Shown: piece after piece, positions 1-64,000 of the stretch | Position numbering within the stretch: position 1 is the stretch's first letter | Layout: every line of letters starts with the position of its first letter | NCBI RefSeq assembly: GCF_013003965.1 | Contig: NZ_CP053069.1 | Span: 4,061,419 to 4,125,418 of the forward strand | Reading direction: 5' to 3' | DNA length: 64,000 nucleotides | Source: Usitatibacter rugosus | Lineage (GTDB): Bacteria > Pseudomonadota > Gammaproteobacteria > Burkholderiales > Usitatibacteraceae | Position numbers and translations under genes: made by a program | Notes under the pieces: model-generated | Told to the model about the DNA's origin: nothing | The model's database searches: none | What the model saw: only the letters and a program-made list of their open reading frames with translations

Positions 1-49
1 GACCGACCCGGAAGACAACGTGATCGAGCTGCAATCGCCCGCGAAGTAG
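1..49 (+). CDS. C-terminus of a VOC (glyoxalase/bleomycin resistance) family protein, partial
   Basis: Only the last 15 codons are inside the window, read in the frame starting at base 2 and ending in TAG at 47-49. The peptide contains DPEDNVIELQ, which matches the closing strand of vicinal-oxygen-chelate proteins (usual form DPDGNVIEL), where the Glu is a metal ligand. Nothing can be said about substrate. The call rests on this one motif. Confidence 0.55.
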   Translation, partial: TDPEDNVIELQSPAK

Positions 50-114
50 CTGCGGCACCGACCTCTGGCTAGCCCGCGGGGTTGCGCCCGCGTTCGGTGC
101 GCCCGGCGAGCGAC

Positions 115-127
115 GCACCATCGGTGC
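115..127 (+). promoter_or_regulatory. Candidate enhancer site (NtrC-like inverted repeat)
   Basis: GCACC-ATC-GGTGC is a perfect 5-bp inverted repeat centred about 87 bases upstream of the -24 element of the sigma54 promoter at 207-222. That is the usual distance for an activator site. The half-sites equal those of NtrC, but the spacer is 3 bases rather than the usual 5, so the identity of the activator is uncertain. A further GGTGC half-site lies at 96-100. Confidence 0.35.
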
Positions 128-206
128 AGTGCGGTCCCTGGGCGTGAACGCAGGGGGCAATGGCTTAAGTCGTTGATCGAACGCGGCTTCGGGAATGCGC
201 GGAGCG

Positions 207-222
207 TGGCACAACCCTTGCT
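207..222 (+). promoter_or_regulatory. Sigma54 (RpoN) promoter of the allophanate/biuret operon
   Basis: TGGCACAACCCTTGCT matches the consensus TGGCACR-N4-TTGCW at every conserved position. The -24 GG (208-209) and the -12 GC (220-221) are separated by exactly 10 bases. Predicted transcription start is near 233, leaving a leader of about 24 bases to the GTG chosen for atzF. Sigma54 control fits a nitrogen-scavenging operon. Confidence 0.75.
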
Positions 223-244
223 GGTATCCGAACTTGTATACCAG
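221..244 (+). promoter_or_regulatory. Inverted repeat, probable operator of the operon's GntR regulator
   Basis: CTGGTAT and ATACCAG form a perfect 7-bp inverted repeat with a 10-base spacer. The right half contains the symmetric core GTATAC (236-241), as in many FCD-type GntR operators. It overlaps the -12 element and the predicted start of the sigma54 promoter, so a bound repressor would block transcription. The likely ligand-responsive regulator is the GntR protein encoded at the end of the same operon (6647-7348). That link is inference. Confidence 0.5.
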
Positions 245-256
245 AGGCCCACGAGC

Positions 257-2107
257 GTGCCCCCACCGATTCCCGCCACGATTGCCGCGCTGCACGATGC
301 TTACCGCGCGGGAAAGCTGCGCCCCACGGATGTGGTCGAGGCGTGGCTCGCGCGCGACGCGAGCGAACGGGCGGCACCGGTGTGGATCTCGGTGCAATCG
401 CCGGAGGTACTGCGCGCCCGAGCGAGCACGCTCGATGCGCAACTGCGAACCGATCCGCAGCGCGCACTCGCCTCGCCCGTCTTCGGAACGCTCTTCGCGG
501 TGAAGGACAACATCGACTGCGCGGGCCTGCCGACCACGGCCGCATGCCCCGCCTTCGCCTACGACCCGGCCGAGCCCGCCTTCGTCGTCGCCGCGCTCGA
601 AGCCGCGGGGGCCATGGTCGCGGGCAAGACCAACCTCGACCAGTTCGCCACCGGGCTCGTCGGCACGCGCTCGCCGTACGGAGCACCGCCCAACGCGTTC
701 AAGCCGGAGATCGTCTCGGGCGGATCCAGCTCGGGCTCGGCTGTCGCCGTCGCGAAAGGGCTCGTGCACTTCGCGCTCGGCACCGACACCGCGGGCTCGG
801 GTCGCGTGCCGGCCGGGCTCAACAACCTCGTCGGCTGGAAACCGACTCGCGGCCTGCTCTCGGTGCGCGGCGTCGTGCCTGCATGCCGCTCGCTCGACTG
901 CGTCTCGATCTTCACGCTCACCGTCGCCGACGCTGCACGCGTCTTCCGTGTCGCGGCAACCTTCGATGCGGCCGATCCGTGTGCGCGGTCCCTCGCCCTC
1001 GACCGCCCGCTCCTTCGCCATGAGTTCACCTTCGCGGTTCCGCGCGCGGCGGACCTCGAGTTCTTCGGCGACTCGTTAGCCCAAGCCGCCTTCGCCGACG
1101 CCGTCTCCCGAATGAAGGCCCTGGGGGGCATGCCGCGCGAGATCGACTTCGCGCCCTGGCGCGAGGTCGCCGACTCTCTCTACGACGGCCCGCGCGTGGC
1201 GGAGCGTCACGCCGGCATCCGCGCGTTCTTCGACGCCCACGCCGATGCCGTCGATCCCACGGTTCGCAGGATCCTCGATCGTGGCGCAACGTTCTCCGCC
1301 ACCGACACCTTCGTGGCCGAGGCGCGCCTGGATGAGCTGCGCGCGAAGCTCACGCCCTTGTGGTCGACGTTCGATGTCCTCGTCGTCCCGACCGCGCCGA
1401 CGGCCTACAGCATCGCCGCCGTGCAGGCCGATCCCATCGAGCTGAACCGCCGCCTCGGCACGTACACGAACTTCGCCAACCTGCTCGACCTCGCGGCGAT
1501 TGCCGTGCCCGCCTCGATGCGCCCGGATGGATTGCCGAGCGGCATCACGTTGCTCGCTCCGGCCGGCGGCGACCTGATGCTGGCCCACCTTGCGCAGCGC
1601 TTCCACGCGACGGGCACGCTCCCGTTGGGCGCGATCGGTGTCGCTGCACCCGCCGCCGAAACGCTCGCGGGTCATGGCGATACAGTCCAGGTCGCCGTCG
1701 TTGGTGCGCACCTCCAGGGTCTGCCTCTCAACCGCGAGCTCACCGAGCGCGGGGCGAAGCTCGTGCGCTCCACTCGCACCGCACCGCACTACCGCCTCTA
1801 CGCGCTCCCGGCGACCACGCCGCCCAAGCCGGGCCTCGTGCGCACCGCCGGCGAGGGCCAGCGCATCGCGGTCGAAGTGTGGGAGCTGCCCGCTTCCGCC
1901 TTCGGCCGCTTCGTCGCCGGCATTCCCGCGCCGCTGTGCATCGGCACGCTCGAGCTCGAGGACGGCTCGCACGTGCAGGGCTTCCTCTGCGAAGCCGCAG
2001 CCATCGCCGGTGCCGAGGACATCTCGCGCTTCGGCGGATGGCGCGCCTATCTCGAATCCCGCAACCCCCGCACGACTTCCGCGACACCCCAAAAGGAGAC
2101 GCCATGA
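257..2107 (+). CDS. atzF: Allophanate hydrolase
   Basis: Cytoplasmic amidase-signature enzyme that converts allophanate to ammonia and CO2, the last step of biuret, cyanurate or urea-carboxylase pathways. The product is 616 aa, normal for the family. Lys83 (AVKDN), the cis-Ser motif GGSSSGS (155-161) and nucleophile Ser181 (DTAGSGR) complete the Ser-cisSer-Lys triad. A C-terminal domain after about residue 460 ends with the RFVAGIPAPLCIGTLELE stretch typical of full-length AtzF. I chose GTG at 257, with AGAGG about 10 bases upstream, because homology begins at once (ATIAALHDAYRAG). An upstream TTG at 173 is in frame but would precede the sigma54 promoter. The gene heads the operon and overlaps the next by ATGA. 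Confidence 0.9.
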   Translation: MPPPIPATIAALHDAYRAGKLRPTDVVEAWLARDASERAAPVWISVQSPEVLRARASTLDAQLRTDPQRALASPVFGTLFAVKDNIDCAGLPTTAACPAFAYDPAEPAFVVAALEAAGAMVAGKTNLDQFATGLVGTRSPYGAPPNAFKPEIVSGGSSSGSAVAVAKGLVHFALGTDTAGSGRVPAGLNNLVGWKPTRGLLSVRGVVPACRSLDCVSIFTLTVADAARVFRVAATFDAADPCARSLALDRPLLRHEFTFAVPRAADLEFFGDSLAQAAFADAVSRMKALGGMPREIDFAPWREVADSLYDGPRVAERHAGIRAFFDAHADAVDPTVRRILDRGATFSATDTFVAEARLDELRAKLTPLWSTFDVLVVPTAPTAYSIAAVQADPIELNRRLGTYTNFANLLDLAAIAVPASMRPDGLPSGITLLAPAGGDLMLAHLAQRFHATGTLPLGAIGVAAPAAETLAGHGDTVQVAVVGAHLQGLPLNRELTERGAKLVRSTRTAPHYRLYALPATTPPKPGLVRTAGEGQRIAVEVWELPASAFGRFVAGIPAPLCIGTLELEDGSHVQGFLCEAAAIAGAEDISRFGGWRAYLESRNPRTTSATPQKETP

Positions 2108-3108
2108 ACGACGCCCCGAAAGACCTGGTCCCCACGAATCGCCGCCGGCTCATCGGTGCTGCCCTCGCAGGCACGTTCATCGCCGGCGCACCCGCGATCG
2201 TTCGCGCGCAGGCGATGCCGAAGATCCGCGTCGGCTTCTGGCCCATCGCGTCGGGCCTGCCGTTCTACGCCGCGATCGAGAAGGGCTACTTCAAGGAAGC
2301 GGGCGTCGATGTCGAGCCGCTCAAGTTCGCCGGCGCTCAACAGGTGATGGAGGCGATGCTCTCGGGACGTTCCGACGGCAGCGCCAACGGCACCGGATCG
2401 GCCAACCTCGCCATCGGCGCCATCGCGCAGCCCGGGCTCTTCAAGATCTTCTGCACCAATCCCAGCAACGCGAAGTTCGTGCTGGATGAGTTCATCGCGC
2501 CCGCGAACGCCACCTACAAGACGATCGGCGAGATCAAGGGCAAGCGCGTCGCCTCGGGCCCAGGTATCCAGAACGTGACGCTGGCCAAGACGATGCTCGA
2601 GCGGGCCGGCGCCACGGGCAACACGGTGATCGAGCTTCCGATCGGGCAGCACGTGGCCGCGATCGCCGCGGGCCAGGTGGACGCGTGCTACACGCTCGAG
2701 CCCACCGGCACCATCGGCCGCATGAACGGCACGACGAAGATCATCGAGGCGGGCGTGGTCGCGAAATACATCCTCGGCGACCCGATGGCGCCCTGGCATG
2801 GCGGCGCGGCGACGCTCACCTCGGAGTTCATCAAGAAGAATCCCGAAGCCACGAAGAAATACATGGCGGCGTACATCAAAGGCGTGGAGCTGGTGCGCAC
2901 GAAGCCGGACGAAGCGCGCGCCTTCATGAAGGGCTATACCGCGATCGAGGGCCCGCTCACCAACGAGGTGCCGCTCGCCTCGTACATGCCCTACAGCGAA
3001 TTCAACGCGAGCTCGATCGCGTACTTCCAGAAGTTCTACGACCTGTTCACCGAGAAGGGCATCTTCTCGCAGAAGGTGGACGTGAACACGCTGCTCTACA
3101 AGGCATGA
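2104..3108 (+). CDS. ABC transporter substrate-binding protein (NitT/TauT type)
   Basis: Periplasmic receptor of a nitrate/sulfonate/taurine-type importer, 334 aa. The N-terminus has Arg-Arg-Arg (13-15) followed by a hydrophobic stretch and a VRAQA cleavage region near residue 35, compatible with Tat or Sec export. The mature start KIRVGFWPIASGLPFY and the later FKEAGVDVE are standard for the SsuA/NMT1-like family. It overlaps atzF by four bases and the permease by four. The context (atzF, atzG, atzE) suggests a nitrogenous, amide- or ureide-like ligand, but the sequence does not show which. Confidence 0.9.
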   Translation: MNDAPKDLVPTNRRRLIGAALAGTFIAGAPAIVRAQAMPKIRVGFWPIASGLPFYAAIEKGYFKEAGVDVEPLKFAGAQQVMEAMLSGRSDGSANGTGSANLAIGAIAQPGLFKIFCTNPSNAKFVLDEFIAPANATYKTIGEIKGKRVASGPGIQNVTLAKTMLERAGATGNTVIELPIGQHVAAIAAGQVDACYTLEPTGTIGRMNGTTKIIEAGVVAKYILGDPMAPWHGGAATLTSEFIKKNPEATKKYMAAYIKGVELVRTKPDEARAFMKGYTAIEGPLTNEVPLASYMPYSEFNASSIAYFQKFYDLFTEKGIFSQKVDVNTLLYKA

Positions 3109-3863
3109 AGGCGACCTGGGGCCGGGCCCTCCCCTTCGTCGGGCCCGTGTTGCTCTTCATCGCGTGGGACCTCGTGGTGCGCACCGGCTTCATCAAGGCG
3201 ATCCTGCTGCCCGCTCCCTGGGACGCGCTCACGGCCCTGGTGAGCGGTCTCGCCGGCGGACCGCTGCTGATCGACTTCCTCGTGACCGTGAAGCGCACGC
3301 TGCAAGCTTTCGTGATCGCCGCGGTGATCGGCGTGCCGCTGGGGATCGTGCTGGGCAGCAACGAGCGGGCGTACCGAAGCGTGGAGTTCCTGATCGACTT
3401 CTTCCGCTCGACTCCGTCCTCGGCGCTGATCCCGCTCTTCCTGCTGATCTTCGGCGTGTCCGACATCAACAAGGTCGCGATCGCCGCATTCGGGGCGTTC
3501 CTGCTGGTCGTCTTCAACAGCGCCTACGGTGTGATCAATGCGAGGAAGCAGCGCGTGATGGCCGCGAAGGTGATGGGTGCCAATCGCTGGCAGATCTTCA
3601 AGGACGTGCTGGTGTGGGAGAGCCTGCAGCCGACTTTCGTGGGGCTGCGCAGCGCCGTCTCGATGGCGCTGGTGATCGTGATCGTGGCCGAGATGTTCAT
3701 CGGGTCCGACAACGGCCTGGGCCACCGCATCATCGATGCGCAGCAGGTCCTCAACGTGAAGAGCATGTACGCCGCCATCCTCGCCGCGGGCGTGCTGGGT
3801 TATGCCCTCAATGTGCTCTTCCTTTATATCGAGCGGCGGATCGTGCACTGGAGCGGACGATGA
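3105..3863 (+). CDS. ABC transporter permease (NitT/TauT type)
   Basis: Inner-membrane permease of 252 aa with about six hydrophobic segments. The cytoplasmic coupling loop AAKVMGANRWQIFKDVL (about 148-165) carries the family EAA/G pattern that docks on the ATPase. It resembles SsuC/TauC-type permeases in length and layout. Start and stop overlap both neighbours by four bases, so receptor, permease and ATPase are translationally coupled. The substrate is presumably that of the preceding receptor. Confidence 0.9.
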   Translation: MKATWGRALPFVGPVLLFIAWDLVVRTGFIKAILLPAPWDALTALVSGLAGGPLLIDFLVTVKRTLQAFVIAAVIGVPLGIVLGSNERAYRSVEFLIDFFRSTPSSALIPLFLLIFGVSDINKVAIAAFGAFLLVVFNSAYGVINARKQRVMAAKVMGANRWQIFKDVLVWESLQPTFVGLRSAVSMALVIVIVAEMFIGSDNGLGHRIIDAQQVLNVKSMYAAILAAGVLGYALNVLFLYIERRIVHWSGR

Positions 3864-4684
3864 ACGCGCGCGTCGTGAACCCGCCCTTCGAGCCGGATCC
3901 GCCGGCCCCGCCGTTCATCCCGGGCCCCACCGGCACCCACATCACGATCCGCGGGCTCACGAAGTTCTTCGCGGGCTGGCCGCTGTACGAGGACTTCGAC
4001 CTCGACATCCCCAAGGGCAAGATCGTCTCGGTCTTCGGGCCCAACGGCTGCGGCAAGTCGACGCTGATCAACATGATCTCGGGGCTGATCCCGATCGACC
4101 AGGGAGAGATCCTCTTCGACGGCAAGTCGCTCAAGGAAACGAAGATCGGCTACGTGTTCCAGAACTACCGCGAGGCGATGTTCCCGTGGATGCGCACCAT
4201 CGACAACATCGCCTATCCGCTGAAGCTCGAGGGCAAGTCCAAGCGCGAGGTCGATCGCCGGCTGGAGGAGCTGGTGGCGTCGTTCGACGTGAAATTCGAC
4301 CTCAAGCGCTACCCGTACGAGATGTCGGGCGGCCAGCAGCAGACGGCCTCGATCATGCGGGCCCTGGCGCCCAATCCGGAGGTGCTGTTCCTCGACGAGC
4401 CGTTCTCCGCGCTGGATTACGAGATGACACTCTTCATTCGTGAGAAGCTGCAGGAAGTCTTCATCGCCACGGGAACCACGATGATGCTGGTGTCGCATGA
4501 CCTCGAAGAAGCCGTGTACCTCGCCGACGAGGTGCTGCTGCTCACGAAGCGGCCCACCAAGGTGGCCGAGATCCTGCGCTACGGGGATCCGCGGCCGCGG
4601 ACCGTCGAGACGCTGACGTCGCCGTCCTTCATCGCGGCCAAGAAGCACAGCCTGGAGGTCTTCCAGCGCGAGGTCCGACGGTAG
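3860..4684 (+). CDS. ABC transporter ATP-binding protein (NitT/TauT type)
   Basis: ATPase of the importer, 274 aa. It shows Walker A GPNGCGKST (60-68), Q-loop region VFQNYREAMFPW, signature SGGQQQ (156-161), Walker B with Asp179-Glu180 (LFLDEPFSALD) and switch His in LVSHDLEEA. One oddity is that the signature continues as QQQTASIMRAL, with Thr and Ala where relatives usually have Arg and Val. The first 30 residues are a proline-rich extension. The stop abuts the next ATG (TAG then ATG), the only junction in this operon without overlap. Confidence 0.9.
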   Translation: MNARVVNPPFEPDPPAPPFIPGPTGTHITIRGLTKFFAGWPLYEDFDLDIPKGKIVSVFGPNGCGKSTLINMISGLIPIDQGEILFDGKSLKETKIGYVFQNYREAMFPWMRTIDNIAYPLKLEGKSKREVDRRLEELVASFDVKFDLKRYPYEMSGGQQQTASIMRALAPNPEVLFLDEPFSALDYEMTLFIREKLQEVFIATGTTMMLVSHDLEEAVYLADEVLLLTKRPTKVAEILRYGDPRPRTVETLTSPSFIAAKKHSLEVFQREVRR

Positions 4685-4867
4685 ATGGCGAACAAGAAGG
4701 TTCCTGCGTACGTCGACGGCGCCGCCGCCCTCCACGGCCTCACGCTGAAGGGCGAGGAGCGCGACCGCGTGATCCTGCAGTTCGAGCGCCTGGCGGAGAT
4801 CGCCGCTCCCCTGCTCGCCGTGCCGATCCAGCCCGACGACGAGCCCGCACCGGTGTTCGAGCCGTGA
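4685..4867 (+). CDS. atzG: AtzG-like protein (DUF4089), partner of AtzE
   Basis: A 60-residue protein matching the DUF4089/AtzG family. In characterised cyanuric-acid degraders AtzG is a small GatC-like subunit that forms a heterotetramer with the amidase AtzE and is needed for its stability. Visible features are an N-terminal YVDGAAALHGL helix, the central RVILQFERLAEIAAPLL helix and an acidic, proline-rich tail. It overlaps atzE by four bases (GTGA), as expected for subunits made in equal amounts. It could equally be called HpxX/HpxY-like, because the same pair occurs in oxalurate operons. Confidence 0.8.
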   Translation: MANKKVPAYVDGAAALHGLTLKGEERDRVILQFERLAEIAAPLLAVPIQPDDEPAPVFEP

Positions 4868-6252
4868 GCGAAAGCGCTCTCTCGATCGCGCAGTCGATTC
4901 GCGATGGGACGGTGAAAGCGGTCGACGTCGTCGAGGGCACGCTCGCGAACATTGCCCGGCTGAATCCGCAGCTGAATGCCTTTGTCGCCGTGACGGCCGA
5001 TCGTGCGCGCTCCGAAGCGAAGGCCGTCGACAAGGCGCGCGCGGCCGGGCAGGTCCTTCCCCCGCTCGCCGGCGTTCCGTATGCGGTGAAGAATCTCTTC
5101 GACGTCGCGGGGCTCGCCACGCTCGCGGGCTCGAAGATCAACGCCTCGCACCCGCCCGCGAAGTCGGATGCCGCGCTGGTGACCCGAATGAAGTCCGCGG
5201 GCGCCGTGCTGGTGGGCACGCTCAACATGGACGAGTTCGCCTACGGCTTCACGACGGAGAACACGCACTACGGACCGACGCGAAACCCGCATGATCCCGA
5301 ACGCATCGCCGGCGGTTCCTCGGGCGGTTCCGGTGCCGCGGCCGCCGCGCGCCTGGTTCCGGTCACGCTCGCCTCCGACACCAACGGATCGATCCGCGTC
5401 CCCGCCTCGCTCTGCGGCGTGTGGGGATTGAAACCGACGTACGGCAGGCTTTCGCGCTCCGGCACGTTCCCGTTCGTCGCGAGCCTCGATCACCTGGGGC
5501 CGATCGCCGCCGACCTTCGCGACCTCGCGGCCGCCTACGATGCGATGCAGGGCGAGGACGCGAGCGATCCGGCCTGTGCGCAGCGAGCGCCGGAGCCGGT
5601 GAGCGACTCCCTCGACGGCGACCTCGGCGACGTACGCATCGCGCGCCTCGGCGGCTGGTTCGAGGCGAATCTCACGAGCGACGCGCAGGCCGCCGTGGAC
5701 ATCGCGTGCAAGGCGCTGCACGTCACGCGCACCGTCACCTGGGCCGAGGCCGCGCTGGGCCGGGCCGCGGCGTTCATCATCGGCGCGTCCGAAGGCGGCA
5801 ACCTCCATCTCGACGACCTGCGGAACCGGCGCGGCGACATGGAGCCGCTCTCCCGCGACCGCTTCTTCGCCGGGGCGCTCGTGCCCGCGGCCTGGTACGT
5901 GCAGGCGCAACGCATCCGCGCTCTCTACCGCGGGGCCGTGCGCGCGCACTTCGCGAACACGGACGTCTTCATCGCCGCCGCCACGCCGTGCGCGGCCACG
6001 CCCATCGGCACCGAATGGCTCGACCTCGAGTCCGGCCGCGTGCCGCTGCGGCCGAGCATGGGGCTCCTCACGCAACCCATCTCGTGCATCGGACTCCCCG
6101 TGGTCACGGCTCCGATCGTGCGCCCGGGGTCGCTCCCACTCGGCGTGCAGGTGATCGCCGCGCCGTGGCGCGAGGATCTCTGCTTTCGCGTCGCCGCCGC
6201 GCTTTCTGCCCGCGGTGTTGCCGCTTCCCCCATGCCCGCCCTCCACGCATGA
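4864..6252 (+). CDS. atzE: AtzE-family amidohydrolase (1-carboxybiuret hydrolase-like)
   Basis: Amidase-signature enzyme of 462 aa. Lys76 (YAVKNLFD), GGSSGGS (150-156) and nucleophile Ser176 ([12 protein letters not shown]) form the triad. AtzE with AtzG deaminates 1-carboxybiuret to 1,3-dicarboxyurea; close relatives act in oxalurate metabolism. The start is GTG at 4864 overlapping the atzG stop. Grouping with atzG, an atzH-like gene and atzF is the standard cyanurate/biuret cassette, but no cyanuric acid hydrolase (atzD) or biuret hydrolase gene is in the window. The true entry substrate is therefore open. Confidence 0.82.
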
Positions 6253-6650
6253 GCATCGCCATGAACGACATCAACCGGCCCGAGATCGTGGCCGAAGTTC
6301 GCACCGAGCTCGAACGCTACGAGACCGCGCTCACCGGCAACGACGTCGCCGCGCTCGACGGCTTCTTCTGGAGCAGCGCGCATGCGTTGCGTTATGGCGC
6401 CACCGAGAACCTGTACGGCCATGAGGCGATCGCCGCGTTCCGTGCGGCGCGCCCGGCACGCAACCTCCAGCGCGTCGTCCTTCGCACCGCGATCACCACC
6501 TTCGGCCCCGACTTCGCCACCGCCAACCTGGAGTTCCAGCGCTCGGGCTCGGCGGCGACGGGCCGGCAGAGCCAGACCTGGGTGCGATTCCCCGAGGGAT
6601 GGAGGATCGTCGCGGCGCACGTGAGCCTGCTCGCGGAGGCGAAGCCGTGA
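6249..6650 (+). CDS. atzH: AtzH-like / HpxZ-type SnoaL-fold protein
   Basis: A 133-residue protein of the DUF3225 family, which includes HpxZ of oxalurate operons and AtzH of cyanurate operons. AtzH has been described as a 1,3-dicarboxyurea decarboxylase that produces allophanate for AtzF. The fold is NTF2/SnoaL-like: a helix-rich start ([17 protein letters not shown]), FFW and [15 protein letters not shown] typical of the pocket, and a final strand with [10 protein letters not shown] second in-frame ATG lies at 6261; I use 6249 because it overlaps the atzE stop as ATGA. With AtzE and AtzF it gives a continuous route from carboxybiuret to ammonia. Confidence 0.75.
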
Positions 6651-7348
6651 GCCGTGCGCTCGCGAAGCTCGCGGTCCCCGCGCCGCGCGAACGCTCGCTC
6701 GCCGATAGCGCCTACGAGCAGGTGAAGGCGAGCATCTTCGACTTCGAGCTGCTGCCCGGCGACCGCTTCAGCGAAACGGATATCGCCGAGCGCCTGAAGA
6801 TGAGCCGTACGCCGGTGCGCGATGCGCTGTATCGCCTCGAGCGCGAGGGCTATCTGCAGGTGCATCTGCGCGTGGGCTGGAGCGTGCGGCCATTCGACTT
6901 CGACCAGTTCGAGGACTTCTACGACCTGCGCCAGATCCTCGAGGTCGCGTCCGTCACGCGCCTGTGCGATGCGGAGGAGCGCGCGGACCTCGATGCGCTG
7001 AAAGCCACGTGGCTCGTTCCTGCCGCCGACCGGCTCACGGAACCCATGAAGGTGGCCGCCCTCGACGAAGGCTTCCACATGGCGCTGGTGGAGGCCGCGG
7101 GCAATCCGGAAGTGGCGCGCTGCCACCGCGAGGTGACCGAGCGCATCCGTGTCGTGCGCCGGCTCGACTTCACGCAGGCTTATCGCATCGACAAGACGTA
7201 TGACGAGCACGCACAAATCCTTCGCGCCGTGATCCGTCGCCGCACGGACGAGGCCATCCGCCTGCTGCGCTCCCACATCGAGGCGAGCAAGGCGGAAGTG
7301 CGCAAGATCACCCTCCACCGCCTGTATACGGCGCGACCCACCAAATGA
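6647..7348 (+). CDS. GntR-family transcriptional regulator, FCD subfamily
   Basis: A 233-aa regulator: winged-helix DNA-binding domain at about 12-78 ([20 protein letters not shown] is the helix-turn-helix) and an all-helical FCD ligand domain after about residue 90, with the conserved pattern [14 protein letters not shown]. Such proteins usually repress until they bind the pathway substrate. The start is GTG overlapping the preceding stop. As the last gene of the operon it probably auto-represses through the inverted repeat at 221-244. The stop codon lies inside the large palindrome at 7343-7411, so the palindrome supplies the gene end. Confidence 0.88.
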
Positions 7349-7414
7349 ATGGGGTCAGACTCCATTTAGCTTCGCTCGATGAAGCTAAATGGAGTCTGAC
7401 CCCATTCATTTTTT
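7343..7414. repeat. Perfect 31-bp palindrome acting as bidirectional terminator (GGGGTCAGAC repeat family)
   Basis: The arms 7343-7373 and 7381-7411 are perfectly complementary over 31 bases around a 7-base loop, and six Ts follow at 7409-7414. The core GGGGTCAGAC recurs in the palindromes at 19975-19997 and 50237-50302. It lies between convergent genes: the GntR stop codon is in the left arm and the minus-strand stop (7413-7415) is at its right edge. The hairpin plus T-run would terminate rightward transcription, and the mirror A-rich start does the same leftward. Arm length and recurrence suggest a mobile or REP-like palindrome, not an ordinary terminator. Confidence 0.85.
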
Positions 7415-7799
7415 ACAGATACGGTGCGACGAAGGCGAAGAAGAAACCGATCGTGAAGATCGCGACCGACACGCCGTAGACCCACGCCGAGACGCGCCGC
7501 TGCCGCATGCAGGCGGCGGCCAATGCGGGATCGGCGGGGCAAGGTGCATACCGCGCCCTCCATTGGAAGACGCCGGCCATCGCCAGCATCCCGCCCGCGA
7601 GCGCGAAGAGCGGCAGCTTGTGCTCGGAGAGCCACACCAGCTGCGGCACGGCTCCCACGAGGGAAGCGAGCGTCGCACCCGCGCCCACGGCGACCAGCGC
7701 CGCGGGCAGCGCGCAGCACAGCAGCGTCCCGGAGCTCGTGAAGATCGAGATCCAGGACGACCAGCTCGCGGTGCTGCGCGCGTCCACGGCCGGGCTCAC
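7413..7799 (-). CDS. MerT-like small metal transport membrane protein
   Basis: A 128-aa integral membrane protein with about three transmembrane segments (roughly 24-44, 57-78 and 101-124). A vicinal Cys28-Cys29 pair sits in the first segment (TLLCCALP), and two further cysteines lie in the loop between segments two and three (YAPCPADPALAAACMRQ). This is the arrangement of MerT-type mercuric transporters, which take metal from a periplasmic MerP. It starts with GTG overlapping the stop of the preceding HMA-domain gene, a MerP analogue. No mercuric reductase or MerR regulator is nearby, so the metal is unknown. The family assignment is by layout only. Confidence 0.6.
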   Translation of the reverse strand: MSPAVDARSTASWSSWISIFTSSGTLLCCALPAALVAVGAGATLASLVGAVPQLVWLSEHKLPLFALAGGMLAMAGVFQWRARYAPCPADPALAAACMRQRRVSAWVYGVSVAIFTIGFFFAFVAPYL

Positions 7800-8128
7800 C
7801 GCTTCGCCTTCGCTTCAGCGCGGATCTGCTCCAGCGAGTCGTCCACGCGCGCGATGGCGCGCACGTCGTAGCCCGCGTCCTTCAGCTGCGAGACGAGTGT
7901 CGCGTCGTCGATGTCCTGCCCGTCCTTCAGGGAAACGGCCACCACCTTGTGCTCGAGGCTCACGAACACGGCCTGCGTGGGAGCCATCGATTTCAGCTTC
8001 TTCTCGATGCCCTGCGCGCAGAACGCGCACACCAGGCCGTGGACTTCCATCTTGATCGTCTTCGCCTGCGCCACGCCGGCCGCGAGCAGCGCGGCGGCGA
8101 ATACCAATGCCTTCATCGTGTTCTTCAT
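7796..8128 (-). CDS. Periplasmic heavy-metal-associated (HMA) domain protein, MerP-like
   Basis: A 110-aa exported protein: signal peptide to about residue 22 (VAQA), then one ferredoxin-like HMA domain with the metal-binding pair Cys34-x-x-Cys37 (LVCAFCAQGIEKKL). The usual MxCxxC is changed to LVCAFC, a form seen in some MerP-like and thiol-transfer proteins. The end of the domain reads LKDAGYDVRAI. ATG at 8128 has AGGAA seven bases upstream. It lies directly before the MerT-like gene and overlaps it by four bases, so the two probably form a carrier-transporter pair. Confidence 0.8.
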   Translation of the reverse strand: MKNTMKALVFAAALLAAGVAQAKTIKMEVHGLVCAFCAQGIEKKLKSMAPTQAVFVSLEHKVVAVSLKDGQDIDDATLVSQLKDAGYDVRAIARVDDSLEQIRAEAKAKR

Positions 8129-8136
8129 GTCGGTTC

Positions 8137-8790
8137 CTAGAAATTCATCATGACCATGAGCTGGAGGCGGCGCTCTCGATCCACGCCGCCCTCGATCCAG
8201 AAGTTGCCCTTGAAGAGGCGCAACATCGGGATGACCTCGGTCTCGTTCGGGAGGATGCCGCCGGTGTAGCGCCGCGCCTGCACGACGAACCAAACCGCGA
8301 GGTCCTCGTAGTCGTGCTCGAAGGGCGCGATGCCGAGTTGCACCGTGCTGACGCCATGCGTGAAGCGGCTCGACTGCCACCAGTCGGTCTTCGCGGACAT
8401 GTAGATGCGCCGCGTTTCGTAGTCGGCCTGCGCTCCGTAGCGCGCCGTGGCCACGCCCGAGAACGTGCCCCCGGCGTCGTAGCCGCGCGCCGAGGCGAGG
8501 CCGGCCCACGCAAAGACGTTGCCCTGTGCCGCCGGCAGGTTCCAGCGCTTCACGAGGTAGTTCGCCTGCACGCCGGCCATCTCGCGCTCGAACGACTTGT
8601 CGTCGGCGATGAGCTTCGTCGCCGCGAGGCCGCCCGACCACCAGTACGCGGGGGCGTAGAAGACCTGCGCTTCGCGCATGGTGTTGGTGCCGTACTCGGC
8701 CATGACCGTCCATCCGTCGGCGAACGCGATGGGCTTGGCCGACGCGAACCCGGGCAGCGCCAGGGCCAGCAGCAATGCGGATTTCCGCAT
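8137..8790 (-). CDS. Exported, probably outer-membrane beta-barrel protein of unknown function
   Basis: A 217-aa protein with a clear Sec signal peptide (MRKSALLLALALPGFASA). The mature part alternates aromatic and polar residues (MAEYGTNTMREAQVFYAPAY, RRIYMSAKTDWWQS) and ends in LMVMMNF; a terminal Phe is typical of beta-barrel proteins. I chose ATG at 8790 because AGGAG lies eight bases upstream; an in-frame ATG eight codons earlier lacks one. It is eight bases from the HMA gene, so the three are likely one operon. No family name can be given with confidence. Confidence 0.6.
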   Translation of the reverse strand: MRKSALLLALALPGFASAKPIAFADGWTVMAEYGTNTMREAQVFYAPAYWWSGGLAATKLIADDKSFEREMAGVQANYLVKRWNLPAAQGNVFAWAGLASARGYDAGGTFSGVATARYGAQADYETRRIYMSAKTDWWQSSRFTHGVSTVQLGIAPFEHDYEDLAVWFVVQARRYTGGILPNETEVIPMLRLFKGNFWIEGGVDRERRLQLMVMMNF

Positions 8791-8866
8791 GTCCAATCTC
8801 CTGAAAGAGTCCAAGGGGAAACGGCACGCGCCGGATCACCGGGCGTGCGGACACTTCAGCAGTGGG

Positions 8867-9247
8867 CTATTTCTGGAACCGCGCGTTCTTGATGCGAGGG
8901 GGTGGTGCGGTGGGCCGGGCGCGATCCGGCTCGGGGGGAAGTGCCAGGAGGACGGGAACCCAACCCTCCGATTTCGCGACGGGCGGCGCATCGTGCACCG
9001 GCACCGCGGGGACATCGACCTGCGGGTTGTCTCGCTGCTGCGCCTCGTCCTGGCAGGACTTCTGGCAGAGCGTCTTCGAGCCCGCGTCCGGCGCCTTGTG
9101 GCACGCGCCTTCGTCCATGGCCTGGTGCATCGCCTGCGGGGTTTCCCCCGTGAGCGGGCACGCGAAGCCGGCCATCGCCGCCTGCGAGGACAGCAGGGTG
9201 ACAGTTGCGAGCAGGGCCAGAAGTCGGCGGAAGGGGCGGCGGGTCAT
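8867..9247 (-). CDS. Exported Cys/His-containing protein of unknown function
   Basis: A 126-aa product with a signal peptide to about residue 26 (SSQAAMAG). The mature N-terminal half carries five cysteines and two histidines (FACPL, MHQAM, ACHKA, LCQKSC); the C-terminal half is proline-rich and basic (ALPPEPDRARPTAPPPR). The cysteine/histidine pattern and position upstream of the outer-membrane, MerP-like and MerT-like genes on the same strand suggest a periplasmic metal-binding role, as in small proteins of copper clusters. That is inference from composition and context; no domain is recognised. Confidence 0.55.
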   Translation of the reverse strand: MTRRPFRRLLALLATVTLLSSQAAMAGFACPLTGETPQAMHQAMDEGACHKAPDAGSKTLCQKSCQDEAQQRDNPQVDVPAVPVHDAPPVAKSEGWVPVLLALPPEPDRARPTAPPPRIKNARFQK

Positions 9248-9290
9248 GGTCTGTTCTTCAGATGCACATTTTACCGGATGGTTCCTGTCT

Positions 9291-9572
9291 TCAGGAAACG
9301 ACCTTCACGCCCTTCCAGAATGCCACGCGGCCCTTGATCTCCTTCGCCGCGTCCTTGGGCTCGGCGTAGTACCAGACGGCATCCTTGTTCTCGGCACCCG
9401 CGACGTTGAGGGAGTAGTAGTTGGCCGTGCCCTTCCACGGGCACACCGAGGTGTGGTCGCTGGGTACCAGCAGGTCGCGCTTCACCGATCCGATCGGGAA
9501 ATAGTGGTTTCCCTCCACCACCACCGTGTCGTTCGATTCCGCGATGACCGTGTCCTTCCAGATCGCTTTCAT
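9291..9572 (-). CDS. DUF427 domain-containing protein
   Basis: A 93-aa cytoplasmic protein that is one complete DUF427 domain, recognised by the opening AIWKDTVIAESNDTVVVEGNHYFP and by CPWKGTANYYSL and AVWYYAEPKDAAKEIKGRVAFW. The family is widespread, small and all-beta, without an agreed biochemical role. It overlaps the preceding PLP-enzyme gene by ATGA (9569-9572), so the two are translationally coupled, but I know of no functional link between them. Confidence 0.88.
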   Translation of the reverse strand: MKAIWKDTVIAESNDTVVVEGNHYFPIGSVKRDLLVPSDHTSVCPWKGTANYYSLNVAGAENKDAVWYYAEPKDAAKEIKGRVAFWKGVKVVS

Positions 9573-10714
9573 GAGATGGCCTGTTCGATGTCGTTGATGA
9601 GGTCGTCGACGTGCTCGATGCCGACCGAGAGGCGGACGAGGTCGGCAGGGCAGAACGTGCCCGGGCCTTCCACGCTCGCACGATGTTCCGCGAGGCTCTC
9701 GACGGAGCCCAGCGACGTGGCGCGCTTGAAGACTTTCAAACGTGCCGTGAAGTCCTTGCTCGCCTGCTCACCCGCAGCAACGCGCAGTGAGAGCATCCCG
9801 CCGAAACCGCCACTCATCTGCCGCACCGCGATGGCACTCGCAGGATGCGAGGCGAGGCCCGGATAGAGCACGTGCGAGAACCGCTTGTCCTTCTCGAAGT
9901 GGCGCGCGATCGCGAGCGCATTGGTGCTCGCGGCCTTCACGCGCAGGTGCAGCGTGCGCATGCCGCGCATCAGCAGCGCCGCCTCGAAGGGGCCGAGGAT
10001 CGCGCCGCCGCCGCCGCGCACGTAGCGGATGCGCTTCCAGAGGTCATCGTCTCGCGCGGTCGCGAGCACGCCCGCGATCACGTCCGAGTGGCCGTTCAGG
10101 TATTTCGTGGCGGAGTGCATGACGAGATCGGCGCCCAGCTCGATCGGCCGCGTGAGCACGGGCGTGGCGCAGGTCGAATCCACCGCGAGCACCGCGCCCG
10201 CCGCGTGCACGGCACGGGCCGCGTCCGCGATATCGGTCACATCCCAGGTGGGATTGGCCGGCGTCTCGACCCACACGAGCCGCGTCTTCTTCTCGCCGAC
10301 GCGCTTCGCCAAGTCGCCCGGATCGGCGTTGTCGTAGAAATCCACGACGAGGCCCCAGGGCACCGCGAACTCCAGCAGCCACTTGCGGAAGGCCCAGTAC
10401 ATGTTGCGCGGGGCCAGCACCCGGTCGCCGGCCGCGAGCGACTGGAACACCGCCGCCGAGGCGGCCTGCCCCGAGGCGAAGAGCATGGCCGAAGGCGCGC
10501 CTTCCAGCGCCGCGATCAGCGCCTCCGGCTGGTCGTAGCCCGGATTGTCGGCGCGCGAATACACGCGGCCGCCGGGATAGGTGCCGTCCCCGCTGCGCTC
10601 GTAGGTCGTCGAGACGTGGATCGGCGGCACGATGTCCGCATAGGGCTGGGCCACGCGGCCGAGGCCTTGCGCGGCGAGTGTTTCCGGATGGAGCGTGGGG
10701 TCTTTCGGATTCAT
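9569..10714 (-). CDS. Trans-sulfuration family PLP enzyme (cystathionine lyase/synthase-like)
   Basis: Cytoplasmic Cys/Met-metabolism PLP enzyme of 381 aa. It shows the fold-type I features of MetB/MetC/MetZ proteins: the substrate-loop Tyr in [28 protein letters not shown], the cofactor Asp in VDSTCATP, the Schiff-base Lys in [13 protein letters not shown], and [14 protein letters not shown] near the C-terminus. Beta-lyase, gamma-lyase and synthase activities cannot be separated from these motifs. It is divergent from metH with only 35 bases between start codons, which supports a role in methionine or homocysteine metabolism. Confidence 0.85.
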
Positions 10715-10737
10715 GGCGGAGACGGGAGAGGGTCAGG

Positions 10738-10743
10738 GATAAT
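10738..10743 (+). promoter_or_regulatory. Candidate -10 element of metH (leaderless-type)
   Basis: GATAAT ends six bases before the metH ATG at 10750, which would put transcription start at or next to the initiation codon. No good -35 is visible. Because the neighbouring gene starts at 10714, the whole divergent promoter must fit in 35 bases or reach into coding sequence. An AGGG run (10735-10738) could instead serve as a distant ribosome site. Confidence 0.4.
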
Positions 10744-10749
10744 AACGCC

Positions 10750-14456
<3,707 letters not shown>

Positions 14457-14457
<1 letters not shown>

Positions 14458-15416
14458 TGCGTCGCCTCCTGTTCCTGTTCGTCCTGGCACTCGCGGGACA
14501 CGCGTTCGCCGACTGGACGCCCACTCGACCCGTGAAGCTCGTCGTACCGTTCGCGGCCGGCGGACAACCCGACGTCGTCGCGCGCACGCTCGCCGAACCG
14601 CTGTCGAAAGCGCTCGGCCAACCCGTCGTCGTGGAGAACCGTCCCGGGGCCGGCGGCAACATCGCGGCGGAGGTCGTCGCAAGGAGCGCGCCCGATGGGC
14701 TCACGCTCCTCGTCGGCACCAACGGCCCGCTCGTCGTGAGCCCGGCGCTCTACAAGGACCTTCCCTACGATCCGCTGCGCGACCTGGCACCCATCACGCT
14801 GGTCGGCACCTCGCCCAACCTGATCGCGGTGAATGCGTCGCTCCGCATCGCGACGTTGAAGGAGCTTGTGTCGCGCGCGAAGGCCGAGCCGGGCAAGCTC
14901 AACTTCGCCTCCGTCGGGAAGGGAAGCATCTCGCAGCTCTCGATGGAGCTGCTGAATGGCGCGGCCGGCATTCGCACGGTCCACATCCCGTACAACGGTG
15001 GCGCGCCTGCGGTGATGGCGCTCGTGGCCGGCGACGTGCAACTGCTGTCGCTCAACCCGACGGCGCTGATTCCGCAGGTCGAAGCCGGCAAGGTGAGGGT
15101 CCTCGCGCAAACTTCGGCGAAGCGCTCGCCGCTGATCGCGAACGTGCCGACGGTCGCGGAGTCGGGCTATCCCGGCTTCGAGGCCGACGTGTGGATCGCC
15201 GTGATGGCGCCCGCGAAGACGCCGCCCGAAGCCCTCGCACGCCTGAACGCCGAACTCGTGCGCATCATCCGGAGCCCCGAGCTGAAGGCGAGCCTGTGGG
15301 ATCGCCAATGGATCGATCCGGTGGGCTCCACGCCCGAGGCGCTCGCGGAGCGCTTGCGGACCGAGCGCGAGCGCTGGGCGCGCGCCGCGAGCGCCCTGAA
15401 CCTCACGCTCGACTAG
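14457..15416 (+). CDS. Bug/TctC family tripartite tricarboxylate receptor
   Basis: Periplasmic solute-binding protein of 319 aa, the expanded Bordetella-type Bug family that binds carboxylates or related small molecules. A signal peptide (RRLLFLFVLALAGHAFA) leads into PVKLVVPFAAGGQPDVVAR, then PVVVENRPGAGGNIAAE and YDPLRDLAPITLVGTSPN, all hallmark segments. No TctA/TctB membrane subunits are adjacent, which is common for orphan Bug proteins. The start is GTG at 14457, overlapping the metH TAG by one base. Position after metH looks like read-through packing, not pathway linkage. Confidence 0.9.
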
Positions 15417-15423
15417 CGCGGCG

Positions 15424-16275
15424 ATGATCGCCTTCCTGTCGGGCCTCTTCGTCCTGATCTGGGCGACCGGGTTCATCGTCGCCGGCATCGTCGCGGGACG
15501 CGCCGATCCGATCACGTTCCTGGCGCTGCGCTTCGCCTGCAGCATCGCGGTGTTCGCCGCGCTTTCCTTCGGCGCCCGCGCCGCATGGCCGCGCGATCCC
15601 CGGAAATGGCGCGACGCGATCATCGCGGGGATGTTGCTGCACGGGTTCTACACGGGCGGCGTGTTCTGGGCCGTGTCGCAGGGGCTCGGCCCGGGGCTCA
15701 CGGGACTCGTCACGGCGCTGCACCCGTTCTTCACCGCGATGCTCGCGATCCCGCTGCTGCACGAGCGCCTGTTGCCGCGCCAGTGGGTGGGCATCGCGAT
15801 CGGCGTGGTTGGCGTGGCGCTCATCCTCGAGCCGCGGCTCGCGGCCGGCGCGGGCGTCCCGATCCTGGCCCTCCTCGCCGCGGTGCTCGCCACGTTGTCG
15901 TTCACGCTGGGCACGATCTGGCAGAAGCGCACGAAGCCGGACATGGATCTCCGCGTGAACGCCGCGATCCAGTTCGTCGGCGCGACCGTGCTCACCGCGC
16001 CCTTCGCGTACGCGCTCGAGTCCAACCACTTCGACGGCAGTCCCGCGCTCTACGGCGCGCTGGCCTGGGCGGTGCTCGGCCTCTCCGTCGGCGGGATCTC
16101 GATCCTGCTGGTGTTGCTCAAGCGCGGCGCCGCGTCGAAGGTCGCGCCGTTGCTTTACCTGGCGCCGGCGGTGTCGGCGTTCATGGCGCTCGCGCTGTTC
16201 GGCGAGGCACTGGCGCCGGTCCAGATCGCTGGCATGATGCTCGCGGTGATCGGCGCGTTCGCGGCGCGCAGCTAG
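15424..16275 (+). CDS. EamA/DMT family transporter
   Basis: A 283-aa inner-membrane protein with ten predicted helices arranged as two EamA repeats: the first opens FVLIWATGFIVAGI, the second LAAVLATLSFTLGTIWQKR and ends VQIAGMMLAVIGAFAA. Drug/metabolite exporters of this group commonly efflux amino acids or other metabolites, but substrate cannot be read from sequence. It starts seven bases after the Bug gene. A second DMT protein is encoded at 41436-42305. Confidence 0.88.
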   Translation: MIAFLSGLFVLIWATGFIVAGIVAGRADPITFLALRFACSIAVFAALSFGARAAWPRDPRKWRDAIIAGMLLHGFYTGGVFWAVSQGLGPGLTGLVTALHPFFTAMLAIPLLHERLLPRQWVGIAIGVVGVALILEPRLAAGAGVPILALLAAVLATLSFTLGTIWQKRTKPDMDLRVNAAIQFVGATVLTAPFAYALESNHFDGSPALYGALAWAVLGLSVGGISILLVLLKRGAASKVAPLLYLAPAVSAFMALALFGEALAPVQIAGMMLAVIGAFAARS

Positions 16276-16295
16276 CCCCACCCAACCGGAACTCC

Positions 16296-16937
16296 ATGCG
16301 CATGAACCCACGCATCCTTGCCACCCTCGCCCTGCCCCTGTTCCTCGTCCTCGGCACGAACGCATCGAGCATGCCCACGCAAGAGAACGCGAACCGCCTG
16401 CGCGCGCTCGCGAGCGAGCACTCTCCGCAGATCGGCCCGGCCGACGCCAAGGTGCACATCGTCGAGTTCCTCGACCCGGCGTGCGAAGCCTGTGCGGCTT
16501 TCTATCCCGGGCTGAAGAAGCTCATGGCCGCGCATCCCGGTCGTGTGCGCCTTTCGGTGCGCCACGTTCCCTTCCACCGCGGCGCGGAGCCGGTCGCGCG
16601 CATGCTCGAGGCCGCCCGCGCGCAGGACAAGTACGTTCCCGCGCTGGAAGCGCTGCTCGCGTCGCAGGACCGCTGGACACGCGGTCACGTCGCAAACGCG
16701 GACCAGGCCCTCGGAATCCTCAAAGGCGTCGGACTGGATGTCGATCGCCTGAAGCGCGACATGGGTGCGCCGGAGATCACGCGGCGCCTGGCACTGGACA
16801 TGGAGGCCGCCAAGACGGTCAAAGTGTCGGGCACGCCGGAGTTCTTCGTGAACGGCCGTTCGCTTGCCCAGCCCGGACCCAAGGGACTGGAGGCGTTGAT
16901 CCGCGAAGAGGTCGCCCTCCAATACCCCCGCCCGTAG
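16296..16937 (+). CDS. DsbA-family thioredoxin-fold protein, exported
   Basis: A 213-aa protein with an N-terminal hydrophobic signal (ILATLALPLFLVLGTNASS) and a thioredoxin_4/DsbA-like domain. The opening VHIVEFLDPACEACAAFYP holds the redox pair in Cys-Glu-Ala-Cys; the cis-Pro region is KVSGTPEFFVNGRSL near the C-terminus; the helical insert lies between. It probably acts as a periplasmic thiol oxidoreductase. The CEAC active site differs from CPHC of classical DsbA and resembles those of suppressor or ScsC/BdbD-type proteins. It stands 20 bases after the DMT gene and is convergent with the patatin gene. Confidence 0.85.
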   Translation: MRMNPRILATLALPLFLVLGTNASSMPTQENANRLRALASEHSPQIGPADAKVHIVEFLDPACEACAAFYPGLKKLMAAHPGRVRLSVRHVPFHRGAEPVARMLEAARAQDKYVPALEALLASQDRWTRGHVANADQALGILKGVGLDVDRLKRDMGAPEITRRLALDMEAAKTVKVSGTPEFFVNGRSLAQPGPKGLEALIREEVALQYPRP

Positions 16938-16944
16938 CGCGGCT

Positions 16945-18012
16945 TCAGAGCGGCAGTACGAGGGCCGGATCGGGCCGCGCCGCGAAGGCGAGGAACGCCT
17001 CCGCCAGTCGATCGCTCTCGCTGATCGCGAATCGCCAGTACTTGAGGCGCGCGTCGTAGTCGTGCAGGTAGCGCTTGAAATCGTTGCGGTCGGGCAGCTT
17101 GCCGTGCGGCATCTTCGCGAGGTATTCGCGGGACGGCGCCACGAGCACCACGTTGTCCAGCCACTCGCCCCGCGCGCGCCGCCAGGGCATTGGCTTGTCG
17201 AGCCAGCCGGGCACGATGCGGTCGGTGAAGTGCGGGTAGAGCACGAGGCCCTCGGCGTGCTGGTAGGGCAGGTGCAAGTGATAGTCGATGATGCCGCCGT
17301 CCCAGTACGTGCCCAGGGGCGCATCGGGAATGTCCGCCACGCCCTCGAGCACGATCGGGATCGAAGCGGTGGCGACCAGCGCCTCATTGAGATTTCTCAC
17401 GTCGAGCGCCACCGCGTGCGTATGGAACGCATCGAAGCGATCGACCGCCATGAAGGGCGGACGCTCGCGGCGATCGTGGAACACGGTCCGCTCGATGAAC
17501 CGCGCGAGATGGCGGCGTCCCACGGCGTTGGCGAGCGCAGCCAGGCCAAAGCCCATGGGCGTGCCGTAGCGCGAATCCCGCTTCAAGGGGCCGAGGCCGC
17601 GCACGGCCAGGATGTGCAGCCGGTAGTTCGCATGGCCGAGGATCTCCGCCTCGCGCCCCGCGAAGAGATCCTTCAACAGGGCGCGGGCCGAGTCGGACAC
17701 GCTGCGTGCGCTGGGCTTCGCGCCATAGCGCTGCTCGGAGTAGCCCTTGGCGAAGCGTGCGAGGACCTCCGCCGGATCGCTGCAGCAAGCGGCGGCAAAG
17801 CGCCATGCTCCGATGGACGAGCCCACGAGGTGGCGCACGCGCGGCTTGGCCGGAAGCCAGTCCCCGAAGATCGCGCGGTCGAGCCCCGCGATGCCGAGGC
17901 CCTTGGGTCCGCCGGCGGCACCGGGAACGAGCGCGATGTCGGCCGCGTCGAGGCCATGCGTGCGGATGCGATCAAGCGCCTTGCGTCCCGCGCGGATAGT
18001 GAGGGGATTCAT
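16945..18012 (-). CDS. Patatin-like phospholipase family protein
   Basis: A 355-aa probable lipid acyl hydrolase. The oxyanion segment is PGAAGGPKGLGIAGLDR, the nucleophile Ser lies in VGSSIGAWRFAAA (G-x-S-x-G), and the dyad Asp is in YWDGGIIDYH (DGG). I chose ATG at 18012, where the patatin homology begins (MNPLTIRAGRKALDRI); longer frames upstream run antisense through the neighbouring gene. It is divergent from the OYE gene with 40 bases between starts. Export is not indicated, as no signal peptide is seen. Confidence 0.85.
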   Translation of the reverse strand: MNPLTIRAGRKALDRIRTHGLDAADIALVPGAAGGPKGLGIAGLDRAIFGDWLPAKPRVRHLVGSSIGAWRFAAACCSDPAEVLARFAKGYSEQRYGAKPSARSVSDSARALLKDLFAGREAEILGHANYRLHILAVRGLGPLKRDSRYGTPMGFGLAALANAVGRRHLARFIERTVFHDRRERPPFMAVDRFDAFHTHAVALDVRNLNEALVATASIPIVLEGVADIPDAPLGTYWDGGIIDYHLHLPYQHAEGLVLYPHFTDRIVPGWLDKPMPWRRARGEWLDNVVLVAPSREYLAKMPHGKLPDRNDFKRYLHDYDARLKYWRFAISESDRLAEAFLAFAARPDPALVLPL

Positions 18013-18052
18013 GTCTGCTATCTTCGCAAGAACCTCCTCTCCGTGCATTCCC

Positions 18053-19129
18053 ATGTCGAAACTCTTCTCGCCCCTGCGGCTGCGCACGGTCGAATTCCCG
18101 AACCGTGTCTTCGTTTCCCCGATGTGCCAGTACTCTTCCGAGGACGGCCTGCCCAACGAGTGGCACCTCGTGCACCTCGGCAGCCGCGCGATCGGCGGCG
18201 CCTCGCTCGTGCTCACCGAAGCCAGTGCCGTGACGCCCGAGGGACGCATCACGCCCTGGGACGCGGGCATCTGGTCCGAAAGGCATGCGAAGGAATGGAA
18301 GCGCGTCACCGATTTCATCCGCGCGCACGGCAGCGTGCCCGGCATGCAGATCGCGCATGCGGGGCGCAAGGCTTCGTGCAACAAGCCGTGGCTCGGGGGC
18401 AAGCCGCTCGCGCCCTCGGAAGGCGGATGGACGACGCTCGGCCCGAGCGCCATTCCGTTCGGCGACTATGCGGTGCCGCGCGCCATGAGCGTGGCCGAGA
18501 TCGAGAAGACGGTGGACGACTTTGCGAAGGCGGCCCGCTTCGCGCTCGATGCGGGCTTCGATGTCGCGGAGGTCCACGCGGCGCACGGATATCTCATCCA
18601 CGAGTTCCTCTCGCCGCTTTCGAACCATCGCACCGATGCGTACGGCGGCTCGCTCGAAAATCGCATGCGCTTCGGCCTGGCCGCCGCGAAAGCGATCCGT
18701 GACGCGTGGCCGCAGGACAAGCCCGTGCTCGTGCGCATCTCGGCCAGCGACTGGAAGGAAGGCGGCTGGGACCTCGAGCAATCGATCGTGTTCTGCAAGG
18801 CGCTGAAGGCGATCGGCATCGACTTCATCACCTGCTCCAGCGGCGGCAACGCGCACGACCAGAAGATCACGCTCGGCCCCGGTTACCAGGTGCCGTTCTC
18901 GCAGGCGGTGAAGCGCGAGGTGGACATTCCCACCGGCGCGGTGGGGTTGATCACCGATGCAGTGCAGTCGGAGCACATCCTCCACACGGGACAAGCCGAC
19001 GCCGTGCTCCTCGCCCGTGAACTGCTGCGCGATCCCTACTGGCCCCGCCACGCCGCGAAGATCCTGGGCGTGACGATGGCATGGCCCGACCAATACAAAC
19101 GGTGCGACACGGGGCCGATGGGAAAATGA
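18053..19129 (+). CDS. NADH:flavin oxidoreductase, old yellow enzyme family (YqjM/XenA class)
   Basis: A 358-aa FMN enzyme that reduces activated alkenes with NAD(P)H. Landmarks are Cys25 in SPMCQYSSEDG, which marks the thermophilic-like YqjM/XenA class, QIAHAGRKAS, the substrate-binding pair His175/His178 in VHAAHGYLIHEFLSP, NHRTDAYGGSLENR, and the C-terminal arginine-finger-like region. Start ATG at 18053 is placed by homology (SKLFSPLRLRTVEFPNR). Physiological substrate is unknown; electrophile or xenobiotic detoxification is typical. The glutathione transferase downstream fits that theme. Confidence 0.92.
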   Translation: MSKLFSPLRLRTVEFPNRVFVSPMCQYSSEDGLPNEWHLVHLGSRAIGGASLVLTEASAVTPEGRITPWDAGIWSERHAKEWKRVTDFIRAHGSVPGMQIAHAGRKASCNKPWLGGKPLAPSEGGWTTLGPSAIPFGDYAVPRAMSVAEIEKTVDDFAKAARFALDAGFDVAEVHAAHGYLIHEFLSPLSNHRTDAYGGSLENRMRFGLAAAKAIRDAWPQDKPVLVRISASDWKEGGWDLEQSIVFCKALKAIGIDFITCSSGGNAHDQKITLGPGYQVPFSQAVKREVDIPTGAVGLITDAVQSEHILHTGQADAVLLARELLRDPYWPRHAAKILGVTMAWPDQYKRCDTGPMGK

Positions 19130-19208
19130 GGCGCCCTGCCCGCCGGCGTTGAGCGGCGTCGCTTCTCGTCCGCTCCAACGCCGTTCCCGCTACCCGAGGC
19201 TTGTTTGC

Positions 19209-19227
19209 TCGTCCAATATTTCGGACA
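19209..19227 (+). promoter_or_regulatory. 19-bp inverted repeat (site A), same motif as the two sites at 21446-21484
   Basis: TCGTCCAATATTTCGGACA contains GTCC and GGAC half-sites. It matches two tandem 19-base sites downstream of the sigma54 activator gene, sharing TCC-N4-(T/A)T-N2-CGGACA. It ends 24 bases before the GST start and overlaps a possible -10 (CATAAT, 19226-19231). It may therefore be an operator of the activator encoded at 20023-21441. No sigma54 promoter is visible here. Confidence 0.5.
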
Positions 19228-19251
19228 TAATGGCCGGCCCGGAGGGAACCC

Positions 19252-19953
19252 ATGATCGATCTCTACTACTGGACCACGCCAAACGGCCACAAGATCACGA
19301 TGTTCCTGGAAGAAGCGGCGATGGAATACCGCCTCCACGGCATCAACATCGGCAAGGGCGACCAGTTCAAGCCCGACTTCCTTGCGATTTCGCCCAACAA
19401 CAAGATTCCCGCGATCGTCGACCATGCGCCGGCCGATGGCGGCAAGCCGATCAGCGTGTTCGAGTCGGGCGCGATCCTGCTCTACCTCGCCGGCAAGACC
19501 GGGACGTTCATCCCCAAGGACTTGCGCGGCCAGGTCGAGACGCTGGAATGGCTCATGTGGCAGATGGGCGGCCTGGGACCGATGCTCGGCCAGAACCACC
19601 ACTTCTCCATGTACGCCCCCGAGAAGATCCCCTACGCGATCGACCGCTACGTGAAGGAAACGAACCGCCTCTACGGCGTGCTCGACAAGCGCCTCAAGGG
19701 CCGCGACTTCATCATGGGCAAGCAGTACACGATCGCCGACATGGCCGCGTATCCGTGGATCAACCCGGATCGCCAGGGCCAGAAGATCGACGACTTCCCC
19801 AGCCTCAAGCGCTGGCTCGCCGCGATCCGCGCGCGCCCCGCCACGCAGCGCGCGTATGCCCGGGCGAAGGAGATCAATCCCTCGCCGACCTCGACCCGAT
19901 CCGAGGAAGAGCGAAAGATCCTCTTCGGCCAGGACAGCAGCGTCGTCAAGTAA
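19252..19953 (+). CDS. Glutathione S-transferase (YfcG/YghU-like, nu class)
   Basis: A 233-aa cytosolic GST. The N-terminal thioredoxin domain starts IDLYYWTTPNGHKITMFLEE, where TPNGHK is the catalytic Thr/Asn turn of the YfcG-type disulfide reductases. NNKIPAIVDHA supplies the cis-Pro and FESGAILLYLA the gamma-glutamyl-binding Glu-Ser. The C-terminal helical domain has FIMGKQYTIADMAAYPWI. SD GGAGGG lies just upstream of ATG. It precedes the sigma54 activator gene on the same strand, with a palindrome in between. Confidence 0.92.
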   Translation: MIDLYYWTTPNGHKITMFLEEAAMEYRLHGINIGKGDQFKPDFLAISPNNKIPAIVDHAPADGGKPISVFESGAILLYLAGKTGTFIPKDLRGQVETLEWLMWQMGGLGPMLGQNHHFSMYAPEKIPYAIDRYVKETNRLYGVLDKRLKGRDFIMGKQYTIADMAAYPWINPDRQGQKIDDFPSLKRWLAAIRARPATQRAYARAKEINPSPTSTRSEEERKILFGQDSSVVK

Positions 19954-19974
19954 GGCCCAAAACCAAAGAGCTCG

Positions 19975-19997
19975 ATAAAGGGGTCTGACCCCTTTAT
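19975..19997. repeat. Palindrome of the GGGGTCTGACCCC family, nested in a GGCCCAAA/TTTGGGCC stem
   Basis: Eleven-base arms (ATAAAGGGGTC and GACCCCTTTAT) flank a single central base. The outer pair GGCCCAAA (19954-19961) and TTTGGGCC (19997-20004) could close a larger stem. It begins directly after the GST stop and ends 18 bases before the activator start. It may attenuate transcription between the two genes. The same core occurs at 7343-7411 and 50237-50302. Confidence 0.75.
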
Positions 19998-20022
19998 TTG
20001 GGCCGCAGGAGGAGGAAAACCC

Positions 20023-21441
20023 ATGGGACGCCTGAAGGATCCGGATGCCATTCGCCGGATCGCCAAGAAGTCGCTGTTCGAAGGCCTCGACGGCATGTGC
20101 GAGGGCGCGATCATCATCGACCGCGACGCCAAGGTGGTGTGGATCAGCGACAAGTACGCCGCGCGCCTGGGCCTTGCTTCACCCGCGAGCGCCGTCGGCA
20201 AAGTGGTCGAGGACGTGATCCCCAACAGCCTCATGCGCGAAGTGGTGCGCACCGGCGAGCCGATGATGCTCGACATCATGCAGTTCGGCCCCGACTCCTT
20301 CGTCGTGATGCGCGTGCCGATCAAGGACGAGCGCGGCCGCATCATCGGCGCCGCGGGCTTCATGATCTTCGACAGCCTCAAGCACCTGCATCCGCTCGTC
20401 TCCAAGTTCCAGCGGCTGGAGACGCAGCTCGCCGACACCCAGAAGACCCTCGCCGAGGAGCGGCGCGTGAAGTACACGTTCACGAACTTCATGGGCAGCT
20501 CGCCCGCCGCCATGGAGACGAAGCGCCAGGCGCGCCGTGCCGCGCAGGCGGAAACCACGGTGCTGCTGCTGGGAGAGACCGGCACCGGCAAGGAAGTGCT
20601 GGCCCAGGCGATCCACGCGGCGAGCCCGCGCGCGCACGGCCCCTTCATCGGCATCAACGTCGCCGCCATTCCCGACACGCTGCTCGAATCCGAGTTCTTC
20701 GGGGCCGCGGCCTCGGCCTACACAGGCGCGGACAAGCGCGGGCGCGACGGCAAGTTCGTCCTCGCCAACGGCGGCACGCTCTTCCTCGACGAGGTGGGCG
20801 ATATGCCGATGGGCGTGCAGGCGAAGCTGCTGCGCGTGCTGCAGGAGAAGGAAGTCGAGCCGCTCGGATCCAACCGCGTGGCCAAGGTGGATGTGCGCGT
20901 GATCGCGGCGTCCAGCGTGGACCTGCGCCAGATGGTCTCGATGGGCCGCTTCCGTTCCGACCTCTACTATCGTCTTTCGGTGCTGCCGATCGAGCTGCCG
21001 CCGCTGCGCGACCGCATCGGCGACCTCGAGCTGCTGTGCGACCACATCCTCGAGGACATCTCGCGAGCGAGCGGCCGCCCGCCGCGGGAGCTCACGCCCA
21101 CCGCGCTCGCCGTGCTCTCCGCCTACTCCTGGCCCGGCAACATCCGGGAGCTGCGCAACGTCCTCGAGCAAGTGACGATGAACTCCGACAACGCGCGCCT
21201 CTCGGCCGAGGAATTCAGCCTCGTGCTGCCGCGGCTGGCTCCCGCGTCACGCCCGGGCGATCGCCCGACGCTGCGCCTGGCCGACGTGGTCGCCGATGCC
21301 GAGCGCCACGCGATCAAGTCCGCGCTCGCCGCCGCCGAGGGCAAGAAGATCCTCGCCGCGGAGCTGCTGGGCATCTCGCGTGCGACGCTCTACCAGAAGC
21401 TTTCGGCCCTCGCGCCCGCGCGGGGTGACCGGCGTCATTGA
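20023..21441 (+). CDS. PAS-domain sigma54-dependent transcriptional activator
   Basis: A 472-aa enhancer-binding protein: PAS domain about 12-115 (EGAIIIDRDAKVVWIS), a linker coiled coil (about 125-150), AAA+ domain about 160-395 and a Fis-type helix-turn-helix at the C-terminus (KILAAELLGISRATLYQKL). Walker A is GETGTGKE (184-191), Walker B ends Asp256-Glu257. The sigma54-contact loop reads SAYTGA (231-236) instead of GAFTGA: Phe to Tyr is common, the first Gly to Ser is not. There is no receiver domain, so the PAS domain presumably senses a ligand. SD AGGAGGAGG precedes ATG. It very likely activates the sigma54 promoter at 21557. Confidence 0.92.
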   Translation: MGRLKDPDAIRRIAKKSLFEGLDGMCEGAIIIDRDAKVVWISDKYAARLGLASPASAVGKVVEDVIPNSLMREVVRTGEPMMLDIMQFGPDSFVVMRVPIKDERGRIIGAAGFMIFDSLKHLHPLVSKFQRLETQLADTQKTLAEERRVKYTFTNFMGSSPAAMETKRQARRAAQAETTVLLLGETGTGKEVLAQAIHAASPRAHGPFIGINVAAIPDTLLESEFFGAAASAYTGADKRGRDGKFVLANGGTLFLDEVGDMPMGVQAKLLRVLQEKEVEPLGSNRVAKVDVRVIAASSVDLRQMVSMGRFRSDLYYRLSVLPIELPPLRDRIGDLELLCDHILEDISRASGRPPRELTPTALAVLSAYSWPGNIRELRNVLEQVTMNSDNARLSAEEFSLVLPRLAPASRPGDRPTLRLADVVADAERHAIKSALAAAEGKKILAAELLGISRATLYQKLSALAPARGDRRH

Positions 21442-21445
21442 AGTT

Positions 21446-21464
21446 TCGTCCGGGATTTCGGACA
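21446..21464 (+). promoter_or_regulatory. 19-bp inverted repeat (site B), probable activator-binding site
   Basis: TCGTCCGGGATTTCGGACA holds GTCCG and CGGAC half-sites. It starts five bases after the activator stop and is followed by site C, whose centre is exactly 20 bases away, about two helical turns, so two dimers would lie on one DNA face. The pair is centred about 90 bases upstream of the -24 element at 21557, the normal place for sigma54 enhancers. Confidence 0.65.
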
Positions 21465-21465
21465 C

Positions 21466-21484
21466 TGTTCCGCAATCCCGGACA
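21466..21484 (+). promoter_or_regulatory. 19-bp inverted repeat (site C), probable activator-binding site
   Basis: TGTTCCGCAATCCCGGACA is the second copy of the 19-base motif, one base after site B. TCCG and CGGA half-sites have the same spacing as in sites A and B. Its centre is about 83 bases upstream of the -24 GG of the sigma54 promoter. Together sites A, B and C give the consensus T-N2-TCC-N3-(A)-T-(T/C)2-CGGACA. Confidence 0.65.
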
Positions 21485-21556
21485 AGCCCTTGCAGAGAGC
21501 CTCCCAGGCTCCTGGGGTTCGTCTTTCGCCTCAGGGACTTGGCGCAACCGTCCCGA

Positions 21557-21571
21557 TGGCACGTGCCTTGC
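21557..21571 (+). promoter_or_regulatory. Sigma54 (RpoN) promoter of the 3-hydroxybutyrate oligomer hydrolase gene
   Basis: TGGCACGTGCCTTGC is an exact match to TGGCACG-N4-TTGC, with GG (21558-21559) and GC (21570-21571) ten bases apart. The predicted start near 21583 leaves a leader of about 53 bases to the ATG at 21636. A sigma54 activator gene ends 115 bases upstream, and two tandem activator-type repeats lie in between. Confidence 0.88.
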
Positions 21572-21635
21572 GAGTCGTTGCCGTCCTGAAGAAGAACCGG
21601 CAGCGCCCGGAACAACCACCCTTGGAGGGGAAACC

Positions 21636-23735
21636 ATGTCGTCCCAATTCACGCGCGCACTCCTCATCGTCGCCGCGTCCGCGCTCGCGGCCTGCAACAA
21701 CAGCGATTCCGACAACGCCATCCCGCCGGTCAACACGCTGCCCGACTTCGTGAAGGGCACCGTCGTGCGGAACGCATACGACGGCACGAGCAACGACCTC
21801 CTCACGGCCGGCCTCGGCAAGAGCGGGCTGCAGGGCGCTCTGCCCGCGTTCGCGGATGCGGCCAATCCCACCGTCGCGGAGCTTCGCCGCCAGGCCATCT
21901 ACAACAACTACCGCGCGCTCGTGGACATGACCACCAACGGCGGCTACGGCGTGCTCTACGGCCCCAACGTGGACTCCAGCGGCGCCGTCACGCCCGGCGA
22001 GGGCAGGATCGGGGGCGAGGAATTCATCGCCTACGCCGACGACGGCACCGGCAAGCTCAACGTGACGGTGATGGTGCAGATCCCCAACACCTTCAGCACG
22101 ACGAACCCGTGCATCGTGACGGCCGCCTCGAGCGGCTCGCGCGGCATCTACGGCGCGATCGCCACCGCCGGCGAGTGGGGCCTGAAGAAAGGCTGCGCCG
22201 TCGCCTACACCGACAAGGGCTCGGGCAACGGCGGCCACGACCTCGCCGCCAACACCGTCTATAACCTGCAGGGCCAGCGCGGCAACGCCGGCACGCTCGG
22301 CGTGCAGTCGATCTTCACCGCCGCGGGCACGGATGCGGAACGCGCCGCGTTCAACACCGCCTTCCCGAACCGCTGGGCGTACAAGCACGCGCACTCGCAG
22401 CAGAACCCCGAGAAGGACTGGGGCCAGCACACGATCCAGGCCATCCGCTTCGCGTTCTACGCCCTCAACGAGAAGTACGGCCCGCTGAACAACGGCGAGC
22501 GCCAGGTGATCATCAACAACGACAACACGATCGTGATCGCCTCCAGCGTCTCCAACGGCGCCGGCGCCGCGGTGGCCGCCCTGGAGCAGGACAACGACAA
22601 CTACATCGACGGCCTGGCCGTCGCGGAGCCGCAGATCCAGATGAACGCGCCCACGGGCGTCACCATCCGGCGCGGCTCGACCACCGTGGCGTCCAACAGC
22701 AAGCCGCTGTATGACTACTTCACGATCGCGAACATGGTGCAGCCGTGCGCGGCCCTGGCGCCGTCGGTGGCCAACTCGCCGCTGCTCGCGACCAACATCC
22801 TCGCTCCCAACGCGGCGAACCGCTGCACCGATCTCGCGAATGCCGGGATCATCAGCGGCACCACGACGGCGGATCGTGCGACGAGCGCGCTGGCCTTGCT
22901 GCACGCGTCGGGCTGGGAGGCGGATTCCGATCTCTTCCACGCCTCGCACTACGCCCTGGCCACGCTGTCGGTCACGTACACGTATGCAACGGCCTACTCG
23001 CGTTCCGGCGTGCGCGACAACCTCTGCGGCTACAGCTTCGGCGGCGCTCCTGTCGCGGGCGTGCCTGCCGTGATCGCCAACAACGCCTCGGCGCAGCTCT
23101 TCGGCACCGGCAACGGCGTGCCGCCGACCTCGGGCATCAATATCCTCAACAACAACTCCGTGGGCGGCACGGCGCTCGACGCGGTCTCCATCTCGCCCTC
23201 GAGCAACCTCGCCGACTACAACTACGATGGCGCCAACTGCCTGCGCACGCTCTTCACGGGTGCCACGCCGGGTGCGATCGCCACGCGCGCCGGCATCGAG
23301 CAGGTGAAGCGCACCGGCAACCTGCGCGGCAAGCCGGCGGTCATCGTGCACGGACGCTCCGACACGCTGATCCCGGTGAACCACACGTCACGCCCGTACT
23401 ACGCGCTGAACAAGCTCTCCGACACCGGCAGCCAGCTCGCGTACTACGAAGTGACGAACGCGCAGCACTTCGACGGCTTCCTGGGGCTCGCGGGCTACGA
23501 CACGCGCCTGGTGCCGCTGCATCGCTACTTCATCCAGGCGATGGACATCGTCTACAACAAGCTGCGCAACAACACGCCGATTCCGGCTTCGCAGGTCGTG
23601 CGCACCATCCCGCGCGGCGGCGCTCCGGGTGCTGCGCCGGCGATCACCGCGGCGAACGTTCCGCCGATCGCGGCTACGCCTGCGCCTGCGGACGCGATCC
23701 TCTTCGCCAACAGCATCCTGGCGATTCCCGAGTAG
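21636..23735 (+). CDS. D-(-)-3-hydroxybutyrate oligomer hydrolase, lipoprotein
   Basis: A 699-aa enzyme of the 3HBOH family, which hydrolyses 3-hydroxybutyrate oligomers released from polyhydroxybutyrate. The signal peptide ends in the lipobox LAAC with Cys20, so an envelope lipoprotein is expected. Probable nucleophile Ser306 sits in ASSVSNGAGAAV, a lipase-like turn characteristic of the family; VHGRSDTLIPVNHTSRPYY and the later NAQHFDGF supply acid and His candidates. SD GGAGG lies upstream of ATG. The sigma54 promoter and adjacent PAS activator imply expression on demand, perhaps in response to a hydroxyacid. Confidence 0.88.
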   Translation: MSSQFTRALLIVAASALAACNNSDSDNAIPPVNTLPDFVKGTVVRNAYDGTSNDLLTAGLGKSGLQGALPAFADAANPTVAELRRQAIYNNYRALVDMTTNGGYGVLYGPNVDSSGAVTPGEGRIGGEEFIAYADDGTGKLNVTVMVQIPNTFSTTNPCIVTAASSGSRGIYGAIATAGEWGLKKGCAVAYTDKGSGNGGHDLAANTVYNLQGQRGNAGTLGVQSIFTAAGTDAERAAFNTAFPNRWAYKHAHSQQNPEKDWGQHTIQAIRFAFYALNEKYGPLNNGERQVIINNDNTIVIASSVSNGAGAAVAALEQDNDNYIDGLAVAEPQIQMNAPTGVTIRRGSTTVASNSKPLYDYFTIANMVQPCAALAPSVANSPLLATNILAPNAANRCTDLANAGIISGTTTADRATSALALLHASGWEADSDLFHASHYALATLSVTYTYATAYSRSGVRDNLCGYSFGGAPVAGVPAVIANNASAQLFGTGNGVPPTSGINILNNNSVGGTALDAVSISPSSNLADYNYDGANCLRTLFTGATPGAIATRAGIEQVKRTGNLRGKPAVIVHGRSDTLIPVNHTSRPYYALNKLSDTGSQLAYYEVTNAQHFDGFLGLAGYDTRLVPLHRYFIQAMDIVYNKLRNNTPIPASQVVRTIPRGGAPGAAPAITAANVPPIAATPAPADAILFANSILAIPE

Positions 23736-23752
23736 CACCGAGGCATGAATGG

Positions 23753-23779
23753 AAAAGGGCGGCCGAGGCCGCCCTTTTT
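23753..23779 (+). terminator. Intrinsic terminator of the 3HB oligomer hydrolase gene
   Basis: GGGCGGC and GCCGCCC pair around a CGAG tetraloop, flanked by AAAA on the left and five Ts on the right. It starts 17 bases after the stop codon. The A-rich left flank would also serve the convergent minus-strand gene. Confidence 0.9.
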
Positions 23780-23783
23780 CTTG

Positions 23784-23842
23784 CTGGATCCCCGTCGACA
23801 CGGGGATACCGAGCTGTCTTCCCCACGTAAGTGGGGACCCAG
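23784..23842. repeat. REP/MITE-like double-hairpin element
   Basis: Two hairpins stand side by side: ATCCCCGT-CGAC-ACGGGGAT (23788-23807) and TCCCCAC-GTAA-GTGGGGA (23820-23837). The outer ends CTGGATCCCC and GGGGACCCAG are themselves inverted repeats with one mismatch. Paired palindromes of this size between convergent genes are typical of REP/BIME-type elements. Only one copy is in the window. Confidence 0.6.
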
Positions 23843-23843
23843 C

Positions 23844-24209
23844 TCAGTACTTCGCGCCCTGCTTGCCGCCCGTGTCCATCTTCGGCGCGGCCGGAGCCTT
23901 GGCGTCCTTGCCGACGTCCTCGCCGCTATCGGCGCGCATCTTGAGGACGATGGTGTTGGTGTCCTCGACGATCTTGTTCACGGTGGCCTCGTTGGCCTTC
24001 ATGGTCGCGACGCGGTCGTCGATGTAGGCGCGGATGCACTTGTCGTACGCCTTGTAGGACTTGTCGAAGTTCTTCTTCTGGTTGTCCGTGCCCAGGCGGC
24101 CCGGATATTCCGGCACGTCGCCACAGGTGTGGGGCGGAATGGGATCGGCAGCGGCGAAGGCAAAGGGGGCGCCCAGCGAGAGCAGGACGGCAAGAGCGAT
24201 GCGTTTCAT
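23844..24209 (-). CDS. Small exported protein of unknown function
   Basis: A 121-aa product with a Sec signal peptide (RIALAVLLSLGAPFAFAAA). The mature part has a cysteine pair (HTCGDVPEYPG and KCIRAYIDDR) and a helical, charged middle (DNQKKNFDKSYKAYDKCIRA), and ends in a Lys/Ala/Pro-rich tail. AAGGAT lies about six bases before ATG, and a TAAAAT box lies in the end of the preceding SDR gene. No family is recognised. A four-base stop overlap with the neighbouring repeat is not seen; its stop lies directly beside the REP-like element. Confidence 0.6.
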   Translation of the reverse strand: MKRIALAVLLSLGAPFAFAAADPIPPHTCGDVPEYPGRLGTDNQKKNFDKSYKAYDKCIRAYIDDRVATMKANEATVNKIVEDTNTIVLKMRADSGEDVGKDAKAPAAPKMDTGGKQGAKY

Positions 24210-24244
24210 GGCGGAATCCTTGGAATTCGAGACCGGGAATTTTA

Positions 24245-25024
24245 TCAGTCGGCGACCGGCACGGTGTAGTTGAGCGCCAGGCGCCCTCCATCGGGGTAGA
24301 TGGTCTGGCCGGTGAGGTACGAAGCTTCGTCCGAGGCCAGGAAGGCGGCCACCGAAGCGATTTCGGAAGGCTCTCCCATGCGGCCCAGCGGCGTGCGCGA
24401 GAGGATCTTGCGCTCGGCCTCGCGGTTGCCCAGCACGGCGGTCTTCGCGAGCTCGGTGAGGATGGTGCCCGGGCCGATGCCGTTCACGCGGATGCCGTGC
24501 GCGGCGAGTGACAGCGACATCACCTTGGTGAGCTGGTTGATGGCACCTTTCGAAACGACGTAGGGCACCTGGTTCGGGATGGCCATCACGGCGTTGACGC
24601 TCGACATGTTGATGATGGCCCCACCCCCGCCCTGCTTCACCATCTGGCGCGCCGCGGCCTGGCCGGCGAGGAAGACGCCTTTCAGGTTCACGTCGAGGAC
24701 GCGGGTGAAGTCTTCCTCCTTGAGATCCAGGAATTCGGCGGCGTGGACGATGCCGGCGTTGGCCACGAGGATGTCGAGGCGGCCGAAGGCCTTCACGGCT
24801 GCATCCACGGCGGCCTGCACCTGGGCGCTTTTCGAGACATCGCAGGCGACGAACGCGGCGCGCGCGCCGGACTTCGCGATTCGTTCCGCGGCTTCGCGGC
24901 CACGGGCCTCGTCACGGTCCGCGAGCATCACGGCGGCGCCTTCCCGCGCGAAGATCTCCGCGCATGCAAGGCCGATTCCCTGCGCCGCGCCGGTGATGAG
25001 CGCGGACTTTCCCTGGAGCTTCAT
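24245..25024 (-). CDS. Short-chain dehydrogenase/reductase (classical SDR)
   Basis: A 259-aa NAD(P)-dependent oxidoreductase. The cofactor motif TGAAQGIG is at about 11-18, Asp in ADRDEARG suggests NAD preference, NAGIVHA is the NAG motif, catalytic Ser lies in NMSSVNAV, and YVVSKGA gives Tyr-x-x-x-Lys. The C-terminal YLTGQTIYPDGGRLAL is the family ending. It is the last gene of the xseB-ispA-dxs run, two bases after a hypothetical gene. FabG-like and sugar or steroid dehydrogenase roles are equally possible. Confidence 0.9.
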   Translation of the reverse strand: MKLQGKSALITGAAQGIGLACAEIFAREGAAVMLADRDEARGREAAERIAKSGARAAFVACDVSKSAQVQAAVDAAVKAFGRLDILVANAGIVHAAEFLDLKEEDFTRVLDVNLKGVFLAGQAAARQMVKQGGGGAIINMSSVNAVMAIPNQVPYVVSKGAINQLTKVMSLSLAAHGIRVNGIGPGTILTELAKTAVLGNREAERKILSRTPLGRMGEPSEIASVAAFLASDEASYLTGQTIYPDGGRLALNYTVPVAD

Positions 25025-25026
25025 GG

Positions 25027-25542
25027 CTATTTCTTGTCGGGCGTTGCGGGCGACGGAGTGGAGGGCGACGGTACGCCCGGCTGCGGCGTGGCCACCGGCG
25101 GCAGCGCGGCCGGCGTGGCGGGCGGCGGTGCCTTGGGCGGATTCACGGCGACGATGACGTCCTTGCAGAACGTGTCCAGGCCCTTCGGGCAGGCGCCCTT
25201 GGCGCGCGAGTAGACATCCTGCGCGTCGCCTTTCGCTTCGTCGCTCTTCAAGTGCGTGAGGATGAAGGCGTTGTAGTCCGTGTCCTTGCCCATCGCGTCG
25301 GCAAGCTGGTTCATGTTCTTCCAGTCGATCACGAGGCGCAGGATTGCTTCCGTGAAGGACTCGCCGACGGGACCCGTGTCGCAGTGACGATAGGTCTTCC
25401 AGGTGGCGTTGAGCGTGGACCAGGAGGAGATGCGGTCGATCGCTTTCTGGGCGTTGGACTCGTCCGCTTTCGAGCAGGTCTTCTGCGCGTGCGCCGAGGC
25501 GGCGAACACGAGTGTTGCCAGGAGAAGGATTATTTTTTTCAT
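25027..25542 (-). CDS. Exported protein with proline-rich tail, unknown function
   Basis: A 171-aa product with a signal peptide (KKIILLLATLVFAASAHAQ) and a helical middle containing four cysteines (KTCSKAD, RHCDTGP, GACPKGLDTFCKD). The C-terminal 40 residues are almost only Pro, Ala, Thr and Ser, a likely unstructured linker or wall-spanning tail. It starts two bases after the dxs stop and ends two bases before the SDR gene, so it is part of the isoprenoid operon by position only. Similar cysteine-bearing helical design occurs in the 121-aa protein at 23844-24209, without clear homology. Confidence 0.6.
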   Translation of the reverse strand: MKKIILLLATLVFAASAHAQKTCSKADESNAQKAIDRISSWSTLNATWKTYRHCDTGPVGESFTEAILRLVIDWKNMNQLADAMGKDTDYNAFILTHLKSDEAKGDAQDVYSRAKGACPKGLDTFCKDVIVAVNPPKAPPPATPAALPPVATPQPGVPSPSTPSPATPDKK

Positions 25543-25544
25543 GG

Positions 25545-27452
25545 TCAGGCTGCCATTCCGGGGCGGCGCCCCGAGGTGTGGGCTAGGCGCTCGCGGATCG
25601 AGCGCAGGATGCCGTCGCGGTCCAAACCGCAATCGGCGAGCAACTGCTGGGGATCGCCATGCTCGACGAACGCATCGGGCAGCCCCAGCGAGAGCACCGG
25701 GATGACGATTCCCTGCGACTGCAACGACTCCTGAACGGCGGACCCCGCTCCACCGTTGACCGCGCCCTCTTCCACAGTCACCAGCAGCTCGTGCGAGGCG
25801 GCGAGGCGCGCGATGAGCGCTTCGTCCAGCGGCTTCACGAAGCGCATGTTCGCGACCGACGCATTCAGCTCGGCGCCGGCGTCGAGCGCGGGCTTCACCA
25901 TCGAGCCGAACGCGAGGATGGCGACGCGCTTGCCCTCGCGCCGCAATTCGCCGCGGCCCACGGGCAGCGCCTGCATTTCCTTCTGCACTTCCACGCCCGG
26001 GCCGGTGCCGCGCGGATAGCGGACCGCCGAGGGACCGGGAAGCTGGATGCCGGTGAAGAGCATCTGGCGGCACTCGTTCTCGTCCGCGGGCGCCATGATC
26101 GTCATGTTCGGGATGCAGCGCAGGAACGCGAGGTCGAACGCCCCGTGGTGCGTCGGACCGTCCGCGCCGACGAGCCCGCCGCGGTCGAGCGCGAAGAGCA
26201 CGGGCAGGTTCTGCAGCGCCACGTCGTGGATCAGCTGGTCGTAGGCGCGCTGCAGGAAGGTCGAGTAGATGGCCATCACCGGGCGCACGCCGTCCACCGC
26301 GAGGCCGGCGGCGAACGTGACCGCGTGCTGCTCCGCGATGCCGACGTCGAAATAGCGGTCGGGGAAATCCTGCGAGAACTTCACCATGCCGGAGCCCTCG
26401 CGCATGGCGGGCGTGATGCCCATCACGCGCGGATCGGCGCGAGCCATGTCGCAGAGCCACTCGCCGAAGACCTGCGTGTACGTGGGCTTGGGCTTCGCGT
26501 CCGGCGCGGGCTTGGCCTTCACGAGGCCGACCTCGGGGTCGAACTTGCCGGGGCCGTGGTAGGTGATCGGGTCTTCCTCGGCGTACTTGTAGCCCTGGCC
26601 CTTCTTGGTGACGACGTGCAGGAACTGCGGGCCGTCCAGGCGGCGCACGTTGTTCAGCGTGTCGATCAGCACTTCGACGTTGTGGCCGTCGATGGGGCCG
26701 GTGTAGTTGAAGCCGAACTCCTCGAACATCGTGGAGGGCGTGATCATGCCCTTGGCGTGCTCCTCGAAGCGCTTGGCCAGTTTGTTCAGCGGCGGCGCGT
26801 TGGAGAGGACCTTCTCCGCGGTCTTCTTGGTGGCGGCGTAGAAACGCCCGGACATCAGCTTGGCGAGGTAGTTGTTCAGCGCGCCGACGTTCTCCGAGAT
26901 CGACATGTCGTTGTCGTTCAGGATCACGATCACATTCGCGTTGGCCTGCTTGGCGTTGTTCAGCGCCTCGAAGGCCATGCCGGCGGTCAGCGCGCCGTCG
27001 CCGATCACGGCGATCGCCCGGCGGTCGGAACCGGCAGCGCGCGCAGCAACAGCCATGCCGATGGCGGCCGAAATCGAGGTCGACGAATGCGCGGTGCCGA
27101 AGGTGTCGTACGGGCTCTCCTCGCGGCGGGGGAAGCCCGCGGGCCCGCCCTTCTGGCGCAGCCTCGACATCTGCTCGCGCCGGCCGGTGAGGATCTTGTG
27201 GCCGTAGGTCTGGTGGCCGACGTCCCACACGATCCGGTCATCCGGGGTATTGAAGACGTAGTGCAGCGCGATCGTGAGCTCGACCGTGCCCAGGTTGGAG
27301 GAGAAATGGCCGCCGGTCGAAGCGACCGATTCGACGATGAAGCGGCGCAGCTCCGCCGCGAGCGCGGGAAGCTGCTTGCGTTCCAGGCGACGGAGGTCGG
27401 CCGGACTGCCGATCCCCTCGAGAAGCTCGTAAGTGCCCATGGACGCGCTCAT
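25545..27452 (-). CDS. dxs: 1-deoxy-D-xylulose-5-phosphate synthase
   Basis: First enzyme of the MEP isoprenoid pathway: condenses pyruvate and glyceraldehyde 3-phosphate using thiamine diphosphate. At 635 aa it has the family length. The ThDP/metal motif is [16 protein letters not shown] (about 151-166), substrate-side His in GGHFSSNLG and GHQTYGHK, the pyrimidine-domain Glu in [15 protein letters not shown], and [15 protein letters not shown]. Start ATG at 27452 is used; an ATG four codons later is an alternative. It lies 22 bases after ispA, giving an isoprenoid operon. Confidence 0.97.
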
Positions 27453-27474
27453 TTTGCCCCAAATCCGGCGTGGG

Positions 27475-28371
27475 TCATCGGTCGCGGTGGACGATGAAAT
27501 CGGCGAGCTGGCGCAGGCGGTCGGCGCGTGCGTCGAAGCCCTTCAGGGCCTCATGCGCATCGGCCAGTAGCTCCAGGGCGAATTTCTTCGCGGGGGCGAG
27601 GCCCATCAGGCTCGTGTAGGTCGGCTTGTTGGCCTCGCGGTCCTTGCCCGCGGTCTTTCCGAGCGTCGTCGAATCGCTTTCCTCGTCGAGGACGTCGTCG
27701 ACCACCTGGAAGGCGAGGCCCACGCACTTGCCGTAGCGGTCCAGGTGCTCCAGCTCGGCGGCCTGCATCGGCCGCCCGCAGTGCGCGCCCATCAGCACCG
27801 AGGCGCGGATCAGCGCTCCGGTCTTGAGGATGTGCATGTACTCCAGCTCCGGCAGCGTGAGGGACTTGCCCACGGCGTCGAGATCGATCGCCTGGCCCCC
27901 CGCCATGCCGCGCGAGCCGCACGCCGTGGCGAAGAGCTGGATCATCTTCAGCTGGATCGCGGGGTCGTCGGAAAGCTTGTTGTCGGCGAGGAGCTGGAAA
28001 GCGAGACTCTGCAGCGCATCGCCCGCGAGGAGCGCCGTGGCCTCGTCGAACTCCACGTGCGTGGTGGGCTTGCCGCGCCGAAGCACGTCGTCGTCCATGC
28101 ACGGCATGTCGTCATGGACGAGCGAGTACGCGTGGATCATCTCGACCGCGCCGGCCGCGACGGCGAGGCGGGCCGGGTCCGCATCCGACACCAGGCCACC
28201 CGCGAACACGAGCATCGGACGAACGCGCTTGCCGCCGTCCAGGACGGAGTAGCGCATCGCATCGTGCAGGCGCGAGGGGGCGATGGACTTGGAAGGAAGG
28301 AGGTCGCCGAGGGCCGCCTCCATGCGTGTCGCGGTCTCGCGCGACCAGGCCTGGAAATCCGTGGGGTTCAC
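27475..28371 (-). CDS. ispA: Farnesyl diphosphate synthase (geranyltranstransferase)
   Basis: A 298-aa trans-prenyltransferase that builds farnesyl diphosphate from IPP and DMAPP. The first aspartate-rich motif is DDMPCMDDD (about 86-94) with the two-residue insertion typical of bacterial FPP synthases; the second is [42 protein letters not shown] and [13 protein letters not shown] are conserved supports. It overlaps xseB by four bases and precedes dxs, the usual proteobacterial order. Confidence 0.96.
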
Positions 28372-28634
28372 TTCGCGTCGGTCTTGAGGTCCTGGAGCGA
28401 ATCGCCCTCCAGGATGGCAATGCGCGCCTGGGCATCGGTCAGGCGGGACTCGCAGAACTTGATCAGCTCGGCGCCGCGTTGGTAGGCCACCAGCGATTCC
28501 TCGAGGGGAAGCCGGCCGTCCTCCATGCGATGGACGAGCGCGTCCAGCTCTTCAAGGGCCTTTTCGAACGTGAGGCCGTCGGTTCCTGCGGGCGGGGGCG
28601 TAGTGGGCATTGCGGAGGGCCGGGAAAACGCCAT
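28368..28634 (-). CDS. xseB: Exodeoxyribonuclease VII small subunit
   Basis: An 88-aa helical protein that assembles with XseA to degrade single-stranded DNA. The diagnostic core is FEKALEELDALVHRMEDGRLPLEESL followed by YQRGAELIKFCESRLTDAQARI. ATG at 28634 is given, but the ATG at 28610 (MPTTPPP) fits homologues as well. TAAAAT overlaps the first start and could be a -10. Overlap with ispA by ATGA and the order xseB-ispA-dxs are standard. xseA is not in the window. Confidence 0.93.
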   Translation of the reverse strand: MAFSRPSAMPTTPPPAGTDGLTFEKALEELDALVHRMEDGRLPLEESLVAYQRGAELIKFCESRLTDAQARIAILEGDSLQDLKTDAK

Positions 28635-28695
28635 TTTACGGGACGCGCTTGCCCCGGAGACAGTGCAAAAGCACCTTGACGGAGCGGTGCGCCAA

Positions 28696-28710
28696 TGGCC
28701 CCGCCATTGC
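28696..28710 (+). promoter_or_regulatory. Possible sigma54-type promoter upstream of the Rieske oxygenase gene
   Basis: TGGCCCCGCCATTGC has GG and GC ten bases apart with intact TGGC and TTGC boxes, but the central A and G of the consensus are replaced by C. The start would fall near 28722, about 144 bases before the oxygenase ATG. The match is weaker than at 207 and 21557. Confidence 0.3.
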
Positions 28711-28760
28711 CTTTCTATTGCAACAGGAAGGTCTTGAAAGCAAAGAGGAGTTGGCCCAAA

Positions 28761-28826
28761 ATGTCAGGTCGCAGTATCGTTGGTCGGGACGGAGCCCGCA
28801 GAGTTAAAAGCTGGCGACTCGATTAG
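28761..28826 (+). CDS. Possible 21-codon leader ORF upstream of the Rieske oxygenase
   Basis: ATG at 28761 follows AGAGGAG (28744-28750) and runs 21 codons to TAG, giving a very basic peptide (five Arg among the first fifteen residues, ending VKSWRLD). It ends 39 bases before the oxygenase start. It may be a translated leader or chance; there is no family and no homologue to call on. Confidence 0.25.
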   Translation: MSGRSIVGRDGARRVKSWRLD

Positions 28827-28865
28827 CCCGGTGGTCTTAATCTTCGTACGCCCAGGAGGTTGGGA

Positions 28866-29978
28866 ATGTCGGACTTGGCGAGCCAGCGGGTTCTCACCCG
28901 CGCGAATCCCCATCTGCCGTTGTCGTGGTATTTCGACCCGGCAGTCGCACAACTCGAAGCGAAGCGTCTCTTCGCCCGTGGCCCGGGTTACGTCGGCCAT
29001 GAGCAGATGGCGCCCAATCCCGGTGAATTCCGCGTGCTCGACTGGCGGTCGAACGGCGCGTGGTCGCTCATCAACAACGACGGCAAGCACGACCTCGTGT
29101 CCAACGTCTGCCGCCACCGGCAGGCCAAGATGCTCACGGGCGCGGGCTCGCTTCCGGGCGGCACCATTACTTGCCCGCTGCACCGGTGGGCCTACGACTC
29201 CAAGGGCACCCTCCTCGGCGCCCCGCACTTCCAGGACCAGCCCTGCCTGAACCTCCCGCGGCAGGAGCTCCAGAAGTGGAACGGCATGCTCTTCAACGGC
29301 GCGCGCAATGTCGCAAAGGACCTCGCGAACCTGGGCGTGGCGAAGGAGCTCGACTTCACCGACTACAAGTTGGACAAGGTGGAAGTCGTCGACTACGACT
29401 TCAACTGGAAGACCTTCGTCGAGGTCTACCTCGAGGACTACCACGTCGGCCCCTTCCATCCGGGCCTGGGCCAGTTCGTCACCTGCGAAGACCTGCAGTG
29501 GCAATTCTCCGACTGGTACAACGTGCAGACCGTGGGCGTGAACCAGCGCCTGGGCACGCCGGGCAGCGACGTCTACAAGATGTGGCACGAGCAGGTGCTG
29601 CGATACCGCGAAGGCGTGCCGCCTCCGCACGGCGCCATCTGGCTCACGTACTACCCGAACGTGATGGTCGAGTGGTACCCGCACGTCCTCGTGATCTCCA
29701 CGCTCTATCCCCTGGGGCCGGAGAAGCACCGCAACGTGGTGGAGTTCTACTACCCCGAGGAGATCGCGCTCTTCGAGCGCGAGTTCGTGGAAGCGCAGCA
29801 GCACGCGTACCACGAGACCGCGAAGGAAGACGAAGAGATCTGCGTGCGGATGACGGAAGGCCGCAAGGCGCTACTGGAAGACGGCCGCGAGGAGCACGGG
29901 CCGTACCAGTCGCCGATGGAAGACGGCATGGTCCACTTCCACGAGTTCATCCAGCGCGAGCTCGCGATAGCATCCTAG
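28866..29978 (+). CDS. Rieske non-heme iron oxygenase, alpha subunit type
   Basis: A 370-aa aromatic-ring-hydroxylating-dioxygenase-like protein. The Rieske [2Fe-2S] ligands are in NVCRHRQAKM (Cys-x-His) and ITCPLHRWAYDSKG (Cys-x2-His). The mononuclear iron site is in KTFVEVYLEDYHVGPFHPGL, giving the two-His arrangement, with a later carboxylate. The size and the YHVGPFHPGL form resemble the GbcA/choline-monooxygenase-type group more than ring dioxygenases with a beta subunit. AGGAGG at 28854-28859 fixes ATG at 28866. No reductase gene is adjacent, so a remote electron donor is needed. Substrate is unknown. Confidence 0.88.
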   Translation: MSDLASQRVLTRANPHLPLSWYFDPAVAQLEAKRLFARGPGYVGHEQMAPNPGEFRVLDWRSNGAWSLINNDGKHDLVSNVCRHRQAKMLTGAGSLPGGTITCPLHRWAYDSKGTLLGAPHFQDQPCLNLPRQELQKWNGMLFNGARNVAKDLANLGVAKELDFTDYKLDKVEVVDYDFNWKTFVEVYLEDYHVGPFHPGLGQFVTCEDLQWQFSDWYNVQTVGVNQRLGTPGSDVYKMWHEQVLRYREGVPPPHGAIWLTYYPNVMVEWYPHVLVISTLYPLGPEKHRNVVEFYYPEEIALFEREFVEAQQHAYHETAKEDEEICVRMTEGRKALLEDGREEHGPYQSPMEDGMVHFHEFIQRELAIAS

Positions 29979-30084
29979 CGGCCCCCGACAACAAGGAACC
30001 GCTTCGATATTGAGTCCATGATGCCGTCCATTCCGTAGAGTCTCTTGCGTCATCTCTCGTAGTTCAATCAATCCGAGGAGTCTC

Positions 30085-31152
30085 ATGAAAGCTCCCCTTC
30101 GTTTTCCGCGCACATCCCTTGCCGTCCTCGCGCTCTGCGCGACGATTCCCGCATGGGCACAAACCTGCCGACCCGAGCGAACGAACACGGTCTGCGAGTT
30201 TGCTTACGATAAACCGGTCATCCAGAAGTGGACTGTTCCCGCCGGCGTCACCAAGGTCACCATCCTCGCGCATGGCGCCCGGGGCGGCGACGGGGGATGC
30301 CATGGCGGGGGTATCGGCGCGATCGTCGTTGCCGAAGATTTTCCGGTGAAGCCGGGTGAGGTTCTCTCGGTCCTGGTAGGACAGCAAGGGCAGCCGGCTC
30401 CGCTCCCCCGATGGAACACCAGTAACGGGGCCGGGGGCGGCGGCGGATCCTTCGTCTGGCGCGGCGACGGCGCGGCTTCGCTGCAGAACGTGTTGGTCGC
30501 CGCGGGCGGGGGTGGCGGCGCCGGTTGCGAAGGCGAGCCTCGCGGAGCGGCGTTCCATGCCAGCGGCGGCGCATTCAACGGCGTCGGCGGCGACCGCACA
30601 AGTGGAATCGCCGGGACGGGCGGAGGCGGCGGCGGAGGGGGCGACACCTTCAGGATCGGGAATTCGCCCGGCACGGGCGGCGGCGGCGGCGGTGGCATCG
30701 TGGGCGAGGGCAGGCAGGGTGCCTACTTCGCGGTCATCGCGGGCCGCGAGCCGGATCCTCAAGCGGGCAAAGGAGGCAAGAGCATCGCCTCCGGAGGCGC
30801 GGGTGGAGACGGTGGCTTCCAGGAACACCCGCCGGGCCGGGACAAGGGTCCCTTGCCGAACAGTGTCGGCGGGTACGGCGGATTCGGCGGCGGCGGCGGC
30901 GGCGGCGGGTGGAACGACAACAAAGTGCCGGGGAACTGCCAAGGACGTTTTGCCGGAGGTGGCGGCGGAGGCGGTGGCTACAGCGGAGGTGGGGGCGGCT
31001 ATTCCAAAGCCGGCGGTACCTGCGCGAAGACCGGCCACGGCGGAGGCGGCGGTGGATCGTTCGCGGCGGCCGGTGCCCAGAGAGGCGTGACCATGAAAGC
31101 GGGGGATAGGAAGTACGCCAACGGTTTCGTCTGGATCGCGTACGGGCCTTGA
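30085..31152 (+). CDS. Glycine-rich secreted protein, copy 1
   Basis: A 355-aa exported protein: signal peptide with cleavage after AWA, a short folded N-terminus (WTVPAGVTKVTILAHGARGGDGG), then long glycine-rich runs of four to nine Gly separated by short polar insertions. It resembles the glycine-rich domain (PF12810-like) best known from receptor kinases and also found in bacterial secreted proteins. Six or more cysteines are spread through it (GGCHGG, AGCEGE, GNCQGR, GTCAKT). SD GAGGAG precedes ATG. A close paralogue follows at 31215. Function is unknown; a surface or matrix role is a guess. Confidence 0.75.
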   Translation: MKAPLRFPRTSLAVLALCATIPAWAQTCRPERTNTVCEFAYDKPVIQKWTVPAGVTKVTILAHGARGGDGGCHGGGIGAIVVAEDFPVKPGEVLSVLVGQQGQPAPLPRWNTSNGAGGGGGSFVWRGDGAASLQNVLVAAGGGGGAGCEGEPRGAAFHASGGAFNGVGGDRTSGIAGTGGGGGGGGDTFRIGNSPGTGGGGGGGIVGEGRQGAYFAVIAGREPDPQAGKGGKSIASGGAGGDGGFQEHPPGRDKGPLPNSVGGYGGFGGGGGGGGWNDNKVPGNCQGRFAGGGGGGGGYSGGGGGYSKAGGTCAKTGHGGGGGGSFAAAGAQRGVTMKAGDRKYANGFVWIAYGP

Positions 31153-31214
31153 GCGGCCCTCACGCTCGCCCTTGTTGCAGCAACTTTTGTAGTTCAACCC
31201 ATCCGAGGAGTCTC

Positions 31215-32294
31215 ATGCAAGCTCCCCTTCGATTTCGGCGCATTTCCCTCAGTGTTCTCGCGCTCTGCGCATCCGTTTCCGCGTGGGGCCAAGCCTGCAG
31301 CTCCGCCGGCGGGAACGACATGGTCTGCAAGTTCGAGTTCGACAAGCCGGCCCTCCAGAAGTGGATCGTCCCAGCCGGCGTGACGAGCGTTTCCATCCTC
31401 GCGCATGGCGCGCGCGGAGGCGACGGCGGATGCCACGGCGGTGGCATCGGCGCTTTCGCCGCCGCGGAAGCATTCCCGGTCAAGCCGGGCGATGTGCTCA
31501 CCGTGCTCGTCGGGCAGTCAGGACAGCCGGCGCCTCTCCCGCGGTGGAACAACAGCAACGGCGCCGGTGGCGGCGGCGGATCGTTCGTGTGGCGCGGCGC
31601 GGGCCCGGCCTCGCTGCAGAACGTGATGATCGCCGCGGGCGGCGGCGGCGGCGCGGGTTGCGAGGGCGCGCCTCGCGGCGGCGCGTTCGGGGCCGGTGGT
31701 GGCGCGCTGAACGGCGTGGGCGGCGACCGCACGAGCGGGGTCGCCGGCACGAAAGGAGGCGGCGGTGGAGGCGGTGACCAGTACAAGGTCGGCAACTCGC
31801 CCGGCACCGGCGGCGGCGGTGGCGGTGGCATCGTCGGCGAAGGCTTTCAAGGCGCCTACTTCGCGCTCATCAAGGGCCGCGAGCCCGATCGTCTCGCGGG
31901 CAAAGGCGGCAAGAGCATCTCCGCCGGAGGCGAAGGCGGAATGGGCGGGTATGCGGAAAAGTCGCAAGCGGAAAGCCGGGGTGAAATCGACGCCGTCGCC
32001 AACAGCTTCGGCGGTTGGGGCGGATTCGGCGGCGGTGGCGGCGGCGGCGGGTGGTCCGACAACTCTCTCCCGGGGAACTGCCAGGGACGCTTCGCCGGAG
32101 GCGGCGGCGGTGGCGGTGGCTATAGCGGAGGCGGAGGCGGCTACAGCAAGTCGGGCGGCATCTGCTCCAAGACCAACCACGGCGGCGGCGGCGGCGGATC
32201 GTACACCGCGCCCGACGGCAAGAACGTGACGATGAAGGCCGGCGAGAGGAAGTACCAGAACGGCTGGATCTGGATCGCGTACACCAAGCCCTAG
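31215..32294 (+). CDS. Glycine-rich secreted protein, copy 2 (tandem paralogue)
   Basis: A 359-aa paralogue of the gene directly upstream. Signal peptide, cysteine positions, WRG/SFVW segment, GGDRTSG block and terminal WIAY motif are all shared; differences lie mainly in the charged inserts (AEKSQAESRGEIDAV replaces QEHPPGRDKG). The untranslated leader is also duplicated: GTAGTTCAA and CCGAGGAGTCTC occur before both ATGs at the same distances, so the duplication unit includes the ribosome site. It ends 21 bases before a convergent gene. Confidence 0.75.
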   Translation: MQAPLRFRRISLSVLALCASVSAWGQACSSAGGNDMVCKFEFDKPALQKWIVPAGVTSVSILAHGARGGDGGCHGGGIGAFAAAEAFPVKPGDVLTVLVGQSGQPAPLPRWNNSNGAGGGGGSFVWRGAGPASLQNVMIAAGGGGGAGCEGAPRGGAFGAGGGALNGVGGDRTSGVAGTKGGGGGGGDQYKVGNSPGTGGGGGGGIVGEGFQGAYFALIKGREPDRLAGKGGKSISAGGEGGMGGYAEKSQAESRGEIDAVANSFGGWGGFGGGGGGGGWSDNSLPGNCQGRFAGGGGGGGGYSGGGGGYSKSGGICSKTNHGGGGGGSYTAPDGKNVTMKAGERKYQNGWIWIAYTKP

Positions 32295-32315
32295 CAACTC
32301 TTCAGGCGCGGCCCT

Positions 32316-32873
32316 CTATTCGTCGAATTCGTGCACGACGGCGTAGAGGGTCGCGAAGGTGAGCATCGAGAACGACGCGTGCAGCTGCTCGTAATCCTCG
32401 GCGCGCTCCGGCTCTTCGCGCTTGTCCCTGCGGATCTCGAACCAGCGCGCCTGGATCTGCTCGCGCACGACGTGTGAGGGCATCGAGGGCCGGCGCAGGC
32501 TCGAAGCCGTGCCGGTGAAGAGCCGGCGCTTCAGCGTCACGTCCGCCGAAGAGATCCGGAAGAGCTTCGTGAGCATGTTCGAGGTCGCGCCGTGGCGGAT
32601 GAAGAACTCGAGCTGCCGCGAGCGCTTTCCGAGGTAGTCGACCTGTCGCAGTCCGTGCTCGAAGGAACCCGCGTCGATGGAGATCGCGACCTTCGGGTCG
32701 GGCATCTCGGCCAAGCGCACCAGTTCGTCGGAAGTGAGCCCCCGCAACTCCGCGGCCTGCACTTCGGTGAGCCCATCGGGCGGCGGCGCCGAGCGCGCGG
32801 CCTCGCCCTGCAACTCCCGGATGAGGTGGGCCAGCATCAGCAACCGCAACTGTGGATCACGGATTTCGATCAC
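32316..32873 (-). CDS. DUF2857-like protein
   Basis: A 185-aa cytoplasmic protein. The layout fits DUF2857: a leading MLAHLIRELQGEA helix, LRGLTSDELVRLAEMPDPKVAISIDAGSF, and MLTKLFRISSADVTLKRRLF, which looks like a helix-turn-helix. That family is often found on integrative elements, yet no other element genes are here. The start is GTG at 32873 with GGGAGG five bases upstream. I recognise the pattern but cannot confirm it without a profile search; otherwise it is a hypothetical, possibly DNA-binding protein. Confidence 0.55.
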   Translation of the reverse strand: MIEIRDPQLRLLMLAHLIRELQGEAARSAPPPDGLTEVQAAELRGLTSDELVRLAEMPDPKVAISIDAGSFEHGLRQVDYLGKRSRQLEFFIRHGATSNMLTKLFRISSADVTLKRRLFTGTASSLRRPSMPSHVVREQIQARWFEIRRDKREEPERAEDYEQLHASFSMLTFATLYAVVHEFDE

Positions 32874-33050
32874 GTGTCCTCCCTGGATTTGGCCCGAATT
32901 TGCTACGACGCAAGCCTCGCGTCAATCGAGAATCCCCACATTTCGTGACGGTGCCCCACGACGTTCCAAAACGTTCTTGAACCGGTTTCGAGGACTCGCG
33001 GCTAAGTGCACGAAACGCAATCGCTCTTCGGAAAACTCCAGTAGCGCGGC

Positions 33051-35099
33051 CTAATCTTCCTCGCGCGCGAGCTTGAATTGCGAGGCCAACTGCTGCTGCG
33101 TTTGGGGCGGCACCGGCGCGTAGTGGCTGAACTCGATCTGGTACGAGCCCTGCCCACCGGTCATCGAGCGGATGCGCGACTGGTACTCGGTCACCTCGGA
33201 GAGCGGCACCTGGCCGGCGACCGCCATCAAATCGCCGCCCGTGGAGTCCGTGCCCGTGATGTGGCCGCGCTTCGAGGAAAGATCGGCGGTGAGGTCACCC
33301 ACGAAGCGATCGGGCGCGGTGATCTCGATGTTGACGATGGGCTCGAGCATGATCGGGCTCGCCTTGAGGATCGCGTCGATCACCGCCTTGCGTCCCGCGG
33401 TGACGAATGCGATCTCCTTCGAGTCCACGTCGTGGCTCTTGCCGTCGTACACGATGACCTTGATGTCCTCCACCGGATAGCCCGCGACCACGCCACCGTC
33501 GAGCGCCTGCTTCACGCCCTTCTCCACCGCGGGAATGAACACAGTGGGAATCACGCCGCCCTTCACTTCGCTCGCGAACTGGAAGCCGGAGCCCCGAGGC
33601 AGCGGTTCGATCTTGAGGAACACCTCGCCGAACTGTCCCGCGCCACCGGTCTGCTTCTTGTGGCGGCAGTGGCCTTCGGCTCTCTTCGTCACCGTCTCGC
33701 GATAGGGAATCTTCGGCGGCTTGGTCGCCACGTCCATCTTGTACTGCTGGCCCATCTTCTCGAGCTTGGTGCGCATGTGCAGGTCGCCCAGGCCGCGCAT
33801 CACCGTCTCGTGCGTCGTGGGATGGCGCTCGATCCAGAAGCAGGGGTCCTCGACCTCGAGCTTGTGCAGCACTTCGAAGAGTCGCTGCTCGTCGCCTTTC
33901 TTCTTCGTCTCCACGGCGATCGAGTGCATCGGCGTCGGGAAATCGAGCGAGCGCAGGCGGATGTGGTCCTCGTCGTGCGAGTCGTGCAGCACGGCGTTGA
34001 ACTCGATCTCCTCGATCTTCGTCACGGCGCCGATGTCGCCGGGCACGAGGGAATCCACCTCGACGTACTCCTTCCCCTGCAGCTGGAAGATGTGGCCGGT
34101 CTTGAATGCCTTCTTGCCCTCGCCGATGTAGAGCTGGCTGTCCCGGGTGATCGTGCCCTGGTGCACGCGGAACACGGCGACCTTGCCGACGTACGGATCC
34201 ATGATGACCTTGAAGACGTGCGCGAGGACGTGCTTCTTCGGATCGGCCTCGGCGTGGAATTCCTCGCCCTCGGTCGTATCCGACTTCACGAACGGCGGCG
34301 GATTGCCCTCGGTGGCGTTGGGCGCGATCTTCGCGAGGATGTCGAGGAACTGCTCGACGCCCGCACCCGTCTTCACGGACATGAAGCACACGGGAATGAG
34401 ATGGCCTTCGCGCAGCGCCTTCTCCAGCGGGCCGTGCAATTGCTCGGGCTTCAATTCCTCGCCTTGCTCGAGGTAGGTGGCCATCAGGTCTTCGTCGACC
34501 TCCACCACCTGGTCGATCAACGCGGAGTGCGCCGCCTTCACCGAAGAGAAGTCCGAATCGCCGTCGGGGTTGAAGAAGCAATCGACGACGTCCTTGCGGC
34601 CATGCGCGGGCAGGTTGATCGGCAGGCATTCCTTGCCGAACACGTCCTGGATGCGCGCGAGTAATCCTTCCAAATCGACGTTGTCCGCGTCGATCTTGTT
34701 GATGAGGATCATGCGGTCGAGGTTGCGCTTGGCGGCGGCACGCATCATGCGCGTGGTGTTCAGCTCGATGCCGTTCTGCGCGTTGATGACGATCACTGCC
34801 AATTCCACCGCCGCGAGCGCCGCGATGGACTGCCCGGCGAAATCCGGCATGCCCGGCGTATCCAGCAGGTGGATGTGGATGCCCTTGTAGGGGAAATTGA
34901 CGACGGCCGAGTTGAGGGAGTGGCCGTACTGCTTCTCGAGGGGGTCGTGGTCCGCGACCGTGGTGCCGCGCTCGACGCTGCCTGCGGCTGCGATGACCCC
35001 CGTCTTCAGTAGCAGAGCCTCGGCGAGGGTCGTCTTCCCGGCTCCGCCATGACCCACCAGGGCCACGGTGTGGATGCTCTCCGTCGAATACCTCGGCAT
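33051..35099 (-). CDS. Elongation factor G-like GTPase (FusA2 type)
   Basis: A 682-aa translational GTPase paralogue. G1 is GHGGAGKTT (16-24), G3 DTPGMPDF, G4 NKID. The EF-G domains II to V follow, including RETVTKRAEGHCRHKKQTGGAGQFGEV in domain IV and the C-terminal QLASQFKLARE. Switch I (GTTVADHDPLEKQYGHSLNS) and a domain IV rich in Lys/His differ from canonical EF-G, as in the second EF-G of many proteobacteria. Its role may be ribosome rescue or stress translation. ATG at 35099 follows AAAGGA; longer upstream frames have no homology. Confidence 0.9.
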   Translation of the reverse strand: MPRYSTESIHTVALVGHGGAGKTTLAEALLLKTGVIAAAGSVERGTTVADHDPLEKQYGHSLNSAVVNFPYKGIHIHLLDTPGMPDFAGQSIAALAAVELAVIVINAQNGIELNTTRMMRAAAKRNLDRMILINKIDADNVDLEGLLARIQDVFGKECLPINLPAHGRKDVVDCFFNPDGDSDFSSVKAAHSALIDQVVEVDEDLMATYLEQGEELKPEQLHGPLEKALREGHLIPVCFMSVKTGAGVEQFLDILAKIAPNATEGNPPPFVKSDTTEGEEFHAEADPKKHVLAHVFKVIMDPYVGKVAVFRVHQGTITRDSQLYIGEGKKAFKTGHIFQLQGKEYVEVDSLVPGDIGAVTKIEEIEFNAVLHDSHDEDHIRLRSLDFPTPMHSIAVETKKKGDEQRLFEVLHKLEVEDPCFWIERHPTTHETVMRGLGDLHMRTKLEKMGQQYKMDVATKPPKIPYRETVTKRAEGHCRHKKQTGGAGQFGEVFLKIEPLPRGSGFQFASEVKGGVIPTVFIPAVEKGVKQALDGGVVAGYPVEDIKVIVYDGKSHDVDSKEIAFVTAGRKAVIDAILKASPIMLEPIVNIEITAPDRFVGDLTADLSSKRGHITGTDSTGGDLMAVAGQVPLSEVTEYQSRIRSMTGGQGSYQIEFSHYAPVPPQTQQQLASQFKLAREED

Positions 35100-35178
35100 G
35101 GCAGAAATCCTTTCTGCTGCCCTGCAGCAACGCGGTGGGGGTGTCTCACCTAATGTACACCCATGAATCAGGCCGATG

Positions 35179-35394
35179 TCAGGCGCTGATTTCGAGCTCC
35201 ACGACCGCGCGTTCCCCGTCCAGGAGGCGTGCGGTGGCGAGGTGCGCGCGGATCGCGGCACGCACGCGCTCGATGGCTTCCACGGCGGTGGCGCCGCGCG
35301 ATTCGCAGCCGGGCAGCGTCATCGCGACGGCGACGTAGTCCCCACGCACGCGATGGACGGCGATGCGATAGCGGGGCGCTTCAGGAGGGGTCAT
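35179..35394 (-). CDS. Orphan HicB-like protein
   Basis: A 71-aa protein with the HicB/UPF0150 fold: RYRIAVHRVRGDYVAVAMTLPGCESRGATAVEAIERVRAAI is the partial RNase H-like antitoxin core (usual pattern PGCVSDGDTEEEA). No HicA toxin gene is adjacent on either strand, and the C-terminal DNA-binding part found in full HicB is missing. ATG at 35394 has GAGGTG upstream. It is divergent from the peptide cluster, so it may share its promoter region, but a link is not shown. Confidence 0.75.
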   Translation of the reverse strand: MTPPEAPRYRIAVHRVRGDYVAVAMTLPGCESRGATAVEAIERVRAAIRAHLATARLLDGERAVVELEISA

Positions 35395-35526
35395 GTCCAC
35401 CTCGCCATTGTTCTCTTCCCCTTCCGCCGCGCGCTCGGAATTCCCCGGCACCGAATGTCGATTCTCGCGAGCGTGCGCGCGCTGTCGTTCCTACGATGCA
35501 TCCATCGACAACCCCGGGAGACAGGG

Positions 35527-35688
35527 ATGAAAGAGCTCAGCTACGAGGAAGTGCTCCGCATCGCCGGTGGATTGCCGGTACCCGCGGCGCTCGACGAGAT
35601 CACCTACCGCGCGCCCACCAACCCTGACCCGGAGAGGTTGCTGCCGGGACGCATCCAGCAACCGCATTCCAGCGAGGAACATCCATGA
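35527..35688 (+). CDS. Double-glycine leader peptide precursor 1 (bacteriocin-like)
   Basis: A 53-aa precursor. The 15-residue leader ends LSYEEVLRIAGG, an exact fit to the class II bacteriocin/microcin leader pattern L-S-x2-E-(L/V)-x2-I-x-G-G. Cleavage after Gly15 would release a 38-residue core that begins LPVPAALDEITYRAP, has seven prolines and no cysteine. GGGAG lies seven bases before ATG. It overlaps the next precursor by ATGA. A C39 exporter is encoded downstream in the same direction. Activity (antibacterial, signalling or other) is not deducible from sequence. Confidence 0.8.
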   Translation: MKELSYEEVLRIAGGLPVPAALDEITYRAPTNPDPERLLPGRIQQPHSSEEHP

Positions 35689-35858
35689 AGGAAATCGAGA
35701 AGAAGGACGCACCGGAGGTTTCGGGCGGCGTTCGCGTTGACATCCAGATGCCGGAGCTTCCCGGCCCCATCTCACCCTGGCCCATCGAACCGTTTCCGCA
35801 GTTCCCGATGACGCCGTACAACCCGGATGCGCCGTTCAGCGATCCGCCGGCGGTTTGA
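35685..35858 (+). CDS. Double-glycine leader peptide precursor 2, proline-rich core
   Basis: A 57-aa precursor, easily missed because of its size. The leader KKDAPEVSGG ends at Gly15. The 42-residue core has 13 prolines and six aromatic residues (ISPWPIEPFPQFPMTPY), is acidic and lacks cysteine. It starts at ATG 35685, overlapping the stop of precursor 1, and ends with TGA at 35856-35858. Proline spacing recalls proline-rich antimicrobial peptides, but those are cationic with PRP motifs, absent here. Leader similarity to precursors 1 and 3 and location before the exporter support it as a real gene. Confidence 0.75.
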   Translation: MKEIEKKDAPEVSGGVRVDIQMPELPGPISPWPIEPFPQFPMTPYNPDAPFSDPPAV

Positions 35859-35882
35859 CCCTCGACATCCAGGAGACATGAC

Positions 35883-36065
35883 ATGAGCGAAACGACACCC
35901 CCCATCCCCAAGGGGCTAGACCCCGAACTCGTCGAGAAGATCTCAGGCGGCCTCGATCTGTGCTCGCCGGGAGACATCGACGGAATCATCCGCGGCCTGA
36001 GAAGCAACTACGACGAGCTGGTGGACTTCACGTCGTACATGTTCGACCGGATTGCGGGCAACTAA
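35883..36065 (+). CDS. Double-glycine leader peptide precursor 3, single-cysteine core
   Basis: A 60-aa precursor with a 23-residue leader ending DPELVEKISGG (Leu -8, Val -7 and Ile -4 relative to the cleavage point, Ser-Gly-Gly at the end). The predicted 37-residue core begins LDLCSPGDIDGIIRGL, is amphipathic and acidic, and has one cysteine that could form a disulfide dimer or receive a modification. AGGAG lies seven bases before ATG 35883. It sits 24 bases after precursor 2 and 32 before the CPBP gene, so all are likely one transcript. Confidence 0.78.
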   Translation: MSETTPPIPKGLDPELVEKISGGLDLCSPGDIDGIIRGLRSNYDELVDFTSYMFDRIAGN

Positions 36066-36097
36066 GCCTCGAGAGGGCGCGGCAACGCGCCCCTTCC

Positions 36098-36913
36098 ATG
36101 AAGTCATCGCCGACAGGGTTCCAGATCGCGTTCCTGCTGCTAGCCCTGGCGTTCGGGGCGATGCTTGCAACGACTTGGCTCGCGAGCGCAATCGCGCTTC
36201 CGAGTCCGTACTACGGCACCCTGGGTCATCTCGTCGCCATCCCATTTCAGTTTGCACTGGTGCTTGGCATACCGGCACTTCGGTCACTGGTGCTCGAGGG
36301 ATTCCATCACCCCGTATCCACTCCACAGCGCTTCGAAGCCCTGGCTTTGGCCGGCGGCAAAGTGGTGCTCACCTTCGGCCTGTGGGGAGCCATCGCCCTG
36401 TGGGGACTGCATGTAACGCATCGAGCCAACGACGTAACGGCCTTTGGATTCCTGACCGAACCAACGGCCATGGACGAGCACTACTTTGCGGCCTGGGGAT
36501 TGGTGGGGGCCGCGTATGCAATATCACTCGGGCCACTCATCGAAGAGGTGCTCTATCGCGGCGTGCTGTACCGCCTGTGGGAGCGGCAGTGGGGTTGGGT
36601 TGCAGCAGCGCTGCTGTCATCAATCGTTTTCTCGTTGGTCCATCCCCATAACCTGATTCAGACCTTCTTCTCCGGAATCCTCTACGCCTGCCTCTTCCAC
36701 CGCACAGGATCGATTTGGGCAACGACGCTGTGCCACGCGACATACAACCTGCTCATTGCCTGGCCGCTTCTCGGCCACGTGCTGTTACTCAAACCGGCCG
36801 ACGCATCGACAAGCCTCATTCCGTGGACTGCGAACTTGATCTGCCTCCCTCTCGCGATCGTTGCGTTTGTCCTGTACGTACGACTGGCTCTCGCTGCACC
36901 TGAGCGCACCTGA
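36098..36913 (+). CDS. CPBP family intramembrane metalloprotease (Abi/CAAX-like)
   Basis: A 271-aa integral membrane protein with about eight helices. All CPBP motifs are intact: Glu149-Glu150-x3-Arg154 (IEEVLYRG), Phe-x3-His182 (FSLVHPHN) and His213-x3-Asn217 (CHATYN). CPBP proteins often give self-immunity in bacteriocin loci (PlnI, SkkI) or process prenylated or peptide substrates. Placed between the precursors and the exporter, it is the best immunity candidate. Its codons look less GC-rich than those of neighbours, hinting at separate origin. No strong SD precedes ATG 36098. Confidence 0.88.
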   Translation: MKSSPTGFQIAFLLLALAFGAMLATTWLASAIALPSPYYGTLGHLVAIPFQFALVLGIPALRSLVLEGFHHPVSTPQRFEALALAGGKVVLTFGLWGAIALWGLHVTHRANDVTAFGFLTEPTAMDEHYFAAWGLVGAAYAISLGPLIEEVLYRGVLYRLWERQWGWVAAALLSSIVFSLVHPHNLIQTFFSGILYACLFHRTGSIWATTLCHATYNLLIAWPLLGHVLLLKPADASTSLIPWTANLICLPLAIVAFVLYVRLALAAPERT

Positions 36914-36914
36914 G

Positions 36915-38168
36915 ATGTCGAGCCCGCTCTTCCGCGCCGAGGCGCACGACTCCCGCGCGACCTCCTGGCTGGGCACGATCGTCCTGATGCGCCCCGTGCC
37001 GACGGTCGTGATGACCGCGGCGGCCTCGGCGGTCTCGCTTGCCATCGTTGCCTTCCTGGTGTGGGGCGAATCGACCAACAAGGCGCGCGTCACCGGCTTC
37101 CTCACGCCCACGAGCGGCGTTGCGAGAGTGGTGGCGACGCAGTCCGGCGTGATCGAGTCGCGCTTCGTGGCCGAGGGCGACTCGGTGGCGAAGGGTGCGC
37201 CGCTGCTGTCGCTCGTGGATCCGCGCGCCACGGATGAGCACGGAACCGTCGGTGCCCAGGTGACGACGAGCCTGCGCGAGCGGCAACGCGCGTTGTCGAG
37301 GCAGCGCGACCTCGCCGGGACGACGTATCTCGCCGATCTCGAGTCCCTCGCGACGCGCCACGCGAAGCTCGATGCCGAGGCGCGGAAGCTGGACGACGAG
37401 ATCGACGCGATGCGCTCGCGTTCGAGGCTCGCCGCCGAAGAGATCGAGAGGGCCGAGGAGCTGGAGCGCAGTGGCTTCGCAGCGCGTGCGATGACCGACC
37501 GCAAGCGCGACGAATCGCTGGACGTGCGCATCCGCATCTCGGCGCTCGAGCGCGCCCGCGACGCGGCCCATCGGGAGGCGGAGGCCTTGCAGTCGGAAGC
37601 AGCGGCGGCGAAGGCACGGTACCTCGCGCAACTCGCGGCTCTCGACGGACAGCGGGCGTCGCTGGGCCAGGAGCGAGCGGAGCGCAGCGCCGCCTACCGA
37701 TCGGTGATCACCGCGCCGCACGCCGGCATTGTCGCGTCGATGCTGGTGGAGGCGGGGCAGGCCGCTACGCAGGGAACGCCGCTGCTCACATTGCTTCCCG
37801 CGGACGTGAAGCTCGAGGCGCATTTGTTCGCGCCCTCGCGCTCCATCGGCTTCGTGCGCACCGGGCAGGCCGTGCTCCTGCGCTATCCCGCCTTCCCCGC
37901 GCAGAAGTTCGGCTCGCACCATGCGCACGTCACCGCCGTCTCGCGAAGCGCATTGGCACCCGGTGACCTCGGATACACGCCGGCCGACGGCAACCGCGAA
38001 TCGCTCTATCGCATCCGCGCGACACTCGACTCGCAGGCGATGCTCGCCTACGGAAAGCCCGAGCCGCTGCAGGCGGGCATGCTCGTCGAAGCGGACATCC
38101 TGCTCGACCGGCGGCGACTCATCGAGTGGATCTTCGATCCGCTGCTGAGCCTCTCGGGGCGCCTGTGA
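36915..38168 (+). CDS. HlyD-family secretion adaptor of the peptide exporter
   Basis: A 417-aa periplasmic adaptor anchored by one N-terminal transmembrane helix (about 30-50). It has a lipoyl-like half (VATQSGVIESRFVAEGDSVAKGAPLL), a long coiled-coil hairpin (about 110-265, rich in Arg/Glu/Ala), the second lipoyl half (VITAPHAGIVASMLVEAGQAATQGTPLLTLLP) and a beta-barrel domain. This is the CvaA/HlyD type that couples a C39 ABC exporter to an outer-membrane channel such as TolC, which is not encoded here. It starts one base after the CPBP stop and overlaps the exporter by TGATG. Confidence 0.92.
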   Translation: MSSPLFRAEAHDSRATSWLGTIVLMRPVPTVVMTAAASAVSLAIVAFLVWGESTNKARVTGFLTPTSGVARVVATQSGVIESRFVAEGDSVAKGAPLLSLVDPRATDEHGTVGAQVTTSLRERQRALSRQRDLAGTTYLADLESLATRHAKLDAEARKLDDEIDAMRSRSRLAAEEIERAEELERSGFAARAMTDRKRDESLDVRIRISALERARDAAHREAEALQSEAAAAKARYLAQLAALDGQRASLGQERAERSAAYRSVITAPHAGIVASMLVEAGQAATQGTPLLTLLPADVKLEAHLFAPSRSIGFVRTGQAVLLRYPAFPAQKFGSHHAHVTAVSRSALAPGDLGYTPADGNRESLYRIRATLDSQAMLAYGKPEPLQAGMLVEADILLDRRRLIEWIFDPLLSLSGRL

Positions 38169-40336
38169 TGGAGGCGCTCGGCCGGCTCGAGCTCGGATTG
38201 CGCCAGAAGCTGCCCGTCTTCCTGCAGACGGAGGCCGCGGAGTGCGGGCTGGCCAGCCTCGGCATGATCGCCAACTTCCACGGCCACCGCATCGACCTCG
38301 CTGGGCTTCGCCGGCGCTTCACCGTGTCGCTCAAGGGCGCGACGCTCTCGTACCTGATGCAGATCGCCGGGGCATTGCACCTCACGCCGCGGCCGCTGCG
38401 GCTGGAGTTGGCCGAGCTCTCGAGCCTGCGCACGCCGTGCATCCTGCACTGGGACCTGAACCACTTCGTGGTGCTGCGCTCGGCGGATGCGAGGCACGCC
38501 GTCATCCACGACCCGGCCTTCGGCGTGCGGCGCCTCACGATGGCCGAAGTCTCGAAGCACTTCACGGGCATCGCGCTCGAGGCCACGCCCACCTCGGAGT
38601 TCAAGGCGCATGACGAGCGCCGGAGGCTGCGACTTCGGGATCTCACCGGGTCCGTAGTGGGCCTGAAACGATCGCTCCTCCAGGTGCTGCTGCTCGCCCT
38701 CGCGCTGCAGGGCTTCGCGATGATCGCGCCGTTCTACATGCAATGGGTCGTGGATGGCGCGGTGGTCTCCGCGGATCGCGACCTGCTCACGGTGCTCGGT
38801 CTCGGCTTCCTCCTGCTGGCCGGCGTCCAGGTCGCCGTCTCGGCGCTGCGATCGTGGGTGGTGCTCTATCTCGGCACGATGCTGAACCTGCAGTGGCTCG
38901 CGAACGTCTTCTCGCACCTGCTGCGGCTGCCGGTGAGCTACTTCGAGAAGCGCCACCTGGGCGACGTGGTCTCGCGCTTCGGAGCGGTCGGCAACATCCA
39001 GCGCACGCTGACCTCGAGCTTCGTGGAAGCGATGATCGACGGCCTCATGGCCGCGGTCACGCTCGGCATGATGCTGGCCTACAGTGGCCTCCTCACGATG
39101 GTGGCGGTCGCGAGCGTCACGGCTTACGGGCTCCTCCGGTGGGTCTTCTATGACCCGTTGCGGCGTGCGACCGAGGAACACATCGTGCACACCGCGAAGC
39201 AGCAGAGCCATTTCCTGGAGACGGTGCGCGGCGTGCAGTCGATCAAGCTCTTCGGGCGCCAGGAGGAACGGCGCTCGCGGTGGCTGAACCTCGTGGTGGA
39301 CGCGACCAACCGCGACCTCGCGACGCAGAAGCTCTCGCTCGGCTTTCGCTCCGCCAACGGGCTCGTCTTCGGCGCCGAGCGGGTCACCGTGATCTGGATC
39401 GGCGCACTGCTCGTCCTCGACAACGCGTTCTCGGTCGGGATGCTGTTCGCGTTCGTCGCGTACAAGGAGCAGTTCTCGGCGCGCGTGGGCGGGCTCATCG
39501 ACAAGATGATCGAGCTGCGGATGCTGAACCTCCAGGCCGAGCGCCTCGCCGACATCGTGCTCACGCCGCCGGAGGAGGCCGGCCCCGCGCATGCGCCGGA
39601 CGAGATCGATGCGTCTCTTGAAGTGCGCGATCTCTCGTTCCGCTATTCCGACTCCGAGCCTTTCGTCGTACGCAACTGCTCCTTCCGCATCGAGCCCGGG
39701 GAGTCGGTAGCGATCGTCGGGCCTTCGGGCGGCGGGAAGACGACGTTGCTCAAGCTCATGCTCGGGCTCCTCTCGCCCACCGACGGGAAGATCCTGGCCG
39801 GCGGCATCGACATCGAGAAGCTCGGCATCGACCACTACCGCAAGCTCGTCGGCACGGTGATGCAGGACGACCAGCTCTTCGCGGGATCGATCGCCGACAA
39901 CGTGAGCTTCTTCGATCCGACGCCGAGCCAGGAGGCGGTGGAACGCTGCGCGCGCCTGGCCGCCGTGCATGACGACATCGCCGCGATGCCGATGGGCTAC
40001 AACACGCTGATCGGCGACATGGGCGCGGCGCTCTCCGGAGGGCAGCGCCAACGCATCCTGCTCGCACGTGCACTCTACAAGCAGCCGCGAATCCTGTTCC
40101 TCGACGAGGCGACGAGCGCGCTCGACGTGCAGAAGGAGCGCGCCGTGAACGATGCGATTCGCGAGCTTGCGCTGACGCGCATCCTCATCGCGCACCGGCC
40201 GGAGACCATCGCCTCCGCGGGCCGCGTCATCGTGCTGCAGGGCGGACGCGTCTCCCAGGACCTGCGGCAAGTCCCGCCAGCACCAGCGTCGCGAGGCTCC
40301 ACGCCACCACCGGGACCAGCCACAAGGACGGCGTGA
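38168..40336 (+). CDS. Peptidase-containing ABC exporter (C39, CvaB type)
   Basis: A 722-aa fusion: C39 peptidase (1-140), six-helix membrane domain (about 165-440) and ATPase (about 480-700). The protease triad is intact: Cys26 (QTEAAECGLASL, with oxyanion Gln20), His99 (LNHFVVL) and Asp115 (IHDPAFG). It should therefore cut the double-glycine leaders and export the cores. The ATPase has GPSGGGKTT, LSGGQRQR and ILFLDEATSALD. The last 20 residues (PPAPASRGSTPPPGPATRTA) are a low-complexity tail encoded across the 110-base overlap with the convergent MFS gene. Confidence 0.95.
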   Translation: MEALGRLELGLRQKLPVFLQTEAAECGLASLGMIANFHGHRIDLAGLRRRFTVSLKGATLSYLMQIAGALHLTPRPLRLELAELSSLRTPCILHWDLNHFVVLRSADARHAVIHDPAFGVRRLTMAEVSKHFTGIALEATPTSEFKAHDERRRLRLRDLTGSVVGLKRSLLQVLLLALALQGFAMIAPFYMQWVVDGAVVSADRDLLTVLGLGFLLLAGVQVAVSALRSWVVLYLGTMLNLQWLANVFSHLLRLPVSYFEKRHLGDVVSRFGAVGNIQRTLTSSFVEAMIDGLMAAVTLGMMLAYSGLLTMVAVASVTAYGLLRWVFYDPLRRATEEHIVHTAKQQSHFLETVRGVQSIKLFGRQEERRSRWLNLVVDATNRDLATQKLSLGFRSANGLVFGAERVTVIWIGALLVLDNAFSVGMLFAFVAYKEQFSARVGGLIDKMIELRMLNLQAERLADIVLTPPEEAGPAHAPDEIDASLEVRDLSFRYSDSEPFVVRNCSFRIEPGESVAIVGPSGGGKTTLLKLMLGLLSPTDGKILAGGIDIEKLGIDHYRKLVGTVMQDDQLFAGSIADNVSFFDPTPSQEAVERCARLAAVHDDIAAMPMGYNTLIGDMGAALSGGQRQRILLARALYKQPRILFLDEATSALDVQKERAVNDAIRELALTRILIAHRPETIASAGRVIVLQGGRVSQDLRQVPPAPASRGSTPPPGPATRTA

Positions 40337-41414
40337 GCTGCGGTTGGGCCGGTGCGACCATCGTGGCGAAGTAAATGCGCGCGAAGGCCGCGATGGCCAG
40401 CACCGAGAAGAGAATCCCCGTCACCTTTCCTTCGCGCCCGGTGCGGCCCAAATCGAGCGCCGCAGTAAACGCACCCATCAACACGGTGCCCCACGCGCCT
40501 CCGGCCACGAACTGCGCGGCGACGAGCGTCTCGATGCCCGTGGCCGTTCCCGCGACGTACAGCGCCGCGGTACCGACCAGCGCGGAGAACAGCATGATCA
40601 CCACGGCGTCGTATCGCTTCACGAGCATCGTCGCGGGCAGCATGAGGAGGTTGAACCCGATCCAGAAGACCGGCATCAGGTGCTCGATGTAGGGGCCGCC
40701 GCCGTTGCGCACGAATGCGGGCGCCGAATTCACGGCGAAGTGGATCTGGAATCCGATGGCCGTCAGCACGATCGCCACCGCGAATCCGAAGATGCCGCCG
40801 GGCATGCGGCCGGCACTGCGCGCCGGTTCGCTCGGCGCGGCATCCGGCTCATCGAGATCGACACGCGCCAGCACGAAGGTCACCGCCGCCACCACGATCG
40901 ACGACAGCGCGAACGGGATGCGCGGATCGACGCCCTTCAGCTGCAGGCCGAGGTACGGCGCCACCGCACCCGCCGCACCCAACCCGAAGAGATAGAGCCC
41001 GGCGAGCCAAGGCTGCTGCGAGGTCGTCGCATAGCGACCCATCAACACAAGCGGCGGGGCGCGAAGCGCCGAGGAAGTGGCGCTCCATACGACCGTGAGG
41101 AGGATGAACAGCGAGGAGGCTCCAGGCGGCACGAGAAAAGGCAACGCGATGAAGGCCGCGCACGAGAGCAGCGTGATCCTCGCGAGGCTGGGCCCGATCC
41201 GCCCCACCTTCGCGGCCAGGCGGTCCGCGTACACGCCCGCCGCCCAGTCGCAGACGATGAAGATCGCCTGGTCCATCAGCAGGATCCACGGCACGTATTG
41301 CTTCGGGATTCCAGCCTGCGTGGCGAGCGCGGGCAGGTAGATCACGTAGATCACCCACGTGAGCGCGAAGACGAGCTGCAGGACCGCGAGGGTGGCGCCG
41401 AGGGAGGAACGCAT
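40227..41414 (-). CDS. MFS transporter
   Basis: A 395-aa major facilitator protein with about twelve helices. Typical turns are GVYADRLAAKVGRIGPSLAR (loop 2-3 region) and a central basic/acidic linker (ARVDLDEPDAAPSEPARSAGR). The substrate is unknown; layout resembles small unassigned drug/sugar-type MFS proteins. Its 3' end overlaps the exporter's 3' end by 110 bases on the opposite strand. Because TM12 (WSLATLVLAGLAAGPGRR) lies in the overlap and looks genuine, the exporter tail is the more likely newcomer. It is divergent from the DMT gene, with 21 bases between starts. Confidence 0.85.
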   Translation of the reverse strand: MRSSLGATLAVLQLVFALTWVIYVIYLPALATQAGIPKQYVPWILLMDQAIFIVCDWAAGVYADRLAAKVGRIGPSLARITLLSCAAFIALPFLVPPGASSLFILLTVVWSATSSALRAPPLVLMGRYATTSQQPWLAGLYLFGLGAAGAVAPYLGLQLKGVDPRIPFALSSIVVAAVTFVLARVDLDEPDAAPSEPARSAGRMPGGIFGFAVAIVLTAIGFQIHFAVNSAPAFVRNGGGPYIEHLMPVFWIGFNLLMLPATMLVKRYDAVVIMLFSALVGTAALYVAGTATGIETLVAAQFVAGGAWGTVLMGAFTAALDLGRTGREGKVTGILFSVLAIAAFARIYFATMVAPAQPQLTPSLWLVPVVAWSLATLVLAGLAAGPGRRVRPAAR

Positions 41415-41420
41415 GCCGCC

Positions 41421-41426
41421 TATAAT
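41421..41426 (+). promoter_or_regulatory. Candidate -10 element of the DMT gene (leaderless-type)
   Basis: TATAAT is a perfect -10 hexamer ending nine bases before ATG 41436. Transcription would start within about three bases of the codon, leaving no room for a ribosome site, and none is visible. No clear -35 is seen, because that region is the start of the divergent MFS gene. Confidence 0.5.
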
Positions 41427-41435
41427 AAGCGCCGC

Positions 41436-42305
41436 ATGACTTCCTCCTGGATGCTCGTCGCCGGCTTCTTCTTCGCCGCCATGGGCGTATTCGTGAAGCT
41501 GGGTGCCGAGTTCTTCGGAACCGCCGAGCTCGCGTTCTATCGTTCCGTCGTCACGCTCGCCGTGGTGGTCATCATCATCCTGCGCACCGGCGGCACGGTG
41601 AAGAGCGCGCACCTCGGCACGCACATCATCCGCGGCGTCGTGGGTGCGGTCTCGCTGGTCGGTTTCTTCTACGCCCTCGCGAAGCTTCCGATCGCCATGG
41701 CGCAGACGCTGAACTACACCTCCCCACTCTTCCTCGCCATCGCCACCGTGGTGGTGCTGGGCGAGCGCTTCTCGCCGTGGCTCGTGTTCGCGATCATCCT
41801 CGGCTTCGTGGGCGTCGGCCTGCTGCTCGGTCCCACCTTCGAGACAGGCGTGGAAGGTGCCGCGATGGTCGGTCTCTTCTCCGGGGTCACCGCGGCGTGG
41901 GCCTACCTCGCCGTTCGCTCCCTGGGCCGGCAGGGAGAGCCGGACGTGCGCATCGTCTTCTGGTTCGCCGCCGTCGCCACCGTCATCTGTGGCGTGTGGC
42001 AACTCGCCACGGCGTCGTTCCATGCCGTGACCCTGGGCAACCTGTGGATCCTGGCCGGGCTGGGCGCCTGCGGCACCCTGGGCCAGCTTGCGATGACGCG
42101 GGCTTACCGCACCGGCAACACACTGGTCGTGGGGGCTTTCTCATACTCGACCATCGTCTTCGCCTCCCTCGCTACACTAGTGCTCTGGGACGACCGGCTC
42201 ACCGCCGTGGAGTGGAGCGGCATGGGCGTGATCATCGTGAGCGGGCTGCTCGCGATGCGGGTCGAGACGAAGGAACAGATCGAGGAAGCGGGATTCGAGG
42301 GATGA
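41436..42305 (+). CDS. EamA/DMT family transporter
   Basis: A 289-aa inner-membrane protein with ten helices in two EamA repeats (opening WMLVAGFFFAAMGVFVKLGAE; second repeat from about 150, SGVTAAWAYLAVRSLG). The family covers RhaT/YdcZ/S-adenosylmethionine-type carriers; substrate is not deducible. ATG at 41436 is taken because of the perfect -10 just upstream; ATG five codons later is possible. It ends one base before the sulfurtransferase ATG, so the two are co-transcribed. Confidence 0.87.
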   Translation: MTSSWMLVAGFFFAAMGVFVKLGAEFFGTAELAFYRSVVTLAVVVIIILRTGGTVKSAHLGTHIIRGVVGAVSLVGFFYALAKLPIAMAQTLNYTSPLFLAIATVVVLGERFSPWLVFAIILGFVGVGLLLGPTFETGVEGAAMVGLFSGVTAAWAYLAVRSLGRQGEPDVRIVFWFAAVATVICGVWQLATASFHAVTLGNLWILAGLGACGTLGQLAMTRAYRTGNTLVVGAFSYSTIVFASLATLVLWDDRLTAVEWSGMGVIIVSGLLAMRVETKEQIEEAGFEG

Positions 42306-42306
42306 A

Positions 42307-43164
42307 ATGAGCACAAGACTGCTGGTCTCCACGCAAGAGCTGACGCGGAACCTGGACAACCCCAACTGGGTGGTGATCGACGTTCGCCACGACCTCATGA
42401 AGCCGGACTACGGCGTGAAGTCGTACATGGAGGGGCATATCCCCGACGCGCACTTCGTGAGCGTGGACAAGGATCTCGCCGGCGCCCACACGGGCACCAA
42501 CGGCCGCCATCCGCTCCCGGACATCGACACCTTCTCCAGGAAGATGGGGCGCTGCGGCGTGACCTCGGAGCGCACCGTCGTGGCCTACGACGACATGGGT
42601 GGCAACTGGGCGGTGCGCCTGTGGTGGCTGCTGCGCTGGCTGGGCCACGAGAAGGTCGTGCTGCTGGACGGCGACTTCCGCAAGTGGAAGAAGGAGCTGC
42701 GCCCGATGCCGAAGGATCCGCCGCCCCCGCGCTCCGGCAAGTTCGTGCCGCGGCCGCTGCTCGGCGCCACGGTGGATACACCCTTCGTCGATTACTTCCG
42801 CAAGCGCCCCGACGGCGCGTTGATCGACGCGCGCGCGCCCGACCGCTTCAGCGGCCAGACCGAGCCCGTGGACCCGGTGGCGGGCCGCGTTCCCGGCGCC
42901 ATCAACCGCTTCTGGCAGACCAACCTCGAGCCCGACGGGACGTGGAAGTCGCCGGAGCAGCTGCGCAAGGAGTTCGAAGCCATCATCGGCAGCACGAAGC
43001 CCGAGCAGACCGTGCACATGTGCGGCTCGGGCGTGACCGCATGCCACAACATCTTCGCGATGGAGCTCGCCGGCCTCGGCGGCTCCCGCCTCTACCCCGG
43101 CTCGTGGAGCGAATGGTGCTCCGACAAGACGCGAGCCGTCGCCACCGGGAGTTATCACCGATGA
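42307..43164 (+). CDS. Sulfurtransferase, two-domain rhodanese (SseA-like)
   Basis: A 285-aa protein of two rhodanese domains. The N-terminal, inactive domain has WVVIDVRHDL and YDDMGGNWAVRLWWLLRWLGH; the C-terminal, catalytic domain has LIDARAPDRFSGQTEP and nucleophile Cys239 in the loop CGSGVTAC. CGSGVT is the 3-mercaptopyruvate sulfurtransferase form; thiosulfate rhodaneses carry CRKGVT. It likely moves sulfane sulfur from mercaptopyruvate to thiols or cyanide. It overlaps the S9 peptidase gene by ATGA. Confidence 0.9.
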   Translation: MSTRLLVSTQELTRNLDNPNWVVIDVRHDLMKPDYGVKSYMEGHIPDAHFVSVDKDLAGAHTGTNGRHPLPDIDTFSRKMGRCGVTSERTVVAYDDMGGNWAVRLWWLLRWLGHEKVVLLDGDFRKWKKELRPMPKDPPPPRSGKFVPRPLLGATVDTPFVDYFRKRPDGALIDARAPDRFSGQTEPVDPVAGRVPGAINRFWQTNLEPDGTWKSPEQLRKEFEAIIGSTKPEQTVHMCGSGVTACHNIFAMELAGLGGSRLYPGSWSEWCSDKTRAVATGSYHR

Positions 43165-45113
43165 TCCGCCGCGCCCTCATGGCCGCCGCGCTCGCCACCA
43201 CGGCGACGGCGTTTGCCCAGGAAGACGTCCTCAAGCCCAATCCCAACCTCATCGTGGACGGCGTGCCGCCCATCCCGATGGAGACGATGCGCAAGGTCGC
43301 TCCGTACAACGACTTCAAGCCGAGCCGCCTCTACTCGTGGCACCCGATCCGCCGCGAGATGATCCTCGGGCAGCGGCTGAAGAACACGATGCAGGTCCAT
43401 CGGGTCTCCGAGCCGGGCGCGCCGCTCGAGCCGCTCACCGATTTCCGCGACGGCGTTCCCGGTGCTGCCTACCAACCGACGACCGGCGAATACTTCATCT
43501 TCCCGCGCGCGGAAGGGGGCAACGAGACGTTTCGCCTCCACCGCTACGACGTCGCGACGAAGGCGGTGACGGCATTCACGTCCGAGACGGAGCGGGCCGG
43601 CGGCCTCACGGTCGCGCGCAAGGGCAACCTCGTCGCGTACTCGACGCAGCCCGTCGATCGGAACAACCCCGACAAGAAGGTGTGGACCAAGATCCACACC
43701 ATCGATCCGCTGAAGCCGCAGACCGACAAGGTCATCGCCACGCTGGACGGCGGCGGCTGGTTCAACTTCGCCTTCTCCGAAGATGCGAAGCAGCTCGCGT
43801 TCGTCGAGTACCGCTCGGCCGCGGACAGCGACCTCTGGGTGATGGACGTGGCCACGGGCAAGAAGCGCAAGGTGAGCCGCGCCGCGAAGGGCGAGACGGT
43901 GTCGTGGAGCAAGCCGCGCTTCGCGAAGGACGGCAAGGCGCTCTTCGCGACGAACGACCGCGGCAGCGAGTTCCAGCGCCTCGTCTACCTGCCGCTGAAC
44001 GGCGGCAAGGAGCTCCCGCTCACGCAGGACAAGTACGACGTCGACGACTTCGACATCTCCTTCGACGCGAACCGCATCGCCTTCATCACCAACGAGAGCG
44101 GCTCGCACGTGCTGCGCTTCATCGACCTCGCCACGCGGAAGGAGCTGCCGCGCCCGCCGCTCTTCGACGGCGTGATCTCGGGCCTCGAATGGCGGCCCAA
44201 GTCGGACGAAGTCGGCTTCACCATCACCTCGGCCCGCTCGGCGGGCGACGTGTTCTCGTACGACGTGAAGGCGAACAAGCTCGCGCGCTGGACCAACGGC
44301 AACAACCCGGCCTTGAACACCAGCCAGTTCGCCGAGCCGATCCTCGTCAAGTGGAAGAGCTTCGACGGCCTGCAGATCTCCGGCTTCCTCTACCGGCCGC
44401 CGGCGAAGTTCACCGGCAAGCGCCCCGTGGTGATCAACGTGCACGGTGGACCGGAAGCGCAGGCGCGCGCCGGGTTCATCGGCAACGCGAACTACCTCGT
44501 GAACGAGCTGGGCGTGGCGCTGATCTATCCCAACGTGCGCGGATCGTCCGGGTTCGGCAAGACGTTCCTCACGCTGGACGACGGCCGCAAGCGCGTGGAT
44601 TCGGTGAAGGACCTGGGAGCGCTGCTCGACTGGATCAAGGACCAGCCCGACCTCGATGCCGATCGCGTGCAGATCCGCGGCGGCAGCTACGGCGGCTACA
44701 TGACGCTCGCCTCGGCCTACCTGCTCTCGGACCGCATCGCCGGTGCGATCAGCATCGTCGGCATCTCGAACTTCGTGACGTTCCTCGAGCGCACCGAGAG
44801 CTATCGCCGCGACCTTCGCCGCGTGGAGTACGGCGACGAGCGCGACCCCGAGATGCGCAAGCACCTCGAGGAAATCTCGCCGCTCAACCACACGGCCGAG
44901 ATGAAGAAGCCGCTCTTCGTCGTGCAGGGCTACAACGACCCGCGCGTGCCCTACACCGAGGCCGAGCAGATCACCGGGCAGATGAAGCAGGCCGGCACCC
45001 CCGTCTGGTTCCTGATGGCCAAGGACGAGGGGCACGGCTTCGCGAAGAAGGACAACACGGACTTCCTGCTCGCCGCCACCGTGGAGTTCACGAAGGCGAC
45101 GCTGCTGAAGTAG
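43161..45113 (+). CDS. S9 family (prolyl oligopeptidase-like) peptidase, exported
   Basis: A 650-aa protein with signal peptide (RRALMAAALATTATAFAQ), a beta-propeller N-terminal half and an alpha/beta hydrolase C-terminal domain. Nucleophile Ser509 lies in RGGSYGGYM, acid Asp in YNDPRVPYTEAEQ and His in DEGHGFAKK. NVHGGPEAQARAGF is the oxyanion segment. It probably trims peptides in the periplasm. Stop TAG (45111-45113) directly touches the stop of the next, convergent S9 gene, which belongs to a different subgroup. Confidence 0.92.
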   Translation: MIRRALMAAALATTATAFAQEDVLKPNPNLIVDGVPPIPMETMRKVAPYNDFKPSRLYSWHPIRREMILGQRLKNTMQVHRVSEPGAPLEPLTDFRDGVPGAAYQPTTGEYFIFPRAEGGNETFRLHRYDVATKAVTAFTSETERAGGLTVARKGNLVAYSTQPVDRNNPDKKVWTKIHTIDPLKPQTDKVIATLDGGGWFNFAFSEDAKQLAFVEYRSAADSDLWVMDVATGKKRKVSRAAKGETVSWSKPRFAKDGKALFATNDRGSEFQRLVYLPLNGGKELPLTQDKYDVDDFDISFDANRIAFITNESGSHVLRFIDLATRKELPRPPLFDGVISGLEWRPKSDEVGFTITSARSAGDVFSYDVKANKLARWTNGNNPALNTSQFAEPILVKWKSFDGLQISGFLYRPPAKFTGKRPVVINVHGGPEAQARAGFIGNANYLVNELGVALIYPNVRGSSGFGKTFLTLDDGRKRVDSVKDLGALLDWIKDQPDLDADRVQIRGGSYGGYMTLASAYLLSDRIAGAISIVGISNFVTFLERTESYRRDLRRVEYGDERDPEMRKHLEEISPLNHTAEMKKPLFVVQGYNDPRVPYTEAEQITGQMKQAGTPVWFLMAKDEGHGFAKKDNTDFLLAATVEFTKATLLK

Positions 45114-47114
45114 CTACTTGAGGTTCTGGGCGAGGAACTTCTCGACGCGCTTGTACCAATCGAAGTTGTTCTCGTCCTTGTTCCAGCCGTGGCCTTCGCC
45201 CGAGTACACGACGTACTCATGCTTCACGCCCGAGGCTTCCATCGCCGAGCGCATGCGCCGGCCGTGCTCGAGCGGAACGCGAACGTCGATCTGGCCCATC
45301 GCGAGCAGCACGGGCACTTTGATCTTCGCAGCGTTCATCGCGGGAGAGTTGGCCACCAGCATGGCCTTGTCCTTCGACGGGTCTCCCACTTGCGAGTACA
45401 TCACGGGTGCGAAATCGAGCTTGTTCATGTTGGTGTCCGACTCGTTCGAGGTCACGAACTCAACCAGGTCGGTGACCGCCACGAACGACACGCCGCACCG
45501 GAAGAGATCCGGCTCGCGCACCAGGCCCTGCAGCGTCGCATAGCCGCCATAGCTCGCGCCGTAAAGGCAGATGCGCTTCCTGTCGACGATGCCCTCCTTC
45601 ACCAGGTGGAGGGCGCCGTCGGTGATGTCGTCCTGCATCGACTGACCCCACTGCTTGAAGCCGGAGTTGAGATGCTTGCGGCCGAAGCCCGTCGAGGCGC
45701 GTGGCTCGGGCTCGAGCACGGCGTAACCTCGGCTCGCGAGGAACTGGGCTTCGTCCCGGCCCCACGGATAGCCGCCGTAGATGCGCAGCCACGGTCCGCC
45801 GTGGATGTTCACGACGAGCGGCAGGTTCTTGCCCGAGCTCTCCTTGGGCACCGTGAGCCAGGCCGGGATCTCGAGACCGTCTCGCGCCTTGTAGGTGATG
45901 AACTTCGTCTCCGACATCAGCTCGGGCTTGATCTCGGGACGCGTGGGGAGCAGCGGCTCCATCTTCACCGTGGGCTTGAGGGAGAGGAGGTAGTAGCGAC
46001 CCGGATCCGTGCTCGACCACGAAAACACGAGGAGGCGATCCGGATTGTTTGACGCCCGGATCAACTGGTTGATCGTATTCGGCAACGCCTTGTCGACCTG
46101 GGCCTGGACGCGCGCCAGGTCCTGGTCCACCCAGATCACGGTGGGCTTGTCGGCTGCGAATCCGACTCCGAGCAGCCTGTGCGTCTTGTTGTCGAAGCGC
46201 AGTCCCGCACCGTTGATGTCGATCATCGGATGCTCGAGGATCAGGTCACCGAGCTTCTTCGTCTTCGGGTCGTATGTGTAGAGCGCGGCCTTGTCGCGGC
46301 CCACGTTGGACGTCACGAAGAGCGTCTGGTTGTCCGCGTTGAAGGCAATCGGGACGATCCGCTCGGAGTCGTTGGCCAATCCGTATGACAGGAGCGGAGT
46401 CCACGGGCTCTTCAGGTCATCTCGATAGTAGATGGACGTGATTCCCTTGCGCCGATCGCTCGAGAAAGCCACGCGCGGGATGCGATTCCAGTCGAGCACG
46501 TAGCCATCCGTGTCTTCCGGCGCCTCGAGCGTGAGGTTCTCCTTCATCCGGCCCGTGCGCGTATCCACGCGATAGATGTCCGCTGCCTCGAAGCGTTGCT
46601 CGACTTCGACGATGAGGTCATCGGTACCGTCGTCGGTACGGCGCTCGAAGCCCATGCTCGCGATCGTCTTGGCTCCCACTGTTGCCCGCGTCGTGTCGGT
46701 CAGATTGCGCAGGTTCTCGCCATCGATGTCGATCGCGAAGGTGCCGCGGAACCGCGTGTTGTTCAGCACGTCGCGGGACTCGACGACGCGGAAGAAGAGG
46801 CGCTTGTCGTTGATCCACTCGACGCCGCCCACGTCGTACTCCGTGAAGGAGGTGATGACGCGCGGCTTGCGATTCTCGAGGTCCACCACGACGATGTTGT
46901 TGCGACCTCCGACGGACGTGAGCGCGGCGAGCGTCTTGCCGTCTGGAGAGAGCGACATGTTGGACAGCTCGGGGCGCTTGAAGAACGCCTCGACGGGGAT
47001 TTCGGACGCCTTCGTGTAGGTCGGCTCGATCGCCTTGGATTTCTGGGCCGTCGCCGGAAGGGTCAGGAAGGGCAGGGCCGCGGCGAAAACCGCGGCAACA
47101 ATGGGTGCGCGCAT
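45114..47114 (-). CDS. S9 family peptidase (acylaminoacyl/dipeptidyl peptidase-like), exported
   Basis: A 666-aa protein with a signal peptide (VAAVFAAALPFLTLPATA), propeller domain and catalytic domain: HGGPWLRIYGGYPWGRDEAQ, nucleophile Ser in YGASYGGYATLQ, acid in MGQIDVRVPLEHG and His in GEGHGW. It is only distantly like the neighbouring S9 protein and is not a recent duplicate. ATG at 47114 begins the signal peptide, though no SD is seen; an ATG 13 codons upstream is less likely. Zero-gap tail-to-tail arrangement with the other S9 gene leaves no terminator between them. Confidence 0.9.
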   Translation of the reverse strand: MRAPIVAAVFAAALPFLTLPATAQKSKAIEPTYTKASEIPVEAFFKRPELSNMSLSPDGKTLAALTSVGGRNNIVVVDLENRKPRVITSFTEYDVGGVEWINDKRLFFRVVESRDVLNNTRFRGTFAIDIDGENLRNLTDTTRATVGAKTIASMGFERRTDDGTDDLIVEVEQRFEAADIYRVDTRTGRMKENLTLEAPEDTDGYVLDWNRIPRVAFSSDRRKGITSIYYRDDLKSPWTPLLSYGLANDSERIVPIAFNADNQTLFVTSNVGRDKAALYTYDPKTKKLGDLILEHPMIDINGAGLRFDNKTHRLLGVGFAADKPTVIWVDQDLARVQAQVDKALPNTINQLIRASNNPDRLLVFSWSSTDPGRYYLLSLKPTVKMEPLLPTRPEIKPELMSETKFITYKARDGLEIPAWLTVPKESSGKNLPLVVNIHGGPWLRIYGGYPWGRDEAQFLASRGYAVLEPEPRASTGFGRKHLNSGFKQWGQSMQDDITDGALHLVKEGIVDRKRICLYGASYGGYATLQGLVREPDLFRCGVSFVAVTDLVEFVTSNESDTNMNKLDFAPVMYSQVGDPSKDKAMLVANSPAMNAAKIKVPVLLAMGQIDVRVPLEHGRRMRSAMEASGVKHEYVVYSGEGHGWNKDENNFDWYKRVEKFLAQNLK

Positions 47115-47140
47115 GGGAGGATTCGTGAGTGACAAACGGT

Positions 47141-47146
47141 GACAAT
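47141..47146 (+). promoter_or_regulatory. Candidate -10 element of the DUF2784 gene (leaderless-type)
   Basis: GACAAT ends five bases before ATG 47152, and no ribosome-binding sequence is visible between. It is the third instance in this window of an NANAAT box set directly before a start codon at a divergent junction (S9 gene starts at 47114 on the other strand). Confidence 0.35.
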
Positions 47147-47151
47147 CGTAC

Positions 47152-47532
47152 ATGAGCCCGGCCGCGGATTTCATCCTCGTTGTGCACGCGTTGTTCGTGC
47201 TCTTCGTGGTCGGCGGGCTGCCGGCCATCTGGCTGGGCGCGGCCCTCGGCAAGCCCTGGGCAAGGAATTTCGCCTTCCGCGCCTCGCACTTGGCGGCGAT
47301 CGCGTTCGTGGCCGCAGAGTCCCTTGTAGGACAGGCCTGCCCGCTCACGATCTGGGAGGATTCGCTGCGCGGCGTCTCGGACGAACGGGGGTTCGTCGCC
47401 CGGTGGATCCACTCGTGGCTGTTCTGGTCGGCGCCGCCGTGGGTGTTTACTTCGGTTTACGTTGCCTTCGCCGCAGCGGTGGCGTGGACCTGGTGGCGCT
47501 TCCCGCCGCGTCGTTCAGGGCGCGAGGCCTAG
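47152..47532 (+). CDS. DUF2784 family membrane protein
   Basis: A 126-aa protein with four hydrophobic helices. It is recognised as DUF2784 by DFILVVHALFVLFVVGGLP, the HLAAIAFVAAESLVGQACPLTIWEDSLR segment (Gly-x2-Cys-Pro-Leu-Thr-x-Trp-Glu) and the closing WIHSWLFWSAPPWVFTSVYV. Function of the family is unknown. Its last 18 bases overlap the end of the convergent hypothetical gene. It follows a leaderless-type promoter. Confidence 0.85.
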   Translation: MSPAADFILVVHALFVLFVVGGLPAIWLGAALGKPWARNFAFRASHLAAIAFVAAESLVGQACPLTIWEDSLRGVSDERGFVARWIHSWLFWSAPPWVFTSVYVAFAAAVAWTWWRFPPRRSGREA

Positions 47533-48474
47533 GGCGGCCCAGTCGCGAGCCCGCACGGCCTCAACAATCGCGTCGCGTCGCGCGGCAATCGCCTGCAGGT
47601 CCGCCACCGTCGCGTAGAAGAAGTAGCGATACGGCCTGCGATAGTTGCCCTCGCCGCACTCCCCGGTTGCCATGCAGGCGGCAATCCAGGTCTCGGACCC
47701 CCGACCGCAATACGCGCCCAATTCGCACACCGCGAGCTTCCAGCTGGTTTGCTCGGCTTGCACCCATTTCGCGTAGGCCTTCGTTTCGGCTTCGGTCGCG
47801 CCTCGCGGAGGAGGGTCCTTGGCAAGATAGGCGATACGTGGCGCGACGAGATCGGCGAGTTCCGGACTGCCCGATTCGAGGGCACCCCGCACGAGTCCCT
47901 TGTGCTGATCACTCGTAACGGACGCCTTGAAGAACTGGGCCGCGGGGCCTTCGTCGGCATCTCGCAGGCGCTGGTAGAGCTGGTTCCCTTCTTCCTGCGA
48001 GATGGCGTAGCCCTCGAAACGAGCACAGGGAGCGCTCCATTCGCGCCAGGCGGCCATTCGCACGGTGTCTTGCCCTTCGGGGCCCGAGGCCATCATCTGC
48101 TCGGTCTTCATGTTCCCAAGCAGGATGACGTTGAGGCATCGCCCGCGGGCTTTCGTGGCGTAGTAGAGATAAGCCGAGCCGCCGACCTCCTTTGCCCGAT
48201 CGAAGAATGCGCGCAAGTCCTTCGAGTCTCGAAAACGGGAGCCGGCCGTCGAGACGGAGTCCATAGCGCTCCAGGCGTCGGGATCGGAAGACGCATTCCG
48301 CCCCGCAGGGATCGCCGATACAGGGACTTCGAGTGGGGCCGGGGCCACGACCGTCTTGAGATGCGTGGAGCTCGAGGACGCGTCGGGGAGGCTCGACAGG
48401 CCCCACCAGCCCGTCGCCACGAGGGCCATGGCGACGATAACGACGATCCAGGTATTGCGTTCGAGAGCGGCCAA
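47515..48474 (-). CDS. Membrane-anchored protein of unknown function
   Basis: A 319-aa product with one N-terminal transmembrane segment (WIVVIVAMALVATGWWGL) and a Ser/Pro-rich linker, then a helical, probably periplasmic domain with seven or more cysteines (RGRCLNV, APCARFE, VCELGAYCGRG, AACMATGECGEG). A run such as RDSKDLRAFFDRAKEVGGSAYLYYATKARGRC opens the domain. I do not recognise a family. It overlaps the DUF2784 gene tail-to-tail by 18 bases and follows the response regulator with ten bases between. Confidence 0.6.
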   Translation of the reverse strand: MAALERNTWIVVIVAMALVATGWWGLSSLPDASSSSTHLKTVVAPAPLEVPVSAIPAGRNASSDPDAWSAMDSVSTAGSRFRDSKDLRAFFDRAKEVGGSAYLYYATKARGRCLNVILLGNMKTEQMMASGPEGQDTVRMAAWREWSAPCARFEGYAISQEEGNQLYQRLRDADEGPAAQFFKASVTSDQHKGLVRGALESGSPELADLVAPRIAYLAKDPPPRGATEAETKAYAKWVQAEQTSWKLAVCELGAYCGRGSETWIAACMATGECGEGNYRRPYRYFFYATVADLQAIAARRDAIVEAVRARDWAALGLAP

Positions 48475-48484
48475 GGCCGCCGCC

Positions 48485-49051
48485 TCAGACCTTCCCGAGC
48501 GCCGCGTTCACAACGCCCACCAGCGCGCTCATCTTGAACGGCTTGGTGACGTAGCCATCCGCACCGGCTGCGAGGCCCTGCATCACGTCGGCGGCGCCGG
48601 AGCGGCCCGTCATCATGACCACGGGGAGCTCGGCGAACTTCGGGTGCGAGCGCAGCTTGGCGAGGATCTTCAGGCCGTCCGCGTCCGGGAGCTGCACGTC
48701 CAGGAGCATGAGGTCGGGCAGCGGGGAGCGGTTGACCTCGGTGTTGATCTGCGCACGGTTGGAGGCGATGCGCACGGTGTAGCCCGCCGCGCCGAGGATC
48801 TCGTCCAGGAGCTTGCAGAGCGTCTTGTCGTCCTCGATCACCAGGAGCGTGTGCTTCTCGCTGCCGTCCTTGGGCGGGATGCGAACGCTGGAGCGCCGGC
48901 CCATGGCGACGTAGAACCCCGACTGCTGGAGCTCCTGGTTGCCGGAGATGGCTTCGAGGCGCGCGTTCTCGAGCTTCTGCGGGGAAGGCTGGGGAGCCGG
49001 GGCGCTCTGGACGTTGGTGAAGTCGAGGTCGTTGTCGTCGGATGTCGTCAT
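48485..49051 (-). CDS. Single-domain response regulator with N-terminal extension
   Basis: A 188-aa protein. Residues 1-65 are a low-complexity extension (Pro/Gln/Ser-rich, then [16 protein letters not shown]); residues about 68-187 are a CheY-like receiver with acidic pair in VIEDDKTL, phospho-acceptor Asp in [13 protein letters not shown], Thr in MMTGRS and Lys in YVTKPFKM. No output domain follows, so it signals through a partner. No kinase is adjacent. It overlaps plsY by four bases (ATGA), an unusual pairing of signalling and phospholipid genes. Confidence 0.88.
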
Positions 49052-49668
49052 GAGGGTTGCTCTGCGCCTTCGCCTTCTTTTTTCGCATCGCCGATCCGGC
49101 GTTCTTCGCCGTTCACCAGCTTGCGGATATTGGCCTCGTGGCGCCATAGGAGAATCGCACCCATGGCGATCACCGCGAGGAAGAAAGAGCTGAAACCGGA
49201 AACGTAGTACACGGCGGCGGGCGCGAAGACGGCAGCCACGATCGCGCCCAGCGAAGAATAGCGGCTTGCGACCACGACCGCGAGCCAGACCGCCAGGACC
49301 GCCAGTCCTACACGCCAGTCGATGGCGAGGAGGACGCCCGCGGCGGTGGCCACGCCCTTGCCGCCCTTGAAGCGCAACCACACCGGGAAAACGTGCCCGA
49401 GGAAGACGGCGATCGCCGCCACGGCGACCACGTCGGCCGGAGCTTCGAGCCTCCCGGCGAGCCAGACCGCGAACCAACCCTTGGCCCCGTCGCCGAGCAG
49501 GGTGAGCACCGCCGCGATCTTGTTCCCGGAGCGCAGGACGTTGGTGGCGCCGGGGTTGCCCGAGCCGTAGGAACGCGGGTCCTCGAGCCCCATCGCGCGG
49601 CTCACGATCACCGCGAACGGGATCGATCCGATGAGGTAGGCGCCGGCGGCGAAGAGGAGGGCCTGCAT
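49048..49668 (-). CDS. plsY: Glycerol-3-phosphate acyltransferase PlsY
   Basis: A 206-aa inner-membrane enzyme that acylates glycerol-3-phosphate with acyl-phosphate, starting phosphatidic acid synthesis. The three family motifs are present: [12 protein letters not shown] (about 35-46), [17 protein letters not shown] and a third near the end, with seven or so hydrophobic helices. The C-terminal tail ([20 protein letters not shown]) is charged and cytoplasmic. It is divergent from folB, with 26 bases between starts, a widespread arrangement next to folate genes. Confidence 0.95.
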
Positions 49669-49680
49669 AACCCGTTACTT

Positions 49681-49686
49681 TACAAT
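49681..49686 (+). promoter_or_regulatory. Candidate -10 element of folB (leaderless-type)
   Basis: TACAAT ends eight bases before the folB ATG at 49695, so transcription would start at the codon or one or two bases before it. The intervening ATGCCCCC has no ribosome-binding character. Confidence 0.4.
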
Positions 49687-49694
49687 ATGCCCCC

Positions 49695-50048
49695 ATGGAC
49701 ACGATTTTCATCCGGGAATTCCGGGTCGATGCCTGGGTGGGGATCTACGAGTGGGAGATCCAGCGCGCGCAGACGCTGGAGCTGGACATCGAGATCGGCA
49801 TTCCCGATGCGAAGCCCGGCACCAGCGACGCGATCGGCGACACGGTCCACTACGGCAAGGTCGTCGAGCGCGTGATCTCCGAGCTCAAGGACCGCAAGTT
49901 CAACCTCCTCGAGGCGCTCGCCGAGCACGTGTGCGGCGTGATCACCAACGATTTCCGCGCGCCGTGGGTCCGGCTTTCGGTCGCGAAGCTGGGGCACATC
50001 CGCAACGTGCGCCGCGTGGGCGTGACGCTCGAGCGCAAGCGCGCATGA
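49695..50048 (+). CDS. folB: Dihydroneopterin aldolase
   Basis: A 117-aa enzyme that cleaves dihydroneopterin in folate synthesis and also epimerises it. Typical segments are IREFRVDAWVGIYEWEIQRAQTLELDIEI, with catalytic Glu in the YEWE turn, DTVHYGKVVERVI, and FNLLEALAEHVCGVI with conserved Leu-Glu-Ala-Leu. The late Lys in SVAKLGHIRNVRRVGV corresponds to the active-site lysine region. It overlaps the next gene by ATGA. Confidence 0.95.
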   Translation: MDTIFIREFRVDAWVGIYEWEIQRAQTLELDIEIGIPDAKPGTSDAIGDTVHYGKVVERVISELKDRKFNLLEALAEHVCGVITNDFRAPWVRLSVAKLGHIRNVRRVGVTLERKRA

Positions 50049-50239
50049 TCAAGTGGCTGTTGGTGGTGGTGGTCGCGATCGTGGTGCTCTCGCTTGCAGG
50101 ACCGTTCCTCTCCCGCTACGGCCTGGGCCGCCTCCCCGGCGACCTCACCGTGAAGTTCCGCGGCAAGCTCGTCTACATCCCCATCACCACGACCCTCATT
50201 CTCTCGCTCGCCCTCACCCTCCTGGGTCGCCTGATCTGA
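50045..50239 (+). CDS. DUF2905 family small membrane protein
   Basis: A 64-aa protein of two hydrophobic helices joined by the family hallmark RYGLGRLPGDLTVKFRGKLVYIPITT. DUF2905 proteins are widespread and uncharacterised. ATG at 50045 overlaps the folB stop. The TGA stop (50237-50239) forms the first bases of the palindrome at 50237-50302, so the repeat again begins exactly at a stop codon. Confidence 0.88.
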   Translation: MIKWLLVVVVAIVVLSLAGPFLSRYGLGRLPGDLTVKFRGKLVYIPITTTLILSLALTLLGRLI

Positions 50240-50302
50240 ATAAAGGGGTCAGACCACTTTATTCATGCCTCACCGAATAAAGTGGTCTGACCCCTTTATT
50301 CA
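50237..50302. repeat. Perfect 28-bp palindrome of the GGGGTCAGACC family at convergent gene ends
   Basis: The arms 50237-50264 and 50275-50302 are perfectly complementary around a 10-base loop. Each arm carries AATAAAGGGGTCAGACC or its complement. It begins with the stop codon of the DUF2905 gene and ends one base before the stop of the convergent BPSS1780-type gene. The hairpin could terminate transcription from both sides; there is no long T-run. Confidence 0.85.
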
Positions 50303-50303
50303 T

Positions 50304-51068
50304 CTACGCCGTGAAGATCTGCCGGTAGGCGCGATAGGAAGCGGTGATCAGGACCGGCACCCAGACGAGCATTCCGAGGCCGAAGGGAATCGAGGCGACG
50401 ATCGCGAGCAGGAACATCACGATCGCGAAGATCAATGCCGGCACGAAGTTGCGCAGCACCGCGAAGAAGCTCGCCTTCAGCGCTTCCAGGGGCGCCACGT
50501 TGTGCATGATCACCAGCGCCGGCGCGAACCACATCGCCGCGCCGAGCGCGACGCTCAGCACCGTGAGCACGAGCGTGCCGACCAGCAGGCCGCCGCTCAT
50601 CGTGGCGAAGGCGGCCACGGCAGCCTCGGAATTGCCCATCAGCAGCGCCGGGAGCACCGTGAGCCCGACGAAGATCGAGAACACCGCCAGGATGATCACC
50701 ACGCCCACGAGATAGGCCACGCCCACCAGGGCGAGCCCGCGGAAGTTGCGCTTGAACCCCGCGAAGAGGTGATCGAGCTCCAGCTCGCCGTCCTCCTCCA
50801 GCGTCCAGCAGCCCAGCACCAGGCCGCCGGCGATGAGCGCCGTCATCAGTTGCCAGACCACGGTACCGAGGAACGGAACCATGCTCACGACGATCCCGGC
50901 GATGAGGATCAGGACGGTCAGCACCACCCACATCAGCGCCGCCTTGCGGAAAAGCGCCCAGCCCTCGGCGATCCACGAGAACGCCGCGGAGGCCGGGAGG
51001 GCCTTGCCGGGCAGAACGAGCTGGGGAGGAGCGGGATCGTTGGCGGCGGTGGTGAGAACCGTGTTCAT
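50304..51068 (-). CDS. BPSS1780-family membrane protein
   Basis: A 254-aa protein with six or so hydrophobic helices. Residues about 28-50 (SWIAEGWALFRKAALMWVVL) and MHNVAPLEALKASFFAVLRNFVPAL match the BPSS1780 family of beta-proteobacterial membrane proteins; the GFKRNFRGLALVGVAYLVG and final FGLGMLVWVPVLITASYRAYRQIF segments agree. Function is unknown. ATG at 51068 has AGGAA about six bases upstream. The stop lies beside the palindrome. Confidence 0.82.
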   Translation of the reverse strand: MNTVLTTAANDPAPPQLVLPGKALPASAAFSWIAEGWALFRKAALMWVVLTVLILIAGIVVSMVPFLGTVVWQLMTALIAGGLVLGCWTLEEDGELELDHLFAGFKRNFRGLALVGVAYLVGVVIILAVFSIFVGLTVLPALLMGNSEAAVAAFATMSGGLLVGTLVLTVLSVALGAAMWFAPALVIMHNVAPLEALKASFFAVLRNFVPALIFAIVMFLLAIVASIPFGLGMLVWVPVLITASYRAYRQIFTA

Positions 51069-51103
51069 GCGGTTCCTTTCAGGGGTGGACGCGCGACGCG
51101 AAT

Positions 51104-51583
51104 TTACTCCTCGAGCGCCACCTCAACAAGCTGCGGCGAAAGCGTGCGCACGATCTCCGAGGGCGCCATGCCGAGCAGGTAGCCCCGCCGGCCGCCGTTG
51201 ATGTAGATGTGCGGCAGCTCGAGGACGCTCTTCTCGAGGAAGATCGGCATGGGCTTGCGCGTCCCGAAAGGCGACGTGCCTCCGACCAGGTAGCCCGAGT
51301 GGCGCTGCGCCACCTCCGGCTTGCACGGAAAGACGCGCTTCACGCCCATGGCGCGCGCGAGCTCCTTGGTGGAGACCTTCCGGTCGCCGTGCATGAGCAC
51401 CACGATCGGGTCTCCCTGGTCCGTCTCCATCACGAGCGTCTTCACCACCTCGTGCTCGGGCACGCCCAGCGCTCCGGAGGACACCGACGTGCCGCCATGC
51501 TCGACGTACTCGTAGAAATGCTCCGTGTACGCGACGCCCTCCTTCGCGAGGAACGCCGTCGCGGGCGTGCCGGTGCTCTTCAT
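51104..51583 (-). CDS. ybaK: Cys-tRNA(Pro) deacylase, YbaK/EbsC family
   Basis: A 159-aa trans-editing protein that hydrolyses mischarged Cys-tRNA(Pro). Features are KSTGTPATAFLAKEGVAY at the N-terminus, GVPEHEVVKTLVMET, catalytic-pocket Lys in HGDRKVSTKELARAMG, and GYLVGGTSPFGTRKPMPIFLEKS, with the family GGxSPxG loop. INGGRRGYLLGMAPSEIV closes the fold. It overlaps the TauE gene by ATGA and is the last gene of a seven-gene coupled run. Confidence 0.93.
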   Translation of the reverse strand: MKSTGTPATAFLAKEGVAYTEHFYEYVEHGGTSVSSGALGVPEHEVVKTLVMETDQGDPIVVLMHGDRKVSTKELARAMGVKRVFPCKPEVAQRHSGYLVGGTSPFGTRKPMPIFLEKSVLELPHIYINGGRRGYLLGMAPSEIVRTLSPQLVEVALEE

Positions 51584-52332
51584 CCGAAGACGTGCACCAG
51601 CAGCGAGGCGCCGGTACACACGAGCAGGATGCCCACGACCCTTCGCATCTGCGTCTGGGTGAGCCCGGTGTGGATGCGAGACCCGGCCTTCAGGCCGAGC
51701 CAGACGAAGGGCGCCAGCAGCGCCATGCCCGCGAAGATGGTCCAGTGCAGCAGCAGTCCGCCGATCGCATAGAGCACCGCGCGCGAGAAAGCGGAGATGG
51801 AGATCAGCGTGGAGACCGTCGAGCGGATCTGGTTCTTGTCGTGCAGCCGGCCGCCGAGGTAGGTCGCGTAGATGGGACCTCCCGCGCCGAAGATCGTCGC
51901 GATGGAGCCGCCGAAGAGACCCGCGGGAATGCTCCACCACTTGGAGATCGTCGAATGCAGCACCGGGTTCACGATGCCGTGCACGCCGACGGCAACCGCG
52001 AAGACGCCGAGCGCCACGCGTAGCTTGTCCGGGTCCACCTTCACGAGCAGCGTGACGCCCAGCAAAAAGCCCACGAACATCACCGGGACCAGGCGCTTGA
52101 TCTCTTCCTTGCTCACGTGCTCGCGGTTCTTCGAGCCGATGAGCATCGCCGCGGACATGTCGAGCAGCACCATCAGCGGCACGAGGAACGTGACCGGCAG
52201 CCAGTGCGCGAGGATCGGCACGGCGATGATGGTCGAGCCGAAGCCGCTGATGCCGAAGATCGTATAGGCGAACACGATCGCGAGCGGGGCGGCGATCCAG
52301 AGCCAGGGAGAGAGGGTGTGGACGTCGATCAT
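51580..52332 (-). CDS. Sulfite exporter TauE/SafE family protein
   Basis: A 250-aa membrane protein with about eight helices, recognised by GISGFGSTIIAVPILAHWLPVTFLVPLMVLLD and the second repeat GLFGGSIATIFGAGGPIYATYLGGRLHDK. The family exports sulfite, sulfoacetate or other organic anions. In this operon it follows xerD with a four-base overlap and precedes ybaK with another. Linkage to the TRAP/flavoprotein genes further upstream could mean organic-acid export, but that is speculation. Confidence 0.88.
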   Translation of the reverse strand: MIDVHTLSPWLWIAAPLAIVFAYTIFGISGFGSTIIAVPILAHWLPVTFLVPLMVLLDMSAAMLIGSKNREHVSKEEIKRLVPVMFVGFLLGVTLLVKVDPDKLRVALGVFAVAVGVHGIVNPVLHSTISKWWSIPAGLFGGSIATIFGAGGPIYATYLGGRLHDKNQIRSTVSTLISISAFSRAVLYAIGGLLLHWTIFAGMALLAPFVWLGLKAGSRIHTGLTQTQMRRVVGILLVCTGASLLVHVFG

Positions 52333-53240
52333 CCGCGCGGGTGGTGCTTCTTGTGCAGGGCCTTCAGGCGCTCGCGGGCCACGTGCGTGTAGATCTGCGT
52401 GGTGGTGATGTCGGCGTGGCCGAGCAGCATCTGCACCACGCGAAGGTCCGCGCCGTGGTTGATGAGATGTGTCGCGAAGGCGTGGCGCAGCGTGTGCGGC
52501 GAGATGGCCTGGCGAATGCCGGCCACCTGCGCGTGGCGCTTCACGAGGTTCCAGAACGACTGGCGCGTCATGGGCTTGCCGCGCGCGGTGAGGAAGAGCG
52601 AGTCGGACTTGCGCGCGCCGAGCAACTGCGGCCGCGACTCCTTCTGGTAGCGCACGATCCAGGAGACGGCTTCCTCGCCGAGCGGCGTGAGGCGCTCCTT
52701 GGCGCCCTTGCCGAGCACGCGCACCACGCCCATGTCGAGGCTCACCTGCATCGTCTTCAGCGTCACCAGCTCGGAGACACGCAGGCCGCTCGCGTAGAGC
52801 GTCTCCAGCATGGCGCGGTCGCGCAGGCCCAGCAGCGTGTCTTCCTCGGGAGCGGCGAGCAGCGACTCGACCTCCGTTTCGGAGATCGATTTCGGCAGCG
52901 ATCGCGGGATGCGCGGCGCGTCGAGCTCCGCGCTGGGATCGTCGCGGCGCAGCCCTTCGCGCATGGCGAACTGGTAGAAGCGCTTCAGCGAAGAGACGAG
53001 GCGCCCGGTGCTGCGCGGCTTCGCCAGCTTCGTGCCCACCTGCCAGGCGAGATGGCGCTGCAGGTCCGCGGGGGCGGCGTCGATCAGGTGCTTGCCATCC
53101 GCTTCGGCGAGCCAGCGCGAGAATTGCGCGAGGTCGCGGCGGTAGCTCTCGAGCGTGTTCTTCGCGAGCCCGTCGGAGAGCCAGAGGCCGTCGGAGAAGC
53201 GGTCGAGGAGCCGCGCATCGGGTTCAGAGAGCGCCTTCAT
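52329..53240 (-). CDS. xerD: Tyrosine recombinase XerD
   Basis: A 303-aa site-specific recombinase that resolves chromosome dimers at dif together with XerC. The SAM-like core-binding domain (1-90) contains LAKNTLESYRRDLAQFSRWL. The catalytic residues are all visible: Arg in ASGLRVSEL, Lys in GKGAKERLTPL, His-x2-Arg in SPHTLRHAFATHL, His in LLGHADITTTQ and nucleophile Tyr in IYTHVARERLK. The size and ISPHTLRHAFATHLINHGADLR favour XerD over phage integrases. It overlaps ogt by 17 bases at its start. Confidence 0.93.
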   Translation of the reverse strand: MKALSEPDARLLDRFSDGLWLSDGLAKNTLESYRRDLAQFSRWLAEADGKHLIDAAPADLQRHLAWQVGTKLAKPRSTGRLVSSLKRFYQFAMREGLRRDDPSAELDAPRIPRSLPKSISETEVESLLAAPEEDTLLGLRDRAMLETLYASGLRVSELVTLKTMQVSLDMGVVRVLGKGAKERLTPLGEEAVSWIVRYQKESRPQLLGARKSDSLFLTARGKPMTRQSFWNLVKRHAQVAGIRQAISPHTLRHAFATHLINHGADLRVVQMLLGHADITTTQIYTHVARERLKALHKKHHPRG

Positions 53241-53709
53241 GCTCCAGCAGCCAGCGCTTGATGGAGCGTTCGAAGCCTTCCTCGCGCCGGCCCATGAACC
53301 CGCCGATGTCGCTCGCGGCGACGATGCGGTGGCACGGCACGATGAGCGGCAGCGGATTCGCGCCGCAGGCTCCGCCCACCGCGCGAGGCGACGAGCCGAG
53401 CTCCTTCGCAAGCTCGCCGTAGGTGCGGGTCTTGCCGGCGGCGATCTTCTGCATCGCTTCCCAGACCTGCACGCGGTGGTGCGTGCCGGAGAGCTTGAGT
53501 GGAAGGTCGAAGACGAAGGCGGGATCCTCGAGGTAGGCCTGGATCTGCACGCAGGCGAGGTAGGCCACCGTGTTCTTCTTCGGCGCCATCGCCTCGATGC
53601 CGGGCGCGAGGTAGCGCACCCCGGTGACGTGCGTGTCGTTTGCCGCGATGCCCAGCACCGCGAAGGGTGTTCGAACCCGCGCTTGCCAGGCCTGCAGGGG
53701 AGCACCCAT
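53224..53709 (-). CDS. ogt: Methylated-DNA--protein-cysteine methyltransferase
   Basis: A 161-aa suicide DNA-repair protein that removes O6-methyl groups from guanine. The acceptor Cys126 is in IVPCHRIVAASDIGGF. The helix-turn-helix and Asn hinge appear as RTYGELAKELGSSPRAVGGACGANPLPLI, where the recognition helix has RAVGGACGANP. The N-terminal domain is short and lacks an Ada-type zinc site. The start ATG at 53709 shares one base with the stop of the Ldh gene; the 3' end overlaps xerD by 17 bases. Confidence 0.94.
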   Translation of the reverse strand: MGAPLQAWQARVRTPFAVLGIAANDTHVTGVRYLAPGIEAMAPKKNTVAYLACVQIQAYLEDPAFVFDLPLKLSGTHHRVQVWEAMQKIAAGKTRTYGELAKELGSSPRAVGGACGANPLPLIVPCHRIVAASDIGGFMGRREEGFERSIKRWLLEHEGAL

Positions 53710-54725
53710 CAGGCGGCCGCCGTACCCGCGAGCGCGTGGATCTTCGCGAGGAGATCGGGCGGGACGGCGATGCCGTCGCGCAGCGCCTTCGCGCGATTGG
53801 CGCGGCGGCGGTCGCCGGGCAGGCGCACGCCTTCGTCCTCCAGCATGGCCGCGACCAGCGTCTCCACGCGCTCGAGGAAGACCTCGCGGCCCGCGAGCGC
53901 GCCCGGATCGATGGCGAGGAAGCCCTGGCCGATGCGCGTGGGCTTGCCCTCCTCGACGAAGAAGCTGTCGGACTCGAAGCCGAACGCCGCGCCCGACAGC
54001 GCGCAGGCGAGCAGCTCGATGGTGAGCGCCAGCATCGCGCCCTTCACGCCGCCCGCGGGCAGCATGCTGCCGTCCAGCGCGGCCTTGGCGTCGGTGGTGG
54101 GCTGGCCGTGCTTGTCGAGCGCCCAGCCGTGCGGGATGGGCTTGTTGTCGCGCGCGGCGACCATGATCTTGCCGCGCGCCACTTCCGAGAGCGAAAGGTC
54201 GATCACGAGCGGCGGCGCCTCGCGGCGCGGGAAGGTCGCGGCGATCGGATTGGTGCCGAAGAGAGCGCGCTTCCCGCCCCACGCGGGCATGGCGGCTGGT
54301 GAGTTGCCGAAGGCGAGCCCGACCAGGCCGGCCGCCGCGATCGCTTCGACGTGATAGGCCGCGGCCCCGAAATGGTTGCTGTTGACCACGGCCACATAGG
54401 ACACGCCGAACGCCTTCGCGCGGCGGATGGCCTCGACGACGCCGAGCGTGCACGCCTCGAAGGCGAGGCCCTGCTTGGCATCGACCAGGCACGCGGCCTT
54501 CGAATCGCGCGCGACCACCGGAATCGCGGCGCCGTTGGCCCGCCCGATCTTCACGTGACCGCAGTACTGCGGCACGCGCGAGGCGCCGTGCGACGGGATG
54601 CCGTCCAACTCCGCGGTCGCGAGGGCGCGGGCCGTGGCGCGGGCCATCGCGGGCGTGGCGCCGCTCTTCTCCAGCGCGAGCGTCATCAGCTGCTCCAGCT
54701 CCGCCACGGGAATGAGGGCGCTCAT
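53709..54725 (-). CDS. Ldh family (malate/lactate dehydrogenase type 2) oxidoreductase
   Basis: A 338-aa NAD(P)-dependent 2-hydroxyacid dehydrogenase of the AllD/ComC/YlbC-like family, unrelated to classical LDH. The signatures are LDGIPSHGASRVPQY (catalytic His), VNSNHFGAAAYHVEAIAAAGLVGLAFGNS and GTNPIAATFPRREAPPLVIDLS with AVARGK-like EVARGKI following. Substrates in the family include ureidoglycolate, sulfolactate, malate and diketogulonate. Its coupling with a flavoprotein and a TRAP permease suggests catabolism of an imported hydroxy- or dicarboxylic acid. Confidence 0.9.
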   Translation of the reverse strand: MSALIPVAELEQLMTLALEKSGATPAMARATARALATAELDGIPSHGASRVPQYCGHVKIGRANGAAIPVVARDSKAACLVDAKQGLAFEACTLGVVEAIRRAKAFGVSYVAVVNSNHFGAAAYHVEAIAAAGLVGLAFGNSPAAMPAWGGKRALFGTNPIAATFPRREAPPLVIDLSLSEVARGKIMVAARDNKPIPHGWALDKHGQPTTDAKAALDGSMLPAGGVKGAMLALTIELLACALSGAAFGFESDSFFVEEGKPTRIGQGFLAIDPGALAGREVFLERVETLVAAMLEDEGVRLPGDRRRANRAKALRDGIAVPPDLLAKIHALAGTAAA

Positions 54726-56458
54726 GCGGCGATCAGGCTCTCGCCTGGGCGAACGCGCGTGAAGCGCACGGGTACGAAGTCCACGAGGAAACCGTCTCCC
54801 CGGCCCTCTCCCAAGGAAGAAGGAGCAATTCGCACGCGGGAATAGGCAGACGTGTCCAGCGGACCCGTCTCGGGGAAATCCTCGCGGAAGTGGGCGCCGC
54901 GCGAGTCGGTGCGCGCCTCTGCGGCTTCGCGGATCGCTCGGCTCACGGTGATCAGGCTTTCCAGGTTCATCCAGTCGTGCCAGGTGAGATTGTAGCGAAG
55001 GTCCTTGCCCGAGATGCCGGTCTGCATCAGGCGGCCCTCCAGGGCCTGCAGGCTGGCGTCGGCGCGGGCCAGGCCCCCGGCGTCGCGAAGGATGCCCACG
55101 TCGTCCCACATGGTCGCGTAGAGGCCTTCGCGGATCTCCTCCAGCCCGGTGCCCGGCTGCCCGAACGGCTGCCGGGCCCGCGCCACACCCGCCTCGAGGG
55201 CGGTGGGATCCGGCTCCCGCCAGGCGCCCTCGCGCGCGATCCAATGCGCCATCGCATCGCCCGCGATGCCGCCGAAGACGGTCGAGTTCGCCACGCCGTT
55301 GCCGCCGAGGCGGTTCGCTCCGTGCACGCCGCCCGTGTCCTCGCCCGCCGCGAAGAGGCCGGCCAGGGCGGTTCGGCATTGGGCATCGAACTCGACACCG
55401 CCCATCATGTAGTGCGCGGTCGGCACGACTTCGACGCGGCCGCCCGCGAGGTCGAAGCCGCAATCCGCACAGCGCTCGACCATTCCCTTGAACGCCTTGC
55501 GGACGCTGTCGGGACCGAGGTGTCCCATCGAGATGTAGACGCCGCCGTGGGGCGTGGTGCGCCCGGCGCGCATCTCGGCGTAGATGGCGCGGGAGACGAT
55601 GTCGCGCGTGGCCCGCTCCAGCCGCGGATCGTAGTCCTCCATGAAACGCCGCCCCGCGCCGTCCAGCAGATACCCGCCCGCGCCGCGCAGGCCTTCCTCG
55701 AGAACCGTGCCCGTCATGCGCGTGCCGGGGCCGGCGAGCAGGCCCGTCGGGTGGAACTGGACCATCTCCATGTCGCGCAGCGGCAACCCGGCTCGCAGCG
55801 CCATCGCGAGGCCATCGCAGCTCTTGTCGCCCGAGGGCGTGTGGTAGCGGTACATCGTCGGGCCGCCGCCGGTGGCGAGCAGCACTGCCCGCGCCTGCAC
55901 GAAGACGAACTCGCCGGTGCGCATGTCGACCAGCAAAACGCCCGCCAGCGCCCCGCCCTCGCGATCCTTCACGAGCTCGATCGCGCGGTGCTCCTCGAGC
56001 CGATCGACGCCCGCCACCCACACCTGCTCGGCGAGGCGGTTGATGATCTCGATGCCGGTGAGGTCGCCCTTGTGGACGGTGCGGTCGAACGTCTGCCCGG
56101 CGAAAGCCTTCTGGTGTAGCGTGCCGTCGGGGTTGCGGTCGAAGAAGCAGCCGATCTCGTTCTCGAGCTCGCGCACGCGCTCGACCGCCTTCGTGACGAG
56201 CGTCCAGGCGAGGTCCTGGTCGGGAAGCCACTTGCCGCCCTCGACGGTGTCCATGAAGTGGCGCTCGACCGAGTCGCCTTCCGCGAGCGCCACGTTGTAG
56301 CCGCCCTGGACCATGCGCGTGCAGCCGCATTTGCCGAGCAGGCCCTTCACGGCGATCGTGACGGAGAGTTCGGGTGCGACGCGCTTCGCGTGCAGGGCGG
56401 CGAAGAGGCCGGCGCCGCCCGAACCGAGGATGAGGATGTCGGTCCGGATCGACTTCAC
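54722..56458 (-). CDS. Fumarate reductase/succinate dehydrogenase-like flavoprotein
   Basis: A 578-aa FAD protein. The dinucleotide motif GSGGAGLFAALHAK is at 12-25; MVQFHPTGLLAGPGTRMTGT holds the conserved His-Pro-Thr-Gly; RRFMEDYDP and GANRLGGNGVANSTVFGG follow, and the C-terminal helical domain ends LESLITVSRAIREAAEARTDSRGAHFREDFPE. The His that covalently binds FAD in FrdA/SdhA (SHTVAA) is replaced: here it reads CGCTRMVQGG, so FAD is probably non-covalent. No iron-sulfur or membrane subunit is adjacent. The start is GTG 56458 overlapping the TRAP stop. Confidence 0.88.
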   Translation of the reverse strand: MKSIRTDILILGSGGAGLFAALHAKRVAPELSVTIAVKGLLGKCGCTRMVQGGYNVALAEGDSVERHFMDTVEGGKWLPDQDLAWTLVTKAVERVRELENEIGCFFDRNPDGTLHQKAFAGQTFDRTVHKGDLTGIEIINRLAEQVWVAGVDRLEEHRAIELVKDREGGALAGVLLVDMRTGEFVFVQARAVLLATGGGPTMYRYHTPSGDKSCDGLAMALRAGLPLRDMEMVQFHPTGLLAGPGTRMTGTVLEEGLRGAGGYLLDGAGRRFMEDYDPRLERATRDIVSRAIYAEMRAGRTTPHGGVYISMGHLGPDSVRKAFKGMVERCADCGFDLAGGRVEVVPTAHYMMGGVEFDAQCRTALAGLFAAGEDTGGVHGANRLGGNGVANSTVFGGIAGDAMAHWIAREGAWREPDPTALEAGVARARQPFGQPGTGLEEIREGLYATMWDDVGILRDAGGLARADASLQALEGRLMQTGISGKDLRYNLTWHDWMNLESLITVSRAIREAAEARTDSRGAHFREDFPETGPLDTSAYSRVRIAPSSLGEGRGDGFLVDFVPVRFTRVRPGESLIAA

Positions 56459-58413
56459 GTGGCGGCGAGCATCTTTCGTCGCCGGCCGTACTGCAGCGCG
56501 AGCGCGAGGACGGCGAGGCCGAGGCCCACGTCGTCGAGGTAGTTCGCGGGCACGATGATGAGCAGCCCGCCCACGACCAGCAGCGACCGTTCGAGCAGGT
56601 TGGTCTTCATCAGCAGCCAGCCCTGCAGGCCGGCGGCGAGCGCGGCGATGGCCGCGAAGCAGAAGAACACCACGACGATCACCTGCGACCACGTGCCGCC
56701 CTTCGGGAGCTGCAGCAGGATCCCCGAGCCCATCGGGTCGAGCACGAAGAAGAACGGCACGACGAACGCGGGCATCGTGTACTTCCACGCCTGCAGCGTC
56801 GTCTTGTACGGATCGCCTCCCGTGATGGCCGCGGCCGCGAAGCACGACAGCGCGGTCGGCGGCGAGACCTCCGAGAGCAGCGCGTAGTAGAAGATGAACA
56901 TGTGCGCCGCGTAGTCCGGGACGCCCAGCGTGATGAGCGCCGGCGCTGCGATCACCGCACAGATGATATACGACGCGGTGACCGGCACGGCGAGTCCCAC
57001 GATCCACACGATCAGCGCCGTGTAGAGCGCGGTGAGCGCCAGGCTGCCGCCCGCGTAGTCGATCACGATCGAGGAGAACTTGAGGCCCAGGCCCGTGAGC
57101 GTGACCACACCCACGATGATGCCGGCCGAGGCGCAGGTCGCCGCGACGTTGAGGACACCGGTCGTGCCCGCCTCCATCGCCTGCACGACCCGCTTCGGGT
57201 ACATCGCCGATTCGCGGTCGAGGAAGCTCACGACGAAAGCGGTCACCGTCGCCCAGAACACGGAGAGCGTGGGCGAGAAGCCCCACAGCATGAAGACCAC
57301 GATCGAGATCAGCGAGAGGAAGTGGAACCAGTAGCGCTTGGCGAGCGACCACGCGCTCTCCACCTTCTCGAACACTTCGTTGCTCATCCCGTACTTGCGC
57401 GCGTCCAGCTCCACCATCAGGAAGAGCGAGAAGTAATAGAGCACCGTCGGGATGGTCGCCATCTTGATCACCTCGAGGTACGAGACCTTGAGGAACTCGG
57501 CGATCAGGAAGGCGGCGGCACCCAGCACGGGTGGAGAGAGGATGGCGCCCAGGCCGCCGGCGGCGAGCAGGCCCCCGGCCGCGTTCTTCTCGTAGCCCGC
57601 GCGCTGGAGCATCGGGTAGGCGACGGATCCGATCGTGACCGTGGTCGCCACGCCCGAGCCCGAAGGCCCGCCCAGCAGGAAGGAGGAGAGCACCACCGCG
57701 CGCCCGGAGCTCGTGGTCTTGCCGCCCAGGAGCGCGAAGGAGAAATCGAGGTAGAACTTCCCGGCGCCCGAGTACTGGAGGAACGCGCCGTAGATCGTGA
57801 ACAGGATGATGAGCGTGGCCGAGACGTCCACGGCGACGCCGAAGATGCCTTCCAGCGTCATGTACATGTGGCCCACGAGGCGTCCGATGTCGTAGCCGCG
57901 GTGCGTCCACGGGTGCGGCAGCCACGGGCCGGCGAACGCGTAGGCGATGAACGTGCCGATCACGATCGGCATGATCCAGCCCGACGTGCGGCGCGTGGCC
58001 TCGATCACGAGCACGATCAGCGTCACGCCCATCACGATGTCCCAGTTGTTGGGCATCGTCGTGCGGTCGACGAAGTCGTCGCCGCCGGCCAGCATGTAGA
58101 TGATCACCGTGAGCGACAGCAACGCGAGGATCACGTCCCACCACATCAAGCGGTGCCGGTAGCGCTTGGCGACCGGGAACATCATGTACGTGAGGAAAAG
58201 GATGATGCCGACGTGCACGCCGCGCAGGAGATCGGTGCGCATGATGCCCCAGGGCGAGGCAACGAAGAGGTGGAACGCGGACGAGGCGACGGCGACGACG
58301 GTGAGGAAGGTCGCGAGCCAGCCCTTGTAGCGGCTTACGGCGCCTTCCTCTTCCTCGACGAATTCCTCGACCTTGCGGCGCTGATCATCCGTCAGCGCGT
58401 CTTGTTCCGACAT
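56455..58413 (-). CDS. TRAP transporter fused permease (DctQM, TAXI type)
   Basis: A 652-aa inner-membrane protein with about sixteen to eighteen helices: a DctQ-like four-helix part near the N-terminus and a DctM-like part with repeats such as FLLGGPSGSGVATTVTIGSVAYPML and LLAAGGLGAILSPPVLGAAAFLIAE, characteristic of the TAXI-TRAP fused permeases. It needs a periplasmic TAXI receptor, which is not encoded in the window. SD AGGAGGGGAC precedes ATG 58413. It heads the seven-gene run and overlaps the flavoprotein by GTGA. Confidence 0.92.
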   Translation of the reverse strand: MSEQDALTDDQRRKVEEFVEEEEGAVSRYKGWLATFLTVVAVASSAFHLFVASPWGIMRTDLLRGVHVGIILFLTYMMFPVAKRYRHRLMWWDVILALLSLTVIIYMLAGGDDFVDRTTMPNNWDIVMGVTLIVLVIEATRRTSGWIMPIVIGTFIAYAFAGPWLPHPWTHRGYDIGRLVGHMYMTLEGIFGVAVDVSATLIILFTIYGAFLQYSGAGKFYLDFSFALLGGKTTSSGRAVVLSSFLLGGPSGSGVATTVTIGSVAYPMLQRAGYEKNAAGGLLAAGGLGAILSPPVLGAAAFLIAEFLKVSYLEVIKMATIPTVLYYFSLFLMVELDARKYGMSNEVFEKVESAWSLAKRYWFHFLSLISIVVFMLWGFSPTLSVFWATVTAFVVSFLDRESAMYPKRVVQAMEAGTTGVLNVAATCASAGIIVGVVTLTGLGLKFSSIVIDYAGGSLALTALYTALIVWIVGLAVPVTASYIICAVIAAPALITLGVPDYAAHMFIFYYALLSEVSPPTALSCFAAAAITGGDPYKTTLQAWKYTMPAFVVPFFFVLDPMGSGILLQLPKGGTWSQVIVVVFFCFAAIAALAAGLQGWLLMKTNLLERSLLVVGGLLIIVPANYLDDVGLGLAVLALALQYGRRRKMLAAT

Positions 58414-58446
58414 GTCCCCTCCTGGGAAGAGGAGACTGTAACCGGA

Positions 58447-59640
58447 TTACCGCTGGGCGTGCAGGCTCCAGAGACGGGCGAGATCGGCCGTTCCGTCGGT
58501 GCCCTTCACATCCTTCAGCACGTTGACAGCCTTGGCCTTGTGCCCGGCGGTGATGAGGGCTTCACCGAGCTGGAGCTTGGCGTCTTCGGGGCGCTTCAGG
58601 CCGCCTCGCTTCACGCCTTCTTCCATCATCTTGATACCTTTGTCGGCATTGCCTTCGTACACGTAGTTGGCGCCGATCTTCACGAGATCGGTCCCTTCCT
58701 TCGCGTTGCGCGCTTCGGCCTCGGCAGCGGCACGGGCGGCCTGGGACTCGGCGAGGGACTTCTCGACGAGATCCTTGAGGCGCTTCTGGCGATCGGCTTC
58801 CGCTCCGACGCCGAGCACCTTGGCCTGGTAGCCCTTGTCGACGACCGTCTTCGCCTCGGCGGGGATGCCGGCCTGGAGGGCGAGCTGGGCCATCTCCATG
58901 TAGTCGGCCGCGCTGGTGATGTTGCCCGTCTGCATCTTCAGGCGATACACGTCGAGCGCCAGGCGGTCGGAGAAGCCGGGCTTCTTCTGCACGCGGTTCA
59001 GGAGATCCGTCCAGTACTCCTTCTTCGGGTAGTACGTTGCGAGCTTCTCCATCGCGGCGACGTAGCCCGCGTTGTCCTTCTGCTTCAGGTTGCAGTTGGC
59101 GACGATCTGCAGCTCTTCCTCGGTGGGCTTGCCGTCGCCGATCAGCTTGTTGACGGAGGCGCAGTCGCTGGTGAGGAAGTAGGACTGGAGCAGGATCGTG
59201 CGCACGCCCGCGTCGCCGCCGCCCAGGCCGCGGTACTTCGTGGCGTACGTGATGGCCTTCGGATAGTCCTTGCCGCGGTAGGCGATGCCGGCCTGGGCCT
59301 GGAGGATCTTCTGCTGCTCACCCGCCGGCAGGTTGCCGGTGGCCAGCACCGCATCGAACGCCTTGAGGGCCGTCTCGTTGTCGCCGGCCTGCGCCGCGAC
59401 GCTGCCGCGCATCTGGTTGATGAGGAGGTTCTCGTAGGGCGTCTTGCCGCTCACGGCGTCGGCCTTCGCGATTTCCGCGAGGGCCTCGCGATGCTTGCCG
59501 GACTTGGTGAGGCCCTGGGCTGCCTTGAGCGGGTTGCCGACCTCGGGGCGGACCGTCTGCGCCGAAGCGACGAAGGCGGTGCCCGCGAGGGCGAGGAAGA
59601 CCGCCGCGGCGGCGGCGCGAAGTCGGGGCGAACGCTGCAT
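58447..59640 (-). CDS. Exported tetratricopeptide-repeat protein of the TonB operon
   Basis: A 397-aa protein with a signal peptide (LRAAAAAVFLALAGTAFVASAQ) and helical TPR-like repeats throughout (for example LTKSGKHREALAEIAKADAV, DNETALKAFDAVLATG, GKDYPKAITYATKYRGLGG). It is probably periplasmic. It lies 11 bases after the second exbD, the last gene of a TonB-ExbB-ExbD-ExbD run. TPR partners in similar operons (TtpC-like role) help couple the energy complex. The exact mechanism is unknown. Confidence 0.8.
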   Translation of the reverse strand: MQRSPRLRAAAAAVFLALAGTAFVASAQTVRPEVGNPLKAAQGLTKSGKHREALAEIAKADAVSGKTPYENLLINQMRGSVAAQAGDNETALKAFDAVLATGNLPAGEQQKILQAQAGIAYRGKDYPKAITYATKYRGLGGGDAGVRTILLQSYFLTSDCASVNKLIGDGKPTEEELQIVANCNLKQKDNAGYVAAMEKLATYYPKKEYWTDLLNRVQKKPGFSDRLALDVYRLKMQTGNITSAADYMEMAQLALQAGIPAEAKTVVDKGYQAKVLGVGAEADRQKRLKDLVEKSLAESQAARAAAEAEARNAKEGTDLVKIGANYVYEGNADKGIKMMEEGVKRGGLKRPEDAKLQLGEALITAGHKAKAVNVLKDVKGTDGTADLARLWSLHAQR

Positions 59641-59651
59641 GGGTCGCTACC

Positions 59652-60080
59652 TCAGTCGAGGAACTGCTCGGCGCCTACGAGGCCGATCTTGGTGATGCCG
59701 TGGCTCTGGGCCGAGGCCATCACGCCCGCGACGCTCTTGTACTTCACGAGCTTGTTCGGGCGCAGGTGGAACTCGGGCTGGACCTCCAGCGTCGCCGCAT
59801 TGCGGAAGCGCAGGTCGAGCGTCGGGCGGTCCGGAACGATCTCGCCGTTCCAGAGCACGGTGCCGTCGAAGTCCACGTCGAGCTGGATCACGACCGGAGG
59901 CACGGGCGGCGGAGGGGGCGTGCCCACCGGCATGTTCAGCTTCACCGCGTGCGTCTGGATCGGGATGGTGATGATCAGCATGATGATGAGCACCAGCATC
60001 ACGTCGATCAACGGCGTGGTGTTGATGTCCAGCATCACGTCCGGATCGGAATCTCCGCCGGAGCCAACGTTCATTCCCAT
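59652..60080 (-). CDS. exbD: Biopolymer transport protein ExbD (second copy)
   Basis: A 142-aa protein with one transmembrane helix containing the proton-path Asp (NTTPLIDVMLVLIIMLIITIP, about 18-38) and a periplasmic domain with LDVDFDGTVLWNGEIVPDRPTLD. It joins ExbB to form the proton-driven motor that energises TonB. It differs enough from the ExbD encoded upstream to be an old duplication; the two may form a mixed dimer. The insert PPPPPVPPV after the helix is unusual. Spacing to the neighbours is 24 and 11 bases. Confidence 0.92.
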   Translation of the reverse strand: MGMNVGSGGDSDPDVMLDINTTPLIDVMLVLIIMLIITIPIQTHAVKLNMPVGTPPPPPVPPVVIQLDVDFDGTVLWNGEIVPDRPTLDLRFRNAATLEVQPEFHLRPNKLVKYKSVAGVMASAQSHGITKIGLVGAEQFLD

Positions 60081-60104
60081 GTCTTGCTTCCTTTCGGTGC
60101 CACG

Positions 60105-60539
60105 TCAGCCGCCGAGGGGCGGCGGCTGGGTGATGAAGCCGATCTTGAGGATCGAGGCGCGCTGGCACGTGGCCACGACCCGGCCGACCGCTTCGTAACG
60201 CACGTCCTGGTCGGCTCGGATGTGGACCTCCGGCTGCGGCTGGAGCACGGCCACCCTCTTCAGGCGCTCGAAGAGCGCCTTCGAATCGGGCACGGCCTCC
60301 ATGTTCCAGAACACGTCACCATCCTTGTTCACGGCGATGACGATGTTCTCGGGCTTCGTCTGGTTCGGGACGTTGCGCTCGTCCGGCAACACCACCGGGA
60401 TCTGCTGGATGATCGCCGGGATGGTGATCAGGAAGATGATGAGCAGCACCAACATCACGTCCACGAGGGGCGTGGTGTTGATGGCGGACATCACCTGGTC
60501 TTCGGCTTCCGCTTCGGCCTGGCCGACGGTAACTGCCAT
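60105..60539 (-). CDS. exbD: Biopolymer transport protein ExbD (first copy)
   Basis: A 144-aa ExbD with the membrane Asp in NTTPLVDVMLVLLIIFLITIP (about 19-39), a periplasmic QIPVVLPDERN loop and the C-terminal VHIRADQDVRYEAVGRVVATCQRASILKIGFITQPP. It is a partner of the ExbB encoded 21 bases upstream. The presence of two different ExbD proteins after one ExbB is a recurrent layout in TonB systems of beta- and gammaproteobacteria. Confidence 0.93.
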   Translation of the reverse strand: MAVTVGQAEAEAEDQVMSAINTTPLVDVMLVLLIIFLITIPAIIQQIPVVLPDERNVPNQTKPENIVIAVNKDGDVFWNMEAVPDSKALFERLKRVAVLQPQPEVHIRADQDVRYEAVGRVVATCQRASILKIGFITQPPPLGG

Positions 60540-60560
60540 GGCGGCTTTCCTTGGTTCCGG

Positions 60561-61430
60561 TTAACGGGCGACAGGCGACTTCTTGGCCGTGCCGCTCATC
60601 AGGACCATGTGGAGGTCCGCGCTGAACGTGCGCAGGTACTCCATGGCGACCTTGTTGCGACGAACCAGCCAGTTGTAGCCGAGCACCGCGGGCACCGCGA
60701 CCGCGAGGCCGAAGGCCGTCATGATCAGCGCTTCACCCACCGGGCCCGCGACCTTGTCGATCGAGGCCTGGCCGGCGATGCCGATGGCGGTCAGCGCGTG
60801 GTAGATGCCCCACACCGTGCCGAAGAGGCCGACGAACGGAGCCGTGGAACCCACCGTCGCGAGGAACGCGAGGCCGTCCTGCAGGCGCGAGGAGACGTTC
60901 TCGACGGCGCGCTGGATGGACATCGTGACCCAGGTGTTGAGGTCGATCGTCTCGAGGAGCTTGCCCTCGTGGTGCGACGTGGCCTTGATGCCCTGCTCGG
61001 CGACGAAGCGGAAGGGGCTGCCTTCCTTGAGGGTGGAGACGCCTTCCTGCACCGAACCGGCGGACCAGAACGTGCCGAGCGCGTCCTTGGCCTGGCGGAA
61101 CAGCTTGAACTGCTCGTACACCTTCACGAACATGATGTACCACGAGCCCATCGACATGATCACGAGGATGACGAACGTGCCCTTCGTGATGAAGTCGCCC
61201 GTGCGCCACATGGCTTCGATACCGTAGGGGTTCTCGACCGATTCCTTCTCGGTCGTTGCACCGGGCGGCGGGGCCTTGGCCGTGGCCGGAGCGGCTTCCG
61301 CGGGTTTCGCGGGCTCCGTCGCGGGCGCTTGGGCAAGCGCGGCCTGGGGCGCGACCAGCATGGTTACTGCCGGCGCGCAGGCGATGAGAAATGCCGCAAC
61401 AAGCGCGGGCAGTCGGCTGATCAGTTGCAT
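60561..61430 (-). CDS. exbB: ExbB/MotA/TolQ-family proton channel with cleavable N-terminal extension
   Basis: A 289-aa protein. Residues 1-33 look like a signal peptide (LPALVAAFLIACAPAVTMLVAPQAALA), 34-60 are Ala/Pro/Lys-rich, then three helices: IVTKGTFVILVIMSMGSWYIMF region (about 80-100), ATVGSTAPFVGLFGTVWGIYHAL (about 185-210) and GEALIMTAFGLAVAVPAVLGYNWL. These are the ExbB core with Thr/Glu lining the channel. AAAGGAG before ATG 61430 fixes the start nine codons after an alternative. It is the motor subunit for the ExbD proteins that follow. Confidence 0.93.
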   Translation of the reverse strand: MQLISRLPALVAAFLIACAPAVTMLVAPQAALAQAPATEPAKPAEAAPATAKAPPPGATTEKESVENPYGIEAMWRTGDFITKGTFVILVIMSMGSWYIMFVKVYEQFKLFRQAKDALGTFWSAGSVQEGVSTLKEGSPFRFVAEQGIKATSHHEGKLLETIDLNTWVTMSIQRAVENVSSRLQDGLAFLATVGSTAPFVGLFGTVWGIYHALTAIGIAGQASIDKVAGPVGEALIMTAFGLAVAVPAVLGYNWLVRRNKVAMEYLRTFSADLHMVLMSGTAKKSPVAR

Positions 61431-61491
61431 AACGTTCTCCTTTTGATTCCAGTTCACTGGTACGAAAAAAATCCGGGGTGGATGGCGGACG

Positions 61492-62118
61492 TCAGTCCGT
61501 CAGCTTGAATTCGAGCTCGAACTCGGCGATGAACCCGACCGGTTCCGGGGCGAAGCGCCATTGCGACAAGGCGCGGATCACCTCGCGGTCGAACACGCGG
61601 GAGGGGTTGGCGCTCACGATGCGCACTTCCTTCACGGCGCCATCGGGTCCCACGTACGCATGGGCGATCACGACGCCGCGCTCGATGCCTTTCTTGATGG
61701 CATCGCGCGGGAACACCGGCTGCACGCGGCTCACGGGCGAGAAGTTGCGGCGCACGGCGGGCTGCGTCGAGGGCTGCGGCGCGATCACCGGCGGCGGGCC
61801 GGGCGGCGGGCGCTCGGTGGTCGTCGTGCTGATCGAAGGCGGGGGCGTCACGACCGGAACCTGGATGTTCACTTCCGGCGGCGGGATGAACGGCGGCGGC
61901 GGCGTGTTCAGCTTGGGCGGAGGCGGCGGAGGCGTGTCCGGAATGACCTTCTTCACCTCCTCGATGATCTTCGTCTCGAGGGGCTGCTTGATGACATCGA
62001 CCATCTTGCGGGCGAGGCCAGTGACCAGCGCATATCCCACCAAGAGGTGCAGGACGATGACGAAGATGATGCTCGGGGCATGCTTCCCCCAGCTTCGCTG
62101 CGAATCGGCGTAATCCAC
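61492..62118 (-). CDS. tonB: TonB family energy transducer
   Basis: A 208-aa protein with one N-terminal helix (IIFVIVLHLLVGYALVTGLA, about 16-35), a proline-rich periplasmic spacer (TPPPPPPKLNTPPPPFIPPP, about 55-110) and a C-terminal TonB domain (about 120-205: RDAIKKGIERGVVIAHAYVG, ALSQWRFAPEPV). It links ExbB/ExbD energy to outer-membrane TonB-dependent receptors, none of which is in the window. The start is GTG 62118 with GAGGG about 11 bases upstream. No Fur box is recognisable in the 188-base leader region. Confidence 0.92.
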   Translation of the reverse strand: MDYADSQRSWGKHAPSIIFVIVLHLLVGYALVTGLARKMVDVIKQPLETKIIEEVKKVIPDTPPPPPPKLNTPPPPFIPPPEVNIQVPVVTPPPSISTTTTERPPPGPPPVIAPQPSTQPAVRRNFSPVSRVQPVFPRDAIKKGIERGVVIAHAYVGPDGAVKEVRIVSANPSRVFDREVIRALSQWRFAPEPVGFIAEFELEFKLTD

Positions 62119-62306
62119 TTCGGGACCCTCACTCGAATTTCGGCCCGCATCCTTGGCGGGTCTGGTCTTGGACGGTTCCTCGTGGGAACCGCGAATTTTT
62201 CCCCTGCGGCCTCTCGGCCGCGCGCTACTTTACGCCAACCCCGGTGTGGTAGCACTAATACCACCAGGATCTTTTTGTTACCTGCCGTGTTACCGGACAA
62301 AGACCG
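62119..62306. other. Intergenic region upstream of tonB with two hairpins
   Basis: This 188-base gap between the fumarase beta gene and tonB has no plausible coding sequence. It contains a hairpin CGGTTCC/GGAACCG (62173-62191) followed on the plus strand by five Ts, and a GCGGCC-TCTC-GGCCGC hairpin (62206-62221). Both would lie in the tonB mRNA leader. I see no strong promoter. Confidence 0.5.
62246..62264 (-). promoter_or_regulatory. Inverted repeat GTGGTA-N7-TACCAC upstream of tonB
   Basis: Six-base arms are separated by seven bases; on the minus strand the inner sequence reads TATTAG, a possible -10, so a bound protein could block tonB transcription. TGGT/ACCA half-sites are common among GntR-type operators. 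No regulator gene is adjacent, so this remains a candidate only. Confidence 0.35.
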
Positions 62307-62918
62307 CTATTTTACCACTCCGAGACGGCTCAGGGCACCCTCCCGGTTACCCCGGGCCCGGGTCTCCACCTCGGCATAAAGACTACCGCCGTGGCTGTCC
62401 ATGGCGACCAGCAGTGGCCCAAATCCTCGGACCCTGAATTTCCACAAGGATTCCGGATGGAGGTCGTCCATGTCGACGTCCTCGATCGCTTCCACCCACG
62501 TGGTCTCCAGCGCCGCGGTCCCGCCGATCACAGCAAGGTACGCGCCACCTCGCTCGCCGAACGCGGCCAGCGACCCCGCGCCGAGCCCTCCTTTACCGAC
62601 GATGAGGCGTACGCCCTGCTTTTCCAGGAGCGGACGGGTAAATCGTTCCATTCGGGCCGAGGTCGTGGTGCCGACGCACATCGGCGCGTAGCCGGTCGGA
62701 TGCTCCACGCTGGGCTCGACGCGGCGCACATTTGGTGCGGTGTGCATCGCGGCGTGGCCGTTGAGATCGAAACGGGTTTCGCGGCCCTTGTCGAAGAGGG
62801 CGATCTGGTTGGCGTCGCGGATCCCGAACAGGGTCCCTTCCAGCGTGACCGTGTCGTTGATCCGCAGCGCCCGGACCTGGGCCTCGGTCACCGGGGTGGC
62901 GAGCACGTGATGCGCCAT
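62307..62918 (-). CDS. Class I fumarate hydratase / L(+)-tartrate dehydratase, beta (C-terminal) subunit
   Basis: A 203-aa subunit equal to the C-terminal domain of class I fumarases. It is recognised by TVTLEGTLFGIRDANQIALFD (usual G-x-I-x-x-x-RDxAH region), PTGYAPMCVGTTTSARMERF, VRLIVGKGGLG and FGPLLVAMDSHGGSLY. It supplies part of the substrate pocket for the alpha subunit encoded two bases upstream. The split two-gene form occurs both in fumarases and in TtdAB tartrate dehydratases. A Bug receptor gene next to it favours an imported acid such as tartrate, but that is inference. Confidence 0.9.
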   Translation of the reverse strand: MAHHVLATPVTEAQVRALRINDTVTLEGTLFGIRDANQIALFDKGRETRFDLNGHAAMHTAPNVRRVEPSVEHPTGYAPMCVGTTTSARMERFTRPLLEKQGVRLIVGKGGLGAGSLAAFGERGGAYLAVIGGTAALETTWVEAIEDVDMDDLHPESLWKFRVRGFGPLLVAMDSHGGSLYAEVETRARGNREGALSRLGVVK

Positions 62919-62920
62919 GG

Positions 62921-63796
62921 TCAGAAACCGTAAGCCACGCCGCGCGGCGTGAACGTGGCCGAGGCGCGCCGTGCCGAGTGGCACTGCATGTTCACGGCGA
63001 CCGGATTCATCGTGATGTGCGTCGCGGCGATCTCCACGTGGACGGCGAATGCGGTGGTGTCCCCGCCGAGGCCCTGCGGTCCCACGCCCAGCATGTTCAC
63101 CGCCTCGGTGAGCTCGCGCTCGAGCTTCGCGCCTTCCGCATCCGCGCAGGCCGAGCCCAGCGGGCGCGTGGCCGCGCGCTTGGCGAGGGCGACGCAGAGA
63201 TCCGAGGTGCCGCCGACGCCCACGCCGACGATGGTGGGAGGGCAGGTCTTGCCGCCGGCGTCGAGCACGCAGTCGATCACGAAGGTCTTGATCGCGGCCA
63301 CGCCTTCGGCGGGGATCGCCATGCGCAGCCACGAGTTGTTCTCCGAGCCGCTGCCCTTCGGGACCATCTCGATCACCAGCTCGTCGGGATGGTCGGAGAA
63401 ATCGATATGGATGGGGGGCACCCCGGGGCCGCAGGAGGTCTGCTCGTTCTTGCGCGTGATCGGATGGACGACCGAGGAGCGGAGCGAGTGCTCCTTCGTC
63501 GCACGCGCGCAGCCGGAGCGGATCGCATCCTTGAGCAATGCTCCGTCGACCTCGACGCCGCGGCCGATCGTGACGCTATAGATGGGGATGCCCGTGTCCT
63601 GGCAGAGGAGGTTGTCGGTCTGCTCGGCCACGGCGATGTTGCGGATCATCGTGCCCAGGATGCTCTTCGCCGTGGAATCGGACTCCGCGCGCGAAACGCG
63701 CGCGAAGGCTTCCTTGATGTCGGGAGGCAGGACCTTCAGCGCTCGAACGTAGAGCTCGCGCGCCGCATCCTCGACCTGGCGGAGATCGACCTTCAT
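62921..63796 (-). CDS. Class I fumarate hydratase / L(+)-tartrate dehydratase, alpha (N-terminal) subunit
   Basis: A 291-aa oxygen-sensitive iron-sulfur hydro-lyase subunit. Three cysteines suited to hold the [4Fe-4S] cluster lie in NLLCQDTGIPIYSV, TSCGPGVPPIHI and GGKTCPPTIVGVGVGGTSDLC. The last also shows the conserved GVGVGGT loop. Fumarate and L-tartrate activities cannot be told apart here. ATG at 63796 shares one base with the stop of the Bug receptor gene. All three genes are coupled on the minus strand. Confidence 0.92.
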   Translation of the reverse strand: MKVDLRQVEDAARELYVRALKVLPPDIKEAFARVSRAESDSTAKSILGTMIRNIAVAEQTDNLLCQDTGIPIYSVTIGRGVEVDGALLKDAIRSGCARATKEHSLRSSVVHPITRKNEQTSCGPGVPPIHIDFSDHPDELVIEMVPKGSGSENNSWLRMAIPAEGVAAIKTFVIDCVLDAGGKTCPPTIVGVGVGGTSDLCVALAKRAATRPLGSACADAEGAKLERELTEAVNMLGVGPQGLGGDTTAFAVHVEIAATHITMNPVAVNMQCHSARRASATFTPRGVAYGF

Positions 63797-64000
63797 CAGT
63801 TGGCGGTAAGCCCGCGTTCCTTGATGACCTTGGCCCAGCGCGCGCTTTCCTCGCGGATCGCCACGGCGAAGTCGGCCGGGGTGTTGGCCACCGGGACCAT
63901 GCCCTGCTGCGTGAGCTTCTCGCGGAACTCGGGGGAGAGGAGGATCTTCGCGCTGTCCTTCTGGATCTTGTCGATCACGTCCTTCGGCGTGCCGGCCGCG
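63796..64000 (-). CDS. Bug/TctC family receptor, C-terminal part, cut by the window edge
   Basis: Sixty-seven residues are visible from the window edge (frame ending at 63999) to TGA. The segment AAGTPKDVIDKIQKDSAKIL, then SPEFREKLTQQGMVPV, ADFAVAIREESARWAKVI and a hydrophobic stop region are the standard C-terminus of Bug receptors (compare the complete one at 14457-15416). It overlaps the dehydratase alpha gene by one base, suggesting the receptor binds the dehydratase substrate. Confidence 0.88.
   Translation of the reverse strand, partial: AAGTPKDVIDKIQKDSAKILLSPEFREKLTQQGMVPVANTPADFAVAIREESARWAKVIKERGLTAN

Follow-up and report, generated by a model that had tools for sequence, protein, structure and literature searches.

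A double-glycine peptide export operon of Usitatibacter rugosus and the wider pairing of its third precursor with a CPBP protein

Organization of the operon

The 64,000-nucleotide stretch of Usitatibacter rugosus DNA analyzed here (the window) contains, at positions 35527-40336 of the plus strand, three double-glycine (GG) precursor genes followed by genes for a CPBP protein, an HlyD-type adaptor, and a C39 exporter, all in one direction and tightly packed:

35527-35688, +, ORF1, GG precursor, 53 aa, with MKELSYEEVLRIAGG before the predicted cut
35636-35663, +, stem-loop, GGTTGCTG-12 nt-CAGCAACC, conserved in family loci
35685-35858, +, ORF2, GG precursor, 57 aa, with MKEIEKKDAPEVSGG before the predicted cut
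35883-36065, +, ORF3, GG precursor, 60 aa, with leader end PELVEKISGG before the predicted cut
36098-36913, +, CPBP (Rce1-like) intramembrane protease, 271 aa, the partner of ORF3 (Pfam, motifs)
36915-38168, +, HlyD-type periplasmic adaptor, 417 aa (Pfam)
38168-40336, +, C39 peptidase ABC exporter, 722 aa counted from the ATG (Pfam, C26/H99/D115)

From ORF1 to the exporter, successive genes are spaced by a 4-nt overlap, 24 nt, 32 nt, 1 nt, and a 1-nt overlap. The first-pass annotation described a six-gene GG-peptide export set, which the ORF coordinates, Pfam matches, and catalytic residues confirm, and called it one transcription unit. The tight spacing agrees with the latter claim, but scans of the operon region give no promoter-like sites and three terminator-like sites (shuffle mean, 2.1), neither exceeding shuffles, so the single unit rests on spacing. 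The 3' end of the exporter gene overlaps a minus-strand gene that is MFS-like by eye.

The exporter has Pfam matches to Peptidase_C39 (E 1.1e-31), ABC_membrane, and ABC_tran, and the catalytic triad previously described as intact is indeed present (Cys26/His99/Asp115), together with Gln20. Its reading frame is open to full length in 10 relatives whose contigs contain the whole gene, and its best NCBIfam match, TIGR03796 (NHLP bacteriocin export), scores 490 bits, under the 853-bit cut-off. Eight loci with exporters 49 to 60% identical to it (L106 to L113, some with short upstream sequence) have no CPBP; at L055, with another exporter, there is a weak CPBP-like downstream frame (profile E 6e-5 to 0.001) without an obvious EExxxR. 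The adaptor matches HlyD_3 (E 3.5e-18). No OEP/TolC-like gene lies inside the cassette; the genome has 16 OEP domain matches forming eight pairs, i.e., eight TolC-like proteins, all located elsewhere. The CPBP protein, the sole immunity candidate in the cassette, matches the Rce1-like/CPBP family (PF02517, E 3.5e-19) and has all of the metal motifs attributed to it earlier, with the residues of EExxxR, FxxxH, and HxxxN invariant in 10/10 aligned CPBPs of the window's family.

ORF1 and ORF2 are each predicted to be cut after Gly15, giving cores that begin at 35572 with LPVPAALDEITYRAP (LPVPAAL) and at 35730 with VRVDIQM, the latter core being proline-rich (31% Pro). The predicted ORF3 core begins at 35952 with LDLCSP, has 37 residues, among them a single Cys, and carries a C-terminal helix, YDELVDFTSYMFDRIAG; the predicted structure (mean pLDDT 75, pTM 0.41) supports this helix and nothing more. 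All three cores are acidic (net charges of -3, -4, and -4), and their calculated unmodified masses are about 4243, 4688, and 4153 Da for ORF1, ORF2, and ORF3, respectively. Searches of the three precursors against Pfam and NCBIfam give nothing that reaches E 0.02, in keeping with the initial view that no known cassette carries these cores, and a PDB profile search gives weak matches alone (best E 0.015). That the cores are unrelated is supported insofar as they are three different cores. The ORF1 leader, which had been said to fit the leader pattern exactly, does not do so: Val9 is one residue off the Gram-negative motif M[R/K]ELX3E[I/L]X2[I/V]XG[G/A] in the version quoted in PMC9200625, a version that none of 28 family precursors screened fits in full.

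Conservation and divergence within the family

The precursors are present in 13 of 28 family genomes and in two genera, with 6/6 genomes of the window's genus, 7/8 of a second, and 0/13 and 0/1 of two others. GG is invariant in the alignment rows of ORF1 (9/9), ORF2 (10/10), and ORF3 (10/10), and is kept in further precursor copies at loci L139, L141, L104, and L140 (L139, L141, and L140 for ORF1), and its conservation across 13 genomes rules out chance GG motifs. The first-pass annotation had asked whether relatives might keep the exporter without the GG; GG is found in every copy read, and relatives retain both its positions and the gene order, so the locus withstands this sequence-based refutation. 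An ORF1 match in genome G005 (E 0.006, inside a 659-aa frame) was set aside as chance, and G005 does have ORF3. ORF1 and ORF2 are seen in the window's family alone, in a search narrower than that for ORF3 (28 genomes for ORF1 and a set of retrieved loci for both).

The stem-loop immediately precedes the ribosome site of ORF2, and an anchored stem of 6 to 8 bp with compensated changes is present in 11/11 loci. It lies within the 3' end of ORF1 in the window and in L023, so that part of this 3' end overlaps the conserved element, and between genes in L096; it occurs once per genome in 3/3 genomes.

The operon site adjoins a fusA-like gene in all five genomes of the genus whose contigs reach there, and identity across the genus is 79 to 92% for the exporter and 25 to 64% for the CPBP. 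Identities to L023 and L096, respectively, are 92% and 86% for C39, 71% and 47% for HlyD, 64% and 31% for CPBP, and 47% and 45% for the MFS-like neighbor; the neighboring-frame background, whose list excluded this fast-diverging MFS-like gene, has a median of 81% for the former (18 frames, of which two fall under 64.4) and 75% for the latter (8 frames, with a minimum of 52). In comparison with L023, dS is near saturation for ORF3 (1.04) and CPBP (1.55) and is lower for HlyD (0.76), C39 (0.56), fusA (0.45), ORF2 (0.45), and ORF1 (0.28). The dN/dS values of ORF3 (0.20) and CPBP (0.16), from one pair, indicate purifying, not positive, selection. CPBP has a GC3 of 84% in L023 but of 70% and 71% in the window and L096, respectively, with HlyD and C39 at 79 to 91%, and in L006 ORF3 and CPBP are duplicated together as a pair. 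Because CPBP identity is low, dS of ORF3 and CPBP is high, and CPBP GC3 deviates, we read ORF3-CPBP as a module that is exchanged, like toxin-immunity pairs.

The ORF3-CPBP pair in distant gammaproteobacteria

An ORF3 model built from the window's family alone detected a homologue in a gammaproteobacterial family far removed from it, and an ORF3-like GG peptide is present in 44 of 296 genomes there, 43 of them in one family. Of the 44 loci, 42 were checked, and at every one of these a CPBP gene is convergent (tail-to-tail) with the peptide gene; 179 kb of control loci contain no CPBP match. No exporter gene lies beside the pair in the distant family; a strong C39 match is found elsewhere in 41/43 peptide-bearing genomes, seven genomes have the exporter without the peptide, and 17 listed have neither. 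The ORF3-CPBP partnership is thus wider than the window's family and lacks an adjacent exporter in the distant one. The three precursors are not equivalent, and a reading as three equivalent bacteriocins is rejected, since ORF3 alone has the CPBP partnership outside the family.

ORF3 appears to belong to a peptide family without an existing name that is common to two distant bacterial groups. Class samples of 369 and 340 genomes contain one credible match besides the window (G579), and because they took few genomes per family they say little about absence elsewhere. Matches in G567 and G470 (E 0.003 and 0.009) were rejected as lying inside long frames; one in G786 (E 0.007), where no CPBP was found, was also rejected. 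Searches of phages with the window's ORF3 and of plasmids with that of L184 gave no match.

It is extremely unlikely that the adjacency reflects shared locus ancestry alone, with no joint function. The pair could be a frozen neighborhood within the distant family, but the two genes run in the same direction within an operon in the window's family and converge in the distant one, the pair is duplicated as a unit in L006, and there is purifying selection on the distant peptide as well as on both partners in the window's genus. The distant peptides have leaders ending in GG (21) or GA (19; n = 40) and a median core net charge of -5; the C-terminal helix of 40 of them has a mean pN of 0.17 versus a pS of 0.75, with a leader pN of 0.30.

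The ORF3 C terminus is the best-conserved core element across the two distant families, and this is consistent with a somewhat unlikely role of the CPBP as a second maturation protease, which would recognize and trim the C-terminal helix while C39 takes the leader, yielding a short Cys-containing signal. The CPBP motifs, kept in the 10 aligned CPBPs of the window's family and with a strict third motif in 36/40 distant CPBPs (HxxxD in the other four), also favor trimming, as does a single peptide match per genome in 43/44 distant genomes (two in G1039) with one CPBP per locus. The logic is that of CAAX proteases proposed to help process the SilCR or Agr signal. According to PMC9298176, deletion of the CAAX protease SilX abolishes activity, mature signal peptide rescues it, and the strain is left insensitive; processing by SagE and a role in Agr of S. 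aureus are both cited there. However, the cassette has no sensor kinase, receptor, or regulator, competition would better account for how fast the genes diverge and how the module seems to be exchanged within the window's genus, and CPBP proteins act inside the membrane, whereas ORF3 has no obvious transmembrane segment. A broader and still more doubtful proposal is that ORF3 defines a new exported-peptide family recognizable by its GG leader, single Cys, and C-terminal helix of the YEGLVxATSHIIERVA type, in which C39 would remove the leader and a dedicated CPBP remove or read the helix. This would form a two-protease signaling or warfare system in Proteobacteria, widely distributed in one gammaproteobacterial family, where the exporter would be supplied in trans.

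Proposed function and comparison with known systems

With the gene set, intact motifs, conserved GG, and ORF3-CPBP linkage in two distant families as read from sequence, the best explanation, to which we give an even chance, is that the operon is class II microcin-like, ORF3 being the active helical peptide and the CPBP its immunity protein; cleavage, export, antibacterial action, and immunity are what we infer. The C39 exporter and HlyD, with a TolC-type channel encoded elsewhere, would cut after GG and export three small acidic cores. ORF3, with its helix and one Cys near the new N terminus, would be the main active peptide, with membranes or a membrane target as its probable point of action; the CPBP in the inner membrane would shield the producer from it, and ORF1 and ORF2 may be co-exported helper or partner peptides. 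Pore-forming colicins have a membrane immunity gene convergent with the toxin gene, and because of this likeness the convergent CPBP layout counts for immunity. In PMC9298176, which cites Kjos 2010, CAAX/CPBP proteins of bacteriocin loci are presented as conferring immunity.

Several observations fit a microcin and its immunity protein less well. Selection on ORF3 and CPBP is purifying rather than positive in the one pair, and the strong helix conservation in 40 distant peptides is odd for an arms race. HlyD and the MFS-like neighbor diverge fast too, so rapid change does not set CPBP apart, and versus L023 conservation is lower in two background genes than in CPBP. The related exporters at L106 to L113 manage without a CPBP, and many distant-family genomes lack the peptide. 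Typical class II bacteriocins are cationic, whereas these cores are acidic. At 271 aa, the CPBP also exceeds known microcin immunity proteins, which span 51 to 216 aa in an excerpt of PMC9746304.

It is very unlikely that the peptides act on the producer, for example by promoting stationary-phase lysis like the betaproteobacterial Nap peptides. An excerpt of PMC11798529 describes, in another betaproteobacterial group, three bacteriocin-like peptides that promote autolysis with no detectable antimicrobial activity, and there are likewise three GG peptides here; however, the Nap peptides are cationic and these cores acidic, and the excerpt names no CPBP protein with them.

The peptide and protease families mark each other, both in the window's family and at all 42 loci checked beyond it. 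This pairing offers a search rule for exported peptides that have gone unrecognized, as well as a clean way of testing whether the CPBP proteins of such loci serve protection or processing. New microcin systems are hard to recognize because few are verified (10 class II microcins in total, all from a few enterobacteria, as of PMC9746304) and immunity proteins have little sequence in common, as excerpted from the same source. By sequence the ORF3 family does not fall within the class II microcins: MccV and E492 models reach best E values of 0.046 and 0.087 among 32 ORF3-family members (in two and one members), none of which reaches E 0.02 with any Pfam or NCBIfam model, the comparison being one with family models.

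NHLP export (TIGR03796) and T1SS HlyB families have a C39-ABC exporter in common with this operon, but the window's exporter is below the TIGR03796 cut-off. NHLP precursors carry a long leader, unlike the short GG leaders here. In the Gram-positive pln and skk bacteriocin loci, Abi/CPBP self-immunity proteins with intact motifs likewise adjoin GG-leader peptides; the present hosts are Gram-negative, the cores are acidic, and in the distant family the genes are convergent with the exporter elsewhere. SilX/SilCR and MroQ/Agr, in the excerpt of PMC9298176, also combine a CAAX/CPBP protease with a small secreted peptide but are Gram-positive quorum systems with sensor kinases, which this cassette lacks. 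The class II microcins MccV and MccE492, by the component list excerpted from PMC9746304, have in common with it a GG/GA leader precursor, a C39 exporter with the Cys/His/Asp triad, an HlyD-type adaptor, and an inner-membrane partner gene near the precursor; a separately supplied TolC would be a further likeness. Unlike them, the operon described here has three precursors, a CPBP protease partner, and a host outside Enterobacterales.

Operon architecture and the three precursors

The first-pass annotation had described positions 35527-40336 as a complete secretion system with three double-glycine (GG) precursors (ORF1 to ORF3), a CPBP protein, an HlyD adaptor and a C39 exporter, and all six genes were confirmed there on the forward strand. 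They are as tightly packed as it had claimed: ORF1 and ORF2 overlap by 4 nt, the next three gaps measure 24, 32 and 1 nt, and the last two genes overlap by 1 nt. The CPBP, HlyD and C39-ABC exporter identities are recovered by Pfam, and the exporter has the whole C39 triad, C26/H99/D115. The precursors are 53, 57 and 60 residues long, respectively, and at E values up to 1 neither Pfam nor NCBIfam offers a match for any of them. The source genome is a single contig of 4,563,145 bases with three C39 domains, and its eight TolC-like candidates lie outside the cassette. Neighboring genes were named fusA, HicB and MFS by eye; a HicB-like antitoxin-type gene (35179-35396, reverse strand) lies 5' of the operon, and the final exporter codons share 40227-40336 with the 3' end of an opposite-strand MFS-like gene. 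A tandem pair (30085-31152 and 31149-32294) codes for similar, very glycine-rich proteins with N termini that by eye resemble signal peptides.

Sequence comparison points to three different histories for the precursors. All three window cores are acidic. ORF1 keeps its leader and the first half of its core (LPPGAALDEVxYRAP) across relatives. ORF2 keeps its leader, with a variable, proline-rich core and a dN/dS of 0.94 (159 sites) between the window and L023, the locus of Betaproteobacteria bacterium GR16-43, which is the closest named relative among the exporter loci (92% exporter identity); ORF2 is present in two tandem copies in locus L139, and L023 has an additional copy after CPBP. ORF3 has a C-terminal helix, YxxLVDFTSHVIERVAG, and in most rows a cysteine shortly after the GG, with AlphaFold predicting a helix over residues 29 to 57; locus L006 has a second ORF3-CPBP pair, whose ORF3 lacks the cysteine at the usual place.

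One RNA feature precedes ORF2:

35636-35663, forward strand: stem-loop 5' of ORF2, 11/11 relatives showing compensated changes

A stem of 6 to 8 base pairs ends 18 to 24 nt 5' of the first ORF2 copy in all 11 loci, and its arms vary with pairing preserved (GGTTGC/GCAACC, GGTCGC/GCGACC, GGGCCGCC/GGCGGCCC); a stem as long arises in between 3 and 133 of 1,000 shuffles per locus. The additional ORF2 copies, one each in L023 and L139, are not preceded by a stem of that strength. The stem-loop lies inside the 3' end of ORF1 in the window and L023, and ORF1 ends earlier in locus L096; the final stretch of ORF1 in the window may therefore be conserved for the sake of the RNA. We infer a role in message processing or in dosing of the genes behind it.

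Conservation and divergence within the family

A tblastn search of the window proteins against 83 loci (80 exporter loci and three from the window's own genome) finds ORF1, ORF2, ORF3 and CPBP in unchanged order in seven relatives (L023, L009, L038, L007, L006, L008 and L010), and the same genes were read in L096, L139 and L141, and on partial contigs in L104 and L140. Loci that keep the exporter but have frameshifts, or do not conserve the GG positions, would have counted against the first-pass annotation; GG is retained in every copy read, and the exporter is a full-length open frame in ten relatives with the whole gene on the contig. The ORF3 model matches 12/28 family genomes and the ORF1 model 13/28, the latter including a match in G005 that was set aside as chance; with both models together, at least one precursor is present in 13/28, distributed as 6/6 genomes of the window's genus, 7/8 of a second genus and 0/14 across two more. 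ORF3 matches 6/399 genomes sampled across the order, every one from the window's family. CPBP and ORF1 to ORF3 were not found by tblastn at eight exporter loci of 49 to 60% identity (L106 to L113, some with short upstream sequence).

L055 has a weak CPBP-like frame (8553-9125) without an obvious EExxxR motif immediately 3' of a 57% identical exporter. L113 and L114, from one genome, contain two further C39 exporters, one an HlyD-C39 pair without CPBP and the other a C39-ABC gene with another ABC gene directly after it, an arrangement similar to an NHLP-type pair.

The cassette adjoins a fusA-like gene in the five genus genomes with contigs reaching that site. Across the genus, which is probably Usitatibacter, exporter identities to the window are 92, 86, 80 (partial) and 79% (G004, G003, G005 and G001), whereas those of CPBP are 64, 31, 27 and 25%. 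Identities to the L023/L096 counterparts are 91/89% for fusA, 71/47% for HlyD and 47/45% for the MFS-like neighbor; the background of neighboring frames, a list that leaves out the MFS-like gene, has a median of 81% versus L023 (n = 18, minimum 32, two under CPBP) and 75% versus L096 (n = 8, minimum 52, none under CPBP). Between the window and L023, ORF3 and CPBP show elevated synonymous divergence, CPBP in each of its four quarters, and CPBP has a low GC3 in both the window and L096, though not in L023. Together, these identity, synonymous-divergence and GC3 patterns are read as replacement of the ORF3-CPBP module in place; despite this apparent replacement, both genes are under purifying selection.

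ORF3-CPBP pairs and exporters in a distant family

A class-wide search of 369 genomes, with an ORF3 model made solely from the window's family, gave the window and three other matches, one of them credible (G579, E = 6e-6), and this ORF3-like peptide gene also adjoins a CPBP gene. Adding the G579 peptide and searching 296 genomes of its order yielded 45 matches, or 44 genomes after removal of G786, taken as chance; 43 belong to one gammaproteobacterial family and one (G817) to another. In each of the 40 loci read at length, a single CPBP open frame runs tail-to-tail with the peptide on the other strand; in the 39 loci measured, the distance between the nearer peptide's stop and that of CPBP ranges from -40 to +85 nt. 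Two of the other four, checked in short loci, have the CPBP gene as well, giving 42/42 loci checked. The peptide start is cut off in L205, and L188 has two ORF3-like peptides (2413-2649 and 3793-4011) on either side of a single CPBP gene.

Profile-profile alignment of the two groups' peptides gives a probability of 98.7% (E = 2.8e-16). A single core cysteine is present in 39/40 distant peptides, and their C-terminal 22 residues are strongly constrained (mean pN 0.17, pS 0.75; 780 pairs). A combined ORF3 model matches 2/340 genomes of the class sample, the window and G579. The 32 ORF3-family peptides tested are not covered by any NCBIfam or Pfam family (E values no better than 0.023 and 0.046).

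The 40 distant ORF3-CPBP loci contain no HlyD or C39 match. A C39 domain is present in 12/12 peptide-bearing genomes first tested, and each of the 12 loci read has an HlyD-like frame ahead of the exporter (phmmer E = 3e-16 to 8e-51); a leader-pattern screen gave no convincing GG peptide beside these exporters. Twelve exporter loci from the distant family (179 kb) contain neither CPBP nor an ORF3-like peptide. C39 matches 63/107 genomes of that family, and many of the family's genomes lack the peptide. In counts that ignore kinship and take the overlap of genome samples from handle numbers, 41/43 peptide-bearing genomes have a strong C39 match (E = 2e-20 or better), the exceptions being G1001, with a weak match only, and G1011, not among the matches; a further seven genomes have a strong match and two a weak one without the peptide, 17 of those listed have neither, and 24 more outside that list are exporter-negative, which leaves the tally incomplete.

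Proposed mechanism and relation to known systems

What the sequence supports is a set of GG precursors, an HlyD adaptor and a C39 exporter that retains its catalytic residues, along with eight TolC-like candidates elsewhere and an ORF3-CPBP association. In the mechanism we propose, the precursors would be cleaved and exported, ORF3 would act on membranes and CPBP would protect. Several roles are described for CPBP in the literature: PMC9298176 names immunity, processing and a receptor function, and makes the case that SilX is a signal processor that confers no immunity. Open-licence literature, mostly at the title and abstract level, yielded no description of the precursor families, the ORF3-CPBP pair or the in-trans exporter.

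By the definition of class II microcin components in PMC9746304, the cassette has the precursors, exporter and adaptor of such a system; its cores show no similarity to verified microcins by Pfam or NCBIfam models, the TolC-like candidates lie elsewhere in the genome, CPBP is a candidate immunity protein and antibacterial activity is putative. The exporter unit is of a known kind. The novelty lies in the families of the three precursors, in ORF3 and CPBP as a marker pair shared by two distant families and occurring in two gene layouts, and in the arrangement with the exporter in trans.
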